From the NCBI RefSeq assembly GCF_000969985.1, contig NZ_CP009526.1:1488001-1552000 (forward strand): DNA of 64,000 nucleotides. The letters run 5' to 3'. A program made the translations under genes and the position numbers. A model generated the notes under the pieces. The model did no database searches, was not told the origin of the DNA, and worked only from the letters and a program-made list of their open reading frames with translations. This document shows positions 1-64,000 of this stretch, in pieces (position 1 is the first letter of the stretch; each line of letters begins with the position of its first letter). The DNA comes from Methanosarcina barkeri str. Wiesmoor. GTDB taxonomy: Archaea > Halobacteriota > Methanosarcinia > Methanosarcinales > Methanosarcinaceae.

Positions 1-1008
1 AATATTGAAACCGGGGAAGTACGCTGGTCTGATGAAGTTTATCGTATTTTTGGATTTAAGCCTCAAGAATTTGGCGTCACCTACGATATGTTTTTGAGCC
101 GTGTACATCCAGATGAGCGTGAGTATTTAGTTGAAGTAGTCAAACAAGCTTTAGATAAAAAGTTCTTTGACGCTGAATATAGAATAATCCGACCTGATGG
201 AGTAGAGCGTATACTGCACGAGGATATCAAAGTTATTTGTGACAATGAGAATACTCCAATTCGACTGAATGGGACAGTTCAGGATATTACTGAACGTAAA
301 AAAGCAGAAGAAGCTCTGATAAAACTCGAAAAGACCCGGATAAAGGAAATTCATCATAGAATCAAAAATAACTTACAGGTAATCTCTTCCCTGCTGGACC
401 TCCAGGCTGATAAGTTCAAAGATGAATCGGTTAGAAAAGCTTTCAGTGAAAGCCAGAACCGTGTATTTTCAATGTCTCTTATCCATGAAGAACTCTATAA
501 AGGGGATGAAGCCTGTTCACTGGACTTTTCTTCCTATCTAGAAAAGTTAGCTGAAAATCTATTCAGGACTTACAGCACTAGCGGCAAAAGTATCCACCTG
601 AATACGGATCTGGAAGAAAACACATTTCTTGACATGGATACTGCTGTCCCATTGGGCATAATAGTTAATGAACTCATTTCTAACTCCTTAAAGCATGCAT
701 TTACTGAAAAAAAAGAAGGAGAAATTCAAGTCCGTTTTTTCAGGGATAAAGAAAAGTGTAACGAAATGCACAGTTTAATATTCAGCCTGATAATTTCGGA
801 TAACGGAATAGGAATTCCTGAAGACCTGGATTTAGAAAATATCAAGTCGCTTGGCCTGCAATTAGTAAATATCCTTGTAGACCAGTTAGACGGAGAACTT
901 CAACTGAAAAGGGACAATGGTACTAATTTCACATTGAAGTTCTCAGTAAAAGAAAAAGCAAATCAGGCATGTCAACAGCCCTACATCAATTCGTTAAACA
1001 AAAAATGA
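1..1008 (+). CDS. PAS-domain sensor histidine kinase, 5' end outside the window
   Basis: The reading frame is open from base 1, so the N-terminus lies outside the window. What remains is most of a PAS domain ending in the usual DITERKKAEE boundary. A HisKA_2-type phospho-acceptor box follows (EIHHRIKNNLQVISSLL, base ~345), then a HATPase_c domain with N box NELISNSLKHAF, G1 box DNGIGIPED and a glycine-poor G2 region near SLGLQLV. No membrane segment is visible in this part, so it is probably a cytoplasmic sensor that passes a signal by phosphotransfer. The partner response regulator is not in view. Bases 1-240 are almost identical to bases 1591-1830 of the decayed copy downstream. Family assignment is firm; the signal sensed is unknown. 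Confidence 0.9.
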   Translation, partial: NIETGEVRWSDEVYRIFGFKPQEFGVTYDMFLSRVHPDEREYLVEVVKQALDKKFFDAEYRIIRPDGVERILHEDIKVICDNENTPIRLNGTVQDITERKKAEEALIKLEKTRIKEIHHRIKNNLQVISSLLDLQADKFKDESVRKAFSESQNRVFSMSLIHEELYKGDEACSLDFSSYLEKLAENLFRTYSTSGKSIHLNTDLEENTFLDMDTAVPLGIIVNELISNSLKHAFTEKKEGEIQVRFFRDKEKCNEMHSLIFSLIISDNGIGIPEDLDLENIKSLGLQLVNILVDQLDGELQLKRDNGTNFTLKFSVKEKANQACQQPYINSLNKK

Positions 1009-1083
1009 CTTCAAGCCTGTATTTTACTTTAGAATTTAATTAATTTTTTCTTATCATTTCAGTGAAGAACTTGGTTTCTATAA

Positions 1084-1270
1084 CAGAATGAGTGCAAATA
1101 CAGAATGAGTACAAATACAGAATGAGTGCAAATACAGAATGAGTGCAAATACAGAATGAGTGCAAATACAAAATGAGTACAAATACAGAATGAGTACAAA
1201 TATAGAATGAGTACAAATACAGAATGAGTACAAATACAGAATGAGTGCAAATACAGAATGAGTACAAATT
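1084..1270. repeat. 17-bp tandem repeat, 11 copies
   Basis: Eleven head-to-tail copies of CAGAATGAGTRCAAATA, with single-base variants, fill the gap between the kinase and its decayed copy. There are no spacers, so this is not a CRISPR array. Apparent reading frames on the minus strand here (repeating FCICTHSV) are products of the repeat and not genes. Confidence 0.95.
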
Positions 1271-1413
1271 TGCTGATTGTTTTTTATTATATATAAAGTT
1301 AATATAATATTAAATTTCTAATTTGTTTATTAATATTAAACTTTTATTTTTTAAATTGACTTTTTGATAATTTATTGGAAAAATATTTATTTTTTTACAT
1401 CATAAATATATGC

Positions 1414-1930
1414 ATGAGTTACAAAGACACTACAAATCAGGAGTCTATATCCTATCAGGCTCTAGTAGATGAAAACCACGCCTTAAAAGATGAGATACAG
1501 AATCTGAGAGTACATCTAAAGGATGCTGAAGAAAGGGAAAGAAGTCTTACTGAAGCTCAAGAAATTTCTCATATTGGAAATTGGTGTCGCAACATTGAAA
1601 CCGGGGAAGTACGCTGGTCTGATGAAGTTTATCGTATTTTCGGATTTAAGCCTCAAGAATTTGGCGTCACCTACGATATGTTTTTGAGCCGTGTACATCC
1701 AGATGAGCGTGAGTATTTAGTTGAAGTAGTCAAACAAGCTTTAGATAAAAAGTTCTTTGACGCTGAATATAGAATAATCCGACCTGATGGAGTAGAGCGT
1801 ATACTGCACGAGGATATCAAAGTTATTTGTAATAATGAAAATATTCCGATTAGGCTGAACGGAACAGTTCAGGATATTACTGAACGTAAAAAAGCATAAA
1901 AAGCTTTGATATGATTCAAAATTGATCGTT
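1414..1930 (+). pseudogene. Decayed, truncated duplicate of the PAS histidine kinase
   Basis: From ATG 1414 (MSYKDTTNQES) the frame encodes an N-terminal coiled-coil-like stretch and a complete PAS domain. It stops at TAA 1897-1899, exactly where the kinase module of the upstream copy begins. Homology to the upstream gene continues for about 30 bases past this stop (upstream GCAGAAGAAGCTCTGATA against GCATAAAAAGCTTTGATA) and includes a second stop, then ends. The kinase part is therefore lost by nonsense mutation and deletion. The 161-residue PAS protein could still be made. It also shows what the missing N-terminus of the first kinase probably looks like. Confidence 0.8.
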
Positions 1931-2066
1931 TATTAGCCAGTACTGGACAGTATCGTCTTTACGGGAGCTTTTCACGCTCGACGAAGGAGAGCGGCCTGTA
2001 CAAAAGTGAATATTTAAAATCGCAGAATGAGAATTGAAATAAACCAGAACAGAATTTTTATACCCT

Positions 2067-5000
2067 TTAGCTAGCTGGAATAAGAATGCATCGGCATTTT
2101 TCCTTTATATCCTCAAAATCCAGATTATTCAGGTTCTTAATATTTTCATGCATAAGCGGTGAGTATTTTTCAATTAGAGAGCTGTTTTTTTCTATCAGAG
2201 TTTTAATTTCTTTTCGGTCTTTACAAAAATTAATATCCCCTATCAGAGCCAAAAATTCTTCTGTATTCTCTCTGGTGATATTTTCGCTTTTGATGAGGCG
2301 TATTTCTTTCTCTTCAAAAATATGTATAAACGATGTTTTTATTGGCTCATGTCCGGCTTGCACGTCTCTTGAAGCGGAAAATTGAGTATTTATGGTAGCC
2401 AGTAGAATAAACTGCTCTTTCTGGTATTTAACGTGGGAGATTATTCCCTCATCCTGCATTTTATATGAGTCTTTATCGAGAGTTAGCAGAACACCGGATG
2501 ATCCTCCCTCAATTTCATTTTCCAGACCGGATAGCCATTTCTCAACGTCCTTTTTCGTTTTTCCTATCCTAAAAACACCATTAGCCATTAAAAACGCCTT
2601 ATTTCCGGCACAAAGGGGGCTGTTTAGATCATTCTTTGCAACACCATAGAATCTTGAAGGTTTGGGATTTGTCTGAGGTACAAGAATTATATCACAGGCA
2701 GAAATCAGGCGGTGTCTCAGTTCGTCATTGAGGTATTCGAAGCAGATAAGAACTCCAAGATTAAGATTATCCCGCAACTTGAAAATATGGTTCAATTTTC
2801 CCTGTTTCATGCCTTTGTGAAAAAATAGGTCACGTTCTTCCTTTGCTCCAAACATCTTTTCGCTGTGTATTATATTAGAGTTAGGTATTACAACAGGACA
2901 GATATTCTTCCGGAAATCTTCTTCTCCAAAGTCAGAAGCAAACAATTTCTCATATTTTTCAAGATTTTCTTCCGTAACGTAGTGTGTACCTGCGAAAACA
3001 ATTATCCCGGTTTCATTAGCATAGTTCTGTATGTCTTCGAGGTAGTCAAAAGGTATCGAAAATTCAGGGAATACAATAATATCAGCTTCTTCTTTGACAG
3101 CCTCAAGTATTGCCATTACTTTTCTTTTATAGGCTTCACTTTCCAGAACTTTTACTGCGTAGTCTTCACCATAAACATCGTATCTTAACTGTACAACTGC
3201 AACTTTCAAATCCCCTGCGGTACAGACACCGTTGAAGCAATCATGCAAAAAGATTCGAGCTTTTTTATTTTTACTTATTGTTTCTGAGTAATCAATATCT
3301 CTTATCACTGGTTTCTGGGTTGGAGTTTCAAAGATAATTCTATCTTCACCACTGGGAATATACCTTCTTTCCAGAAAATCAATTTCAATTTCATTGTCTT
3401 TAATTTCTTCCTTGCTCAGTGCACGGTTGAAAATAATCGTATTTGCTGTTTTTACGGTCAATTTATCTTTTATCTTTTCGGCATCAAATGTAATTCTGAG
3501 CTTCCAGTTGTTATAAAAAAGGTTAGGGCTGAAAGGCTCCTCTATGTAATCTTTGAGCTTCTTTTGAACACGCCCAAACAAATTCTCAAGCGCTTTATAC
3601 TCAATAGCTCTTATTTTTCCGTCAAATTCTTCCAGATGCTTTTTGCGGCTCTTTATGTCCTTTTCATCAAATATTTTTGCAATTTCTTCAAATGCACCTT
3701 TTATTCCTGGATCAATATTTTCGGGAAGGATTTCGATTACTTGATTAATTATTTCTTTAGCTTTAGAGCCATTTTCCTCTTCAAAAAGCTCTACATTTTC
3801 AAGGATTTTAAGCAACCCAATATAAATGCAGTAACAAACATTTGTCTTTTTGTAAGTTTCCTTCGCGTCCTTGAACTGATTTGTAGCTTGCTTGATTAAC
3901 TCCAGATCCGGTTGCTCAGAGCCAAGGGCTTCGTTGACCAGTTTTCTTCCTTCAAGATAACAAACAGTAGAATAAGCAGTTTTTTCAATTTCTTCGTCAT
4001 CCTCAATTTTCCCCAACTTTTCAATTGCTTTAATCGCCTTTTCGTATCCCTCTGCCCTTTTTTCCGAGTCTTTTTCCTCTCTAATATCCTTTATAACATA
4101 ATCTACATAAGCACTGAGACCTGCTTCCATCACCAACTTCTTTTCATGCTTCAGCCCATATTTGCTAAAAAATTCCTGATTCTTTTTGCAGAGTTGGTAA
4201 GCTTCTTCCAGATACTTAATCTGGCGGTGAGAATTGGTTTCAGATTTTGCCTGTTCTGTATTTAACTCAATAAGCTTCATTATCGAATGGGATTTTCTAC
4301 CTATCGTCAGGTATTGCATAGGTTCGGAGTAGATTTCGAGTGCTTTTTCGTACCTTTGTTTAGCCTCTCCAATGCGCCCCATATTCCAAAGCAAGTTTCC
4401 TAAATTGTTGAGTGTAGTTCCTACATAAGATTGGTAAGATACGTTTTCGGGGTCATGTTCAAGGAGGTTTTGCCTCATTTCGAGTGCGTTTTCGTATCTT
4501 TGTTTCGCCTCTTCAATGCGCCCCATATCAGAAAGTAAAGAACCTAAATTGTTTAGTGTAGTTCCTACGTAAGATTGGTAAGATACGTTTTCGAGGTCAG
4601 TTGCGAGGAGGTTTTCATAAATTTCAAGTGCGTTTTCGTACCTTTGTTTCGCCTCTTCAATGCGCCCCATATCAGAAAGCAAGGCACCTAAATTGTTTAG
4701 TGTAGTTCCTACGTAAGATTGGTAAGATACGTTTTCGGGGTCGGTTGCGAGGAGGTTTTCATAAATTTCGAGTGAGTTTTCGTACCTTTGTTTCGCCTCT
4801 TCAATGCGCCCCATATCAGAAAGCAAGGCACCTAAATTGTTTAGTGTAGTTCCTACGTAAGATTGGTAAGATACGTTTTCGGGGTCGGTTGCGAGAAGGT
4901 TTTCATAAATTTCGAGTGAGTTTTCGTACCTTTGTTTAGCCTCTTCAATGCGCCCCATATTTTTAAGCAAGGCACCTAAATTGTTGAGTGTCATTGCTAC

Positions 5001-5438
5001 ATCTGATTGGTAAGATACGTTTTCGGGGTCAGTTGCGAGAAGGTATTGAGAGATTTGAAGGTGTAGCTCATAGCAATTTTTTGCTTGAAGAAAACGTCCC
5101 GTGTTATACAAAATATTTCCAAGAGTAATAATTTCGTCAAGGTTCATCTGAAGGATTGACTGGTAAAGCTCGTTATCAGGATCTGTTGAGATAAGTTCTT
5201 CAGCAATTTTTAAAGCAAGGGAATGAATATTCAGAGCTTCTTCATATGCCCCTACTGCCTGCATTAGATGTCCTTTTAAAGTCTGAACATAGAGAAAAAT
5301 GTCATTTGTTTTCTCATGACGTGCGGCTTCTTCAGCTTTTTCAAGTGCTTTTAAGGCTTCCTCATTTTGATTTTTTTGCATTAGCTCTAAAGCTTCTTTT
5401 AAGTGGTTTACTGCTGAATCTCTCAAACTCTCCAACAT
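2067..5438 (-). CDS. TPR repeat protein fused to a C-terminal nitrilase-superfamily (C-N hydrolase) domain
   Basis: This 1123-residue protein starts with TPR helices (residues ~1-130), followed by five near-perfect 48-residue TPR units (residues 133-372, each starting LL.-D.ENVSYQS). A less regular helical region runs to about 650. The last 380 residues match a carbon-nitrogen hydrolase. It opens with KVAVVQLRYD and has the expected Glu-Lys-Cys triad: E792 in VFPEF, K861 in SEKMFG and C899 in VLICFEYL. Such enzymes cleave nitriles or amides or transfer acyl groups; the substrate cannot be told from sequence. No signal peptide is visible, so it is probably cytosolic. The TPR part probably binds a partner or substrate. 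No clear ribosome-binding site precedes ATG 5438, which may mean a leaderless mRNA. Confidence 0.85.
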   Translation of the reverse strand: MLESLRDSAVNHLKEALELMQKNQNEEALKALEKAEEAARHEKTNDIFLYVQTLKGHLMQAVGAYEEALNIHSLALKIAEELISTDPDNELYQSILQMNLDEIITLGNILYNTGRFLQAKNCYELHLQISQYLLATDPENVSYQSDVAMTLNNLGALLKNMGRIEEAKQRYENSLEIYENLLATDPENVSYQSYVGTTLNNLGALLSDMGRIEEAKQRYENSLEIYENLLATDPENVSYQSYVGTTLNNLGALLSDMGRIEEAKQRYENALEIYENLLATDLENVSYQSYVGTTLNNLGSLLSDMGRIEEAKQRYENALEMRQNLLEHDPENVSYQSYVGTTLNNLGNLLWNMGRIGEAKQRYEKALEIYSEPMQYLTIGRKSHSIMKLIELNTEQAKSETNSHRQIKYLEEAYQLCKKNQEFFSKYGLKHEKKLVMEAGLSAYVDYVIKDIREEKDSEKRAEGYEKAIKAIEKLGKIEDDEEIEKTAYSTVCYLEGRKLVNEALGSEQPDLELIKQATNQFKDAKETYKKTNVCYCIYIGLLKILENVELFEEENGSKAKEIINQVIEILPENIDPGIKGAFEEIAKIFDEKDIKSRKKHLEEFDGKIRAIEYKALENLFGRVQKKLKDYIEEPFSPNLFYNNWKLRITFDAEKIKDKLTVKTANTIIFNRALSKEEIKDNEIEIDFLERRYIPSGEDRIIFETPTQKPVIRDIDYSETISKNKKARIFLHDCFNGVCTAGDLKVAVVQLRYDVYGEDYAVKVLESEAYKRKVMAILEAVKEEADIIVFPEFSIPFDYLEDIQNYANETGIIVFAGTHYVTEENLEKYEKLFASDFGEEDFRKNICPVVIPNSNIIHSEKMFGAKEERDLFFHKGMKQGKLNHIFKLRDNLNLGVLICFEYLNDELRHRLISACDIILVPQTNPKPSRFYGVAKNDLNSPLCAGNKAFLMANGVFRIGKTKKDVEKWLSGLENEIEGGSSGVLLTLDKDSYKMQDEGIISHVKYQKEQFILLATINTQFSASRDVQAGHEPIKTSFIHIFEEKEIRLIKSENITRENTEEFLALIGDINFCKDRKEIKTLIEKNSSLIEKYSPLMHENIKNLNNLDFEDIKEKCRCILIPAS
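4323..5042 (-). repeat. Five 144-bp in-frame TPR repeats
   Basis: Five consecutive 144-bp units inside the TPR-nitrilase gene encode 48 residues each. The central units differ by only a few bases, so they arose by recent unequal exchange or gene conversion. Copy number may differ between strains. Confidence 0.9.
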
Positions 5439-5660
5439 AATAAAAGAATAAGTTAAGGATATTTTAAAGATTTTGTTTTTTTACGATGAAATAATGACAA
5501 AAAGTGCACAAATAAGAGATTATTTGCTTTTCTTTCTTTGCATACGCGGAAAAGCCGCGCCGTGGGCGCGTGGACAAATTTGGCCTAAGACGGCTGACTA
5601 CAGTTGCTATGGATTAGATTTTAAACCGCTTAATTTCCTCCCACTTGAAATGGAGTTATT
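5439..5660. other. Intergenic, no gene seen
   Basis: This AT-rich upstream region of the TPR-nitrilase gene holds a short GC-rich hairpin-like patch around 5545-5575 (CGCGGAAAAGCCGCGCC). An apparent 63-codon frame here has no homology signal and I do not call it a gene. Confidence 0.5.
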
Positions 5661-5770
5661 CTAGTACTGCGATTCCTAAGTAGGTTCATAAAAATTGAAC
5701 TTTGAATCGATCCAACGATCATGAATTTTTTCCAGGAAATAAGGAATCTATTTTGGAATCGAAACACTAG
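5661..5770. mobile_element. MITE copy 1, IS630/Tc1-like ends
   Basis: This 110-bp non-coding element is bounded by imperfect terminal inverted repeats: left CTAGTACTGCGATTCC, right GGAATCGAAACACTAG. A second copy lies at 7986-8093. The same right end (GGAATCGATACACTAG) follows the IS630-type transposase relic at 35125-35140, so the element was probably mobilised by that transposase family. Each end carries CTAG, in keeping with TA-targeting elements. Confidence 0.75.
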
Positions 5771-5987
5771 TTTTTCGCACTCAGGATCTTTTTATTCAGG
5801 TATCAGGAATCTCACTTTAACCCACGTTTTCTAAAAATTTGATGTTTACTGATCTCTAAAAAAGGGACCTGGGAAAAGGTAAATAATGTGAACAGAGAAA
5901 TGAAATACAAATAAAATAGAGATTCGGGGGAAGGGTAGAATCGAGATTCCTGAGTTTAGAAAGAAAGAAAAAATATACCTCCTGCTT

Positions 5988-6326
5988 GTGAGTATCTTTC
6001 TCGCAGCTATCCTCTTTTATACCTTCTATATCGGACAGCTTCTCTGGGGTATAGTTATTGATGTTCTCATTCTGAGGCTTTATTTCCTCATGAAAAGGGA
6101 AAGAAGTTACTTCAGTGAGTGTTCCCTGGATGAAAAAGAAGCAGGAACTCCGCTAGATCCTCAGATGAGGAAGAAAGTTCGGCTTGCAAACTTTCTTATT
6201 ACTCTCTTCGTGCTTGGGCTGGTTGTTTATTCATACTTTACTTTACAGTTCATCTCGGGAGTCGTTGTAGGTCTACTGATTTTGCTTTATATACATATGC
6301 TACTGTTTTCGAAAGATGACTTGTAA
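5988..6326 (+). CDS. Small membrane protein with two LonB-like transmembrane hairpins
   Basis: The protein has about 112 residues and is almost entirely membrane hairpins. The first half contains IGQLLWGIVIDVLIL and the second contains RKKVRLANFLITLFVLGLVVYSYF. The membrane region of LonB, encoded 2.2 kb downstream, reads ARKKAQARNMLMMLFVVGIIIYSYF then SQLLWGIIAGIMIL in pieces, so each half here resembles that hairpin. The start is uncertain. GTG 5988 is the first usual start codon, but the frame is open back to 5904 and reads IPEFRKKEKIYLLL, which looks like a real cytoplasmic lead-in and may mean a non-standard start or a lost 5' end. A hairpin with GAGCCT/AGGCTC arms (6352-6374) follows the stop. 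Its function is unknown; a partner or regulator of the membrane protease is an inference. Confidence 0.6.
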   Translation: MSIFLAAILFYTFYIGQLLWGIVIDVLILRLYFLMKRERSYFSECSLDEKEAGTPLDPQMRKKVRLANFLITLFVLGLVVYSYFTLQFISGVVVGLLILLYIHMLLFSKDDL

Positions 6327-6432
6327 AAAGTTAAACTAGTTAGACTGTTGCGAGCCTTAAGAGATTGGAGGCTCTATGACGCTGCCCTCTAGGATTCTCT
6401 CGGCGAATTTGAGATTAAAACCCTTCAAAATT

Positions 6433-7449
6433 TTAAGGATTTTCCGACTTGTCTGAATTCTCCAGCTTTTCCAAAGTTTCTGGCTTTTCCGGCTTTTCCG
6501 GCTTTTCTGGATTCTCCAGGTTTTCCAGAGTTTCTGGCTTTTCCTGTTCTTCCAGGCTTTCCAAATTCTCCAGGTTTTCAGGGTGCTTCAAGGTTTCCTG
6601 TTCTTCCAATTTTTCTGGATTCTCCAAGTTTTCCTGATTTTCCAGTTTTTCCAGGGTTTCTGGTTTTTCCTGCTCTTCCAGAGTTTCCAGTTTTTCAAGT
6701 CTTTCCCGGGTTAAAGCGATGGCTTCTTGAATATTCTTATCTTCAGGCTGCTGAGAGAGAATGTTTTCCTGTATGGCCAGAGCTTTTTCAAGGCTCTGTT
6801 TTGCAGTATCGCATTTTTCCGGCCCCTGCTGAATAAGGCAGTTTCCAAGCCGGCTGAGCGCAACTGCGAGTTCGGCCTGATAGCCAGGGTTGTCGGGCTT
6901 TTCTTCAAGCAGCTTTTCATAAAGCTCAATCACCTGACTGAGAATTTCGCATGCTTCTTCAAAAGAACCCATATCCATAAGGAGAGCTGCATAATTGTTC
7001 AGGTTCTCGCCGGCAGCAGATCGGAAAACGACGTTTTCAGGTTCTTTCTCCAGGAGAATTGTATATATCTCCCGAGCCCGAGTATAATACTCGACAGCCT
7101 GTGGCTTTTCACCTTTACTTTTTAGCAGGTTACCGGTATTGCTCAGGGTTGTGCCCATATAGTGCTGGTAGTCGAGATTTTCAGGATTAGCTTTAAGGAG
7201 TTCTGAACCTGCATCAATCGCCTTTTCGTAGGTTTCGAGAGCTTCATCATATTTTGCCTCAGTATAATAGATGCCCCCACGCATAAAAAGAATATAATAT
7301 ACTGCGTCAGTGGCTTTCGCTTTTCTTGCCGAGTCTTCAGCTTTGTTTAAGGTTTCAAGAGCTTTATCCAGCTTGCCTTTTTTGATCTGGGTTACTGCAC
7401 TATGAATTTGCTTCAGAAGGAGAAGATTTCTTACCTTGCTTCTGGACAT
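6433..7449 (-). CDS. TPR protein with a Pro/Glu/Lys-rich repetitive tail
   Basis: In this 338-residue protein, residues ~1-240 form TPR repeats (LDKALETLNKAEDSARKA, then DEALETYEKAIDAG and similar helices). They carry the ANPENLDYQHYMGTTLSNTG signature that is also found in the TPR-nitrilase protein nearby. Residues ~255-338 are a low-complexity tail of PEKLEEQE/ENLENPEK units, highly charged and probably disordered or coiled-coil. No signal peptide or membrane segment is seen. The TPR part suggests a scaffold or adaptor; no enzyme domain is present. The tail's repetitive DNA also opens a false reading frame on the other strand. Confidence 0.75.
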   Translation of the reverse strand: MSRSKVRNLLLLKQIHSAVTQIKKGKLDKALETLNKAEDSARKAKATDAVYYILFMRGGIYYTEAKYDEALETYEKAIDAGSELLKANPENLDYQHYMGTTLSNTGNLLKSKGEKPQAVEYYTRAREIYTILLEKEPENVVFRSAAGENLNNYAALLMDMGSFEEACEILSQVIELYEKLLEEKPDNPGYQAELAVALSRLGNCLIQQGPEKCDTAKQSLEKALAIQENILSQQPEDKNIQEAIALTRERLEKLETLEEQEKPETLEKLENQENLENPEKLEEQETLKHPENLENLESLEEQEKPETLENLENPEKPEKPEKPETLEKLENSDKSENP

Positions 7450-7550
7450 AAGAGAAAAATGCCTCTTGTTTTTTTAAATAGCTGTCGATATCGGTTTATG
7501 GACAGCCGGCAGTACATGGCTTAAAGTTAAATTCTAATTACCTCTAAGTT

Positions 7551-7730
7551 AGTTTTGAACTGATCTTAACAGGCCTGAACTGATCCGAAAATATCTAAAC
7601 TAATCTGAACTAATCTGAACTAATCTAAACTAATCTAAACTAATCTAAACTAATCTAAACTAATCTAAACTAATCTAAACTGGTCTAAACCTGCCTGAAA
7701 TGACCTTGAACGGATCTAAACTGATCTGAA
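7551..7730. repeat. 10-bp periodic repeat (TAATCTRAAC)
   Basis: Eight exact or near-exact copies of TAATCTRAAC run from 7601 to 7680. Degenerate copies on both sides (such as AGGCCTGAAC and TGGTCTAAAC) extend the 10-bp period to about 180 bp. The period is close to one helical turn, so the A-runs all face the same side of the DNA. Confidence 0.9.
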
Positions 7731-7868
7731 CTAGTGCATCGATTCTCAAATAAATATATAATAAGAAAATAATTACAGCTTGTGACGCAAATATTATTTT
7801 AAAGTCAGATGGAATTATGTAACACGGAAAACGCAGCTATTCGCAGAGTGATTCAATCTGGACATTAT

Positions 7869-7946
7869 AACCACGGAAAACACGGAAAGCACGGAAGAGC
7901 CGCGCCTTTACTACTTATTTCCGTGGCTTCCGTGCTTTCAGTGGTT
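7869..7946. repeat. REP-like inverted-repeat element, copy 1
   Basis: The left arm AACCACGGAAAACACGGAAA and the right arm CCGTGCTTTCAGTGGTT form a long imperfect hairpin around a short GC-rich centre. A related copy with a decayed right arm lies at 29197-29276. The apparent 64-codon frame across it is probably not a gene. Confidence 0.7.
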
Positions 7947-7985
7947 GTCAAAAAATTATTCCTAACATACTTTGGAATCAATGTA

Positions 7986-8093
7986 CTAGTACTCCGATTC
8001 TGAAGTAGGTTCATAAAACGTGACTTTTTATAGATCTGAATATTAAGGATCTTTCCAGGAAATAAGAAATTGATTTTGGAATCGAAGCACTAG
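7986..8093. mobile_element. MITE copy 2, IS630/Tc1-like ends
   Basis: This 108-bp relative of the element at 5661 has the same end sequences (CTAGTACTCCGATTC on the left, GGAATCGAAGCACTAG on the right) and shares internal stretches such as AAGTAGGTTCATAAAA. A lone left-end-like sequence, CTAGTGCATCGATTCT, occurs at 7731. Confidence 0.75.
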
Positions 8094-8535
8094 TTCTGAA
8101 TCAGCTCCTAAATCTGAATCAGCTCCTAAGTAGCTCGGTCTGAATTAGTGAATAATGCTCAATGTATATATAGGGGAATAGCATAAAAGAGTTGAAATTA
8201 TCTAAAATGATTTGAGAATTAATATTCCATTACATTTTAGAGCCAAATGTGCAAATCTAGCAGATAGTATAACAACAAAAAGTTTCCCTAGATTATAGAT
8301 ATCAAAATATTTCTATAAATTATATATACACTGGCAGGTTAATTATATATAGAGTAAGTTAATATAATTAGCAGATATATGTGTGGGGTCACAGTAACTT
8401 GAGGAACTCATTATTGTGGCATCCTCTTTTTGCCAATAATTTTATCACTAAAAGGTTATTATTTTTTCGATAACGTCAAGTATATATATTGATCAGTAAC
8501 GTCTATTGAATAACGTTCTAATATGTGAGCTAACC
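8094..8535 (+). promoter_or_regulatory. AT-rich upstream region of lonB
   Basis: About 440 bp hold several TATA-like stretches (for example AATTATATATAGAG near 8341 and AGTATATATATTGATC near 8479). Transcription of lonB probably starts here, with the 8480 box the closest to the start codon. No gene is seen. Confidence 0.45.
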
Positions 8536-10632
8536 ATGGTGTATAATAATAATCAGAACATAGACAAGTCTTCGGGGAAGATGGATGAACCCGCTGAAAA
8601 TATAGGCGAGTTCGTTCAGGACGGAGATACGTCTGCGGCCGATCAGAAGAAGGAGGAGTCCGGTGGGGGTATGACCGAGCCCGAATCCAATCAAGTTAAG
8701 GCCGAGTCTGAGTCCGATCAGGATGCGTATGAAGACGTTGATATCGGCTTTTCATTTGACAATACTTCTAATATAGACGTACCCAAACTTCTTATCGACC
8801 AGGTGCTGGGCCAGGAACATGCCGTCGAAGTCGTAAAAAAAGCGGCCGGTCAGAGACGGCATATCATGATGATAGGAACCCCAGGAACAGGGAAATCTCT
8901 GCTTGCAAAAGCAATGGCAGAACTTCTTCCAAAAGAAGAACTTAAGGATATCCTTGTGTATCCTAACATGGAAGACCTTAACAATCCTAAAATAAGGGAG
9001 GTTCCCGCCGGAAAGGGCAGAGAAATCGTCATGGCTCATAAGATGGAGGCCAGAAAGAAAGCCCAGGCCAGAAATATGCTCATGATGCTTTTTGTTGTGG
9101 GCATTATCATCTACTCTTATTTTGTTAGTCAATTACTATGGGGCATTATTGCAGGCATTATGATTCTCATGTTAACTCGCCAGTTCCTGCCTAAAGAAGA
9201 AATGATGATCCCGAAGCTGGCGGTTTCAAATTATGACAAAGAGCACGCACCTTATATCGATGCAACCGGAGCTCACGCAGGAGCTCTGCTTGGAGATGTG
9301 AGGCACGACCCATTCCAGTCCGGCGGGCTTGAAACTCCTGCTCATGACAGAGTAGAGGCTGGAGATATCCACAAGGCCCACAAAGGTGTGCTCTTTATTG
9401 ACGAAATCAACACTCTCAGGCTGGAATCCCAGCAGAGTCTCCTGACTGCACTTCAGGAAAAAGAATACCCGATTACGGGGCAGTCTGAGAGAAGTTCAGG
9501 AGCTCTCGTCAAGACCGAGCCTGTACCCTGCGATTTTATTATGGTATCTGCAGGAAACCTCGACGCTGTGCAGAAGATGCACCCTGCGCTCAGGTCAAGA
9601 ATAAAAGGTTACGGTTACGAAGTTTACATGCAGGATTCTATGGAAGATACTCCTGAGAACCGGAAGAAAATGGTCCGTTTCGTTGCCCAGGAAGTTGTTC
9701 GGGACGGGCATATTCCTCACTTTGATGAAGGTGCAGTGGAAGAAGTAGTTCGGGAAGCCAGAAGGCGGGCAGGCAGAAAAGGACACCTTACCCTAAAGCT
9801 TCGTGACCTTGGTGGACTTGTACGCGTGGCAGGAGATATTGCCCATTCCGAAGGCGCTCCATTAACAACCGCCGAGCACGTACTTGCAGCAAAAAGAATC
9901 GCAAGATCTATTGAACAGCAGCTTGCAGATAGTTATCTAGAAAACCGCAAGGATTACGAATCCTTCCTTAGAAAAGGTTCTGCTGTAGGCAGGGTCAATG
10001 GGCTTGCAGTCATGGGCGGAGATTCCGGAATTGTACTTCCTATAGTCTCCGAAGTCACCCCTGCACTTTCCGGAGCTGAAGGGCGTATTATAGCAACAGG
10101 TAAGCTTAAGACGATTGCAAAGGAAGCAGTGTTAAATGTCTCTGCCGTGATTAAAAACATGACAGGCACGGATGTATCTAGGCATGATGTCCATATCCAG
10201 TTTGTAGGGACCTATGAAGGTGTCGAAGGAGACAGTGCATCAGTTTCCATTGCAACAGCCGTTATATCTGCCATTGAGAATATTCCTGTAGACCAGACCG
10301 TGGCAATGACAGGTTCGCTTTCAGTCAGGGGAGATGTCCTGCCTGTAGGTGGAGTTACCTATAAAATCGAGGCTGCAGCCCGGGCCGGCATTAAGAAAGT
10401 AATTATCCCCAAAGCAAACGAGGCAGATGTTCTTATTGAAAAGGCATACAAGGAAAAAATCCAGATCATCCCTGTTTCCTCTATTGCGGAAGTAATGGAA
10501 CACAGCCTTGTAGGTCCGAAAAAGAACTCAATTATCGAAAAATTGCGAAACATTACAAAGCTCAGCTTCGACATTCCTGAGGTTTCACCTGCTTCCGTAC
10601 AGGCTAAGAACCTTTTTGGGTGCAGGAACTGA
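8536..10632 (+). CDS. lonB: Archaeal membrane-bound ATP-dependent protease LonB
   Basis: LonB degrades unfolded and regulatory proteins at the inner face of the cell membrane. The 698-residue protein has an acidic N-terminal tail and Walker A GTPGTGKS (residues ~114-121). Two membrane segments inserted in the AAA+ domain follow (MLMMLFVVGIIIYSYF and LLWGIIAGIMILML, ~180-213). Walker B is GVLFIDEIN (~284-292). The Lon protease domain has catalytic Ser ~567 in EGDSASVS and Lys ~610 in GGVTYKIEA. This order is diagnostic of archaeal LonB and differs from bacterial LonA. ATG 8536 is my choice; ATG 8581, preceded by GGGGA, is an alternative. tldD starts 2 bp after the stop, so the two are probably co-transcribed. 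Confidence 0.95.
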   Translation: MVYNNNQNIDKSSGKMDEPAENIGEFVQDGDTSAADQKKEESGGGMTEPESNQVKAESESDQDAYEDVDIGFSFDNTSNIDVPKLLIDQVLGQEHAVEVVKKAAGQRRHIMMIGTPGTGKSLLAKAMAELLPKEELKDILVYPNMEDLNNPKIREVPAGKGREIVMAHKMEARKKAQARNMLMMLFVVGIIIYSYFVSQLLWGIIAGIMILMLTRQFLPKEEMMIPKLAVSNYDKEHAPYIDATGAHAGALLGDVRHDPFQSGGLETPAHDRVEAGDIHKAHKGVLFIDEINTLRLESQQSLLTALQEKEYPITGQSERSSGALVKTEPVPCDFIMVSAGNLDAVQKMHPALRSRIKGYGYEVYMQDSMEDTPENRKKMVRFVAQEVVRDGHIPHFDEGAVEEVVREARRRAGRKGHLTLKLRDLGGLVRVAGDIAHSEGAPLTTAEHVLAAKRIARSIEQQLADSYLENRKDYESFLRKGSAVGRVNGLAVMGGDSGIVLPIVSEVTPALSGAEGRIIATGKLKTIAKEAVLNVSAVIKNMTGTDVSRHDVHIQFVGTYEGVEGDSASVSIATAVISAIENIPVDQTVAMTGSLSVRGDVLPVGGVTYKIEAAARAGIKKVIIPKANEADVLIEKAYKEKIQIIPVSSIAEVMEHSLVGPKKNSIIEKLRNITKLSFDIPEVSPASVQAKNLFGCRN

Positions 10633-10634
10633 TC

Positions 10635-11972
10635 ATGACTATTATGCAGGATATTAAATTTTATGACTGCAGGGTAATTGAGGGCAGTTCCACCTCAATT
10701 ATTCTGGATAACGGAAAGATTGAAGAACTATCCAGAAACTTCACACGGGGGGCCGGTGTAAGAGCTCTCTGTGGTGGTTCCTGGGGCTATACGTCTGTGG
10801 AAGGGGAAATCGACCTCAAGCAGGGTGTCGAGGCGGCCTCAGAACTTGCTATTTCTATGAATGCCAGTACTCCCAAGGAAGACGTGGAACTTGCAGCCAT
10901 AAATCCTCCAAAAGTAAAGAATCTCCCTGAGGTCAGAATCGACCCAAGGGATGTTTCTATCGAGGAAAAAGTCGATCTTTTAAAAAGCATAGAAACCCAT
11001 GCAAAAGTAAAGGGCATCAACAGTACCAAGGTAATGTACCTGGAATCCGAATTTAAAGTTGGGTACAGGAGTTCCGATGGAATTGAAGGTGCTTATGAGC
11101 TTATGAACGTCGGTTTTGCGGTTTCGGCAGTTGCTTCGGAAAATGGGGTATATCAGGCAGGCAGGGAGAGCCGCTTTGGATATGGGTATGAGGTTTTTGA
11201 GAAAGAAAATGTTCTGGAACTTGCTGGCAAGGCAGGAAATACCGCAATCGAACTTCTCAAAGCGAAAACCCCTAAAGGCGGAGAAATGCCTGTGGTCCTT
11301 GACCAGGAACTGGCTGGTGTCTTTGCCCACGAAGCCGTTGGACACGCAGCTGAAGCCGATCTTGTCCTTGAGGGCGACTCCATCCTTGAAAACCGAATTG
11401 GGGAACATATTGCATCTCCTCTTGTTACGATTATCGATGACCCTACCCTGCACGAGTTTGGATACTATCCTTTTGATGCCGAAGGGGCACAATCAAAAAA
11501 GACAGAAATAATCAAGAACGGGGTTTTTAATTCCTATCTCCATTCCCGGGAAACTGCAGCGAAACTTGGAGGAACTCCAGGGAACTGCAGAGCTCAGGGC
11601 TATTCAATGCCTGTTGTAAGGATGAGCAATACATTCATAGATAACGGTGATGCCAGGTTTGAAGAGATGCTTGAAGAGGTAAAAGACGGGATGTATCTTA
11701 TAGGCTCAAGAGGAGGACAGGTAAACACCGGTGAAGGAATTTTCCAGTTCAATGCCGAAAAAGGGTACTTGATAAGGAACGGAGAACTCTCCGAACTTGT
11801 AAGGGACGTTTCTCTCTCCGGCAAAACTCTTGAAATTCTCAACCATGTGGCCCTTGTGGGCAATGACCTGAAAATGACTGCAGGCAGATGCGGAAAAGCC
11901 GGACAGCTCGTATCTGTATCAGATGGTTCTCCTCATCTTGCAATCTCAAAAGCCCTTGTAGGAGGTGCATGA
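10635..11972 (+). CDS. tldD: TldD-family metalloprotease
   Basis: The 445-residue protein is the TldD member of the TldD/TldE (PmbA) pair, a zinc protease that digests unfolded peptides and modified peptides. The metal-binding motif HEAVGHAAEAD (HExxxH) lies near residue 233. The C-terminal GGQVNTGEGIFQFN region is also typical. ATG 10635 starts 2 bp after the lonB stop, and the 3' end shares one base with the tldE start, so lonB-tldD-tldE look like one operon devoted to protein turnover. ATG 10644 is a possible later start. Confidence 0.92.
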   Translation: MTIMQDIKFYDCRVIEGSSTSIILDNGKIEELSRNFTRGAGVRALCGGSWGYTSVEGEIDLKQGVEAASELAISMNASTPKEDVELAAINPPKVKNLPEVRIDPRDVSIEEKVDLLKSIETHAKVKGINSTKVMYLESEFKVGYRSSDGIEGAYELMNVGFAVSAVASENGVYQAGRESRFGYGYEVFEKENVLELAGKAGNTAIELLKAKTPKGGEMPVVLDQELAGVFAHEAVGHAAEADLVLEGDSILENRIGEHIASPLVTIIDDPTLHEFGYYPFDAEGAQSKKTEIIKNGVFNSYLHSRETAAKLGGTPGNCRAQGYSMPVVRMSNTFIDNGDARFEEMLEEVKDGMYLIGSRGGQVNTGEGIFQFNAEKGYLIRNGELSELVRDVSLSGKTLEILNHVALVGNDLKMTAGRCGKAGQLVSVSDGSPHLAISKALVGGA

Positions 11973-13282
11973 TGTACGAGCTTGCAAGAAAAGCCCTAAG
12001 GCTTGCAGAAAAGGCAGGGGCTGAAGAAGCTGAAATCTATTACGCTGCAAATCACTCAACAGGTGTGAATTTTAGAAAAGACGCCCTTGAGAATGCTAAA
12101 GACCGTTTTTCAGAAGGCATAGGAATCAGGGCAATAGTAAACGGAGCCGTGGGCTTTGCCAGCACAAATTCGGCAGCACAAGTCGAAAATGCTGTTGAGG
12201 TTGCAGTTGCCGAAGCTAGGGTCAGGGAAAGCGACCCTGATTGGATAAGTCTTCCTTCTAACGGGAAATATCCCACTGTCTCGGGCATCTTCGATAAAAA
12301 AGTCGATACTCTTGAACTTGAATCCTGTATTGAGCATGCCCTGGCACTTATTGACGGCACAAAAGAAGTCCCAGGCACGCTTCCAACATCAGGAGGTTTT
12401 ACTCGGTCAAAGGGCAAGCAACTTATCCTGAACACAAATGGCATAGAAATCGAAGAGGAATCAACAGCAATTTCCGGTTTTGTGGATGTCATTACTGTAA
12501 ATGGGCAGGCTTCAACAGCCTATGACTTCGGGATTTCTCGTTCTTTAGATATTGATTTCTTTGCCCTCGGAAAGAATGCAGCCGAGCTTGCACTGAAGTC
12601 CAATGGCGGAATAAAGGTCGAACCCCAAAAGACTGATGTGATCTTCCATCCGTTTGCCATTGCAGACATTATTGAAGAAGCGCTTTCCCCTTCATTTGAT
12701 GCGGATAATGTCCAGAAGGGAAGGTCAGGCCTGATAGACAAACTGGGAGAAGAATTGGCAGTGCCAGAACTCAGTATCTACGATGACGGGCTCATTGAAG
12801 CAGGAATCGAAACATCGGCTTCGGATGACGAGGGAGTTCCTTCTCAGCGCACCACCTTGATTGGAAAAGGTGTGCTTGAAACTTATCTTTATGACAGTTA
12901 TACTGCAGGAAAAGCAGGCGTAAAGAGTACAGGAAATAGTTCAAGGTCTTCTTACACAAGCCCTCCTTCAGTGGGGCTCAGGAATGTTATCGTTGATTAT
13001 CCTCAGACAGATGTTATTGCTGATACGCAGTCCGGGATCTTCGTAAACACAGTAATCGGCGCCCACACGGCAAACTCGATTTCAGGAGATTTCTCCATAG
13101 AAGCCAGAAATGCCTTCACAATTAAAGACGGAGCACTTGACAAACCTATAAAATCCCTCATGATTTCGGGTAATGCTTTCGAGCTCTTAAAACAGATCAC
13201 AGGGGCAGGCTTTGATGTCAGGAAAGTCGGAGGAATAATTACACCTTCAATCCGTGTTGCAGATATGAGTGTTATAGGGTGA
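11972..13282 (+). CDS. tldE: TldE/PmbA-family protein, partner of TldD
   Basis: The 436-residue protein has the TldD/PmbA fold but no HExxxH motif, as expected of the TldE partner that forms a heterodimer with TldD. Recognisable stretches are LENAKDRFSEGIGIRAIVNG near the N-terminus and YTAGKAGVKSTGNSSR near residue 315. The ribosome-binding site GGAGGT (11961-11966) is 5 bases before ATG 11972. An ATG directly before it (11969) is closer than usual. The start overlaps the tldD stop, indicating translational coupling. Confidence 0.9.
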   Translation: MYELARKALRLAEKAGAEEAEIYYAANHSTGVNFRKDALENAKDRFSEGIGIRAIVNGAVGFASTNSAAQVENAVEVAVAEARVRESDPDWISLPSNGKYPTVSGIFDKKVDTLELESCIEHALALIDGTKEVPGTLPTSGGFTRSKGKQLILNTNGIEIEEESTAISGFVDVITVNGQASTAYDFGISRSLDIDFFALGKNAAELALKSNGGIKVEPQKTDVIFHPFAIADIIEEALSPSFDADNVQKGRSGLIDKLGEELAVPELSIYDDGLIEAGIETSASDDEGVPSQRTTLIGKGVLETYLYDSYTAGKAGVKSTGNSSRSSYTSPPSVGLRNVIVDYPQTDVIADTQSGIFVNTVIGAHTANSISGDFSIEARNAFTIKDGALDKPIKSLMISGNAFELLKQITGAGFDVRKVGGIITPSIRVADMSVIG

Positions 13283-13287
13283 ACTAC

Positions 13288-13332
13288 CTCTCCCTTAATT
13301 CTTCGCCTTTCGGCTTAGTTCCGAGGGAGAAG
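13288..13332 (+). terminator. Probable terminator or RNA hairpin after tldE
   Basis: TCTCCCT (13289-13295) pairs with AGGGAGA (13324-13330), enclosing a small GCCTTTCGGC hairpin. T-rich sequence with a run of six T follows at 13345-13358. It lies 6 bases past the tldE stop. Confidence 0.5.
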
Positions 13333-13364
13333 TTTCCTGATTCATTACTTTCTTTTTTGGGAAT

Positions 13365-13411
13365 AAGTCCCCAAGCCGGTTCTCACTGGAAGCTGTCGAG
13401 GAAGGGGACTT
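13365..13411. other. Second inverted repeat after tldE
   Basis: AAGTCCCC (13365-13372) and GGGGACTT (13404-13411) form a perfect 8-bp stem around a 31-base loop. It could be a processing or stability element of the operon mRNA. Confidence 0.4.
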
Positions 13412-13483
13412 CATGCCTTAGAATTAAAAAAGCTTTTCTTTTTTTCAATACTAAATATTATTACCCGTTAATAATATTAGAAT

Positions 13484-13590
13484 TTCCATATTACAATAGA
13501 TATTTGACATTTCCTTATTATAATAGACGTTTGGTATTCTCTGATTGCAGTAGGTATTTGATATTCCTTAATTACAATAGATATTTGGTG
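13484..13590. repeat. Degenerate 26-27-bp tandem repeat, about 4 copies
   Basis: Four imperfect units share the core TTACAATAGATATTTG (variants TTATAATAGACGTTTG and TTGCAGTAGGTATTTG). They fill the space between tldE and the convergent uspA gene. Confidence 0.75.
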
Positions 13591-13673
13591 TTTATTATAA
13601 CAGATAATAATCTACAAGGATTGAGATTTCTATTTTCAGGAAAAAAATTTCATTTTAAAAAGATACTGGTTTT

Positions 13674-14123
13674 TCATTTTTCAGTTTCACCTTTTACGAC
13701 CATCACAGGCGTTTTTGAATGCCTTACTACATTTTCAGCTACACTCCCCAGCAGGAACCTGTCAAACCCGGTTCTTCCAAGTGTACCCATAACTATAAGG
13801 TCCATGTCTTCCTGTTCTGCAAATTCCATAATTCTGTTTGCAGGATGACCTTCAAGAATTACAGGTTCGACATTAACACCTGAACCTTTTCCCGCTTCTT
13901 CAACAAAAGCAACGGCTTTTTTCGCTTCAGCTTCGAGAATCTCTCTCAGTGACTCCTCCCACCCGAAATTTCTCGGAGTATAGCCCGTTGAGGCAATTAC
14001 GTATACGGCGTAGAGTCTTGCTCCAGTAAACTTAGCAAGCTGAATTGCTGCCTCAATTGCCTTTTCTACCTGTCTCGAACCGTCGGTTGCAATCATTATC
14101 TTGTCGTAACTTTTGCTTTCCAA
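13674..14123 (-). CDS. Universal stress protein, UspA family
   Basis: The protein has about 149 residues and the single-domain Usp fold. The N-terminal strand is YDKIMIATDGS and the C-terminal ATP-binding loop is GTLGRTGFDRFLLGSVAENV, matching G-2x-G-9x-G(S/T). It is probably an ATP-binding dimer. I chose TTG 14123 as the start because GGGGGA lies 7-8 bases before it; a GTG at 14147 extends the frame but would put this site inside the gene. A second Usp gene lies at 16030, on the other side of a Gate-domain membrane protein. These may be linked in stress or transport control, which is an inference. Confidence 0.88.
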   Translation of the reverse strand: MESKSYDKIMIATDGSRQVEKAIEAAIQLAKFTGARLYAVYVIASTGYTPRNFGWEESLREILEAEAKKAVAFVEEAGKGSGVNVEPVILEGHPANRIMEFAEQEDMDLIVMGTLGRTGFDRFLLGSVAENVVRHSKTPVMVVKGETEK

Positions 14124-14398
14124 ATTAAAATCCCCCAATATTAACACTATGAATTTTTATATTAGGATTTTTACATTACGATTTTTAAATTACATTGTAC
14201 AACTCTTATTTTGAAGCTTTCTATTACATCCTTGGAAAATCTCTCTTGTGTAGACATTTATATGTTTGTTTACACTTACCGGGAAAATACATCTTCCAGT
14301 ACTGATATAGAATCATATATAAATTACTTTTTCGTTATGTTTTATTATTTACCAATTAAGATTACCTCAACCCTGATATGCAACAGAAAAAATAATAT

Positions 14399-14493
14399 TG
14401 TTTTGATATTGATTTATTGTTTTGATATTGATTTATTGTTTTGATATTGATTTATTGTTTTGATATTGATTTATTGTTTTAATATTATTTTAC
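14399..14493. repeat. 19-bp tandem repeat, 5 copies
   Basis: Four exact copies of TGTTTTGATATTGATTTAT and one degenerate copy stand head to tail. Confidence 0.9.
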
Positions 14494-14601
14494 TGTTTTA
14501 ATTCAGTTTGTTAGCTATATAAGGACAAAAAGTCCTTGAAGTTGAATTTATCCTCGACTATTCTGGCACAAAAAGGTATTCTTTTTTTGCATACCAGAAC
14601 A

Positions 14602-14722
14602 CTTATATATGGTTTAATCGTCACAGGGGGTTGGTGAACGGGTAAGCTCAAATCAAATATTATTGACAATAATTATATCCAACATATTTTAACCTCCTCT
14701 AAAAAACCCCGTTCACAAACCT
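14602..14722 (+). ncRNA. Candidate small RNA with promoter
   Basis: A TATA box (CTTATATATGG, 14602-14612) stands about 25 bases before a long inverted repeat. Left arm GGTTGGTGAACGGG (14629-14642) pairs with CCCCGTTCACAAACC (14707-14721). Between the arms is a small hairpin, ATTATTGACAATAAT (14659-14673), and a T-rich run follows the right arm. The spacing fits a transcript of about 95 bases starting at the left arm, with its two ends paired. No reading frame of note lies inside. This is inferred from structure only. Confidence 0.4.
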
Positions 14723-14956
14723 ATTATTTATATCTTTCTTAAGTTTATACAAGTAATTTTTAGTTATTCTTCTCCAATTTTTTCTGATAGAATATTCTCT
14801 TCAACTTTTGGAGCACGCGTTTTTAGAGAAATATTCTTCTGACAATTCCTTCACTGCTATCTTCTGTACTGCTATTTTCTGTACCGCTGTTCCTGCACCG
14901 ATAGCTTCCGTACTGATACGCTCTTGCACCGCTGGCTCCCATTGATAGCCCCTAAA
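14723..14956. other. Intergenic with degenerate repeats
   Basis: Imperfect repeats of a TACTGCTATTTTCTG type run from about 14860 to 14940, just past the stop of the Gate-domain gene. No gene is seen. Confidence 0.45.
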
Positions 14957-15895
14957 TTATGGAGAGATACTTAAAAGTACTAGCAGGATTGCGAGCCTTA
15001 CAAACACGCTTATTGCCATTGAGTATATGACAATCTGAAGGCCCAGTTGAGTCCCGAAAATCGCTATTTTTCTTGGAAGCTGGCTTCGAAGCGCGAAAAT
15101 AGGGAGCATGAACGTACTGCCAAGCATGAGTACAATCATTGCCTGTATGTTCGTAATTTCCCCTGAGTGAATCATAGGGCCTAGAAGTGAGATCCCCAGG
15201 ATTGGACTAGCCACATAGCTTGTCAGCGGGACAATCGACCCTGGAGGAATTTTAAAAAATTCAGCAAGGGGAAGCACACTGAAAATTCCGAAAAATCCCT
15301 GTTCCTGGAGTATAAAAATAATTGTAGTTGCAATAATGTAAACTCCTGCAATTTTTAAAAAAATCTTAAACTCTTTCCTGAAAGCTCGGTTAACTGCACT
15401 TTTCAAGGAGACTTTCTCTCTGTTTTGCGGTTCAGGGGTTTTGCAGGGGTTGTTTTTAAGGAACAGTTTGCTTGCAATTGCAATTACCAGGATTTTGAAT
15501 ACTGCTGTGACTACGAATACAATAGAATAAAATCCCCCTACCACAAGGCCAAGTGCAGGCAGGACTATGGGAATCTGGTAGGTAAAAAGTTCCCGAAAAT
15601 AAACAGGCGTAGAATTCATCATTGAACAGAGTAAGACCTCCCGGTTCTCCAGGCAATTCTCTTTTTTTGCCTGGGAAAGCATGCTATTTGCAGCTACCGT
15701 AGACCCTATTGACACCAGGAAAGCTGAAGCACAGGTATCGGGCAGGTTAGTGTAGGCAAAGATAGGGCTTACAAGCCTGGAAAATTTCTGCATCAGGCCG
15801 AGTTCTACAAGTACGCTTGTACCCACAAGCCCCACAAAAATCATTGCAAGTATGGGAAGCGCAAAATCAAGTACTTTGATTAAAAGACCTATCAT
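14957..15895 (-). CDS. Nucleoside-recognition (Gate) domain membrane protein
   Basis: The 312-residue protein is predicted to span the membrane about eight times. The N-terminal segment is LDFALPILAMIFVGLVG. GSTVAANSMLSQAKKE and MMNSTPVYFRELFTYQIP are typical of Gate-domain proteins, which resemble the core of nucleoside transporters. The substrate is unknown; these proteins are often called transporters or regulators. It sits between two UspA genes in the same orientation, 134 bp downstream of the second, and could be in one transcript with it. Confidence 0.8.
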   Translation of the reverse strand: MIGLLIKVLDFALPILAMIFVGLVGTSVLVELGLMQKFSRLVSPIFAYTNLPDTCASAFLVSIGSTVAANSMLSQAKKENCLENREVLLCSMMNSTPVYFRELFTYQIPIVLPALGLVVGGFYSIVFVVTAVFKILVIAIASKLFLKNNPCKTPEPQNREKVSLKSAVNRAFRKEFKIFLKIAGVYIIATTIIFILQEQGFFGIFSVLPLAEFFKIPPGSIVPLTSYVASPILGISLLGPMIHSGEITNIQAMIVLMLGSTFMLPIFALRSQLPRKIAIFGTQLGLQIVIYSMAISVFVRLAILLVLLSISP

Positions 15896-16029
15896 TGGTA
15901 GTTATTTCCATAGAAAAAAGTGATCAATGTCTCCAGAAAAGGTCTGGGACTCCATCCCTGAAAAATTTTAAATTTATATTTATCTGCTTTTTTTATATTT
16001 ATCTGCTCTTTTTATGTTTATCTGTTCTT

Positions 16030-16485
16030 TTAAACAGTTTCTCCTCTTACTACAAGTACTGGTTTTTTTGAGTTTCTTACCACGTTTTCGGCCACACTCC
16101 CGAGCAAGAACCTCTCAATTCCAGTCTTTCCAAGTGTGCCCATGACAATAAGGTCAATATCGCTTTGTTCTGCAAAATCGACAAGCTCATTCGCAGGACT
16201 TCCTTGCAGAATTACGGATTCAACCTCAACATTTTCAGTTTTCCCAGAGTTTTCGACATAATTCGTGGCCTCTTTGCCTTCGGCCTTGAAGTATTCTAGA
16301 ATGGCCTTTTCCCATCCCATATCCTTTGGATAAATTATCGAAAGACCTCCAGAAGCAATCACGTACACAGCATACAATTTTGCTCCGCTTATTTTTGCTA
16401 TTTCAACTGCTGTTTCGACCGCTTTTCTGACAGATTCCGAACCGTCGGTTGCAACCATTATCTTCCTGTAAAAACTGTTAGTCAT
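16030..16485 (-). CDS. Universal stress protein, UspA family
   Basis: The 151-residue Usp protein starts MTNSFYRKIMVATDGSES and ends with the nucleotide loop GTLGKTGIERFLLGSVAENV, so it should bind ATP. It is clearly a paralog of the protein encoded at 13674-14123. The start ATG is preceded by GTAAGGT at close range. It lies downstream of cooF on the same strand, separated by a 190-bp gap with a hairpin, so it is probably its own transcription unit. Confidence 0.92.
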   Translation of the reverse strand: MTNSFYRKIMVATDGSESVRKAVETAVEIAKISGAKLYAVYVIASGGLSIIYPKDMGWEKAILEYFKAEGKEATNYVENSGKTENVEVESVILQGSPANELVDFAEQSDIDLIVMGTLGKTGIERFLLGSVAENVVRNSKKPVLVVRGETV

Positions 16486-16566
16486 ACCTTACTTCCCATT
16501 TTCTTTTGAACTTATATTTGTTGATATGACAATAATCCTTTATAAAGTATCATTCAGGAAAGAAAC

Positions 16567-16609
16567 GATGGCGCAGATAGGCAAATTGCTTGAAACTGTA
16601 TGCGCCATC
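16567..16609. terminator. Hairpin between cooF and uspA
   Basis: GATGGCGCA (16567-16575) and TGCGCCATC (16601-16609) make a perfect 9-bp stem with a 25-base loop. It follows the cooF stop on the minus strand and precedes uspA. It may end or stabilise the cooS-cooF mRNA, or be an operator for uspA. Confidence 0.5.
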
Positions 16610-16673
16610 ACGATCCTATTACTTGCAAGTTCCACGGCAGTTTAGCTAAAGTAACTTCAGCTAAAGTAACTTT

Positions 16674-17183
16674 TTAAATCTCGTGCGCCTCGGTGAGAAT
16701 AATAGCACGTGTCGGGCAGGCTTCGACGCAGGCAGGCATATCTCTGCCCTCGCAGAGATCACATTTTATCCCTGCTTCAGCTTGCCTGCTGATTACCTTA
16801 CGATTGTGATTCATGGAACTGGTCCAGCAGCCCATAACAAGAATCATATGATATAAAGAAGTAAAACGGGAACATACCATAGAACAGAGCCAGCAGTCTA
16901 CGCAAAGGTTCGGGTCATAGCTTACAATGCTGGCATTTTCATCCTGACAGATAGCTTTCGTAGGGCAAACCGAAACACAGGGAGCATCCTCACAGTGACG
17001 GCAGGTAATGGGAAGAGAAACTCCAAGGTCAGGAATATACTCCAGGTTGATGCGCTTTTTCGGAGCTGGTTTTTCTCCTATGGCCGAAAAGAGAACCTTG
17101 CTTTCGGAATGGGCAACAGCACACGCAATTTCACAGGAGCGGCACCCCAGGCAACGTTCGGGGCGAATCATTAAATCCTTCAT
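16674..17183 (-). CDS. cooF: CooF-like four-cluster ferredoxin
   Basis: The 169-residue iron-sulfur protein carries electrons from CO dehydrogenase to other acceptors. Four cysteine groups are visible: CLGCRSCEIAC, CRHCEDAPCVSVCP, CVDCWLCSMVC and CDLCEGRDMPACVEACP, enough for four cubane clusters. This is the pattern of CooF and related HycB-type proteins. It begins 13 bases after the cooS stop on the same strand, so the pair is an operon. No hydrogenase or reductase genes follow, so the final acceptor of the electrons is not shown here. Confidence 0.9.
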   Translation of the reverse strand: MKDLMIRPERCLGCRSCEIACAVAHSESKVLFSAIGEKPAPKKRINLEYIPDLGVSLPITCRHCEDAPCVSVCPTKAICQDENASIVSYDPNLCVDCWLCSMVCSRFTSLYHMILVMGCWTSSMNHNRKVISRQAEAGIKCDLCEGRDMPACVEACPTRAIILTEAHEI

Positions 17184-17196
17184 TATAAATCATCTC

Positions 17197-19071
17197 TTAG
17201 TTCAAGCCCAGTGCCTTTCTTTTTTCGTCAATGTGCTCAAGCATCAGGTCTGCAGCTTTAAAGGGATCAGGCTCAACTGCAAAGCTTGCTCCGACCACGT
17301 CGTTCAAACCTCCTGTCAGAAGGGACGTAACAGCCTGACTTCCAAGAACAGCCGGAATAGTCCCGAGCACGGTAAATACGCCGGATGAAACCACATAAGC
17401 CCCGATGCTAACCGCCTTTTCGCTCATCCATTCAGGGGCTGCTCCTGCTGCTGGAAGATCACTTATGTCCACACCCAGGCGGTTTGCAATCGCAGCTGAA
17501 AGCACAAGGATACGGCTGATATCAACACAGGAACCCATGTGCAGAACAGGGGGTATGCCCAAAGCCTTACAGACGGCTTTTAAACCATCGCCTGCAAGTT
17601 CGGAAGCTTCCGGCAGAAGAAGCCCTGCTTCGGCACATGCAATTGCATTGCAGCCGGTTGTGACCACAAGCACATTGTTTTCGATCAGTTCTTTAACGAG
17701 GTTGACATGGCCGTAGTTGTGCTTTACTTTTATGTTATTGCAGCCGACAACAGCCCCTATTCCCCGAACAGCCCCGCCTTTTATCGCCTCAATGAGAGGA
17801 TCAGGGCTTCCTCCAAGGGCACTGAGTATAGCCTCGGCACTGAAGCCTGCCATGCACTCCTGCTTTTCTTCAGGTATGGTAACCTTTTCCGGAACCCTGT
17901 TAGGGAAGTTTTCAACGGCAGTCCTTACGATTTCTGTTGCGGTTTCATAAGCTCTGTCCTCATGGAATTCCATTCTTACGGTGTTGGGAAAATCGGCCTT
18001 TGGAGATGTAGATATAAACTTTGTGTGGTAGCAGCCTGTAAGTTCTCCAAGCGAGGGCATGATACACTGGACATCAACAACCATAGCTTCCACAGCGCCT
18101 GTAATTACTGCCAGCTCCTGCTGAAGGAAATTTCCGGCTATGGGAATCCCATGACGCATTAGGGTCTCGTTACCAGTACAGCATATTCCTACAACGTTGA
18201 TGCCTGCTGCACCCTTTTCCTCTGCAAGTTTAAGGAGCTCGGGGTTTTCTGTAGCTTCCACGATCATTTCTGAGAGAATAGGTTCGTGCCCGTGGACAAT
18301 TACATTTACTTTGTCTCTGGACAGCACCCCCAGATTAACGGTGCTTCTTCTAGGCTGTGGAACTCCAAAGAGTATGTCCTGGACGTCGGTGGCTATCATC
18401 GAGCCTCCCCAACCATCGGAAAGCCCTGTGCGCAGTCCTTGCAGCAGGATATGAACCGCATCATTGTCCACACCTATATGAGTCCTGTGCATGCATTCCA
18501 CGATTTCCCGGTCAATCCCCCTGGGCTCTATTCCAAGCTCGGCCCAGAGCTTGAGCCTTGATTCCGGAACTCTTCTGGTACACTGGAGATGTCCATCCTG
18601 TTTTCCAAATTCCTGAAGCAGTGTGTTAGCAAGTTTGGCTGCGACTTCCTCCAGGTTTTTGCCCTCTGAGGAAATCCCATATTCCGAGGCAAGAGATAGC
18701 AGTTTTGCTTCATCTTTTATCCCGTAACTTCCAGCTTCTCCTTCACTCATTTTCTTAAAGGTCAGAACAGCGTCTCTTGCATGGTCGGAATGAGCTGCTG
18801 CACCTGCGGCAATCATTCTAAGGAAATTCCTTGCAACTATGATGTCTGCAGTAGCGCCGCAAATTCCCTTTTGAGCTCCCTCTCCGAAGGGATCTATCCT
18901 GCATGGACCCATATTACAATTCCGGCAGCAAACTCCTAGCTGCCCGAAACTGCATTGAGGCAGTTGTTTTTCATACCTGTCCCAGGCGGTTTCAATGCCT
19001 TCTTTTTCGGCCTTCTGAAGCATTTTCTGACTTGCAAGGTCAATACTTTTCTCATATATTTCCGTCTTCAT
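17197..19071 (-). CDS. cooS: Carbon monoxide dehydrogenase, monofunctional Ni-Fe catalytic subunit
   Basis: CooS oxidises CO with water to CO2 at a Ni-4Fe-4S C-cluster. The N-terminus has cysteines at residues 40, 48, 49, 52, 57 and 71 (CSFGQLGVCCRNCNMGPC, then GICGATADI), exactly the spacing of the D and B clusters of Carboxydothermus-type enzymes. C-cluster ligand regions are visible as GVDNDAVHIL, GICCTGNE, VVGCNN, TGCNAIACAE and MGSCVDISR. At 624 residues it is of normal length. I start it at ATG 19071, preceded by GGGAT in TGTGGGATATGAG; an upstream TTG or ATG (19122, 19092) would add residues without homology. This is the stand-alone CODH, not the CdhA subunit of the acetyl-CoA synthase complex. 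Confidence 0.95.
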   Translation of the reverse strand: MKTEIYEKSIDLASQKMLQKAEKEGIETAWDRYEKQLPQCSFGQLGVCCRNCNMGPCRIDPFGEGAQKGICGATADIIVARNFLRMIAAGAAAHSDHARDAVLTFKKMSEGEAGSYGIKDEAKLLSLASEYGISSEGKNLEEVAAKLANTLLQEFGKQDGHLQCTRRVPESRLKLWAELGIEPRGIDREIVECMHRTHIGVDNDAVHILLQGLRTGLSDGWGGSMIATDVQDILFGVPQPRRSTVNLGVLSRDKVNVIVHGHEPILSEMIVEATENPELLKLAEEKGAAGINVVGICCTGNETLMRHGIPIAGNFLQQELAVITGAVEAMVVDVQCIMPSLGELTGCYHTKFISTSPKADFPNTVRMEFHEDRAYETATEIVRTAVENFPNRVPEKVTIPEEKQECMAGFSAEAILSALGGSPDPLIEAIKGGAVRGIGAVVGCNNIKVKHNYGHVNLVKELIENNVLVVTTGCNAIACAEAGLLLPEASELAGDGLKAVCKALGIPPVLHMGSCVDISRILVLSAAIANRLGVDISDLPAAGAAPEWMSEKAVSIGAYVVSSGVFTVLGTIPAVLGSQAVTSLLTGGLNDVVGASFAVEPDPFKAADLMLEHIDEKRKALGLN

Positions 19072-20418
19072 CTCATATCCCACATTTAACATGAAAATGC
19101 TGCCATCTGCAAGCATTTTCATTGGTTGTGCATTTTATTCAAAGAATATCGTGTTTGTTTTCTCTATTCTTTCTGGAACCATCCGAAACTTCGGTTCAAG
19201 CTCCCTGATTTGAAGAATTAGTCCCTAAATCTGTGATCCTGAAGCAACTTTACCTGGCTGATTTTTTATTTTTTGATTTCCAGCCCTGTCTAATCTTAAA
19301 ACTGGCTAATTTGGAAAAATTCTTCAGGATTATCAAATTTTATTGTTTTATAAACTTTATTAAAAAAGCGCGATTATATTAAGATAAAGCTCGTCCCAAG
19401 ACTATAATTGGTACCCTGAATCTCGAATTCTGAAAGATAAATCGAGTTTAGGATTAACTTAAACATTTGTTTAGTCATTTGAATATCTTTATAGATTGGC
19501 TGATATGTTTGTGGACTACTTAGGGACAAATTCACTCTTTCTGTGTTTATTCCTTTCCCATTTTCTAAACTCGATTTAATCTCTCAATTTCATCGAGTTC
19601 GTGTTCCATTTTAGACCTCATTTTATGGTTTCATTATTTTCAAGTTTGTTTCTATTAAGTTGTGTTTCTACTATTGTGTAGATAAGCTGTGTAGATAATT
19701 TTATGGAGGCGGTCTAAATGTCACTTATTAACAAATTTTTGAGATTTTTTATTCATCAATTGGTTCTCTTCCATTCTACGTTTTATTCGTTTTACTTAAG
19801 GAATGCGGATTCCTATTTCCGATTAACTATATAAGTAAATTGTGCTCATGAGGGCTTTGCACGTAAAGTCATCAAAATCCACTACTTTAAATGCAGATGA
19901 TCGACTTTAAATGCAAAATGCATAATTTAATTAATTATAAGATGTTTAACAGTTTTGAATTTAGTTAATTAACTTCTTTTATATTAAGGACGTTATTTAT
20001 AGTTCTGTGCAGTTGACGAAGTATGACCTTCCAAAAAATTGGGTGTGTATTTTCGGGATCTGAGTTTAAGGAGTTTGAGGAAATTTAGTATTATTTAGCA
20101 TGAAAGTACAAAACAAAACTGGCTTCCAATGCTCCTTTTGATTTTTTGCTCCTTATCAAAATTTAAGCCTTGTATGGAAATTCATTGATTAGTTTAGGTA
20201 TGGTTTGAAAAACCATAGTTAAGACAACCTTAATACCAAAGGTAATGACGAGATCAATAGTCAAAAAAGGTGGGTAAAAAGTACTTTCATTTCTTTGTGC
20301 CTGTTATTCGAAGAATATCATGTGCGTTTTGGAGAAAAATATTAAATATATTGTATCTTAGATTTTCATGAATCAACTCGATCAAAATTTTATATTTTAA
20401 TAAATTAACAGAGTTGCT
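19072..20418. other. 1.3-kb gene-free region upstream of cooS
   Basis: No convincing gene is seen. Three structures are visible. A perfect 13-bp inverted repeat (TAAATCGAGTTTA at 19438, TAAACTCGATTTA at 19566) is separated by 115 bases. A tight hairpin TATGGTTT-GAA-AAACCATA lies at 20199-20217. A roughly 33-bp sequence with ATTCNAAGAATATC occurs at 19142-19164 and again at 20309-20331. The copy near 19150 lies about 70 bases upstream of cooS and could hold its promoter or operator. Confidence 0.5.
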
Positions 20419-21177
20419 CTATTTTTCGCGTTTTATTTTTTTCTCAAAACGTTTTCCTTGATAATCCTCCAACATTTTGTTGATTTTTACGCTTACCCCA
20501 GGAATAATCGTTGGTTCTATCTTCGCATATTGACCAATTTTCTCGATGATACAATCTAGCAACATTTTTCGTTCATTTTCTTTTAGTAAATAATAACGAT
20601 CGGTTAAGCTGATAACTCCTTTATCGTATTCAGAGGATTTTACAAAATTATACATCCCTGGAGCACCTATGGAGACAAACGAACCGTATGAAATAAACGA
20701 AAATGATCCGTGCCTAGACCGAAGATACATTTCAACTAGCTGAACTTCATACTTCTTATCCCAAATAACCTCATATTTAAATTCTTTTTTCTTACGAATG
20801 TCCTCATGGGTGTTATCAAATGGATCGATTATATGGAAATCAGTGAATCTTAAACCAGGTTCCAGAATTAAGTTATAAATGCCTCCCCGTCCTTCTTTGC
20901 TAGGCCCAATTGGAATTCCCATATGTTCAAATTTAAATGAATATTCATTGTCGTGGACTTCTAGCCGGAGACAAGTTTTTGAATGTTCCATTGTACATTT
21001 ATCAAAGTTATATATATGATTTCCACCTAAATCGAATTTATAGCTGGGGACATCTGAATGGATTTCCCTCCGTCTGTCTAAAGTCACACGCTCTGTTTCG
21101 GATTTTGGTTTTATATTAAAATTATTCATAGTACCGTCACGAGCTAGCATATCGACAACAACTGCGTCAAGATACAT
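20419..21177 (-). CDS. Unknown protein, 252 residues, divergent from a two-gene operon
   Basis: I do not recognise this protein. It is soluble, with no signal peptide or membrane segment. It is rich in Lys, Glu and aromatic residues, and its mixed pattern (YNLILEPGLRFTDFHIIDPF, GSFSFISYGSFVSIG) suggests a beta-rich domain. The C-terminus is basic (RFEKKIKREK). GGTGAG 7 bases before ATG 21177 supports the start. Base composition is more AT-rich than in the housekeeping genes. It is transcribed away from the genes at 21518 and 22409, with a 340-bp intergenic region full of inverted repeats between them. An acquired gene, perhaps linked with defence, is an inference from context only. Confidence 0.7.
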   Translation of the reverse strand: MYLDAVVVDMLARDGTMNNFNIKPKSETERVTLDRRREIHSDVPSYKFDLGGNHIYNFDKCTMEHSKTCLRLEVHDNEYSFKFEHMGIPIGPSKEGRGGIYNLILEPGLRFTDFHIIDPFDNTHEDIRKKKEFKYEVIWDKKYEVQLVEMYLRSRHGSFSFISYGSFVSIGAPGMYNFVKSSEYDKGVISLTDRYYLLKENERKMLLDCIIEKIGQYAKIEPTIIPGVSVKINKMLEDYQGKRFEKKIKREK

Positions 21178-21266
21178 AGATCATCTCACCTTGTTCCAAC
21201 TCATTTTATTTTTTTCGTCACTGAAGTTTTATCTATATCTTCCATATAAAATTGTGTAATAGAAAT

Positions 21267-21426
21267 GACGCCTTCTTACTCAACACAAATCGCCATGTTT
21301 TTTGATATAAGGCGTCGTTTTCTCTTCTATTTGTTGAGTCAATTTATATTTTGAAAATAAACTATCTATTTATTTAGAAACTTTTTTATGTTCATAAGTT
21401 TACTATTAATTGGCGATTTGTTTGAG
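21267..21426. promoter_or_regulatory. Inverted repeats in a divergent promoter region
   Basis: Three overlapping inverted repeats lie between the divergent genes. GACGCCTT (21267) pairs with AAGGCGTC (21309). ACTCAACA (21278) pairs with TGTTGAGT (from 21332). CAAATCGCCA (21286-21295) pairs with TGGCGATTTG (21411-21420). They could be operators or fold into alternative RNA structures. Confidence 0.5.
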
Positions 21427-21517
21427 ATTACCTTTACGCTATTCATATGTTGGTAGCTTGTTCTATGATTGTTCTCTTTCTCAAATTGAAGTCGACTATT
21501 GTTAGAAGGAAACGAGA

Positions 21518-22408
21518 ATGGATACTATTGATAAGAAAATATATTTTTATAGAATACTTATGAAAAAAATTGGTAAAGTTGTTACTTCGGATAAAGTTTT
21601 TTCAAAAATCAATACTTTGCCATTTACTAATGGAGAACGTTATTTAGATTTAGAAAACGAAAATTCTCAATGTATGTATATTGAACCTATAAAACAACCA
21701 TTAAGAGCTAACATAGGTACTGTTAGAACAAAGAATTTACCCATGACAGAACAAAAAGGAGTGCAAGATCCTTTAAATTTACCTCCTGGTGTAGGATTAT
21801 ATGAAGGCACTCATTTTGTAATATTTTCTAATAATGTAATGGGAGCTGAATACAATTATTACGGACCAAGAATAAGTTGTTTAAAAAATTATATTCCATC
21901 TAAAGTTCCTAGTTTAGTAGATGAGGTGGAGTTAATCCCGATTATGAGACACGATTTTATGGAGCAAATTTCAAAAATAGGGGAAATTAAAAAGTTTCGC
22001 ATGAAAATACAAAGTGACAATATCATTCTTACAGAAAAATTGAATGCAAACCTTCATAGCATGTTTGAACAGGCTAAAAGAGTAGCATATGACACGGAAG
22101 ATTTAGACATTACTTTAAATTTGTCACACAATATGAAATTATCTATGCTCGATAAATTATCAGAATGGTTGCCCATTCCTGAAGTGCTATCCAGTTTATC
22201 AGTTTTAAAAATTCATGCAAAAAACGAAGAAACTAGAAAAATGGAAACGTTTGACTTACTTCAAGATTATATGCTTTCAGTAAAGCCAGTAAATAAAAAA
22301 GACGAGTTACATAGGTCGGTCGACAAAAACTCTATGTATAATGCAATCGAATCATCTTATGACGAATTAAAATCTGAGATAAATAGTGTAATTGGAAACG
22401 AAAAATAA
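21518..22408 (+). CDS. Unknown protein, 296 residues, first gene of a two-gene operon
   Basis: I do not recognise the family. The N-terminus (KKIYFYRILMKKIG) looks like the first strand of a beta-rich domain, and GVQDPLNLPPGVGLYEGTHF follows at ~88-107. GAEYNYYGPR lies mid-protein and the C-terminal third is helical. There is no signal peptide or membrane segment. AAGGA 6-7 bases before ATG 21518 supports the start. The stop is followed directly, with no gap, by the ATG of a membrane protein gene, so the two products probably work together. A soluble protein plus a small membrane protein in an AT-rich island beside an insertion element is a layout often seen in defence systems, but no known effector motif is visible. 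Confidence 0.75.
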   Translation: MDTIDKKIYFYRILMKKIGKVVTSDKVFSKINTLPFTNGERYLDLENENSQCMYIEPIKQPLRANIGTVRTKNLPMTEQKGVQDPLNLPPGVGLYEGTHFVIFSNNVMGAEYNYYGPRISCLKNYIPSKVPSLVDEVELIPIMRHDFMEQISKIGEIKKFRMKIQSDNIILTEKLNANLHSMFEQAKRVAYDTEDLDITLNLSHNMKLSMLDKLSEWLPIPEVLSSLSVLKIHAKNEETRKMETFDLLQDYMLSVKPVNKKDELHRSVDKNSMYNAIESSYDELKSEINSVIGNEK

Positions 22409-22861
22409 ATGACTGAAACATTATCCGATAACTATCCTAAGAATTTCCTAACATATGAATTAATAATTTCTTTATTGATTAGTGGAATAGCTATAGCTAT
22501 AATTCAATTAAAATGGTCTCCAGAAGAAGTACACAAGTGGATGTTTTTTAACAAATCTCAATTTTATTCATTGTTAGCTACTATTAGTGGAACTCTTCTG
22601 GGTTTTATTATTACTGGTATTTCTGTAATTCTGTCTCTATCAGGATCACAAAAATTAGAAAAAGCAACAGAAAGCACCCAATTTAAAAAAATATTTGTAG
22701 TATATTTCAGTACGATAAAATTTCTAGCATTTACTGTAATTATATCAATTATTGGATTTTTAGTAAACAATGATTCTATTAATATCTGTTTATTATATCT
22801 ATTAATAATTTTATCAATTATTTCATCTTTTAGAATACAGTTTGGGTTCTCAGAAATATAG
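22409..22861 (+). CDS. Unknown small membrane protein, second gene of the operon
   Basis: The 150-residue protein has about four hydrophobic segments: YELIISLLISGIAIAII, FYSLLATISGTLLGFIITG, IKFLAFTVIISIIGFLV and ICLLYLLIILSIISSF. A charged loop (SGSQKLEKATESTQFKKI) follows the second. ATG 22409 abuts the stop of the preceding gene, so translation is probably coupled. I cannot name the family. Its role could be to anchor, or to act as the membrane-disrupting effector for, the 296-residue partner; this is inferred from gene order. Confidence 0.75.
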   Translation: MTETLSDNYPKNFLTYELIISLLISGIAIAIIQLKWSPEEVHKWMFFNKSQFYSLLATISGTLLGFIITGISVILSLSGSQKLEKATESTQFKKIFVVYFSTIKFLAFTVIISIIGFLVNNDSINICLLYLLIILSIISSFRIQFGFSEI

Positions 22862-22959
22862 TTGACATTATTATTCCAGATGCGAATACTAATTCTAAAA
22901 AGGCATAAGTATTTAAATTTTAAACTGTTTTGTATTCATACTTACATTATAAATCAACG

Positions 22960-24693
22960 TTGTCCACTTATTATCGCCTTTTAACTCAATACCACAAGCC
23001 TCAGTAGAAATAAAAATAGAAAGCGTTGTGTTCTTTGCTCTTACTTTGATTGTAAAAATTCTGGCTCGATTCCATTCCCCTAGCTTCGGCAGGTAAACAT
23101 ATATGTTAATATAATTAATATTCATATCTTTTTTCTTTATATTCCATGGCAGATAAAAACAACAGTCGAAGAGTCAACTCCTCAATAAAACGTACAAGAT
23201 TCTTAGGTCACCTTGGTTTTATTGTTGGAGTTTTCCGAGACCTTGAAGTTAACAAACTGGTCGATGAGAAACTTCCTAAAGAACGAGATCACAAGGTTCC
23301 TCACTCCGTCTGCATCCTTGCCATGGTACTCAATGGTCTTGGTTTCATAGGACAACATCTGTACCTTTTTCCTGATTTTTTCAGGACTATTTCTATAGAA
23401 AGACTTTTTGGAGACGGTGTCACACGAGAAGACCTGAATCAATATGCTATTGGAGAAACTCTTGACAGAATCGTAAAGTATGGTCCTGCAAAACTATTTA
23501 CGGAAATCACTCTTCACATTATGAACCGTCTACCTATTCCTGTCCATTGTTTACACGCTGACACTACGAGTGTCAGCGTTTATGGCGATTATGAAGACAA
23601 AGAAATTGAGTTTATTGATATTACTTTTGGGAGTCCCAAAACGGAAGATGGAACCTAAGACAATTTGTACTGAGCCTGATTGTTAATCAGCATGGCATAC
23701 CACTTTTCATGAATACACATTCAAGGAATGCTTCAGACAAAAAAACAATTCTGGAAGCAATCAAGTCTATTAAATCAGCTTTAAGCCCTGAAAGTAAAGT
23801 GTACTATGTTGCTGATAGTTCATTTTATACAGACAATAATATCAAGAATATAGGAAAGTCATTCTGGATCAGTCGTGTTCCTGCACTACAATTAATGAGG
23901 CAAAGGAACTGCTAACAGCAAATCTAAGCCTGAAAACGTTGAAAAGCGACGAGAGATACTCATTTTATCAAACCTTTGTGGATTATGGTGGGGTCAAACA
24001 AAAGTGGGTTTTGTTACTCTCTCATAAAATGAACGAAAAGAAATAGGTAACTATCAGAAGAAAGCTTGAAAAAAAGCTTGAAAAAGCAGAAAAGTCGCTT
24101 AAAAAGCTGGCAGAAGATTACTTTTTCTGTGTAGAAAATTCATTAAAAGCAGCAGAAAAATGGATTGCAGATTTTCCTTCAGTTTTTTTGAGAAAATAGA
24201 TTTGAAAACCATTAAAAAACGTGAAGCAGGTAAAAGAGGCAGACCTTTGAAAGATGAAAAATTAAAGACGTATTACAGGATTAATGGAATAATAAAAGTT
24301 AACGAAGCTTTTGTTTTAAAAAAATGGAAAAATTGGGCTTTTCATTCTTGCAAGTAATGATATCAACCTTTCTCCTGAAGAGATGCTGAAGTATTACAAA
24401 GGACAAGATAAAGTAGAAAAAGGATTTAGATTTTTGAAAAGTGACACATTTAGCGTATCGAAGATGTACCTCAAAAATAAATCAAGAATTGAAGCGTTGA
24501 CAATGATAATGGTGGAGGGTTTTATAGAGTCAATGGTAACTTATAATTCATACATAATTTTTTCAAAGTATTATAAGTTTTTTTGAATACCGTAACCCAA
24601 GTAAAAATATCATAATTTTTTATTTATAACACTACTATAATATTAGTCTTGAGATTAGTTTATACAAAGAATGACACTCGATAGAGTGGACAA
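22960..24693 (+). mobile_element. Decayed IS1634-like insertion sequence
   Basis: A broken transposase gene (23146-24586) is flanked by possible terminal inverted repeats: TTGTCCACTTATTATCG (22960-22976) on the left and CGATAGAGTGGACAA (24679-24693) on the right. The resulting length of 1.73 kb fits the family. The ends match only imperfectly and I see no clear target duplication, so the borders are tentative. Confidence 0.6.
23146..24586 (+). pseudogene. Transposase pseudogene, IS1634/IS4-type
   Basis: The reading frame begins MADKNNSRRVNSSIKRTRFL and continues with the conserved N-terminal region (HSVCILAMVLNGLGFIGQHLY) and the first catalytic aspartate region (PVHCLHADTTSVSVYG). It is broken after KTEDGT at 23658. 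Homology continues in other frames: NQHGIPLFM then NASDKKTILEAI and VYYVADSSFYT (23680-23890), then KREAGKRGRPL (~24210), and finally YYKGQDKVEKGFRFLKSD (~24391-24444), the conserved C-terminal part with the catalytic Glu. At least three frameshifts or stops are needed, so the element cannot move by itself. Confidence 0.85.
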
Positions 24694-24885
24694 ACTTCAA
24701 ATCGTAAGTACCTGTAAATATATAGATTACATTAAAATAGAAAGATGAATTGAATACGGTTAAGTAACGGGATAAAGTTCACATCCGCAGAACAAAAAGC
24801 AAGGATTAAAAACAATCAGCTTTCCTTATTAAATGTTAAACTTTGTCTCCTCTTATTAGAAAAGCGACTTTAACGGTGAATTTTG

Positions 24886-25068
24886 GTGAAAAAAGATCTT
24901 ATGGATATTTTGGCCTGCCCTGTATGTAAGGGCGATCTGGTTTTGAACGTTGTCGAAGAAAATAAAGAAGAGGTCATATCTGGAACCCTCTACTGCCCTA
25001 TATGCAAAGAGCACTACCCCGTCGATGAGGGAATCCCAAATTTGCTTCCTCCTGACCTTAGAAACTGA
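24886..25068 (+). CDS. Trm112-like zinc-ribbon protein
   Basis: The 60-residue protein has two CxxC pairs, CPVCKGDL and CPICKEHYPVDEGIPNLLP, forming one zinc ribbon. This is the Trm112 family, small activating subunits that stabilise several tRNA, rRNA and protein methyltransferases. The start is GTG 24886, with GGTGA six bases before it; an adjacent TTG at 24883 is less well spaced. The next gene begins 14 bases downstream on the same strand, so the two probably form an operon. It lies just past the broken insertion element, which did not damage it. Confidence 0.85.
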   Translation: MKKDLMDILACPVCKGDLVLNVVEENKEEVISGTLYCPICKEHYPVDEGIPNLLPPDLRN

Positions 25069-25082
25069 TGTGAGGGTTAAAC

Positions 25083-25826
25083 TTGCAGCAGACATTCCAG
25101 AATGTTATTATCAACCGACAAGAGATAAACTCAATTGAGTTTGAAAATGAAAGCGTTGAGATTTCTCTGTCTCCCGGCGGAGAAGAAACCTTTGAGATCC
25201 TGATTACAAACCATGGGTCTCCTACGCATATTCACTTTTCAGTAAGTGACGAACTGAAAGGTCAGATCATTTTTCTGAGGGACAATCCATATGTGCTTCA
25301 GAAAGAATATGTCTCTGTAGTTGCAAGAATCCCGCAAGAAGGCAGAGTGCTTACCAAAGGGCAGATCTATATTACAGCGGGTTATGGCTCAAGAAAGAAA
25401 GGTTTTCCAGTCCAGCTTGGAAAAATCGATCCTAAGCCGCAAGAACACTCCGAAGACGAGTCTCGTGCAGGAAATCAGGAAGAAAAATTGAGTTCTCAAA
25501 GATCCTCAACTACACTACCTATAAAACTCTCTCACCCAAAATCAATAAATGGGCTTGACGAGTTTTCATCTTTTATCCACAGAAGCTTTACAGGAAGCTT
25601 TTCAGCTACAGAAAGAAAGATTCCAAAAAATGTAAGTGAAAACGAAAAACTTCCTTTTCACATCGCTTTTGGAGGTTTTTTATTACTTGTATGTTTATTC
25701 TTCCTCTACTTTATACTGCCATCGAGTCTGCAGTTTAAAGTCAGCTTTGCCCAGTCGGTTTTGTTTTCAATACTTTTTGTGACCTGTATAATATATATTC
25801 TGCTAAAAATTGCAGAAGAGAGCTAA
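25083..25826 (+). CDS. Uncharacterised protein with beta-rich N-terminus and two C-terminal membrane segments
   Basis: The protein has 247 residues. Residues ~1-120 are beta-rich (VEISLSPGGEETFEILITNH, KEYVSVVARIP, KGQIYITAGYG), like an immunoglobulin-type fold. A polar linker (residues ~120-190) leads to two hydrophobic segments, FGGFLLLVCLFFLYFILP and SVLFSILFVTCIIYILL. It is probably tail-anchored with the N-terminal domain facing the cytosol, as there is no signal peptide. TTG 25083 is the likely start, with GAGGG 6-7 bases before it. It follows the Trm112-like gene in the same operon. I do not recognise a function. Confidence 0.75.
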   Translation: MQQTFQNVIINRQEINSIEFENESVEISLSPGGEETFEILITNHGSPTHIHFSVSDELKGQIIFLRDNPYVLQKEYVSVVARIPQEGRVLTKGQIYITAGYGSRKKGFPVQLGKIDPKPQEHSEDESRAGNQEEKLSSQRSSTTLPIKLSHPKSINGLDEFSSFIHRSFTGSFSATERKIPKNVSENEKLPFHIAFGGFLLLVCLFFLYFILPSSLQFKVSFAQSVLFSILFVTCIIYILLKIAEES

Positions 25827-25959
25827 ACCTTTTAGGAGAACTACAGTTGTGAACCTAAGTTTATACCCATTTTGAACCTGATGCTCACTCAATTCATTTT
25901 CAGTTCATAGCTAAAAGTTGTGATTTTCAGGTTAATAAGTCAGAACTCATTTCAAGTTT

Positions 25960-26079
25960 ATAACTGAGATTAACTTCAGGTTTATAACTGAGATTAACTC
26001 CAGATTTATAACTGAGATTAACTCCAGATTTATAACTGAGATTAACTCCAGATTTATAACTGAGATTAACTCCAGATTT
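25960..26079. repeat. 24-bp tandem repeat, 5 copies plus degenerate ends
   Basis: Five units of 24 bp begin ATAACTGAGATTAACTYCAG. The first has two variant bases and the others are identical. Related but degenerate sequence extends on both sides (25850-26150). The rest of the interval up to pyrG contains no gene. Confidence 0.9.
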
Positions 26080-26542
26080 ATAACTCAGAATTCATTTCTG
26101 AACCCAAAGTGAGGATTCGCTTCAGGCGCATAAGTAAGAATTCATCTGGTTCAGAACTGAGAAAAGCATGTGAAAATCCATTTTGAATATTCATAATTAT
26201 TTATAATTGTGAGGTCACCTGAAGACAAGGAAATTGTACTTTTCTGTGCTTTATTCTCCCTCATTCAGGATTTTTCCGTCCGCCGGCACTTTAATCATTA
26301 CTTTAAGAACTCTTTTTCATTCGTGTCTATTCTTTTACTTTCACTTCTTATTTGAGCCTGTTCATTTTTAGAAGTTGGGAGTAATTTTTATATCATGAAG
26401 ATATTGGTATTGTGTTCGTACCAGAGGATTAATGACAGATTTTTTATACATTACTAATTTGATTATTTCCTGTCTAACTCCGCATAATATCTTTTAGTAG
26501 TCTAAAACCACTATTGGAAAAAAATAATGAGGAAGCTTATCC

Positions 26543-28147
26543 ATGAAGTATATCATAGTTACCGGTGGGGTGATGAGCGGGCTTGGAAAAGGCATTACCA
26601 TCGCATCCATTGGCAGAAACCTTAAAGACAAAGGTTATAAAGTTACGGCTATCAAGATCGACCCTTACATCAATATTGATGCGGGCACCATGAGCCCCTA
26701 CCAGCATGGGGAAGTTTTTGTGCTCAAGGACGGCGGGGAAGTGGATCTGGATCTTGGGAATTACGAGCGGTTCCTTGATACTGAACTTACAAGGGACCAT
26801 AATCTTACCACAGGCAAGATCTACTTAGAAGTAATTTCCAAAGAGAGAAGAGGAGACTACCTCGGAAAAACCGTTCAGATTATTCCCCACGTCACAAATG
26901 AGATCAAAAGCAGGATCAGAAAGGTCGCTGCCAGGAGTGGGGCTGATATATGTCTTATTGAAATCGGAGGAACTGTTGGGGATATTGAAAGCATGCCTTT
27001 CCTTGAGGCTGTGCGCCAGATGCACAGGGAAGAACCTTCCGAAAATATCGCATTTATACATGTGACCCTGGCTATGGAAGACCTTCAGGGTGAGCAAAAA
27101 ACCAAGCCTTCGCAGCATTCTGTAAAGGAACTCCGTGCCCTTGGGCTCAGTCCTGAAGTAATCGTTGTAAGATCAAAGTCTCCTCTTCAGGAAAGTGCCA
27201 AAGAGAAGATTGCCCTCTTTTGTGATGTGCCCCAGGAGCTGGTTATCAGCGCTCACGACGCCGACGATATTTATGAAGTGCCTCTTGAGATAGAAGAGCA
27301 GGGATTGACCACCCAGCTCATGAAACACCTGCAACTGGAGTCAAGTGTCGAAAACGGTGCATGGAAAAAGATGGTCTCAAGGATGCACTCTACAACCAAC
27401 ACGGTTAAACTTGCAATCGTCGGAAAATATACGAATCTTGAGGACTCTTACCTCAGCATCCTTGAAGCTGTCAAGCACGGAGGAATTGATAACGGATGCA
27501 GGGTTGAAGTCAATATGGTTGAAGCCGAAATCCTGGAAGAAAATCCAGCCGAGATTGAGAAGCTAATACAGTATGATGGGATTCTTATTCCGGGCGGTTT
27601 TGGCGGTCGCGGCACAGAAGGCAAGATGATGGCGATTAAGTTCGCCAGGGAAAATGATATTCCTTTCCTTGGGATCTGCCTGGGCATGCAGCTTGCAGTC
27701 ATCGAATTTGCCAGAAATGTGGCTAAACTCAAAGGAGCAAACAGTACGGAATTTGATGAAGATTCCCCTTATCCTGTGATTGATCTCCTACCTGAGCAGA
27801 CCGGTGTTGCAGAAATGGGCGGAACCATGCGCCTTGGAGACTATGAAGCCATCCTTACAGAAGGCTCTATTGCCGCTAAAATCTATGGGACCAATTACAT
27901 TGTCGAGCGTCACCGCCACAGGTATGAGGTTAACCCGGAGTTTGTTGACAGACTTGAGTCTTATGGCATTGTCTTTTCCGGCAAAAACAAGAACAGGATG
28001 GAAATTGCCGAGATTCCTGGCAAGCGTTTCTTCTTTGGTTCCCAGTTCCATCCTGAGTTCAGATCACGGCCTGGAAGACCGTCTCCTCCATTCAATGGCC
28101 TCGTCGCAGCAATGTGCAAATACAGAAAGGAAAGAGAAGGACGATAA
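26543..28147 (+). CDS. pyrG: CTP synthase
   Basis: PyrG converts UTP to CTP using ATP and glutamine, the last step of pyrimidine nucleotide synthesis. The 534-residue protein begins [18 protein letters not shown] (synthetase P-loop) with [19 protein letters not shown] close by. The C-terminal glutaminase domain has the nucleophile Cys ~378 in GICLGMQ and the His/Glu pair in FHPEF. Length and motifs are complete. ATG 26543 is followed by a family-typical N-terminus. The last eight codons and the stop are tandemly duplicated just downstream. Confidence 0.97.
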
Positions 28148-28210
28148 ACTATAGAAAGGAAAGAGAAGGACGATAAACTATAAAAATGAAAAAGAAGGGC
28201 GATAAAGCAG
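28124..28210 (+). repeat. 29-bp tandem duplication spanning the pyrG stop codon
   Basis: Bases 28124-28152, which include the last codons and TAA of pyrG, are repeated exactly at 28153-28181. A degenerate third copy follows to 28210. Confidence 0.95.
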
Positions 28211-28454
28211 GTAAAATTTATTTTATGGGATATATCACCTTTAATTCCTTTTTTATAAATATTTTAATCGTATAAGGGAAGTTCAAACCTTTAATCTAGC
28301 TTAACACTTTGTCAAAAAGATTTATTTGGCTGGAAACTGATAAATACTTTTAAAATTGAAAAAGGTAGATTATGCGACATTTATTGAGGCATCTTACATA
28401 AATAGTGCCTGTACGGATATCGCAACTTCACTAAAACTTATGAAGGTAAACATT

Positions 28455-28589
28455 ATGGCAATGTCTAAAAAAGATCTGGAGAAGAAGAAAAGCGCTAAAA
28501 GACAAAAGCTTGAGGAGCTGGAAAAACAGGCTTCTGCAGGTAGCAAGGATGCCAAGAAGAAGCTTGCAAAGGAAAAGAGGAAAAAATAA
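28455..28589 (+). CDS. Small, highly basic protein of unknown function
   Basis: The 44-residue protein (MAMSKKDLEKKKSAKRQK, then LEELEKQASAGSKDAKKKL and AKEKRKK) is lysine-rich and should form a single amphipathic helix. GAAGGT stands 7-8 bases before ATG 28455, so the short start is better than the in-frame upstream one, which would add residues without character. It might bind nucleic acid or ribosomes, judging only by charge. No partner gene is evident. Confidence 0.5.
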   Translation: MAMSKKDLEKKKSAKRQKLEELEKQASAGSKDAKKKLAKEKRKK

Positions 28590-28640
28590 TTTCTTTAGAA
28601 GTTTTTCTTTTCTAGACAGCGTGTAAAAAGATCCGGGGAC

Positions 28641-28704
28641 TATTCACCCCGATCAACACCAATTTTTATCTATATTCACCCCGATCAACACCAATTTTTA
28701 TCTA
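28641..28704. repeat. Exact 32-bp tandem duplication
   Basis: A 32-bp unit starting TATTCACCCCGATCAACACC is present twice with no change, pointing to a recent event. The whole 28590-29486 interval has no convincing gene. Confidence 0.95.
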
Positions 28705-29071
28705 AACTGTACAAGAAGTATTGTTAAATACTTTCTTTTCTCGTCTTGAACCCCTTTCTACCCTAGAATTTTGTTGCTATTTATCTTTCTTACCCAATTT
28801 GTATCGCTTTTTCGTGACCCTTATTCTCTACAAAAAACGCGTTGTTTAAGCATATATTATAAATATGGAAATTATCAAAAACAATAAATCCCAGGTAAAA
28901 ATTAAAACTGGAAGGGAAAAACGAAGCACAATCCCTATCTGTAATTTAAGACTTAAACTTAATAAAATAAGTACAATTAAATAGGGTCAATAATTACATA
29001 AGCCCATTAAATATGCACATTGGGATCTTATTCAAGCTCAATATAGAATTCAATTATTTAATTTCATTTTC

Positions 29072-29160
29072 AAGTCAATGTTTAACCGCATTTAATAAAT
29101 CAATGTTTAACTGCAGTAATAAGTCAATGTTTAACCAAGTCAATGTTTAACCGCACTTAA
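29072..29160. repeat. Interrupted repeat of AAGTCAATGTTTAACC
   Basis: Four copies of AARTCAATGTTTAACY are separated by 0-9 bases. It precedes a REP-like element. Confidence 0.8.
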
Positions 29161-29196
29161 TTATACCTTGACATTAAGTATTTGCACTCACTTTAT

Positions 29197-29276
29197 AACC
29201 ACAGAAAGCACGGAAAGCGTGGAAGAATTGTGTTCCTATTTCCTTTATTCTATGTTTTCCTTGCTTTTCGTGGTAA
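29197..29276. repeat. REP-like inverted-repeat element, copy 2
   Basis: The left arm AACCACAGAAAGCACGGAAA matches the left arm of the element at 7869. The right arm (TTCCTTGCTTTTCGTGGT) is partly decayed. Both copies are preceded by a TTATAA sequence. An apparent 80-codon frame covering this area has no support as a gene. Confidence 0.6.
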
Positions 29277-29486
29277 CATTTCAATTCAGATTGATAAAGA
29301 AATTTTGGTCGTTGAATATAAAAAAGTAAAGCAGCAAGCACAGGTTATTGGTATGTTCTACGGACAAATTATGAATGAGAGTAAAGAGTCCAGTAATATC
29401 CAGAAAGTTAAGTTCGTTTTATGAATAAGATAAAGTTGACATAAAGAGTTGATACAACGATTGAGCTGATAATTAAAGCATTCTGG

Positions 29487-30017
29487 TTGATGCTTCCAGC
29501 ATACCTTTCCAACCCATTTGCAGCTGTTTTCGGTGGTGGGAAACCGATTGATGGGGGGAGGACGTATAAGGACGGAAGACGGATCCTTGGAGACGGAAAG
29601 ACTTATAGAGGGCTCTTTTCAGGTATATTTTGCGGGTTTATTGCAGGATGTATTGAGATCTGGCTGAGTTCCAGAGGATTTGAAATTATGGGGATTAATA
29701 TGCCTGTCTTTGGTCCTGATTACAAAAGCGCTTTAATAGTTGTGCTCGCCCTCGCCTCCGGCGCTCTGTTCGGTGATATGTTCAAGAGCTTTTTCAAGCG
29801 CAGGATGGGCCTGAAAAGAGGAGCATCCCTTCCTCTGGTAGACCAGCTTGACTTTGTGGTGGGAGCCTGGGTATTTACATACCTTGTAGCCCCTGAGTGG
29901 TTTGTGAGCAATTTCACTCATGGAATCATGCTTACCGTTATTATAATAACGCCTCTTCTCCATCTTACAACAAATATAATCGGATACCTTATAGGTGTAA
30001 AAAAAGAACCCTGGTGA
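29487..30017 (+). CDS. carS: CDP-archaeol synthase
   Basis: CarS transfers CMP from CTP to digeranylgeranylglyceryl phosphate, an integral membrane step of archaeal phospholipid synthesis. The protein has about 176 residues and five membrane segments. The conserved motifs are PAYLSNPFAAVFGGGKPIDGG near the N-terminus (in parts), ILGDGKTYRG, and GDMFKSFFKRRMGLKRGA with LPLVDQLDFVVGA. The start is doubtful. TTG 29487 and ATG 29490 fall inside the first membrane segment, while the frame is open upstream and reads IELIIKAFWLM from an ATT codon at 29460. The true start may be that rare ATT. pyrE follows 89 bases downstream. Confidence 0.88.
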   Translation: MMLPAYLSNPFAAVFGGGKPIDGGRTYKDGRRILGDGKTYRGLFSGIFCGFIAGCIEIWLSSRGFEIMGINMPVFGPDYKSALIVVLALASGALFGDMFKSFFKRRMGLKRGASLPLVDQLDFVVGAWVFTYLVAPEWFVSNFTHGIMLTVIIITPLLHLTTNIIGYLIGVKKEPW

Positions 30018-30106
30018 AATTACACCGGAAATTCATAAGAATCAGTACAGGAAGAACTTTAATAAAGCACTTATAGCGCTAATAAGGCTGCAAATACGGT
30101 GAGAGA

Positions 30107-30670
30107 ATGAGCAAAACAAATTTAGAAACAGGAAATAACATTGAGAATCAGAAACAGGAACTTATCGCAGCCCTCAAGGCTTGCGGAGCCGTACGCTACG
30201 GAAATTTCACACTTGCCTCGGGAAAGAAGAGCAAATATTATATAGACATCAAAAAAGCCAGTACTGACCCTAAAACCCTGAAACTTATCGCACGGCAGGC
30301 AGCATTCAGGATAAAACAGATGGACGTGAACATAATAGCAGGAGTGGAACTTGGAGGTGTGCCATTGGCAACCGCGGTTTCCATGGAAACCGAACTCCCC
30401 CTGCTTATAGTCCGGAAATCTGTAAAGGACTATGGTACAAGAAGCAGGTTTGTAGGCGACTTTAAACCGGAAGACAGGATTGTAATGCTCGAAGATGTCA
30501 CGACAAGTGGAGGATCGGTCAGAAACGCAATTGAGGTTGTCAGAGAAACCGGAGCAAATGTCACATATGTAATCAGTGTTGTGGACAGGGAAGAAGGAGC
30601 AATTGAAAACTTAAAAGAGGCAGGTACGGAACTTGTTCCTCTTGTGAGTGCAAGCGATCTCTTAAAATAA
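30107..30670 (+). CDS. pyrE: Orotate phosphoribosyltransferase
   Basis: PyrE joins orotate and PRPP to give OMP in pyrimidine synthesis. The 187-residue protein has the PRPP-binding motif RIVMLEDVTTSGGSV near residue 124, the loop KDYGTRSR, and the GNFTLASGKKSKYYIDIK substrate region near the N-terminus. GGTGAG precedes ATG 30107 by 3-4 bases. The N-terminal 15 residues are polar and variable. It follows carS on the same strand. pyrG is 2 kb upstream but not in the same operon. Confidence 0.96.
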   Translation: MSKTNLETGNNIENQKQELIAALKACGAVRYGNFTLASGKKSKYYIDIKKASTDPKTLKLIARQAAFRIKQMDVNIIAGVELGGVPLATAVSMETELPLLIVRKSVKDYGTRSRFVGDFKPEDRIVMLEDVTTSGGSVRNAIEVVRETGANVTYVISVVDREEGAIENLKEAGTELVPLVSASDLLK

Positions 30671-30704
30671 ATAAAGTGTGAGGCACCTCCGGTACTGAAG
30701 CTTT

Positions 30705-31100
30705 TTAGATTTTGCCTTCAAATCCATCAATTGCTGCAGGAAGGCATTCAAGAACGTTAGCAAAACCGGAGTGATGAAGGTTCAATACCACTGCAGCAAC
30801 AATTTCTTCATGGGTTGCACCCTCGTTCTTTGCCCTCATTGCATGCATCTGTACGCCCCGTAGGTTTCGATTCGCAGTCTGGATGCTATGTTGATCAACT
30901 GCTCCGGTTTTAGCATCAAGGCCTTTCAACGCTTTCTGGGTTTCGATATGATCGTTAAAACTCGCTGCTACTTCAGGACATTCTTTTTGGAAGATTTTAT
31001 ATGATCTTGACTCGCAGTTTTTATCTCCTGAACAAGGGTAATCATTTTTTACTTTATAAGAATTAGGTTTTCGTCTCAGGGAAAAGTATGAGTTCTTCAT
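30705..31100 (-). CDS. Carboxymuconolactone decarboxylase (AhpD-like) family protein without the redox cysteines
   Basis: The 131-residue protein carries the CMD fold in residues ~35-131 (FNDHIETQKALKGLDAKTGA, then HAMRAKNEGATHEEIVAAVV). In redox-active AhpD members a CxxC stands before the conserved His. Here the aligned residues are Asn and Gly in NRNLRGVQMHAM, so peroxidase or disulfide activity is unlikely. Two other cysteines occur in an N-terminal extension (CSGDKNC). The protein is probably a small oligomeric enzyme or binding protein of unknown role. It converges on pyrE. The ribosome-binding sequence GAGGG touches the ATG, so the start is uncertain. Confidence 0.7.
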   Translation of the reverse strand: MKNSYFSLRRKPNSYKVKNDYPCSGDKNCESRSYKIFQKECPEVAASFNDHIETQKALKGLDAKTGAVDQHSIQTANRNLRGVQMHAMRAKNEGATHEEIVAAVVLNLHHSGFANVLECLPAAIDGFEGKI

Positions 31101-31148
31101 CCCTCTAAGAAAACCTGGAATACCTGGTCAGAGAAAAGATTTTAGGTC

Positions 31149-31187
31149 ACTGCAAATACTGCAAATACTGCAAATACTGCAAATACT
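31149..31187. repeat. 9-bp tandem repeat (ACTGCAAAT)
   Basis: Four copies of ACTGCAAAT stand in tandem upstream of the CMD-family gene. Confidence 0.85.
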
Positions 31188-31340
31188 GATAACACTGAAA
31201 AATATGGAGCAAAAATTAAAACATGCCTTAAAAAGAAAGATTTTTAGCTAAGTTTAAAACCTGACAATGAGAAGATATTTATTAGAAGAAATAGAGAACT
31301 AGGAAGTCCTTCAGTATATTCCTAATTAAAATTATTTGGT

Positions 31341-31406
31341 AATAAATTATCAATAAACTGTCAATAAATTATCAATAAACTGTCAATAAATTATCAACAA
31401 ACTGTC
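31341..31406. repeat. 22-bp tandem repeat, 3 copies
   Basis: Three copies of a 22-bp unit starting AATAAATTATCAATAAACTG lie about 160 bp upstream of purD. The rest of 31101-31567 is gene-free. Confidence 0.85.
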
Positions 31407-31567
31407 AATAAAAGAGACAGCTGCATAAAGTAGAATTGAAAGGTTTTGAGAACTGAAAATTCATTACCTTTTCTCATCTCATATATTTCACCTTATTATC
31501 AGTACATATTGAAACCATACTTATACTTGAACATAATAGGTATTTTTTTAAAACCAGGAGAATAAAA

Positions 31568-32869
31568 ATGAAAATTTTGCTTATCGGCGGAGGCGGAAGG
31601 GAACACGCAATCGCCGAAGGAATCAAGAAAAGCAAGCATAATCCCTCTCTTTATGCGTTAATGGCGAAAAAAAATCCCGGAATTGCTGCCCTTTGTGAGG
31701 ATTTTCTCCTTGAGAAGGAAACCGAAGTTGAAAAAGTTGTTGAATACGCAAAAGCCAGAAACATCGAAATGGCTTTTGTAGGGCCTGAAGCCCCTCTTGC
31801 AGCAGGAGTTGCAGATGCCCTATGGGAAGCCGGAATTCCGGTTGTAGGGCCTAAAAAATCCTGTGCAATTATAGAGTTTGACAAAGCCTGGGCAAGAAAT
31901 TTCATGAAAAAATATGGAATCGAAGGCTGCCCTGAATATGAAGTTTTCACAGAGGAAAAACCTGCGCACGATTTTATAGAAAAACTGGGCGATGTGGCAG
32001 TCAAGCCTTCAGGTCTTACAGGAGGTAAAGGCGTAAAAGTTATGGGAGACCAGCTCCCTGACCTCAAGGCCGCCAAAGCTTACACAAGTGAGCTGCTTGA
32101 AAAAGGGTCTGTAGTTATCGAGGAACGCTTTATAGGAGAGGAATTTACACTTCAGGCCTTTGTGGATGGAAAAAGCCTTGTTTTCTTCCCTGCCGTGCAG
32201 GACCACAAGAGAGCCTATGAAGGAGATCTCGGACCCAATACTGGTGGTATGGGTTCATATACTGATGCCGGAGAAATCCTGCCTTTTATGCTCCCTGAAG
32301 ACCTTGAGAAGGCAAAGAAGATTATGCAGGATACCGTAAAGGCTCTTTCTGAGGAAACCGGGATCGGTTATCAGGGTATTCTCTATGGGCAGTTCATTCT
32401 TACAGCCAGCGGGCCCAAGGTCGTAGAATTCAATGCTCGATTCGGTGATCCTGAAGCCATGAACGTGATATCTCTTCTTGAAACAGACTTTGTGGATATC
32501 ATGTCTGCAGTGGTTAAAGGAACCCTTGGAAATTTGCCTGTAAGCTTTAGCAAGAAGGCAACTGTCTGTAAATATGCAGTTCCTGCTGGCTATCCTGAAA
32601 ATCCTGAAAAAGACAGCGAGGTAACTGTAGAAGACATAGGGGATGCGTCCATTTATTATGCCAGTGTCTACGAAAAAGAAGGAAAAGTTTACACAACCAG
32701 CTCCCGCGCAATTGCAGTTATTGGAATTGCTGAAACTATAGCTGCAGCCGAAAAAATTGCCCAGAATGCCCTTGAAAATCTCCATGGCAAGCTATTTTTC
32801 CGGAAAGACATTGGGACTGCCGCTCTTATCCAGAAGAGAATTGACCATATGAAAGAACTTAGAGGCTAA
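31568..32869 (+). CDS. purD: Phosphoribosylamine-glycine ligase (GAR synthetase)
   Basis: PurD joins glycine to phosphoribosylamine with ATP, the second step of purine synthesis; it is an ATP-grasp enzyme. The 433-residue protein begins [19 protein letters not shown]. It contains [15 protein letters not shown], the ATP-grasp region [16 protein letters not shown] and [12 protein letters not shown]. Length and motifs are complete. AGGAG stands 7 bases before ATG 31568. The last Gly codon and stop (GGCTAA) are the beginning of the 19-bp repeat array that follows. Confidence 0.96.
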
Positions 32870-33005
32870 CTGCTGAAAATAAGGCTAACTGCCACAAATA
32901 AGACTAACTGCTGAAAATAAGGCTAATTGCTGAAAATAAGGCTAATTGCTGAAAATAAGGCTAATTGCTGAAAATAAGGCTAATTGCTGAAAATAAGGCT
33001 AACTG
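32864..33005 (+). repeat. 19-bp tandem repeat starting inside the purD stop region
   Basis: Seven full copies and one partial copy of GGCTAATTGCTGAAAATAA are present. The first copy includes the final codon and stop of purD, so the array seems to have grown from the gene's end. Confidence 0.95.
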
Positions 33006-33106
33006 CCTGAAATGTCCTGCAAAAGTACGGCGTGCAAATAAGTACTATGCAGTAGTATAAACTAAAATTCAACCAGAATGAAGTAAGTTCGGTTAAAAAA
33101 GAGAAA

Positions 33107-33180
33107 CTCAGCTTGAATGAAGTAAATTCAGCTTGAATGAAGTAAATTCAGCTTGAATGAAGCAAATTCAGCTAGAGTAA
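33107..33180. repeat. 20-bp tandem repeat upstream of argF
   Basis: Three copies of AGTAAATTCAGCTTGAATGA and a partial copy before them end 15 bases before the argF start. Confidence 0.9.
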
Positions 33181-33195
33181 GTCGGGGTTGAAGTG

Positions 33196-34104
33196 ATGAA
33201 GAAGGATGTACTTTCGATAACTGACCTGTCCAAAGAAGAGATTTATGAACTCCTCGAATCGGCCATGGACCTGAAAGAAAAACGCAAAGCTGGAGAACCT
33301 ACAGAGTACCTGAAAAACAAAAGCCTGGGGATGATTTTTGAGAAAGCTTCCACAAGAACCAGGGTTTCCTTTGAGGTTGCAATGACCGATTTCGGTGGAC
33401 ATTCCCTTTACCTGAATTCCAGAGATATTCAGATAGGTAGAGGCGAAACTATTGAGGACACTGCCAGAACTCTCTCAGGTTACCTTCACGGAATCATGGC
33501 CAGAGTTATGAGCCACGAGACCGTAGAGAAATTGGCCAAATACTCAACCATACCCGTGATTAATGCGCTTTCGGACCGGGAGCACCCCTGTCAGATCCTT
33601 GGTGACTTCATGACCATAATGGAGTACAAGGACAAATTCGAAGACCTGAAGTTCGCCTGGGTAGGAGACGGAAACAACGTCTGTAATTCAGCCCTGCTAG
33701 GCTCGGCGATTGTGGGGATGGAATTCGCAGTTGCCTGCCCGAAAGGATACGAACCTAAACCCGAGTTTCTTGAAAAGGCAAAATCCCTCGGAGGCAAGTT
33801 TACAGTCACGGATGACCCGAAGGTTGCTGTAAAAGATGCGGATATCATTTATACGGATGTCTGGGTCTCCATGGGTGATGAAGCCGAGCAGGAGAAACGC
33901 CTGAAGGAATTTGCCACGTTCCAGGTCAATACCGAACTCCTTGGAGTTGCAAAACCGGACGTAATAGTTATGCACTGCCTGCCAGCCCGTAGAGGTCTTG
34001 AGATTACGGATGAAGTTATGGACGGCCCGAATTCCGTAATTTTTGAAGAGGCTGAAAACCGCCTACATGCGCAAAAAGCTCTTATCCTGAAATTGATGAA
34101 ATGA
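33196..34104 (+). CDS. argF: Ornithine carbamoyltransferase
   Basis: The enzyme makes citrulline from ornithine and carbamoyl phosphate in arginine synthesis. The 302-residue protein shows the carbamoyl-phosphate motif STRTR (residues 52-56), EHPCQ, the ornithine loop VSMGDE and the active-site [11 protein letters not shown] 33196 is chosen, with GGGGTTG upstream; a GTG one codon earlier is possible. No other arginine genes are adjacent. A strong TATA-like sequence, CTTTATATACATTATAAATA, lies just past the 3' end (34127-34146) and could serve a downstream transcript. Confidence 0.97.
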
Positions 34105-34324
34105 ATATTTCATCAATTTCAATCTACTTTATATACATTATAAATACTCCAGGATTTTCGGTTTATGTGGTTTTAAGTCGGAGTTAAAACTTGCTTAAAC
34201 CTTGTTTTCTAAAAGGAAATAATTATAGGAGTTCAGGCGGATTTCGTCCTCCGAACGGGCTTTCAAGGAAAAAGTATAAGAACAAAGAGCACTACTATTG
34301 CTCCTGCAACATAAGCTACATCGT

Positions 34325-34409
34325 GCGAGAGTTGCCCAGCCAGGTCAAAGGCGCCAGGTTCAGAGCCTGGTTTCGTAGGAATTCGTGCGTTCGAATCGCA
34401 CCTCTCGCA
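34325..34409 (+). tRNA. tRNA-Leu (anticodon CAG)
   Basis: The acceptor arms GCGAGAG (34325-34331) and CTCTCGC (34402-34408) pair fully, with discriminator A at 34409. The anticodon arm is CCAGG-TTCAGAG-CCTGG, giving anticodon CAG. The 85-base length and long variable arm (TTTCGTAGGAATTCG) fit the class II fold of leucine tRNAs. The T arm is GTGCG-TTCGAAT-CGCAC. The 3' CCA is not encoded. Confidence 0.95.
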
Positions 34410-34607
34410 CTAAACTTTTTTATGCAGATTATTATTCTCATTTCATTAAAAACCTTTTCTCAGTTACCTTAAGAAAACCTTGCACCTTATGGAAACTTGA
34501 ATGCTAAAGATTTGTAAAATGCTCAAAGGGATTAGTGATCTGTTTTCCGCAGATATCTTCAAAAAATAACATTTTTCTTGTTATCGTTTTTGGAGAAGTA
34601 TTCGAAA

Positions 34608-35140
34608 ATATGCAGTTATTGTCTCAACTGAAGCGTCGTAAATCTGTGCTGGAAATTTTCAATGAAGGCAAAAGGTCGAAAATTGTAGGAGCTTCAAAAA
34701 CACATGTTTGAGCAACCAAGGCAGTTTTTAGAAAAAACGATAGCAGAAAAAATTATGAAAATTGAGAGAACATCTGAGGAAAGTGGGCAGGATAAAAAAT
34801 GGTAGTAATTCGTGATAACTACATAATATACACATCAGATGAAACTAATAAATACCTAAGTACTTTGAAAAAAGTAAAGTTAAAGTTCGTATTCACACTA
34901 AAACATGCATCATAGTTAAATATTATTGAAAGTTTCTTCGGTAAAATGACTAGAAACTTTTTAAGGGCAATTAGAGTGGAATCATTAGAGGAATTGAAAA
35001 GCAGGATTGATCAATATATAAATTTACTTAACGAAAAATCTGTAATATTTATGTGGAAGTATAAAGTTGAAGAAAAAGATAAGATTCCAGGTGGAATTAT
35101 GATGTAAAAATATGCAAATACCTTGGAATCGATACACTAG
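34608..35140 (+). pseudogene. IS630-family transposase relic with right end
   Basis: The segment from ~34800 to 35107 encodes the C-terminal DDE region: VVIRDNYIIYTSDETNKYL, KFVFTLKHAS, then LNIIESFFGKMTRNFLRAI and SLEELKSRIDQYINLLNEKS. A TAG replaces the usual Trp before LNIIE, and no intact N-terminus is found. Bases 34608-34710 may be its helix-turn-helix part in other frames. The right end, GGAATCGATACACTAG (35125-35140), matches the MITE ends at 5770 and 8093. No left end is recognisable. Confidence 0.75.
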
Positions 35141-35154
35141 TTCATTAACTGCCC

Positions 35155-36144
35155 TTAACTCTGATCAATCTGTTCTGCAGAATCCCATTCTTTAAATGTG
35201 TTACATATCTCTGGGGCATACTCGTTGTACAGGTAGTGTGATCCATTGAGCACTATCAGTTTGTTTTTCCCATTGTTGCCGAACTGCTCTACGTGTTTCT
35301 CTTTCCAACCTGATGTTGTTTCCACATTTTCTGAGGATATAAAAAAGAGGACAGGGACATTATCTGGGAATTTCATACCTGAGAGCTTGTTGCAATTTTC
35401 TTCCAACATTTCCATTTCGTTCATAGCGTTCTGAGATAGCAATCTGTTCAGGTACATCTTTCGCAGAAGTTCCTGTTCTTCCTCTGAACGCTGATACCCA
35501 GATGCCTCAGGTATTATACTTGAAGGATCAATTACTGAGAGAAGTCTGATTATTCCAAGCTTATTCAATGTACGAAGCGTATTTCCATAACTTAGACTTT
35601 CCTGCATGGATGCTTCCAGGTCGTCTTCATTCGCTACACTGGTGTCTATTCCGACAAAGGATTTTACTTCATTAGGATACATATTAGCATAGTATAATCC
35701 GTACAATCCTGATATGGAGTGTGCCATCAGAGTGTAATTATTATAACCCATTTCCTTAAGGGCTCTGTGCAGTTCGTATGTAATGTTCTCCACACTTCGG
35801 TCACTGTTGGTGTCATCGCTAAGCCCATATCCAAAGTATTCTGCTGTTATCACAGTGTACTTATCATCTAAGTTTGCAGCAAGTGGTCGCAGATCAAGGA
35901 CAGGGGAAGGGGAACCCCAGCCGCTTAAGAGCACAACTACCTGATCCCCGCTACCCGCTACATCTATACACATGTTCTTTCCGTCAACTTGAACTCGATG
36001 CCCATATGCGTTCTCCAGGTCTTTACTCTCCTGGTGGCATAGGAATGAATTGGTAGTAGCGCTGAGAACTATAATAATTATCAGTGCTAATGGAATACCT
36101 ATAAGTGCTTTCTTGAACAACTTTCGTGATATTTTTGCATTCAT
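35155..36144 (-). CDS. Alpha/beta hydrolase with N-terminal membrane anchor
   Basis: The 329-residue protein has an N-terminal hydrophobic segment (ALIGIPLALIIIIVLSATT), so it is probably anchored or exported. The hydrolase fold follows: VVVLLSGWGSPSP with the oxyanion hole, ITAEYFGYGLSDD, nucleophile Ser in LMAHSISGLYG and His in LNGSHYLY. The acid residue is probably in the region VLFFISSENVE. The substrate is unknown. It ends 15 bp from the right end of the transposase relic and has no partner gene. ATG 36144 follows a weak CAGGT site. Confidence 0.88.
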   Translation of the reverse strand: MNAKISRKLFKKALIGIPLALIIIIVLSATTNSFLCHQESKDLENAYGHRVQVDGKNMCIDVAGSGDQVVVLLSGWGSPSPVLDLRPLAANLDDKYTVITAEYFGYGLSDDTNSDRSVENITYELHRALKEMGYNNYTLMAHSISGLYGLYYANMYPNEVKSFVGIDTSVANEDDLEASMQESLSYGNTLRTLNKLGIIRLLSVIDPSSIIPEASGYQRSEEEQELLRKMYLNRLLSQNAMNEMEMLEENCNKLSGMKFPDNVPVLFFISSENVETTSGWKEKHVEQFGNNGKNKLIVLNGSHYLYNEYAPEICNTFKEWDSAEQIDQS

Positions 36145-36250
36145 AAGGACCTGGGTTGATATTTTAGATATATAATATTTATGTGTTATATTCAGAATAC
36201 ATCCAGGGCTTAATATGCAAACGTGTTTTTAAGAGGCCGGTGAAATTTAT

Positions 36251-36373
36251 ATGGCTAAGAAAGCAGTGGTTATTATAGATGATATTGATTTTGTATGTGT
36301 CTATGAGGGTACCGAGAGATTTTACATAGGTGAAGAGATTAAGCTCACTGACGATGTTTCCATTGCTATCTGA
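36251..36373 (+). CDS. Possible small protein of 40 residues
   Basis: ATG 36251 opens a short frame starting MAKKAVVIIDDIDFVCVYEG and ending at TGA 36373. GGTGA lies 7-8 bases before it. The sequence looks protein-like (alternating strand pattern and acidic loops), but it could be the start of a larger broken gene. No family is recognised. Confidence 0.35.
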   Translation: MAKKAVVIIDDIDFVCVYEGTERFYIGEEIKLTDDVSIAI

Positions 36374-36747
36374 AAGTCAGCCGTACTTCAGGTTCCAGGG
36401 TCTCAAAGTATGCTTTTCAGGAAGCAAAGAGACGCAACTTTGATGTGATCATGGAAAGAAAGCTGAGAACTCAGGTGGTTTTTGAGTGTTTGAGATAGAT
36501 TTATGGTGGTTAGAGCAAAAAGGAGACAAAATGAGAGAAATGTTGAGTTTAAATCAACAGCTTGCTTTCTAATGCATTTATGCTTCTTTTTGTATCCTTT
36601 CAAGTAATCGCTATTTATATGTGTAATATCTTCTCAAGTAATTGTTTTATACGTGCAATATTTTCTCAAATAATGCTTTATATGTAAAATATGCTTTCAA
36701 CATACTAGACATTACATTATCATACTGCTCTGCTGTGAGAATCATGC

Positions 36748-36804
36748 TTTGCTATAGCAAATATTTACATTGTTAAGCTCTGGTTACTTCTTTGCTATAG
36801 CAAA
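36748..36804. promoter_or_regulatory. Paired 14-bp palindromes upstream of abcE1
   Basis: The perfect palindrome TTTGCTATAGCAAA occurs at 36748-36761 and 36791-36804, 43 bases (about four helical turns) apart. It sits within a longer direct repeat that also contains ATTTACATTG and AAGCTCT. The position, 100-160 bases before the abcE1 start, suits an operator for a dimeric repressor or activator. Confidence 0.5.
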
Positions 36805-36906
36805 CATTTACATTGCTAAGCTCTAGTTACGCTTGAAAATTATATCAAGCGCTTCATTTAATATTATTTGACAACTTAAAGAAAAACGTAATTTTCGGGG
36901 ACTATT

Positions 36907-38673
36907 ATGAGAATTGCTATACTTAATAAAGATAAGTGTCAGCCCAGACAGTGTAGTAAGGAGTGCGAGAAATACTGTCCGAGGGTTCGAACAGGGGATG
37001 AAACGATTGTTTTTGAAGAAGACGGAAAGCCCGTAATTTCCGAAGAATTATGTGTGGGTTGCGGAATTTGCGTCCACAAATGCCCTTTTAAAGCCATTAT
37101 GATCATAGGGCTTCCTGAAACTCTGACAGAGCCTACTCACAGGTACGGAGTAAATGGTTTTGCCCTCTTCGGACTGCCTGTACCCAGGGTGGGAAAAGTA
37201 ACAGGGATTCTTGGCCCTAATGGGATAGGAAAAAGTACGTCCGTCCAGATCCTTTCAGGAACTTTGATCCCTAATTTCGGACAGGAAAAAGGCGATTGGG
37301 ATACTGTGCTTGAACACTATGCTGGAACTGCACTTTATGACTACTTCAAAGATGTCGTGGATGGGAAAGTTAAGGTTTCCCAGAAACCCCAATACGTAGA
37401 CCTCATCCCTAAAGCTTTCAAAGGAAAAACCTCCGAACTGCTCGAAAATACCGATGAAAGAGGAGTCCTTGATGAGCTTATCGACTATCTTGATTTAAAC
37501 AGCATAGTTGACAGGAAAATCTCGGAATTAAGTGGTGGAGAGCTGCAGCGTGTGGCAATAGCAGCATGTGCTGCAAAGGATGCTCAGTTCTACTTCTTTG
37601 ACGAAATTAGCCCCTACCTTGACATCTACCAGAGGATTAACGTCGCCCGCCTGATCCAGGAAATCTCAAAGGACAGGACTGTACTCGTAGTAGAGCATGA
37701 CCTTGCACTCCTGGACATGCTCGCAGACGTCATTCACATTGCCTACGGAGAGCCTGCAGGTTTCGGTGTGGTTACTCTTCCGAAGAGTGTAAGGGTGGGA
37801 ATCAACCAGTACCTCAAAGGCTATCTCCCTGAAGAAAATATAAGGATCCGGCCTGAAGCCATTAAGTTTGAAGTCCATCCTCCAAGAGAAGACCACCACT
37901 TAAGGTCTATGGTTACCTTTAATGGTTTTTCAAAGAAATTTGGAGACGGCTTCTCCCTGAAAGCCGCAGGCGGCAGTCTTCGAGAAGGCGAGGTGCTCGG
38001 AGTAGTGGGCCCTAACGGGATAGGAAAGTCAACCTTCGTAAAAGTGCTTGCAGGGGAAATCAAACCTGATGAGGGCGATCCGGGCATAGATGTCAAAATA
38101 TCTTACAAGCCTCAGTATATTAAAGCCGATATTCCTGTTCGCGTGCAGGACTTCCTGCGCGGGATCTCAAAGCATTTTGGAACCAGCTACTATGAGGTAG
38201 AGATTGCAAACCCACTCCAGCTTGATAAGATATATGACAACATGCTTACAGACCTTAGTGGTGGAGAACTGCAAAGAGTTGCGATTGCGGCCTGCCTTTC
38301 TCAGGAAGCCGACCTCTATATCCTGGACGAACCCAGCGCTCACCTGGACGTAGAACAGCGTTCCATGGTCACAAAAGTCCTCAACCGCTTTGCCGAAAAC
38401 AACAACAAGACAGCCCTTGTAGTAGACCACGATATCTACATGATAGATATGCTGAGCCAGAGACTCGTGGTTTTTGAAGGCAAACCTTCGGTATACGGTG
38501 AAGCGCATGGCCCATTCAGCATGGAAGATGGTATGAATAGATTCCTGAAAAACCTGGGCATAACCTTCCGCAGGGACGAGGAAACAAGGCGTCCACGTGT
38601 GAATAATCTGGGCTCAAGGCTTGATCGGGAACAAAAAGAGAGTGGAAATTACTATTACTCAGCAGGTGATTAA
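36907..38673 (+). CDS. abcE1: ABCE1/Rli1 ribosome-recycling ATPase
   Basis: The protein splits ribosomal subunits after termination. The 588-residue protein has the N-terminal iron-sulfur domain with CQPRQCSKECEKYCP and CVGCGICVHKCPFKAI (eight cysteines, two 4Fe-4S clusters). Two ABC domains follow, each with P-loop GPNGIGKST (near residues 103 and 369), signature LSGGELQRVAIAAC (near 208 and 451) and a hinge between. GGGGACT precedes ATG 36907. Two palindromes upstream may regulate it. The 3' end is tandemly duplicated across the stop codon. Confidence 0.97.
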   Translation: MRIAILNKDKCQPRQCSKECEKYCPRVRTGDETIVFEEDGKPVISEELCVGCGICVHKCPFKAIMIIGLPETLTEPTHRYGVNGFALFGLPVPRVGKVTGILGPNGIGKSTSVQILSGTLIPNFGQEKGDWDTVLEHYAGTALYDYFKDVVDGKVKVSQKPQYVDLIPKAFKGKTSELLENTDERGVLDELIDYLDLNSIVDRKISELSGGELQRVAIAACAAKDAQFYFFDEISPYLDIYQRINVARLIQEISKDRTVLVVEHDLALLDMLADVIHIAYGEPAGFGVVTLPKSVRVGINQYLKGYLPEENIRIRPEAIKFEVHPPREDHHLRSMVTFNGFSKKFGDGFSLKAAGGSLREGEVLGVVGPNGIGKSTFVKVLAGEIKPDEGDPGIDVKISYKPQYIKADIPVRVQDFLRGISKHFGTSYYEVEIANPLQLDKIYDNMLTDLSGGELQRVAIAACLSQEADLYILDEPSAHLDVEQRSMVTKVLNRFAENNNKTALVVDHDIYMIDMLSQRLVVFEGKPSVYGEAHGPFSMEDGMNRFLKNLGITFRRDEETRRPRVNNLGSRLDREQKESGNYYYSAGD

Positions 38674-38689
38674 CTCAGCAGGTGATTAA
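38658..38689 (+). repeat. 16-bp tandem duplication across the abcE1 stop codon
   Basis: CTCAGCAGGTGATTAA (the last four codons and the stop) is repeated exactly at 38674-38689. Confidence 0.95.
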
Positions 38690-38903
38690 ATTCAGAATTA
38701 GTTACTTTAATAAGTGATGTTGAATAAGTTATGTCCGATAAATCATAAAAGTTGGAAAAATACAAAAAGTTGAGGTTCCCTTAATAGAGAATCAGAGTTT
38801 TTGCAGAGACTTTTGAAGAGGTTTCTGCAGATACCAACTTTTTCGATACTGGCATTCAATTCCAAAATAGTTTTTTATCTAATGTGTGAGTTTCTGATTT
38901 TCA

Positions 38904-41093
38904 ATGAAGATAGAAAGTCTCGATCTGCCCGATGAAGTAAAGCAGTTTTATCTCAATTCCGGAATTATGGAACTTTATCCTCCTCAGGCCGAAGCCGTGG
39001 AAAAAGGTCTGCTTGAAGGAAGAAACCTGCTTGCTGCAATCCCTACAGCTTCAGGGAAGACTCTCCTTGCCGAGCTTGCAATGTTGAAATCCATCCTTGC
39101 AGGAGGAAAGGCGCTCTATATCGTGCCTCTCAGAGCTCTTGCTTCCGAGAAATTCAGGCGGTTTAGGGAGTTTTCGGAACTTGGAATAAGGGTTGGGATC
39201 TCTACAGGGGACTATGACCTGCGGGACGAGGGACTCGGAGTAAACGACATTATTGTTGCAACCTCCGAGAAAACCGATTCCCTTCTCAGAAACGAGACCG
39301 TCTGGATGCAGGAAATTTCAGTTGTTGTGGCAGACGAGGTTCATCTCATAGACTCACCGGATAGGGGCCCTACGCTTGAGGTTACCCTTGCAAAGCTTCG
39401 GAAAATGAATCCTTCCTGTCAGATCCTTGCATTATCTGCAACTGTCGGGAATGCCGACGAACTAGCAGTCTGGCTGGAAGCCGAGCTTGTAGTAAGTGAA
39501 TGGAGGCCTACTGAGCTTCTTGAAGGGGTATTCTTTAATGGGACTTTCTATTGCAAAGATAGGGAAAAAACTGTTGAGCAGTCCACAAAAGACGAAGCCG
39601 TGAACCTTGCGCTGGATACCCTCAAAAAAGATGGGCAGTGTCTGGTTTTTGAAAGCAGCAGAAAAAACTGCATGGCTTTTGCAAAAAAGGCAGCTTCAAC
39701 TGTTAAAAAGACTCTGTCAGCAGAAGATAGGAATGCACTTGCAGGAATTGCAGACGAGATCCTTGAAAACAGTGAAACCGATACTTCAACGAACCTTGCA
39801 GTCTGTATTCGTTCAGGAACAGCTTTTCATCATGCAGGCCTCACCACGCCTTTAAGAGAACTTGTGGAGGACGGTTTCAGGGCTGGGAGGATAAAGTTGA
39901 TTTCCAGCACTCCTACTCTCGCAGCCGGGCTTAACCTGCCTGCGCGGCGTGTGATTATCCGAAATTATCGGCGCTATTCTTCTGAAGACGGAATGCAGCC
40001 TATTCCTGTACTCGAGTACAAACAGATGGCAGGCAGGGCAGGCAGGCCGAGGCTTGACCCGTACGGAGAAGCCGTGCTTGTTGCAAAATCATATAAGGAG
40101 TTTGTTTTCCTTTTTGAAAACTATATCGAAGCCAACGCCGAAGATATCTGGTCCAAGCTCGGAACCGAAAATGCTCTCAGGACCCATGTGCTCTCTACGA
40201 TCTCTAACGGTTTTGCGCGGACATATGATGAACTCATGGATTTTCTGGAGGCAACATTTTTTGCTTTCCAGTACTCGAACTTCGGGCTTTCTACGGTTGT
40301 GAACGAATGCCTTAACTTTTTGCGTCAGGAAGGGATGCTTGAGAAAGACGATGCCCTCATCCCTACAAGCTTCGGCAAACTTGTCTCAAGGCTCTATATC
40401 GACCCCCTGTCAGCTGCCAGGATTGCAAAGGGCCTGAAAGGGGCAAAGAGCCTGAGTGAGCTTACCCTGCTGCATCTGGTGTGCAGCACACCTGACATGC
40501 GCCTGCTTTACATGCGGAGCCATGATTATCAGGATATCAACGATTATGTAATGGCTCATGCGAGTGAATTTGTAAAGGTGCCCAGTCCCTTCGATACTAC
40601 GGAATATGAATGGTTCCTTGGGGAAGTCAAGACTTCCCTCCTTCTGCTTGACTGGATCCATGAAAAATCTGAAAACGAGATTTGCTTAAAGTTCGGCACT
40701 GGGGAAGGTGACATTCATTCAATTGCGGATATTGCGGAATGGATAATGCACGTCACCTCTCAACTTGCCGGGCTCCTTGACCTCAAAGGTGCAAGAGAAG
40801 CCGCAGAACTTGAAAAGAGGATACATTACGGAGCAGCCCCTGAACTTATAGATCTGCTCAATATCAGAGGTATAGGGCGCGTGAGAGCAAGGAAACTCTA
40901 TGAGGCAGGCTTCAAATCCTCTGCAGAGCTTGCAGAAGTTGATCCTGAAAAAGTTGCTGCTCTTCTTGGGCCGAAAATTGCAGACCGGATTTTTAAGCAG
41001 ATCAGGGGTAGAGGGACATCTTCTGGAATTATTGCTTCTGAACCTCCTGAGAAAAGTCCGTATTCTGGGCAAAAAACAATTAGTGATTATTGA
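38904..41093 (+). CDS. hel308: Hel308/Hjm DNA helicase
   Basis: Hel308 is a 3'-5' superfamily 2 helicase that acts at stalled replication forks. The 729-residue protein has Walker A IPTASGKT (46-53), DEVH (~144-147), [24 protein letters not shown] and [10 protein letters not shown]. The winged-helix and ratchet domains follow, then a helix-hairpin-helix ([19 protein letters not shown]). The protein ends GQKTISDY, which resembles a PCNA-binding box with one aromatic residue. No operon partner is seen; hisD is 388 bp away. Confidence 0.96.
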
Positions 41094-41288
41094 TTTTACC
41101 TGCCTCATTTCTTTTAATTTTACAAATCAGGTATTCTTTACGGTTTATCTCTATTAATGGGCTCAGTAAGGGATAAAATATTAAATGAGAGCAGGGATTT
41201 AATTGAATCGGAGTATCAAGTTAATCAATTATCCTCTTATTCGGTTCTCAGATTACCGATTACTAATTTGTAGTAGAGTCGATTTATA

Positions 41289-41432
41289 TTGGATCTGAGT
41301 AGTCAGTTTATATTGGATTTGAGTAGTCAGTTTATATTGGATTTGAGTAGTCAGTTTATATTGGATTTGAGTAGTCAGTTTATATTGGATTTGAGTAGTC
41401 AGTTTATATTGGATTTGAGTAGTCAGTTTATA
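41289..41432. repeat. 24-bp tandem repeat, 6 copies, before hisD
   Basis: Six copies of a 24-bp unit beginning TTGGATTTGAGTAGTCAG end 49 bases before hisD. Frames through the repeat (DLSSQFIL on plus, QYKLTTQI on minus) are not genes. The array must lie in or next to the hisD promoter or leader. Confidence 0.95.
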
Positions 41433-41481
41433 CAAATTTCAGATTTCAACCTGTATCAGATTTTATCAGGTTCTTTTAGAG

Positions 41482-42783
41482 ATGGTCATGATGTTATTCA
41501 AAAAGTTGTCTGATGTTTCGGAAGCTGAAATGCAGAAATTGCTCTCCCGGGGTTCCGGGCTTGAGGACGTAGCAAAAACCGTTTCAACCGTGCTTTCGGA
41601 TGTGCGTACCAAAGGAGATTCCGCGCTCAGGGAATATACGGCTAAGTTCGATAAAGTTGAACTTGCAAACTTTGGGGTAAGTGAGGAGGAATTTCAACAG
41701 GCTCTTTCCGGCATAAGTCCAGAACTTCTGGATCACCTTAAATCCGCAGCTGCAAACATACGGGCTTTCCATGAAGCTCAGCTTCCGAAAGCTACCTGGT
41801 TTATGGAACTCAAACCAGGGATCGTGCTGGGTCAAAAGGCAACACCTCTGGAAAGTGTAGGTGCGTATGCTCCAGGAGGGCGGGCATCCTATCCTTCAAC
41901 CGTGCTCATGACTGTAATCCCTGCCAGGGTTGCAGGTGTAGAGCAGGTTATAGTGTGTACGCCTCCAAGGCCGGATGGCTCCGTACACCCGCTTACACTT
42001 GCCGCTGCAAAGGTTGCAGGGGCGGACAAAGTGTTCAAGCTTGGAGGTGTGCAGGCTATAGGGTCAATGGCTTATGGGACTGAAACAGTTCCTAAGGTGG
42101 ATAAAATCGTAGGGCCTGGAAATGTTTTTGTCACAGCTGCCAAAATGCAGATCAGGGATGTTGCAGAAATTGATTTTCCGGCCGGCCCAAGCGAAGTACT
42201 CATTATTGCAGATGAGTCCGCAGATGCCGTTATGGTCGCCTCGGATATTCTTGCACAATCCGAACACGATCCAAATTCGGTTTCGATACTCGTCACAGGT
42301 TCGGATACGCTGGCAGAAGCTGTAAAAAGAGAGGTTCTGGTTCAGGCGGAACAGGCTGCAAGAAGCAGTATTATAAAATCTTCTCTTGAAAATGCCGCAA
42401 TTCTTATTGCAGATTCCCTGGAACAATGTATTGGCTTTAGCAATAAATTTGCTCCCGAACACCTTGAGATAATGGTAGCGGACCCGGATTTTGTACTTGA
42501 CAGGATTAAAAACGCAGGATCGATTTTTATAGGAAACTATTCTCCTGTCCCTGTTGGGGATTATGCCTCAGGTACAAATCACGTGCTCCCCACATCTGGA
42601 TATGCCAGAGTTTATTCTGGTCTGAATATAAACCATTTTATTAAATACTCAAGTATTCAGAGAATCAGTAAGAGTGGGCTTGAAAGTCTAAAAGAAACTG
42701 TAATCGCATTAGCCGAGGAAGAGGGTCTACAGGCACATGCTGATGCTATTAGAACTCGTTTTGGGTATAAACCCTCTAAATAA
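41482..42783 (+). CDS. hisD: Histidinol dehydrogenase
   Basis: HisD performs the last two oxidations of histidine synthesis, using NAD and zinc. The 433-residue protein includes [53 protein letters not shown] and the active-site region [10 protein letters not shown]. Length is normal. The start could be ATG 41482, 41488 or 41491; [14 protein letters not shown] from the last is the best-looking N-terminus. No other his genes are adjacent. Confidence 0.96.
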
Positions 42784-42884
42784 TATATTGGCTAATCGAT
42801 ATGTATTTAAAATGTAAATGCGTAAACGAAATTTGATTTTTAAATAAATGAAAATCTAATTATTAAATAAGGAGTGGGGATAGT

Positions 42885-43292
42885 ATGAAGATAAGAGTAG
42901 TTAGTTCACGGGAGGAAATTCCTACCCTGAACCCTAATGAAAGGGTTATCCATCTTGCTTTCAGACCGTCTAACAAAGATGTATTCATGCTTGCAGAAAC
43001 ATGTCCGAAAATTGAAGCTATACAGCTTCCTAAATCTTACAGAAGGACGGTTTCCAAGTCGATTGAAATGTTTCTTGAGATGCAGAAGATAAATCTTCTG
43101 GAAGGCGATGTATGGGGACACAGGAAAGACATAAACGAATACTATAATGTCTCTCAGAATGTTCTGGAGAAAATTCAGGAATTAAAAGCCGACCGCTTTA
43201 CTAATGAGGTCATTGCTGAAAAGCTTTCCAGGGAAAGTAAATTGAATTCGGATATGATCCTATATATCCTGAGCAAAAAAATTGTGGATTAA
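42885..43292 (+). CDS. DUF1699-like protein, copy 1
   Basis: The 135-residue protein resembles the DUF1699 family of methanosarcinal archaea, of unknown function. It begins MKIRVVSSREEIPTLNPNER. The middle has the strongly conserved GDVWGHRKDINEYY. The C-terminus (FTNEVIAEKLSRESKLNSDM) looks like a helix-turn-helix, so DNA or RNA binding is possible but unproven. AAGGAG lies about 10 bases before ATG 42885. A paralog starts 487 bases downstream in the same direction, separated by a 10-bp-period repeat. Confidence 0.8.
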   Translation: MKIRVVSSREEIPTLNPNERVIHLAFRPSNKDVFMLAETCPKIEAIQLPKSYRRTVSKSIEMFLEMQKINLLEGDVWGHRKDINEYYNVSQNVLEKIQELKADRFTNEVIAEKLSRESKLNSDMILYILSKKIVD

Positions 43293-43450
43293 TCTGTTAA
43301 TTCTTTCTCCATCTTCTGGATATATTTCAGGATATGACTTTTTCAAGTCTTATCCTGTGCAGGGTGGTGGACAGGAATAAATGGATATCTCTTCGAAAAA
43401 GGGTACATGGACAGATCTCCAAACAGAAATTGATAGACATAAAATAAAAA

Positions 43451-43530
43451 TAATATAAAATAAGCTAAAATGAGTTAAAATAAACTAAAATGAGTTAAAA
43501 TAATATAAAATAAGTTAAAATAAACTAAGT
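43451..43530. repeat. 10-bp repeat with phased A-tracts
   Basis: Eight units of TAARYTAAAA type (TAATATAAAA, TAAGCTAAAA, TGAGTTAAAA and so on) place an A4 run every 10 bases, an arrangement expected to bend DNA. It lies about 250 bp upstream of the second DUF1699-like gene. Confidence 0.9.
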
Positions 43531-43778
43531 CAAAACTAAAACCTTTAAAAAGGGTCTGATGTTTCTAAAACTTTCAAAGTTTGAACCCTTCTTTAAGATG
43601 GAATTCCGAATTGGAACTTCCATCTAATCTGTACTTTTCTGTTTTCTACGCATACTTCTTTTTAAGTATTCTCAAATTAACGGGACAAAATCAACGAGTG
43701 TACAAGAAAATTATTTAAATAAAGTAGTGTAACTTATTTCATTGATTATTTAGTTACGTTTTGGGTCGGGGGATCTAT

Positions 43779-44186
43779 ATGAGAATAAGAGTTATCAGTT
43801 CAAGAAATGAAATTCTGGCACTGAATCCAACTGAAAAAATCGTCCACTTTGCATTCAGGCCGTCAAATAAAGATATTTTTCTGCTTGTTGAGACCTGTCC
43901 GAAACTGGAGATAATTCAGCTTCCAAAGTCCTACATAAGGACAGTTTCAAGAGCTATAGAGATGTTTCTGGAAATGCAAAAGGTTCAGCTTATAGAAGGG
44001 GATGTATGGGGACACAGGAAAGACATTAATGAGTATTATACTGTTCCCCAATCCGTAATTTCAAAAATCAGAAGCATGAAAGCTGAAGGCATTCCCAATG
44101 AAAAAATTGCGGAGAAAGTAGCGCACGAGAGCAAACTTAGTCCTGAAATGGTTTTTTACATTTTGGACAGGAAATATTTAGAGTAA
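43779..44186 (+). CDS. DUF1699-like protein, copy 2
   Basis: This 135-residue paralog of the protein at 42885 is close in sequence (FRPSNKDIFLLVETCPKLE, GDVWGHRKDINEYYTV) and has the same helix-turn-helix-like end (IPNEKIAEKVAHESKLSPEM). ATG 43779 follows CGGGGGAT by 5-6 bases; an in-frame TTG at 43761 is less likely. The genes are separate transcription units by the size of the gap. The region downstream is a large repeat array. Confidence 0.8.
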   Translation: MRIRVISSRNEILALNPTEKIVHFAFRPSNKDIFLLVETCPKLEIIQLPKSYIRTVSRAIEMFLEMQKVQLIEGDVWGHRKDINEYYTVPQSVISKIRSMKAEGIPNEKIAEKVAHESKLSPEMVFYILDRKYLE

Positions 44187-44252
44187 GACATTAGTCTCCG
44201 TCCGAGTCCCGAAAGCCTTTTCAAAAAACTGCTTGCATGCAAGCTCTTTTAG

Positions 44253-44740
44253 AAAAGGCTTGACCGAAAACTCCAGTAAAACACCTTAGTCGGCGTGATC
44301 ACAACCCTTTTTAAAAAACTGTTTGCCTGCAACCCTTTTAAAAAAACGGTTTGCCTGCAACCCTTTTAAAAAAAGGCTTGACCGAAAACCCAGTAAAACA
44401 TCTTAGTCGGCGTGATCAACCGGCACAAAGGTTGCAGATCAACGGCTGTAGTGCAACCCTTTTGAAAAAAGGCTTGTCTATAAATCTTTTCAAAAAAGGT
44501 TTGATCAAAAACACGGCAACATTTGAGTTTGAAAGTCGTATCCCCAAACCCTATCGGCGTGAGCACAACCCTTTTTAAAAAACTGTTTGCCCGCAACCCT
44601 TTTAAAAAAAGGCTTGACCGAAAACTCCAGTAAAACACCTTAGTCGGCGTGATCACAACCCTTTTGAAAAAAGGCTTGACCGAAAACTCCAGTAAAACAC
44701 CTTAGTCGGCGTGATCAAACGGAGCAATGGTTGCGGCACA
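44253..44740. repeat. Long-unit tandem repeat array, five copies
   Basis: Units start AAAAGGCTTGACCGAAAACT and contain TTAGTCGGCGTGATCA. Starts are near 44253, 44371, 44494 (degenerate), 44607 and 44669, so the unit length varies from about 62 to 123. Between the cores lie runs such as AACCCTTTTTAAAAAACTGTT, in part self-complementary. No protein-like frame is consistent across units. Confidence 0.85.
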
Positions 44741-45170
44741 ACGGTTGCTGTACAACAATTGTGCTCAAGGGCTAGTTCAAATTCAGTATCAAGCGACAGA
44801 TTTCTAAATCGGACTATATATAGTCAACCGAGTGAAAAATTTTAAAAAATTAAAACGTTTCATAAAAAATCTTGTTTTTTTACGAAAAGTTCTTTCTATA
44901 TAAATTTATGCAAGCAAATATGTTTTCAATCTTAATTATTTAATTTTTAATTACTCTTAACTATCCTTGAGGCAAAACCATCCTGGAGTGTTGGTAACTT
45001 GAGGTTTCATGGAGTGCTCTCGAAACTTTCTTGGCTATATTTATACAGATTCAGTTTTTACAATGACTTTCGTCTCTATGCAGCAGTGCCGGAGAGGTAT
45101 GAGTTTACTGATTGTAGGATGCCTTTAAGGCATCCCGTTTGAATTTTATACTTACTTTTTTATTTTTCAA
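44741..45170. other. Gene-free region with a terminal hairpin
   Basis: The region is AT-rich, with TATA-like sequence near 44815 and 44897. A perfect hairpin GGATGCCTT-T-AAGGCATCC at 45117-45135 lies 41 bases past the trpB2 stop on the minus strand and may protect or end that mRNA. No gene is seen. Confidence 0.55.
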
Positions 45171-45175
45171 TTGTT

Positions 45176-46474
45176 TCAGGCAAGTTCTTTGTTGAAATAT
45201 TTGTCATATGAACTCATGTCGAAATGTCCGTGTCCACTCAGGTTGAAGAGAATTGTTTTTTCTTCTCCGGTTTGCTTGCATTTGATAGCTTCGTCGATTG
45301 CACAGCGGATAGCATGCGCGGATTCCGGAGCAGGGACTATGCCTTCAGTCCGTGCGAACTGCACAGCGGCATCAAATACAGGATACTGATCATATGAAAC
45401 GGCTTCGATAAACCCTTCATCACAGAGTTTACTTATGATTGGGGAGTCACCATGGTAACGGAGTCCGCCTGCGTGGATGGCAGGAGGCACATGTTTGTGT
45501 CCCAGGGTATACATTTTAAGAAGTGGGGTCATTTCCGCAGTGTCTCCGAAGTCGTACCTGTATTCTCCTTTGGTCAGGGACGGGCAGGCTGAGGGCTCGA
45601 CTGCAATTACTCTTGGATTCCTCTTTCCTTCAATCTTGTCTTTAATAAACTCAAGAGATATTCCCGCGAGGTTGCTTCCTCCTCCGCAGCAGCCTATAAC
45701 TATATCAGGATAGGTTTCAACTTGTTCAAGCTGCTTCTTGCATTCGGCCCCGATTATCGTCTGGTGGAGCATAACATGGTTGAGCACGCTTCCAAGGGAA
45801 TATTTAGTGCTATCGTGTGCGATTGCATCCTCTACGGCTTCACTGATTGCTATTCCCAGGCTTCCCGGTGTTTCCGGCTGCTCCTTCAGAATCTTTCTCC
45901 CGAATTCGGTATCTTCACTTGGCGAGGGCACAACATTTCCTCCCCAGATTGTTATCATGGATTTCCGGTAAGGTTTCTGGTAAAAACTGGAACGGACCAT
46001 ATAGACTTTACATTCGAGATCAAAATAATTGCAGGCAAGAGCCAATGCACTTCCCCACTGCCCTGCCCCTGTTTCGGTTGTGATCCTCTCGGTTCCTTCT
46101 TTCATATTATAGTAGGCCTGGGCAATTGAGGTATTTGTCTTATGGCTGCCTGCGGGGCTTACCCCTTCATTTTTATAGTATATCTTTGCAGGGGTTTTGA
46201 GAAGTTTTTCCAGCCTGTGAGCCCTGTAAAGAGGACTGGGTCTCCAGAGTCTGTAAATTTCAAGTATCTCTTCAGGGATATCAATAAACCTTTCACTGCT
46301 CATTTCCTGCTTGATAAGACCTTTTGGAAAAATAGGTTCAAGGGCTTCAGGGCTTATAGGCTCCCGGGTTCTTGGATCAAGAGGCGGCTCGATAGGAGAA
46401 GATAAGTCCGAAAGGACGTTATACCACTGTTTAGGCATTTCATTCTCGTCAAGGATAATCTTGGTCTGTTCCAT
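45176..46474 (-). CDS. trpB2: Tryptophan synthase beta chain 2
   Basis: The 432-residue protein is the TrpB2 form of the PLP-dependent beta subunit. It shows the N-terminal extension typical of TrpB2 ([14 protein letters not shown]), [16 protein letters not shown], the PLP lysine in [24 protein letters not shown] and the phosphate-binding [10 protein letters not shown]. TrpB2 works without a tight TrpA complex and may rescue free indole. No trpA is nearby. GGAG stands about 8 bases before ATG 46474. The gene is monocistronic. Confidence 0.95.
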
Positions 46475-46794
46475 AGGTTTTCTCCGTCATTCGTTTATGC
46501 ACAAGTTAGTACTTCGCCGTATATAATTGTTATTTACTTTACATTTAAGGAGTTCACATCCCATTTATGTACTTTTGGGAATAAGATGTTTGAAGGAAAG
46601 TTACTTATCAAAAATAAGGCCTGAAAAAAGAAAGGCTGCCAGAAACTGGAATCGAAAAAAGGAAAAACAGCTAAGCAAAAACCGGGAAAAAAGTAAAGAG
46701 AACAGAAATAAAAGTAAAAAGAACAGAAATAGGAACCAAATAAAAAAAATGTCAGAATTTCTCAATTCTAAAAAAGTTTGATTCTAAAAATCTT
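46475..46794. other. Intergenic, low-complexity
   Basis: This upstream region of trpB2 contains a lysine- and asparagine-coding low-complexity run (46620-46760). An open frame across it (KSKENRNKSKKNRNRN) has no start signal or homology and is probably chance. Confidence 0.45.
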
Positions 46795-46899
46795 CACTTG
46801 ACATTCTAAAAGTTTCACTTTATATTCTGAGAATTTAACTTGACATTCTGAGAGTTTCACTTGACATTCTAAGAGTTTCACTTGACATTCTAAGAGTTT
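46795..46899. repeat. 21-bp tandem repeat, 5 copies
   Basis: Five copies of a 21-bp unit starting CACTTGACATTCTAAGAG lie just past the 3' end of thiDN. The last two are identical. Confidence 0.9.
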
Positions 46900-46954
46900 C
46901 ACTTAATTTTAAGATGGCTTATAGATTACTGAAATTCTTGATTCTTAACCGGAT

Positions 46955-48301
46955 TTACTGTATTTTTTCTGCAAGCTCCACAGCAAGCTTTGCCACTTCA
47001 GTTGCACATCTCCCGAGCAGGCGGATCATTGGTTCTTTTCCCTGGCCTCCTTTATCACAGATGATTTTCGGCACACTTCCGTACTTTTTGATTGCTTCGA
47101 CTGTACCCCAGTCCATAGTACTGGAGTTTTCTGGTTCTTCAGCCCTGTCAAAAGAGGAAATTTCAAGTTTCATATCTATGCAGGCTGCAAGTGCCTCCCT
47201 GGAGTATTTTACGTTAATTGCTGCCCTAACTTCAGGATCATAACGAAGGGACGCGAGAATAATCCTTGCTACATGTCGGCTGGCCCCAAAATCCACACAA
47301 CCTACAGGAACCGCACGTCCCCTGTGCCTTACTATCCTGCCTTCGACGGCCGCAACGTCTTCGTAGCTGTCAGCTTCAAGAATAGCCATTCCTATGTTAC
47401 AACCTACTTCGGGAATCAGTTTTGAAAAATCAGGGCTGCCTTCAAGAATCGAAACTGCTTCTTTTAATTCTCTTAATACCAGATAGCGCTCTTTTTGCTC
47501 CAGAACCACTCCAAGCTGGTTTACAGGACTTACTCCCCTGCCTGCAGGCCTGCTCCTGAGGATTGCTTGTTCAACGAATTTCTTTGCTTTCCTTGCAGCT
47601 CCTTCCAGGTTCTCTCCTGAGGCTAAGAAGGCAGTCACTGCCGCAGAGTAAGTGCAGCCCGTGCCGTGTGTTCCTCCTTTAACAAAAGTGCCCGGAACAC
47701 GGGTAAAAGTCTCAGAATCAGCTTCATAAATCAAGTCAGTGGCATTCAGGTGTCCTCCTGTAACAATGACAGCTTCGACACCCAGGTCCGCAATTTTTCT
47801 GGCTGCGATTTTCGCGTCCTCAGGGGTTTTGACAGCCATGCCAGCGAGCTCACCTGCTTCGGATGCATTGGGCGTCGTAACCTTGCAGAAGGGCAGCAGT
47901 TCTTCGGTAAGGACAGAGATAGCTTCTTTTCGCAGCAGGTTTCCTCCTGCTTCAGCAGCTATAACAGGATCCAGCACAAGGGAAAGCTCGTATTTCCTGA
48001 TTTCTTTTGCAACTTCCCTTACGATTTCCGATGAGGCAAGCATACCACTTTTTGCCCACCCGACCTCCATATCGGTGCAGACAGCTTCAATCTGGCTGGC
48101 GACAGCTTCAGGAGTGAGGTCAAAGGTTTTCAGCACTCCAGTGGTATTCTGTGCAGTAACCGATGTAATAGCGCAGGTTCCATGTACTCCAAGAGCGGCA
48201 AAAGTCTTCAGGTCCGCAGCAATTCCGGCTCCTCCCCCTGAATCCGAACCTGCAATAGTCAGAACAATTGGGGTTTTTACTTTTAAGGTTTTTTCGGTCA
48301 T
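46955..48301 (-). CDS. thiDN: Bifunctional HMP-phosphate kinase / thiamine-phosphate synthase (ThiD-ThiN)
   Basis: The 448-residue protein has an N-terminal ThiD kinase domain (residues ~10-260): [41 protein letters not shown] and the catalytic [16 protein letters not shown]. The C-terminal ThiN domain (~270-448) carries [30 protein letters not shown] and [17 protein letters not shown]. ThiD phosphorylates hydroxymethylpyrimidine phosphate, and ThiN joins the product to the thiazole phosphate in place of ThiE. This fusion is common in archaea. ATG 48301 is preceded by GAGAG. Confidence 0.95.
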
Positions 48302-48353
48302 GGATTTCTCTCTTTTTCATTCGTTTTCCTGCTACTTTCAGGAACTTTTTCTT

Positions 48354-48407
48354 CTGGCAATGGGAAATTTATTTAATATTCTGGCAATGGGAAATTAATT
48401 TAATATT
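48354..48407. repeat. 27-bp tandem duplication upstream of thiDN
   Basis: Two copies of a unit starting CTGGCAATGGGAAATT differ by one base and lie 50-106 bases upstream of the thiDN start. Confidence 0.9.
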
Positions 48408-48706
48408 GTGCCTTTCGGGAAGATTTTTGTAAGTTTTAATAGAATTATTTGTAAAAAATCTTCTCAACAGGTTTAAGTGACCCTTTGTTTTTTTCTGGAG
48501 GGTTGTCTCTGTCCTGAAGTAATTCTCGTTCATTTCGCGTTCATACCAGGGTATTTTGTAGAAAATTCTCGTTCATATCAGGTTTTTTTCTATATGATAA
48601 CTTAAAAAATGGTATATTGCTTCGATACATTTATATATTGTATTTGCGACTTTGATGCAAATAATCATATTTAAGACGCGGCGATCAATTTAAATCTGGA
48701 TTAACT

Positions 48707-48715
48707 ATTTATATT
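48707..48715 (+). promoter_or_regulatory. Probable TATA box of the lsm-rpl37e-purF cluster
   Basis: ATTTATATT lies 48 bases before the lsm start codon, which would give a leader of about 20-25 bases. A second TATA-like run lies near 48628. Confidence 0.45.
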
Positions 48716-48741
48716 GATATAGATAATGACTTGATTTATAA

Positions 48742-48981
<240 letters not shown>

Positions 48982-49110
48982 TCTATATCAAGCACTTCAT
49001 CTATTATCGTTAAACCTCGGAGCACCAGGACTTATTGTGACTGGCCGCAGAGATTAAATTCAGATGAATAGAATCGCTTCAGATTATCGAATACTGCTCT
49101 AACAAATTAA

Positions 49111-49302
<192 letters not shown>

Positions 49303-49351
49303 GCCTGTCTGTTCCACTTTCTCTATTTTTTACCTTCACCGGAGGTCGAAA

Positions 49352-50785
49352 TTGAAAGAAGAATGTGGCGTTGCAGGCATAATTCTACCAGGCGATAGGC
49401 CGCAATCCAATACTGTCGCATTCAAGCTGTATTACGCCTTGTATGCCCTCCAGCATAGAGGACAGGAATCCACTGGCATAATGGTATATGATGGTACATC
49501 CTCTCATTCCATTAAAGGCATGGGTCTCGTCCCTGATGTGTATAACAAAGATTCTCTTGGGCACCTGGTTGGAAATGTAGGAGTAGGGCATGTCCGCTAC
49601 TCAACCACCGGAGGATCAAAAATCGAAAATTGCCAGCCCTTTGTTCTGAAATTCAAAGGAGGAGCAGTTGCAATTGCCCATAACGGGAACCTGGTTAATG
49701 CCAGAACGCTCAAGGATGAACTGGAGTGTGAAGGCCGTATCTTTATCAGTGAGTCCGATACAGAAGTTATTGGCCACCTTCTTGTAAAAGAACTGATAAG
49801 ACACGACCCTATAGAATCAATCCGGAATGTCATGCGTAAGCTTGTCGGTTCCTATTCCCTGGTTATCCATATCGGCGGTGTTCTGTATGCTGTGCGTGAC
49901 CCTCTCGGTCTTAAGCCGCTCTGCTTTGGGGAAGTCGATGGTGGATATGCAGTATTCTCGGAAAGCGTAGCCCTTGATACCCTTAACGGCACCCTTATCA
50001 GGGATGTACGGCCAGGTGAGGTAATAGTTTTTACAGGCGACAGCTTTGAGAGCTACCAGATAGGAAACGAGCCTCATCCCGCACATTGTGTGTTTGAGTT
50101 CATTTATTTTGCAAGACCCGATTCTATTATTGACGGAAAACTGGTCTACAAAGTTCGGGAAAATATCGGGAGAGAGCTTGCCAGAGAACATCCGGTAGAG
50201 GCTGATGTTGTTTCACCTGTCCCGGACTCTGGGATTACTTCCGCAATCGGCTACGCCAGGGAGTCAGGCACCAAATACCTTGAAGGCTTGATGAAGAACC
50301 GTTATATAGGGCGTACATTTATCCTGCCTGGCCAAGAGCTGCGTGAAACCGCAGTTCGGCTTAAAATGAATGCTATCCAGGATAATGTTAAAGACAAACG
50401 TGTTGTTCTGGTTGACGACAGTATTGTCCGTGGTACAACCTCCAGGCGGATTATAGATATGGTCCGCAGGGCAGGTGCTTCAGAAATCCATGCAAGGATA
50501 GGAAGTCCAGCAATTATTGCTCCCTGTTATCTGGGTATAGATATGGCCACCAGGCAAGAACTTATCGCCTCTTATAAGACCGTAAAAGAGGTTGAAGGCC
50601 TTATTAATGCGGATTCACTCGGATATCTAAGTATTGACGGACTTATGAGGGCTCTTGGGCGCGATAAGTGCGACATGTGCCTTGGCTGCCTTACAGGTGA
50701 GTATCCTGTCGAAATTCCTGGAGAAAACTGCATAAGGAAGCAGACACGTCTGGATGATTTTAACAATAACCAGGAAAGTTCCTGA
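49352..50785 (+). CDS. purF: Amidophosphoribosyltransferase
   Basis: PurF makes phosphoribosylamine from PRPP and glutamine, the first step of purine synthesis. The 477-residue protein starts at TTG 49352, with GGAGGT 5-6 bases before it. A four-residue propeptide (MKEE) precedes the nucleophile Cys5 (CGVAGI). ALQHRGQESTGI and AIAHNGNLVNA belong to the glutaminase domain. The PRPP loop is VVLVDDSIVRGTTSRRI. Near the C-terminus CDMCLGCLTGEYP suggests the iron-sulfur-binding type. Confidence 0.97.
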   Translation: MKEECGVAGIILPGDRPQSNTVAFKLYYALYALQHRGQESTGIMVYDGTSSHSIKGMGLVPDVYNKDSLGHLVGNVGVGHVRYSTTGGSKIENCQPFVLKFKGGAVAIAHNGNLVNARTLKDELECEGRIFISESDTEVIGHLLVKELIRHDPIESIRNVMRKLVGSYSLVIHIGGVLYAVRDPLGLKPLCFGEVDGGYAVFSESVALDTLNGTLIRDVRPGEVIVFTGDSFESYQIGNEPHPAHCVFEFIYFARPDSIIDGKLVYKVRENIGRELAREHPVEADVVSPVPDSGITSAIGYARESGTKYLEGLMKNRYIGRTFILPGQELRETAVRLKMNAIQDNVKDKRVVLVDDSIVRGTTSRRIIDMVRRAGASEIHARIGSPAIIAPCYLGIDMATRQELIASYKTVKEVEGLINADSLGYLSIDGLMRALGRDKCDMCLGCLTGEYPVEIPGENCIRKQTRLDDFNNNQESS

Positions 50786-50867
50786 ACGGCTCTTCCAAGT
50801 CGATTCGTAAGGAACTTTCTTTACGATTCTTTTTGAATTTTCACCGTATTTGTGAATTCTTTCACTA

Positions 50868-50938
50868 TCTATTTGATTTTCCACTACTCTTTTTGAATTA
50901 TCAATGTCTATTTGATTCTCCACTACTCTTTTTGATCC
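50868..50938. repeat. Two-copy repeat after purF
   Basis: A 32-bp sequence starting TCTATTTGATTYTCCACTAC occurs twice with a 39-bp period. Confidence 0.8.
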
Positions 50939-50980
50939 GCTCGTAGTTTTTTTTCTGTTCTATGTTTATTCGTTATCTAG

Positions 50981-51178
50981 TTAAGCCTTTAAAAGCGTAA
51001 CATTAACTGTCCTGCTTCTCGGCCCGTCCATTTCGGCAAAAAAGATTCTCTGCCACGTCCCGAGCTCAAGCTTTCCTGCCGAAACAGGCAGGGCTTCGCT
51101 TGCTCCAAGCAGTACTGCTTTGAGATGGGAATCTGCATTGTTATCTATGCGGTCGTGACTGTAACCAGCACCAGGTTT
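50981..51178 (-). pseudogene. YjbQ/UPF0047 gene, C-terminal fragment
   Basis: The minus strand encodes the last ~65 residues of a YjbQ-family protein: GYSHDRIDNNADSHLKAVLL, GKLELGTWQRIFFAEMDGP and RSRTVNVTLLKA. A full protein has about 135 residues. Upstream of GYSHD the frame continues only into unrelated, low-quality sequence, so the N-terminal half is missing. The break is at about 51170-51180, where a plus-strand gene fragment begins. Confidence 0.8.
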
Positions 51179-51520
51179 GAGAATGAAGCACTGAAGCAGC
51201 TTAAAGAATGCATGGAGGAACTGAAAAGAGCTAAACAGGAAAGGGAGGATATCAAAAAGGAGTTTGAACCTGTTTTTGAAGAGGAAAAACAAATAGAAAA
51301 AGTGGGGAAAGTCACAGGTATGAATTATGAAAAGGTTGCAGAAAGGTATAATATTACACAAATAGCGCCTGACAGTGAAAATCTTAGAAACCATTACAAA
51401 CGACTTGAAAAGGATAAAGAGTATAGGAAAAAATGGAAAACAGCGGTATCCTCAAAAGTAGAAAAACAAGAGGCAGAACTTGGAAAGAAAGCCCTAAAAA
51501 CACTTGCAGATGAACTTTAA
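51125..51520 (+). CDS. Coiled-coil protein, probably a 5'-truncated gene
   Basis: The frame runs from ATG 51125, but its first ~14 residues (MGICIVIYAVVTVT) are antisense to the YjbQ fragment. The credible protein starts near RFENEALKQLKECMEELKRA at ~51175. The rest is highly charged and coiled-coil (KQEREDIKKEFEPVFEEEKQ), ending ENLRNHYKRLEKDKEYRKKW and a short tail. It therefore looks like the 3' part of a gene joined to yjbQ by rearrangement. A paralogous end lies in the decayed segment just downstream. Function unknown. Confidence 0.45.
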   Translation: MGICIVIYAVVTVTSTRFENEALKQLKECMEELKRAKQEREDIKKEFEPVFEEEKQIEKVGKVTGMNYEKVAERYNITQIAPDSENLRNHYKRLEKDKEYRKKWKTAVSSKVEKQEAELGKKALKTLADEL

Positions 51521-51576
51521 GATGACTGAATAAGGCAGCTTATGCCTCAACCCACTTTCCGCAATAAATTTTCGTA

Positions 51577-52065
51577 TATTCATATCTTACTGATATCGAT
51601 TTTCAATCAAACGTGGATTTATTGGACTTTTATGTAGTAGGTAAAAGCAACTATGTGGTGTATTTAGAGACAAAAAACGATATCATTCAATTTTCACCAA
51701 ATGCCACTAAAAATCCAAATTATTTGCGTCTGTTCCAAAAACGCTATCAGGAAAAATATTGATTTTCGAAAAAATACTGCGGAATGTGGGCTCAAGATAG
51801 CGAAAATTTGAAAGAGCATCATAAAAAAATGCATAATGATAAAAAGTATCAAGAAAAATACAAAAAAGCAGTAAGTAGCAAGTCTCAGAAAGAGTATGAA
51901 AAGACAGTTCAGGGAGACACTGAAAAATAATGAGCGAAGTTAGAAAACTTACCAGTATGAAAATACTGGATGAAGTGCTGTAAACGCTTTCAGGAAAAAC
52001 AGCTTCAATAATGTGCATTGACATTGATCTCGATATAAACATCAACTACGCATTTTACAATAATT
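51577..52065 (+). pseudogene. Decayed paralog of the coiled-coil gene and a following small gene
   Basis: One frame reads DFQSNVDLLDFYVVGKSNYV, then a TGA, then DSENLKEHHKKMHNDKKYQE and a tail ending QGDTEK at 51930. The part after the TGA matches the end of the preceding coiled-coil gene (DSENLRNHYKRLEKDKEYRK). An overlapping ATG at 51930 starts MSEVRKLTSMKILDEVL, which stops at once. A shifted frame then continues (TLSGKTASIMCIDIDLDINI). I read this as the remains of a two-gene unit. Confidence 0.55.
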
Positions 52066-52704
52066 AGAGAATTCTTTCAAAAGAATTATATTTTTAAGAG
52101 ATGTGCAAGCAACTATAGCGTCTTTTCTTTTCACTATGTCTTCCCAATCTGCTGTGATAAAATGAAGATCATTACTTTTTGTTAATCCTACGTGATGAGC
52201 ATCTAACATAATCTCAAAATCTGCACTATTTGATCTCTTTAAACCGGTTTCTTTCAATTTTAAACAGACATCATCATATCTTTCATTTCCACGATTAACG
52301 AAAGTAATGCATCCATCTACTAAAGAAATATTTCTTCGGTATTCTATATTAAAAGTTCGTATTATTCCCCTCAATTCATTACTTAAAATTCTTGGGTCTC
52401 GCGTAGATAATTTAGCATCCCATAGAGTTGTAATTGAAGGCTTAAGATAGTGCTTGTTTAGTATTGACATCAATTTTTTATGATCTACTGCAGCCTTTTT
52501 TCGACTTAGTTTTATAAGTATTTCATCCATGTCGCTTTTAGCAATGTTGACTTTTCCTTTACATACGTTCTTAAGCTCTCGCTTTACATTACAGCTTGAG
52601 TATTTATCGAACCTACTGTTTATAACATAAACAGATTGGAAATTCAACATATCTGTTTTGAAAACATACCCAACTAAAATATTTGTATCCAAAAAAAGTT
52701 CCAT
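52042..52704 (-). CDS. PIN-domain protein, probable nuclease of a two-gene module
   Basis: The 220-residue protein begins MELFLDTNILVGYVFKTDM, with the first acidic PIN residue in FLDTN. The later acidic motifs lie in ADFEIMLDAHHVG and HFITADWEDIVKR. The PIN fold is a magnesium-dependent RNase in VapC toxins and in RNA-processing enzymes. At 220 residues it is longer than a typical VapC (~130), with an inserted helical region (residues ~50-130). It starts 3 bases after the stop of the 297-residue gene and shares its ribosome-binding site region (GGTG), so the pair is co-translated. This suggests a toxin-antitoxin or defence pair, but neither role is proven. Confidence 0.75.
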   Translation of the reverse strand: MELFLDTNILVGYVFKTDMLNFQSVYVINSRFDKYSSCNVKRELKNVCKGKVNIAKSDMDEILIKLSRKKAAVDHKKLMSILNKHYLKPSITTLWDAKLSTRDPRILSNELRGIIRTFNIEYRRNISLVDGCITFVNRGNERYDDVCLKLKETGLKRSNSADFEIMLDAHHVGLTKSNDLHFITADWEDIVKRKDAIVACTSLKNIILLKEFSNYCKMRS

Positions 52705-52707
52705 TAT

Positions 52708-53601
52708 TTATACACCTGAGTTGGGAATGTTGTAGATGTCTTGCATTAAGTATTTAACAAATTCTTTGTTGTCTTCCGAAGGGGTATAATATGTGTCTAA
52801 TACTTTATTTCTTATATTTTCAATAGTTTCTTCTGCATCGTTGAGTTCGCCTTTATATGCTGATTTCCACTGACGTATTACATGCTCAGGAATATTTTGA
52901 TTGCAGTCAATTCTTACCCGCTTTGGATATATTTCCCAAAATATGTCACGAAGCTGTCTTACTAAGTTTAATTTTATAACATCAGGAGCATAATCTAACA
53001 CAACCCGAGTGGTATCATCCCAATCAAAGTGTATAGAAGCAATCTCGGGAAAAGAATCAATTGGAAATTCAGAAAGTAGCTCATCAAGTTTTATGGTAAT
53101 ATCATCTTTTAAACTTTCAGTTACATGAGATACATTTTTATTAGTTATGAGTAGGTATTCCTGAAATAATGTATTAAATTTATATGGGGAATTAATGTCA
53201 TACGACTCTTTCTTAGCTAAATCTCCATATCCTTCTTTAAAGCCGTACTGATCATGCAAAATACTTATTGTTTTTAAGATAATGTCTTGTTCCCTGACTG
53301 CTACCTTTCCACTAAAATCTACTGTTATTGTTGGTGGATATATAAGTTCGCCAAGTATGCAATTTTCAGAAAACGGATATGGAAGTACCTGATCTAGTAA
53401 TCTCTCTTCAGTATAAAAACCATATTTGTACCAATAACCTGGCAATTTTATGTCTACGCCTTGTTTTTGTAGTCTAGAGTCAAGCAGGTTCATTAATTTA
53501 CAAAAGTGATACCTATTCATGACTTCTTTTCGATAAGGGTTAAAGGCTTTTATGAGCCTATCAACTGCGTACCCAAGCAATTGATTTTTCTCCTCAACCA
53601 T
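52708..53601 (-). CDS. Unknown protein, partner of the PIN-domain gene
   Basis: I do not recognise the family. The 297-residue protein has an N-terminal helical region with RYHFCKLMNLLDSRLQKQG and KLPGYWYKYGFYTEERLLD. That pattern faintly recalls winged-helix or Panacea-type antitoxin domains, where an aromatic-Lys-Tyr-Gly motif is common. A middle helical region and the charged end (FVKYLMQDIYNIPNSGV) follow. There is no signal peptide or membrane segment. It is the first gene of the unit with the PIN gene. No strong ribosome-binding site precedes ATG 53601. Upstream is the GC-rich hairpin segment. Confidence 0.7.
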   Translation of the reverse strand: MVEEKNQLLGYAVDRLIKAFNPYRKEVMNRYHFCKLMNLLDSRLQKQGVDIKLPGYWYKYGFYTEERLLDQVLPYPFSENCILGELIYPPTITVDFSGKVAVREQDIILKTISILHDQYGFKEGYGDLAKKESYDINSPYKFNTLFQEYLLITNKNVSHVTESLKDDITIKLDELLSEFPIDSFPEIASIHFDWDDTTRVVLDYAPDVIKLNLVRQLRDIFWEIYPKRVRIDCNQNIPEHVIRQWKSAYKGELNDAEETIENIRNKVLDTYYTPSEDNKEFVKYLMQDIYNIPNSGV

Positions 53602-53764
53602 TAGTTGGTTATAGGAATACCTTAATCAAAACCTTTTCGATTTAAAAAATTAATTTGTTTTTATTAAAGACTCCGTATTTAATTTGCGTTATCACTTGAG
53701 TACAAAATCGTTGACATAGCACGGACAGGCAAGAAGAATGAGAGAACAAAGCAAAAGAAGAAAT

Positions 53765-54010
53765 ATCAGCTCAGCGGTAGTGCGGCTTAGCACCGCCACC
53801 AAATAATTTAAGAAAAGTCAGAAGGTGGAGGCGGGCGGGAGCGGGTGAATACACGCCCTGCCGCCCTCTATTTGTTAGGGCTTAAGCCCTCTTGCGCCGT
53901 GCTTTAGGCGCGTCGCAATTCACCTGACAAACACAAAAGGAGGATATGCCACACCACACCAAACAGACAAGGCATAGCCGGCTTAAGGGTTAAAGCCCCC
54001 GCCGGTTGGT
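53765..54010. ncRNA. Candidate structured RNA: GC-rich run of hairpins
   Basis: In an AT-rich genome this ~245-bp stretch is strikingly GC-rich and holds at least five successive inverted repeats. They are GCG..GTGC-GGCTTA-GCAC-CGC (53774-53796), a 14-bp imperfect stem with AATA loop (53834-53865), the perfect palindrome AGGGCTTAAGCCCT (53877-53890), GCGCC/GGCGC (53894-53911), and CCGGC/GCCGG enclosing GCTT/AAGC (53978-54005). CCGCCACC (53793) can also pair with GGTGGAGGCGG (53824). GC-rich hairpins in an AT-rich archaeon usually mark RNA genes. It matches no tRNA, rRNA, RNase P or SRP RNA that I can recognise. Strand is undetermined. Confidence 0.45.
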
Positions 54011-54039
54011 TGCGGTTAATATCCCTCTTCCTCTACAAG

Positions 54040-54148
54040 CTGTCCGACAATTACTTTCGGTAATAAAAGAATTCCTTCTTTTTTGATTTAAGGCCTTATT
54101 TGCTTTCTTTTTAGCACCTTTTTATTACTACCAATAATTGTTGGACAG
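54040..54148. mobile_element. MITE with ~30-bp terminal inverted repeats
   Basis: The left end CTGTCCGACAATTACTTTCG and the inverted right end CTGTCCAACAATTATTGGTA continue in parallel to TAATAAAA, giving about 30 bp of imperfect terminal repeats on a 109-bp non-coding element. It differs from the MITEs at 5661 and 7986. No matching transposase is in the window. Confidence 0.7.
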
Positions 54149-54330
54149 CCTGTAAAGAAGGGAGAATTCGTGACCCTCTGCGCTCCCGTTGTAATAAAGC
54201 TCAGGAAATATGAGAACCTAAAAATAGTACTCAGGAGGGTAGTTTTTCCAACCTGATCATAAAAGACAGATGTACTTGCTTGCCTGGTTAGATCAATAAC
54301 CCTCAAGATCTTACTACAATTTACTCTGTT

Positions 54331-56916
54331 TTATCTTTTCTTACTTCTACACAGAAAAATACAGAATAGACATACAACGCTGCTGATTATACTAAATCCA
54401 GGAATATTTTTACTTTCTTCGGCTATCTTATTTTCAACAGTGCTTGCAATATTGCTTGCGTTACTGCTTGTACTACTAATTGCGTTACTGCCTTCATTAC
54501 TGCCTGCGTTACGGCCTGTAGTATTATTTGTGGCTTTTTGAGCAGATTCTGCAGCTATTGTTTTGCCTTCGTCTTTTGTACCTGTTATTGCGAAGGAAGA
54601 GTAGCCAGGTACGTTTGCTGTGAAATGCAAGAACTGATCATCTTCACCTGTTAGACTTACTGGCAGTTCTATCCATTCTTTTTTCTCATCATCGTACCAG
54701 TCAAGTATAATTGAGGACTTGTTTATGTTACTCTCATCTACCCATGAAGTATTAACTTTAAAATTGACAGTTGGACTCTCAATATTCTTTGAGGTGCCAT
54801 AACCACCGTTTCCAACCCATATATTGAATGATTTGTAGACGATACCTTCAGGAAGCTCGGAAACCAGGCTCGACTTATTTTTCAGTTCCTCTACTATTGT
54901 AGTGGTCTTTCCTACGGTTTTTGTTGATCTGAATGTTATCGATTCAACACAGGTTGCATTATTTATAAAATTAAAATTCACATCATTTCCACTGGCAATA
55001 AAGGTCTGTACAGTCTCTTTTACCTGGACGTTCTTCGCTGGTTCAGGGGATCCACCAACGCCACCACTGCTACTTCCACTCTTGTGGCTGTGTCCTCCAC
55101 TACTGCTACCACTGCTACTGTCGCTGTCACTATCACTGCTACTATCGCTATCACTGCTACTATCAATTTCGTTGTTACTGTCACTGCTGCTAATAGTGTC
55201 GCTGTCACTGTTACTGTTGCTTTCGTTATTACTATCGCTTTCGCTGTTGCTATCACTTTCACTAATAGTGTCACTGTTATTGTCGCTGGAATTGCTTTCT
55301 TCCAGTACGTTTATTGTACTGATTGTTGAGGCTGTTTTGTTTTCATTAACTACTGTCAGGTTGACTTCATAGTTTCCAGAAGAAGAATAAGTGTGCATTG
55401 GATTTTGCTCGGTTGAGGTTTCTCCATCTCCAAAGTTCCAGTACCATTCGTTTGCATTTTGCGATAGATCTGTAAATTGCACAGAGAGAGGTGCATAGCC
55501 GCTCGTGGTATCTGCATCAAAGTTCGCTACAGGAAGTATTTCTTCTTGATCCGGCTCTTCCTCTACAGTTATACTTAGAGATTTTGATCTCGAGCCATTT
55601 TCATTATTTACGGTCAGGACAACAGTATAGCTTCCGGCTGATACATAGGTATAAGCTGGGTTTTGCTCGGTTGAGGTAGTTCCATCTCCAAAATTCCAGT
55701 TCCATTCGTTTGCATTTTGCGATCGATCTGTAAATTGCACAGAAAGTGGAGCAGAGCCACTCGTAGTATCTGCATCAAAGTTAGCTACAGGAATGATTTT
55801 TTCTTGTTCCGGTTCTTTTTCTACATTTATACTTAGAGATTTAGAACTCGAGCCATTTTCATTATTTGCGGTCAGGACAACTTTATAAGTTCCAGCTGAA
55901 ACATAGGTATGCGCTGGATTCTGCTCTGTTGAGGTAGCTCCGTCTCCAAAGTTCCAATTCCATTCGTTTGCATTCTGCGATCGATCTGTAAATTGCACAG
56001 AAAGTGGAGCAGAGCCACTGACAATGTCTGTATTAAAATTTGCAGTAGGAAAAACTTTTTCTGGAGTTGGTTCGCTCTGAACAATTACTTTTTGAGTCTT
56101 TGAGTTTGAGCCCTTTTCATTTTTTACAGTCAAGACAACGTTATAGTTTCCAGCTTCAGAGTATGTATGCTTTGGGTTTTTCTCTGCTGAAGTACTTCTG
56201 TCTCCAAAACTCCAGGACCAGGAAGTTGCATCTGTACTTTTGTCAGTAAATACTACGCTTAGTGGGGCTTTTCCAGAGGTAGGCGACATAGAGAATGCAG
56301 CAACCGGTGAGTTTACATCGTTACTTGTGTCATCGTTACCTGTGTCATCGTTACCTGTGTCATCGTTACCTGTGTCATCGTTACCTGTGTCATCGTTACC
56401 TGTGTCATCGTTACCTGTATCGTCGCTTCCACCAGAGTCCCATCTAGCATAGTACGGCAATCCTTCTTTATACACGCCACTAACACTTTCTGTTGTAACT
56501 GTTTTTGTATCATAAGATGTGTCTATAAATTGTCCATTTCCTATGTATATTCCAACATGACTGACAAGCCAGTAATTTCTGTTATTTTTAGTAATGTCTT
56601 TTTTCCAAAAAATTACATCTCCAGGCGTGGGAGAAGTTGTAGTAACATAATATGCATTTTTTTTCATATTAGGCACGGTTTGGAATACAATGTCTTTAGC
56701 TCCGGCTTGCTTGTATACTTGATACACTAAGTGAGAGCAATCAATGCCAGATCGGCTGTTGCCACCATGTACGGATTTAACTCCAATCCAGCTTTTTGCG
56801 GCTGCGACTACTGTAGATTCAGATGTTCCTGCAGGAGCAGCTGATACAAGGGGTATAAATGCTATTAAGATAGCTACAAGGAGTATGGCCATTAATTGAT
56901 GTTTATTCATCTTCAT
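54331..56916 (-). CDS. Secreted NlpC/P60 hydrolase with PKD repeats and a PGF-CTERM anchor
   Basis: The 861-residue protein has a signal peptide (LMAILLVAILIAFIPLVSAA). An NlpC/P60 domain (~30-160) follows, with the nucleophile Cys60 in GIDCSHLVYQVYKQAG and His120 in VSHVGIYIGNGQFID. Then come a (DDTGN)7 spacer, four PKD domains (~202-545, each with W.W.FGD and NP.HTY), a Ser/Asn/Asp-rich linker, a PGF-pre-PGF-type domain (~635-800) and a C-terminal PGF-CTERM signal (PGFSIISSVVCLFCIFLCRS). The last implies processing by archaeosortase and lipid anchoring on the surface. NlpC/P60 enzymes cut peptide bonds of bacterial peptidoglycan, which this archaeon lacks, so an outward antibacterial or symbiotic role is possible. 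Confidence 0.92.
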   Translation of the reverse strand: MKMNKHQLMAILLVAILIAFIPLVSAAPAGTSESTVVAAAKSWIGVKSVHGGNSRSGIDCSHLVYQVYKQAGAKDIVFQTVPNMKKNAYYVTTTSPTPGDVIFWKKDITKNNRNYWLVSHVGIYIGNGQFIDTSYDTKTVTTESVSGVYKEGLPYYARWDSGGSDDTGNDDTGNDDTGNDDTGNDDTGNDDTGNDDTSNDVNSPVAAFSMSPTSGKAPLSVVFTDKSTDATSWSWSFGDRSTSAEKNPKHTYSEAGNYNVVLTVKNEKGSNSKTQKVIVQSEPTPEKVFPTANFNTDIVSGSAPLSVQFTDRSQNANEWNWNFGDGATSTEQNPAHTYVSAGTYKVVLTANNENGSSSKSLSINVEKEPEQEKIIPVANFDADTTSGSAPLSVQFTDRSQNANEWNWNFGDGTTSTEQNPAYTYVSAGSYTVVLTVNNENGSRSKSLSITVEEEPDQEEILPVANFDADTTSGYAPLSVQFTDLSQNANEWYWNFGDGETSTEQNPMHTYSSSGNYEVNLTVVNENKTASTISTINVLEESNSSDNNSDTISESDSNSESDSNNESNSNSDSDTISSSDSNNEIDSSSDSDSSSDSDSDSSSGSSSGGHSHKSGSSSGGVGGSPEPAKNVQVKETVQTFIASGNDVNFNFINNATCVESITFRSTKTVGKTTTIVEELKNKSSLVSELPEGIVYKSFNIWVGNGGYGTSKNIESPTVNFKVNTSWVDESNINKSSIILDWYDDEKKEWIELPVSLTGEDDQFLHFTANVPGYSSFAITGTKDEGKTIAAESAQKATNNTTGRNAGSNEGSNAISSTSSNASNIASTVENKIAEESKNIPGFSIISSVVCLFCIFLCRSKKR
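56314..56423 (-). repeat. 15-bp repeat encoding DDTGN
   Basis: Seven in-frame copies of a 15-bp unit (TCATCGTTACCTGTG on the plus strand) encode the acidic spacer after the NlpC/P60 domain. Copy number is likely to vary. Confidence 0.9.
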
Positions 56917-58302
56917 TTTTGCTCAGTGCCCGTACTTTACTAGCTTAGTTGTACTATCTGCATTTTATTATCATTAGAGTAACGCAATGACTCAACTGAA
57001 CTCTTTGAAACATGACTCAATTTGAATGTAGACTCGGTACCAGTACTCATTTATAAGCATGAAATTGGATACATTGACTTTGCATTTATAATCATCCAGT
57101 CAGATTTATCCAGTATCCTCTTCACCAAATATCTAGCTTTTCCTTTATGGAAATGGCTTTCTTAATAAAAATGACAGCAACTTTTGTCTTAAAAATGTGG
57201 TTATAAATGTAGTTACTCTGGTGCGTACGGTATATTCAGCAGTTTAACTTTAGAGTTATGTGACAATGAAAAGAGCTGACAAAAAGAAAACGTTTAAAGC
57301 CTTTAAATTAAAAAAAAGCGTTTATTACTGATGATTATCTCAGATATCCGTTCTGAATGAGACAGCTGCTCAGAATTGATTATAACAACGTAAAATAAGA
57401 ATGTAAAATAAGAATGTAAAATAAGAATGTAAAATAAGAATAAGAGTAACTGCGCAAATACCCGAACTGCAATTTAGATTTAGAATCCATCTTATCTGGC
57501 TCTCTGCCATTCCAATTTTCTTACTTTTTCATTATTATTTTCCATTTTTAATATTTTTATTGTATTTTCATATTTACTTCAAAATAAAACTCGTATGTTT
57601 ACTTCGTAATTGAGCCTTAAGCTTTTATTTTTCAGATTTGATCTTCTCCGGGAAACACTTCAGAAAGCTCAGGATTTTTGAAATCTGTACAGGCCTGCTA
57701 TCTCGCAGGAGGAAACCATGTAGAACTGGGTCCAGGGGTTTTTGTGAAACTATTTCCTTCATTTTTGCTACCTTTTGACTCTATTTTCTTTTAATTATAT
57801 CAATAAATATATAGGAATACGGCAGCTTATTACCTAGTTATTATATTTTAATATATCCCTCCACTATAAAGCTTTCATACCTTTAAAGTTTTAAAAAACA
57901 GGCTCCAAATTCAAAGTATTAGGTTTTTGGTTCTCTATAGAATAGAGTTACTTTAAGATTTTTTCATTAAGAGAAAAGAAGCTCAACTTTGAGCTTTTCG
58001 GTCAGTTTCTCCGAGTCTATGCTTCTGAAACAAGAAGGAGTTCCTTTTTCAACTTTCATAGATTTTGTATATATTAACATTTCCAGCAAAGAATAGAATA
58101 GAATAGAATAGAATAGAATAGAATAGAATAGAATAGAATAGAACAGATTTTTAGTCTTGCCACATAGGTAAATTCATGGATTTCACTTGCTGTAGCTTCA
58201 TTCAAACTCAGGAATCCGACATAAATTTTTGCCTTATTTTCTGTAAGTTCCGGCTTCTTGAGTTTGCAAGTTTGATTCCATTGTCCTCTGCACTATTTTT
58301 GT
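56917..58302. other. 1.4-kb gene-free region
   Basis: No convincing gene is seen on either strand. It contains a 13-bp repeat GTAAAATAAGAAT, four copies (57390-57441), and a 5-bp repeat GAATA, about ten copies (58091-58145). A less AT-rich patch near 57640-57750 (CTCCGGGAAACACTTCAG and GCAGGAGGAAACC) could be a gene relic or RNA. Confidence 0.6.
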
Positions 58303-58791
58303 TCAGGTAGTATTATCAATCTTCTTCAGTGTTGTAAGTATTATTTGCAGGCTCTCCTTGTATGCAAGGATATCCTCTTCACCCAGCCTTCTGAGAATCT
58401 CGGAGACATTTTCTTCAAGTCTTCCTATAAACCATTCCCTGTAAGCTTTCCCTTTTTCGGTGAGAGAAATAAGGGTTTTTCTACGGTCCTGGGGGTCTTT
58501 TTTCCTGCAGACAAGTCCTTCTCTTTCCAGAGCATCGATCATGCTTGTTAAACTTCCCTTCTGAAGATCAAGGCATTTTCCCAGGGTTGTGGGCATAATA
58601 TTGTCTATTGACCCAATAATCATAATCGCTCGATTCTGATTTTTATTGAGGTTATACGGATTGTCCCCTGGTTTGTGAAATATTTTAGCAAAATTTTTTT
58701 GAAACAGATTAATTATCTCAAACTGGATTTTTACTGTTTCTTTTATCTTTTCTTCCTTCATTGGTATCACAGTCAGGGGTCTTGCAGTCAT
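58303..58791 (-). CDS. MarR-family transcriptional regulator
   Basis: The winged-helix protein has 152-162 residues. The DNA-binding part contains LDLQKGSLTSMIDALEREGL and the wing CRKKDPQDRRKTLISLTEKG. Helices at both ends provide the dimer interface. Two starts are possible: ATG 58791, or ATG 58761 (MKEEKIKETVKIQ), which has a GTGAT before it and a more natural N-terminus. It lies downstream of a MATE exporter gene on the same strand, so a local exporter-regulator pair is likely, though 600 bases separate them. Confidence 0.9.
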   Translation of the reverse strand: MTARPLTVIPMKEEKIKETVKIQFEIINLFQKNFAKIFHKPGDNPYNLNKNQNRAIMIIGSIDNIMPTTLGKCLDLQKGSLTSMIDALEREGLVCRKKDPQDRRKTLISLTEKGKAYREWFIGRLEENVSEILRRLGEEDILAYKESLQIILTTLKKIDNTT

Positions 58792-58920
58792 AATTCGGAT
58801 GATAAAGACAGAATAGTAGCCATTAGAAATCGTGTTACGAGACGCTGCTTGTCCAGTAGATTTGTTTGCGAGGTGTTTTAGTTGAATCTGCTGGTTCTAA
58901 CAGGCTTTACTGATTTTCTT

Positions 58921-58977
58921 GAGTCAGACTGGATTTTAAGAGTCAGACTGGATTTTAAGAGTCAGACTGGATTTTAA
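58921..58977. repeat. 19-bp tandem repeat, 3 copies, upstream of marR
   Basis: Three exact copies of GAGTCAGACTGGATTTTAA lie about 130 bp before the marR-type gene. Confidence 0.95.
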
Positions 58978-59170
58978 TATCCTCATCATCCGAATTGACC
59001 ATTTTTAATTTAACTAGTCAGTTTCTTACTGTTAGATTTCAAACTAAAAAGGAACTGGGTTTATTTATATTTTATGATTTGATAATCATAATATATTTAA
59101 GCATCAGCCGCCACTATATGGTCAAATTATTTTCTGTTTCCCCTTAGTTAATTATAAAAAATGAGCTTGA

Positions 59171-59311
59171 AAAAAAGATATTCTTTGGAAACCGAGATTC
59201 TGATGAACTACACCGAATAACGGAAGGCAGCAAGGTCTATAAAAAAGATATTCTTTGGAAACCGAGATTCTAATGAACGACACTGAATAAAGGAAAGCAG
59301 CGAGGCCTGTA
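59171..59311. repeat. 70-bp tandem duplication between the MATE and MarR genes
   Basis: A unit starting AAAAAAGATATTCTTTGGAA is present twice (59171 and 59241) with about nine differences. It lies within 230 bases of the 3' end of the exporter gene. Confidence 0.9.
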
Positions 59312-59398
59312 TGTTTGATAATCAAATATACGACAGAAAAAAGCTGTGAAAAAACTTGATAAGTCATTCTCATGCAGGAATAAGTGATCATTTTCCAT

Positions 59399-60856
59399 TC
59401 AGCACTTCCTTTCCACCGCCTCCTCTTTTATCATACACTTCAAATACACCTGCACCCACAAAAAAGCAATCACTGAACCAATTACAGTGCCCACAACCAA
59501 TCCCCACCATACTCCAAGTAATCCCCAGTCGAATCCGAATGCAAAAAGTAAGGAAAATAAAAGAGTCATAACAAGGCTCCGCAGAAGAGTGGCAGCAAGG
59601 GCGTTTGTGCCTTTTCCTGCACCCTGGAAGAGAGAACCTGAGAGCATTCCGAAAGTGATGACTGGATAGAAAATCGTCATAATTTTAAGGAGTCTTGTCA
59701 GCTCAGGAGCGATATGGGCTGCATTTTCGGTATGTGTAAAGACAGCAGCAATATCTTGAGCAAAAAGGTACACTACAGCGGCAATTATTGTTTCTACGAA
59801 AAAACCGACCTCAATTGCATAGATAAGGGTATTCTGTGCTTTTTTAAAATTTTTTTCTCCAAAAGCGGCCCCACTGATCGAGACTACAGCGATTGAAATT
59901 CCTATAATGGGAGCAACTGCAATACTTGTTACTCTCCAGGCTGTAGCGTAAACTGCAACTCCGTCCGTACTGCCAACGGTTGCGATAACAAAGTTCATTA
60001 TAAGGGCAGTCAGCGCCAGAGCAAACTGCTCTATAGATGAGGGAATTCCTACCCGGAAAATATCCCTGATAATTGATTTGTCGAATTTGAAAGAACGAAA
60101 CCTGAAAGAAACATAGGTATCTTTTTTAATAAAAAACCAGTAGAACATCAGCAGTCCCGAACTGGCAAAAGAAATAACTGTAGCCAGGGCTGCCCCTGCA
60201 ATTCCAAGCCCCAGAATGTATATAAAAATGGGGTCAAGCACTATATTAAGGCCTGAGCCAAGAACCATGGATCTCATAGCTCTTTTTGAATCTCCTTCAC
60301 TTCTCAGGATTGAATTCGCAATATTTGTAAAGAAAAAAATAAAACTGCCTGCAAAAATCACCCTGGCGTACTGGACTCCGAGTTCGGTTGTTTTTCCGGC
60401 TCCGCTGTACATGAAAAGCTCCTTTATAAATGCAAGTCCAAGAGCAGTAAGAGCAACTGTGAGGATGAGCATTATCACGAAGGCATGAACTGCAACATTA
60501 TCCGCACCTGCTTTATCCCTGGCTCCTATGCGTCGAGAAATTGCAGCTCCTCCTCCAACCCCTAACCCGCCGGTAAGTGCCATCTGGATTACATAAAATG
60601 GAAAAGCAAATCCAACAGCAGCCAGGGCATCAGCTCCAAGTCCGGAAACCCAGAAGGTATCAGTAAAGCTGTATATCGTCTGAACAGACATGGCAACTAT
60701 TATGGGAATTGAGAGCTTGACAACGGCTTTTCTGGGATCACCGAGGAGAATACTCACTCCTTCTGTACTTTTTTGAAGGACTTCTTCTTTTTCTCCCCTC
60801 TCGTCCCATGAGTATTCGTCAGCCTCCTCGCTTCCGATTAATGGTCCAGTGTTCAT
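59399..60856 (-). CDS. MATE-family multidrug/sodium exporter
   Basis: The 485-residue membrane protein has twelve predicted spans in two homologous halves. The first half starts LGDPRKAVVKLSIPIIVAMS and the second DIFRVGIPSSIEQFALALTA. GGGAAISRRIGARDKAGADN and LRSEGDSKRAM are family-typical loops. It probably exports organic cations in exchange for Na+ or H+. A 45-residue acidic N-terminal tail precedes the first span. GGCGGAAG lies 5-6 bases before ATG 60856. A MarR regulator gene follows downstream. Confidence 0.95.
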   Translation of the reverse strand: MNTGPLIGSEEADEYSWDERGEKEEVLQKSTEGVSILLGDPRKAVVKLSIPIIVAMSVQTIYSFTDTFWVSGLGADALAAVGFAFPFYVIQMALTGGLGVGGGAAISRRIGARDKAGADNVAVHAFVIMLILTVALTALGLAFIKELFMYSGAGKTTELGVQYARVIFAGSFIFFFTNIANSILRSEGDSKRAMRSMVLGSGLNIVLDPIFIYILGLGIAGAALATVISFASSGLLMFYWFFIKKDTYVSFRFRSFKFDKSIIRDIFRVGIPSSIEQFALALTALIMNFVIATVGSTDGVAVYATAWRVTSIAVAPIIGISIAVVSISGAAFGEKNFKKAQNTLIYAIEVGFFVETIIAAVVYLFAQDIAAVFTHTENAAHIAPELTRLLKIMTIFYPVITFGMLSGSLFQGAGKGTNALAATLLRSLVMTLLFSLLFAFGFDWGLLGVWWGLVVGTVIGSVIAFLWVQVYLKCMIKEEAVERKC

Positions 60857-61617
60857 TATCTTCCGCCGTTTTTCTCCCCTTGCCTTTAAAATTAAGTGTA
60901 CTTTGTCTGTTCTTTTCTGTTTTCTTCTGCTTTTAACATTTCCTTACGTACCAGACCAGTCTCATTTTTTATTCAAATGGGATTTAAAAGGAACAAGTTT
61001 CTCTGATTTCGTGCCGGGTTAAAACTATAGAAACTTGCGTTTTTTTTCGTTAGTACCTGTTAATTATCTTGAACAGGAAACATCCCTTATTAGAAACCTT
61101 TATTCAATAAATATCCTGTTTGAGATGGTATCTCAATAGATCAATATTGTAATTAAAAAACTTTCTTGTAATTAAAAAACTGTCCTATAATTAAAAAACT
61201 ATCTTATAATTAAAAAACTGTCCTATAATTAAAAAAAACGGTCGTCTTCTTTTGCTCAGTTCTATAAACTTCACACTAAAAAACTTACCTAAGTTATGAC
61301 AAGGTCTGAGATGTGGAATTCTGAGATGTGGAATTTTCATTTATATGGAGAGGGTCATGAGTTTTATATATAAAAAAGTAATACTCAAAACCATCTTTCA
61401 TTGAACCGCTATTTACTGTTAGACTTATTGACTACATATAAGAGACGAAAACAATATGAAGACAGTAATATTTAAAAATCAAAGTTTTAAAAATAATCAG
61501 TTTCCTTTTTTCTTATGGACAGAAAAAATCACGATTTATCGCTCTAGGCTTAACGCGTGAAACTTTTATTTCAAATATTATCTTTGTGCAAATTTCTGAA
61601 ACAAAAAGGTGAATATT
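60857..61617. other. Intergenic region between the divergent MATE and KUP genes
   Basis: This 760-bp promoter region serves both genes. It holds a 19-bp repeat at 61149-61240 (five copies, core ATAATTAAAAAACTGTCC) and a two-copy repeat of CTGAGATGTGGAATT (61306-61335). A TATA-like TTTTATATATAAAAAAG stands near 61353. No gene is seen. Confidence 0.6.
61149..61240. repeat. 19-bp tandem repeat, 5 copies
   Basis: Units such as TGTAATTAAAAAACTTTCT and TATAATTAAAAAACTGTCC alternate. Each carries an A6 run. Confidence 0.9.
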
Positions 61618-63429
61618 ATGTTTTCCAAGTCAGAGTTCAGAGAAGTAGTAAAGTCTATGGGTCTTGTTTTTGGAGATATTGGAACAAGTCCCATTTATAC
61701 TTTGACTGTTATTTTCCTTCTAACAAGACCTACACACACTCACATAATAGGAGTTTTATCTTTAATTATCTGGACACTTATCATACTTGTGACTGTGGAA
61801 TACGCCTGGCTTGCAATGAGTCTGGGTAAAAAAGGGGAAGGGGGTACAATAGTCTTAAAAGAAATACTTGTTCCTCTGCTCAAGTCAAGTAGAAACGTAG
61901 CTTTTGTTACATTGTTAGCTTATATAGGAACATCTTTCCTCATGGGAGATGGGGTAATTACCCCTGCAATAAGTATTCTGAGCGCAGTCGAAGGCTTGCG
62001 AATCATTCCTCAGTTCGAAAACATAGGCCAGAGCACTATTATACTTATTTCTGCTGCAATTGCAATAGCACTTTTTTCAGTTCAGAGCAAGGGAATAGAA
62101 AAAATTACATGGGTTTTTGGGCCTATAATGGTTCTATGGTTTGCAACTATTGGATTCTCAGGCATCGCCTCTATTTTCTATACCCCAGAAGTACTCAAAG
62201 CCATCAATCCTTATTATGCTATCAGGTTCCTTCTGGACAATGGGATTATAGGATTTTTTGTACTATCCGAAGTCATCCTGTGTGCTACAGGGGGTGAAGC
62301 ATTATATGCTGATATGGGACACCTGGGAAGAGAGCCTATCTTAAAAGCCTGGAGATTTGTATTTCTAGCATTGGTTTTGAATTATCTCGGGCAGGGTGCA
62401 TTTCTTATCCGAAACCCGGGTTCGACAAATTTTTTGTTTGAGATGATAAATCAGCAGGCAAACATACTTTATATCCCATTCCTTCTACTCAGTGTCGTAG
62501 CTACAATTATCGCTTCTCAGGCTATGATCAGTGGCATGTTCTCTATAGTATATCAGGGAATAACTACTCGGATAATACCGATGTTGAAGATTGATTACAC
62601 CTCCGGGGTATTTAAGTCTCAAATCTACATAAGTACCGTAAACTGGTTACTCCTCGTTTCTGTATTATTTATGATGCTTATATTCAAAGAATCAAGCAAA
62701 CTTGCAGCTGCATATGGCCTTGCAGTTACAGGAACTATGTCTATTACGGGCATAATGATGACTTCTATATTTTATCACAGAAAAAACATAACCAAAGCTC
62801 TTATTTCGCTATTTATAACGTTCATTGATGTGGTGTTCCTTCTCTCAAATAGCTATAAAATCCCTCACGGAGGTTACTGGTCAGTCATCATAGCACTTTT
62901 CATCCTCTCTCTTATACTCATATATACGTCGGGACAAAAGAAGCTGTATAAACTGATGAAGCTCATGAAGTCCAAAGATTTTCTTGAAAAATACAAACAA
63001 GTTTATGCTACTCAAAATAAAATCATGGGAACTGCCCTCTTCTTTACACGCGATATCGAAAGAATTCCCCAGTATATTTCCCATGTAATGTTTAAAAACA
63101 ACATCATTTACGAAAACAACATTTTTATTTCCATTATCAAGTCAGACAGTCCTTTCGGAATAGAAACCTCGTTCACAAAAGAACCGGCAAAAGGGTTAAA
63201 AATTTTAGAGATACGAGCCGGATATATGGAGATTGTTAATGTTGAAAAGATCCTTAAAGACCAGGGAATTGGTGAAAAAACCATCTTCTACGGAGTAGAA
63301 GATATCTTTACTAAAAATATAATCTGGAGAATCTTTTCCATAATTAAAAAGGTATCGCCTTCCTTTGTCCAGTTTTACAAGCTCCCTACTGACGAACTTC
63401 ATGGAGTTATGACGAGGTTCGAAATGTAA
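61618..63429 (+). CDS. kup: KUP-family potassium uptake transporter
   Basis: The 603-residue protein has twelve membrane spans in the first ~440 residues and a cytoplasmic C-terminal domain. The N-terminal signature is GLVFGDIGTSPIYTLTVIF. EGGTIVLKEIL, GDGVITPAISILSAVEGL and GGEALYADMGHLG are also diagnostic. Such proteins import K+ together with H+. ATG 61618 follows GGTGA by 5 bases; the upstream GTG 61609 is itself part of that site. It is somewhat shorter than bacterial Kup (~620), with the shortening in the C-terminal domain. Confidence 0.96.
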   Translation: MFSKSEFREVVKSMGLVFGDIGTSPIYTLTVIFLLTRPTHTHIIGVLSLIIWTLIILVTVEYAWLAMSLGKKGEGGTIVLKEILVPLLKSSRNVAFVTLLAYIGTSFLMGDGVITPAISILSAVEGLRIIPQFENIGQSTIILISAAIAIALFSVQSKGIEKITWVFGPIMVLWFATIGFSGIASIFYTPEVLKAINPYYAIRFLLDNGIIGFFVLSEVILCATGGEALYADMGHLGREPILKAWRFVFLALVLNYLGQGAFLIRNPGSTNFLFEMINQQANILYIPFLLLSVVATIIASQAMISGMFSIVYQGITTRIIPMLKIDYTSGVFKSQIYISTVNWLLLVSVLFMMLIFKESSKLAAAYGLAVTGTMSITGIMMTSIFYHRKNITKALISLFITFIDVVFLLSNSYKIPHGGYWSVIIALFILSLILIYTSGQKKLYKLMKLMKSKDFLEKYKQVYATQNKIMGTALFFTRDIERIPQYISHVMFKNNIIYENNIFISIIKSDSPFGIETSFTKEPAKGLKILEIRAGYMEIVNVEKILKDQGIGEKTIFYGVEDIFTKNIIWRIFSIIKKVSPSFVQFYKLPTDELHGVMTRFEM

Positions 63430-63555
63430 CAACTGATGTAAAAACTGATATTACATTCCGGACCTTCAAACGGTAATATTATTGTATCTAATTTTTATTA
63501 CTTTTTTTTTAAAATCCTTAATTATACACATACATTACATTGAATAATTAAAGAG

Positions 63556-63567
63556 TTATATTATATA
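63556..63567 (+). promoter_or_regulatory. TATA box for the PIN-domain gene, probable leaderless mRNA
   Basis: TTATATTATATA is centred about 30 bases before ATG 63592. With the usual archaeal spacing, transcription would start at or within a few bases of the ATG. Confidence 0.55.
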
Positions 63568-63591
63568 CTTCCCGGCTCTATATCCATTTAT

Positions 63592-64000
63592 ATGGCTGAT
63601 GAGAAGCGGATATGGAGAATCATTCCGGACACAAGCGTGATTATTGACGGGAGGCTTTCGTCCCGTATTAGAAGTGGGGATTTCAGGGGTGCTGAGATCA
63701 TTATTCCCGAAGCTGTGGTCTCGGAACTTGAAGCCCAGGCAAATAAGGGCAGGGAAATAGGGTTTAAAGGGCTTGAAGAGCTTCTGGAACTCCGCAAGCT
63801 GGCAAAGAGGGACGAAATCCTTCTTCAATTCAGTGGGGTTCAGCCTACTCTTGAAGAAATCAAACTTTCTAAAGAGGGCAGGGTAGATGCCCTTATCCGA
63901 AGTACGGCTATTGAGGTAGGTGGGCTGTTTTTAAGCGAAGACAGGGTACAGTCACTTATAGCTAAAGCAAAAGGGCTTGATGTCGAGTACATACATCCTA
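63592..64000 (+). CDS. PIN-domain protein (PIN/PilT-type ATPase family), 3' end outside the window
   Basis: The frame is open from ATG 63592 to the window end (136 residues). It reads MADEKRIWRIIPDTSVIIDG, then IIIPEAVVSELEAQANKGRE and DALIRSTAIEVGGLFLSEDR, with acidic PIN residues in PDTSVI, SELE and SEDR. This N-terminus is typical of archaeal proteins with a PIN domain followed by a PilT-like ATPase and a KH domain, about 600 residues long. Only the PIN part is visible, so the downstream domains are inferred from the family. Confidence 0.85.
   Translation, partial: MADEKRIWRIIPDTSVIIDGRLSSRIRSGDFRGAEIIIPEAVVSELEAQANKGREIGFKGLEELLELRKLAKRDEILLQFSGVQPTLEEIKLSKEGRVDALIRSTAIEVGGLFLSEDRVQSLIAKAKGLDVEYIHP

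Follow-up and report, generated by a model that had tools for sequence, protein, structure and literature searches.

A GC-rich hairpin domain on strain-specific DNA of Methanosarcina barkeri str. Wiesmoor is a candidate structured RNA gene of no recognised family

HEARO (RF02033) is the guide RNA of IscB. The M. barkeri locus described here recalls it in that both would be structured RNAs of ∼200–250 nt with a purine-rich linker and a ribosome-binding site before an ATG; that HEARO is itself linked with mobile DNA in related archaea counts as a further likeness. In contrast to HEARO, our locus gives no Rfam match, lies in a genome without IscB, and has hairpins of other sequence and order. With type III toxin–antitoxin RNAs (ToxI-like) it shares a structured RNA adjoining a presumed RNase gene, but here the RNase is PIN-like by motif only, tandem repeats are lacking, the directions are opposite, and the element is missing beside relatives of the gene pair. 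RNA genes are often richer in G and C, and fold better, than their noncoding surroundings. In bacteria, an intergenic region that is both long and GC-rich is a published indicator of structured RNA (PMC8632094). The present intergenic locus resembles the candidates found in this way in its length, its GC richness and its stable hairpins, set in a genome of AT-rich noncoding DNA; those candidates, however, rest on comparative analysis of homologues, whereas no homologue was found here. The following features of the locus are referred to below.

51173–54192, no strand: strain-specific segment (relatives match on the left as far as 51172 and on the right from 54193 onwards)
53676–53683, just upstream of the leader: possible TATA-like box TATTTAAT
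53703–53765, + strand: A- and G-rich leader without strong structure, with the inferred RNA start (from sequence and AT skew)
53765–54016, + strand: GC-rich structured domain, candidate RNA gene (from GC rank and MFE z)
53937–53943, + strand: AAGGAGG, Shine–Dalgarno-like, in a linker predicted to be single-stranded
54034–54198, no strand: dispersed MITE-like repeat with inverted ends CTGTCCGACAATTA, at the right edge of the strain-specific segment

Positions 53765–54016 of the window (the whole 64,000-nt stretch of DNA that was analysed) are noncoding, and no long open frame was found to cross them. They sit within a 729-base gap (53602–54330) between the start of a leftward PIN-like operon and the end of a leftward NlpC/P60-PKD gene. 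Their GC content is 0.55 (exactly 0.553 over 53765–54010) compared with a whole-window mean of 0.395, and only 0.16% of equal-size (246-nt) windows across the whole window reach the value of 53765–54010, the other top ones lying inside long ORFs. Noncoding DNA was represented by 450 ORF-free regions of at least 246 nt from 1.26 Mb, approximately a quarter of the same genome. This sampled DNA has a mean GC of 0.318 (sd 0.061), so that 53765–54010 lies ∼3.9 sd above it and ranks third among the 450 regions; only the 16S and 23S rRNA genes supply higher values, from two stretches in all. The first-pass annotation had described a GC content far above the surroundings and five or more adjacent inverted repeats. 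Both descriptions hold; the inverted repeats or hairpins number at least six (53769–53791, 53823–53873, 53877–53890, 53892–53918, 53945–53976 and 53977–54006).

On the + strand, 53760–54025 folds with an MFE of −100.3 kcal/mol, compared with −83.9 kcal/mol for dinucleotide shuffles (z −3.4; 0 of 200 shuffles as good), while the − strand reached z −2.4 in this first shuffle set and −2.0 to −2.5 across runs. A second shuffle set gave z −3.7 (+) versus −2.0 (−), and the core alone (53816–54010) −3.2 (+) versus −0.8 (−). The + strand is therefore the better-folding strand, and it is divergent from the leftward PIN-like genes. As in a structured RNA gene, + strand folding exceeds the expectation from composition. 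Such a z is seldom reached in the window, yet a small number of other sites, and one GC-rich coding stretch, also lie near −3, so stability alone is no proof of function. An excess of A in the predicted loops, expected as a sign of RNA, was not above shuffles. The predicted fold comprises the following elements.

53769–53791, + strand: 5′ hairpin (pair probabilities 0.61–0.69)
53792–54016, + strand: P0, possible closing helix 53792–53801/54007–54016, nine of 10 pairs (pair probability 0.62)
53817–53928, + strand: P1, helix 53817–53821/53924–53928, which holds hairpins P2, P3 and P4 (pair probability 0.62)
53823–53873, + strand: P2 (pair probabilities 0.81–0.86)
53877–53890, + strand: P3 (pair probability 0.96)
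53892–53918, + strand: P4 (pair probabilities 0.89–0.93)
53945–53976, + strand: P5, hairpin with a 20-nt C/A-rich loop ACACCACACCAAACAGACAA, containing the ATG of a 15-codon frame (pair probability 0.65)
53977–54006, + strand: P6, hairpin (pair probability 0.92–0.93)

Best supported are P2, P3, P4 and P6, with P1, P5 and P0 near 0.6. When 53816–53962 was folded alone, the MFE structure paired P2 somewhat differently and the centroid retained P1–P4. P0 is predicted at the edge of the GC-rich stretch and encloses everything 3′ of the 5′ hairpin; a flank match as good as P0 arose in 16 of 500 flank shuffles (∼3%). The RNA may thus form one compact domain in which P0 closes around the P1–P4 unit, the AAGGAGG linker and then P5 and P6. 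Four features lead us to prefer a structured RNA gene carried by acquired DNA: its GC content, its folding, its better fold on one strand, and a domain whose end coincides with that of the GC-rich stretch. Specifically, 53765–54016 would be a rightward-transcribed orphan RNA gene and no part of the PIN-like pair, a tentative reading with somewhat less than an even chance of being right. Composition and folding thus make the earlier suggestion of a new structured RNA the best single reading, although it found no backing in conservation among the relatives searched.

We infer that transcription would start in or beside the AT-rich DNA near 53640–53690 and run rightward, giving putative boundaries for an orphan structured RNA of ∼250–330 nt. 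The candidate promoter DNA upstream of the RNA consists of A/T-rich sequence only. Over 53700–54016 the AT skew is 0.29, an absolute value reached by ∼4.5% of sampled windows.

Towards the 3′ end, the AGGAGG (53938–53943) and the 15-codon frame behind it (53946–53993) that had been reported earlier are indeed present, the frame translating as MPHHTKQTRHSRLKG followed by a stop. Only 2 nt separate AGGAGG from the ATG at 53946, and the ATG falls within the predicted stem P5; the frame therefore has a poor translation start. AAGGAGG, which can alternatively pair with 54019–54029, would rather serve as a single-stranded linker than as a working translation start in the predicted fold. Structured RNAs commonly precede a ribosome-binding site, and AAGGAGG plus ATG at 53937–53948 fit this arrangement. 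The stretch could accordingly be a leader or cis-regulatory RNA, either what is left of the leader of a rightward gene that has lost its body or, if read on the − strand, the long 5′ leader belonging to the PIN-like operon. We consider this improbable. A rightward leader is at odds not only with the spacing and the position of the ATG, but also with a predicted structure that continues through the short frame to 54016 and with a stop after 15 codons; a leader of the PIN-like operon is at odds with A/T-rich promoter-like DNA (53640–53660) between the hairpins and the gene start, with the weaker folding of the − strand, and with relatives of the pair that lack the element.

At gathering thresholds Rfam gave no match in the window, and inside 53765–54016 none appeared even at E up to 10; what was listed at E up to 10 lies outside, on the MITE-like hairpin and at 53632. 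Ribosomal RNA, tRNA, RNase P, SRP, group I and II introns and the other Rfam families were rejected in the absence of an Rfam match, which also excludes an rDNA fragment, a concern raised at the outset. A D-arm-like string, AGCTCAGCGGTAGTGC, lies near 53768, where ARAGORN gives no tRNA. The candidate is thus a plausible, though unproven, RNA gene of no recognised family.

HEARO was suspected because of the AAAAGGAGG-ATG layout, and a structured RNA ending in ACAAAAGGAGG ahead of an ATG does recall it. By this account the stretch would be a guide RNA of IscB, or of a similar transposon nuclease, whose protein was lost, and the abundance of IscB in relatives could be cited in its favour. In positive controls, RF02033 scored 95–162 bits beside IscB in all eight relative loci examined, so its silence at 53765–54016 up to E 10 is meaningful; likewise, the IscB domain PF14239, above its curated cut-off in 18 of 112 family genomes, had no match in this genome. 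HEARO is excluded, and with it the earlier proposal of an RNA guide of that kind; nuclease-associated RNAs without an Rfam model are outside the reach of this test, and a guide of a lost nuclease of either sort has in our estimate a negligible probability. As a separate observation, some relatives are rich in IscB accompanied by HEARO RNA (loci L010–L039), with 28 matches in one genome (G081), 13 in another (G097) and none in this one.

The element occurs once in the genome. By blastn, no relative was found in 112 same-family genomes; 238 class genomes gave only scraps of 23–36 bases, mostly of low complexity, and phages, plasmids and E. coli gave only low-complexity or chance scraps. R1, a covariance model built from the single sequence, found only itself in 394 phylum genomes, while 399 genomes from a bacterial phylum and 10 other genomes yielded no credible match; these searches (394 + 10 + 399 genomes) together returned two matches with per-genome E of 0.03–0.07, fewer than expected by chance. 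Exact patterns were scanned in 84,980 species, where the specific pattern had 0 matches and a 17-mer had 34, compared with a chance estimate of 30, none of them fitting R1; viral-contig pattern scans gave two matches, neither of which fits R1. Diverged members escape both a one-sequence model and exact patterns, and 'orphan' therefore means orphan at such sensitivity.

The first-pass annotation placed the stretch directly upstream of a PIN module and proposed that it might be the module's RNA component. Its position was given correctly: a leftward two-gene operon encodes a 297-aa protein (52708–53601) and a PIN-like 220-aa protein (52042–52704), and the first gene starts at 53601, 163 bp from the stretch, and reads leftward. 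This proximity speaks for an RNA partner of the pair, be it a type III-like antitoxin or a guide. Homologues of the 297-aa protein with 43% identity occur in two genomes (G031 and G111, loci L042 and L043), each beside a PIN-like gene, and distant ones with 22–27% identity in eight more. Beside these relatives, two close and eight distant in ten other genomes, R1 gave no match, within the limited sensitivity of a one-sequence model, and AT-rich DNA (GC 0.34–0.36) lies upstream in both close pairs. To the question of whether the element travels with the PIN-like pair, proposed earlier as a check, the answer is therefore that it does not. Likeness to a type III toxin–antitoxin RNA breaks down further in that no tandem repeats or direct-repeat array were found in the stretch, which also folds better on the strand that does not carry the genes. 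A search for guide-like use of the 20-nt P5 loop gave no near-perfect second site: allowing up to three mismatches, the genome has a single other site, at three mismatches. Any link to the PIN-like pair is unlikely, and a role as its antitoxin or guide is very improbable.

The name 'PIN' itself refers to a motif pattern only (LFLDxNxLxGY ... DAHHVGL ... ITxDxxDI). Pfam and PADLOC gave nothing significant on the gene pair, the 297-aa protein being of no known family, and the structure models are of low confidence (mean pLDDT 45 and 37), too low to be of use; the two genes are possibly an uncharacterised two-gene system. Relatives of the 297-aa protein were seen in 10 of 394 phylum genomes, this genome included, and distant ones on haloarchaeal plasmids.

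The candidate shares its 3-kb segment (51173–54192) with a 240-bp dispersed repeat, the PIN-like pair and the MITE-like repeat. In six relatives (L054–L057, L062 and L063) the flanks lie 350–790 bp apart and the segment is absent at the site, the DNA between them being the 5′ part of a UPF0047 gene and intergenic DNA; another relative (L058) carries 4.8 kb of other DNA in the gap, with a transposase-like ORF. In three relatives the match of the right flank begins 28–137 bases further on. The UPF0047 gene (PF01894 in L058), intact in relatives, is cut at 51172 by the segment. Conserved flanks with other DNA between them in relatives therefore mark 51173–54192 as strain-specific. The remnant of the UPF0047 gene (50981–51394, − strand) is its C-terminal part only, fused to unrelated codons.

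This setting keeps alive the concern, raised at the outset, of a decayed insertion element, and brings in the main rival to an RNA gene, namely foreign GC-rich DNA or a decayed mobile-element end, whose hairpins act or once acted as DNA and which has no present function as RNA. We rate this as a serious possibility, close behind the structured RNA gene. The segment consists partly of dispersed repeats and ends in one, the stretch lies next to the MITE-like element (∼10 long copies in the genome, plus many short ones of its right part), folding is fairly good on both strands, and conservation was not found anywhere searched. A mobile-element end, however, usually has a second copy, and none exists in the genome or was found in relatives; moreover, the + strand folds better than the − strand, and the hairpins make one closed predicted domain.

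Taken as a structured RNA gene, the candidate would have been brought in with the strain-specific segment, and its product would probably be free-standing and protein-bound, apart from the PIN-like pair. Such an RNA would most likely belong to a mobile element as its RNA component, the element's protein genes going unrecognised here. The wider proposal, a new class of accessory structured RNA on strain-specific methanogen mobile DNA that works with an unrecognised protein, strikes us as rather unlikely. On the whole, the first-pass interpretation is supported in part, though mostly not. If transcribed, the stretch would be a large structured RNA of nearly rRNA-level GC, with no known relatives, in an archaeal genome with AT-rich noncoding DNA, and a sign that strain-specific segments of methanogens hold RNA genes invisible to homology searches; should it be no more than foreign DNA, it illustrates how acquired GC-rich fragments imitate RNA genes.

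Two neighbours of the element may be recorded. The 240-bp dispersed repeat (51549–51790) has many copies in the genome at ∼80–95% identity and is present in most of the genus. To the right, the leftward gene at 54331–56916 (− strand) encodes a large NlpC/P60 protein, probably of the cell surface, in which four PKD repeats and serine/aspartate-rich tracts occur.
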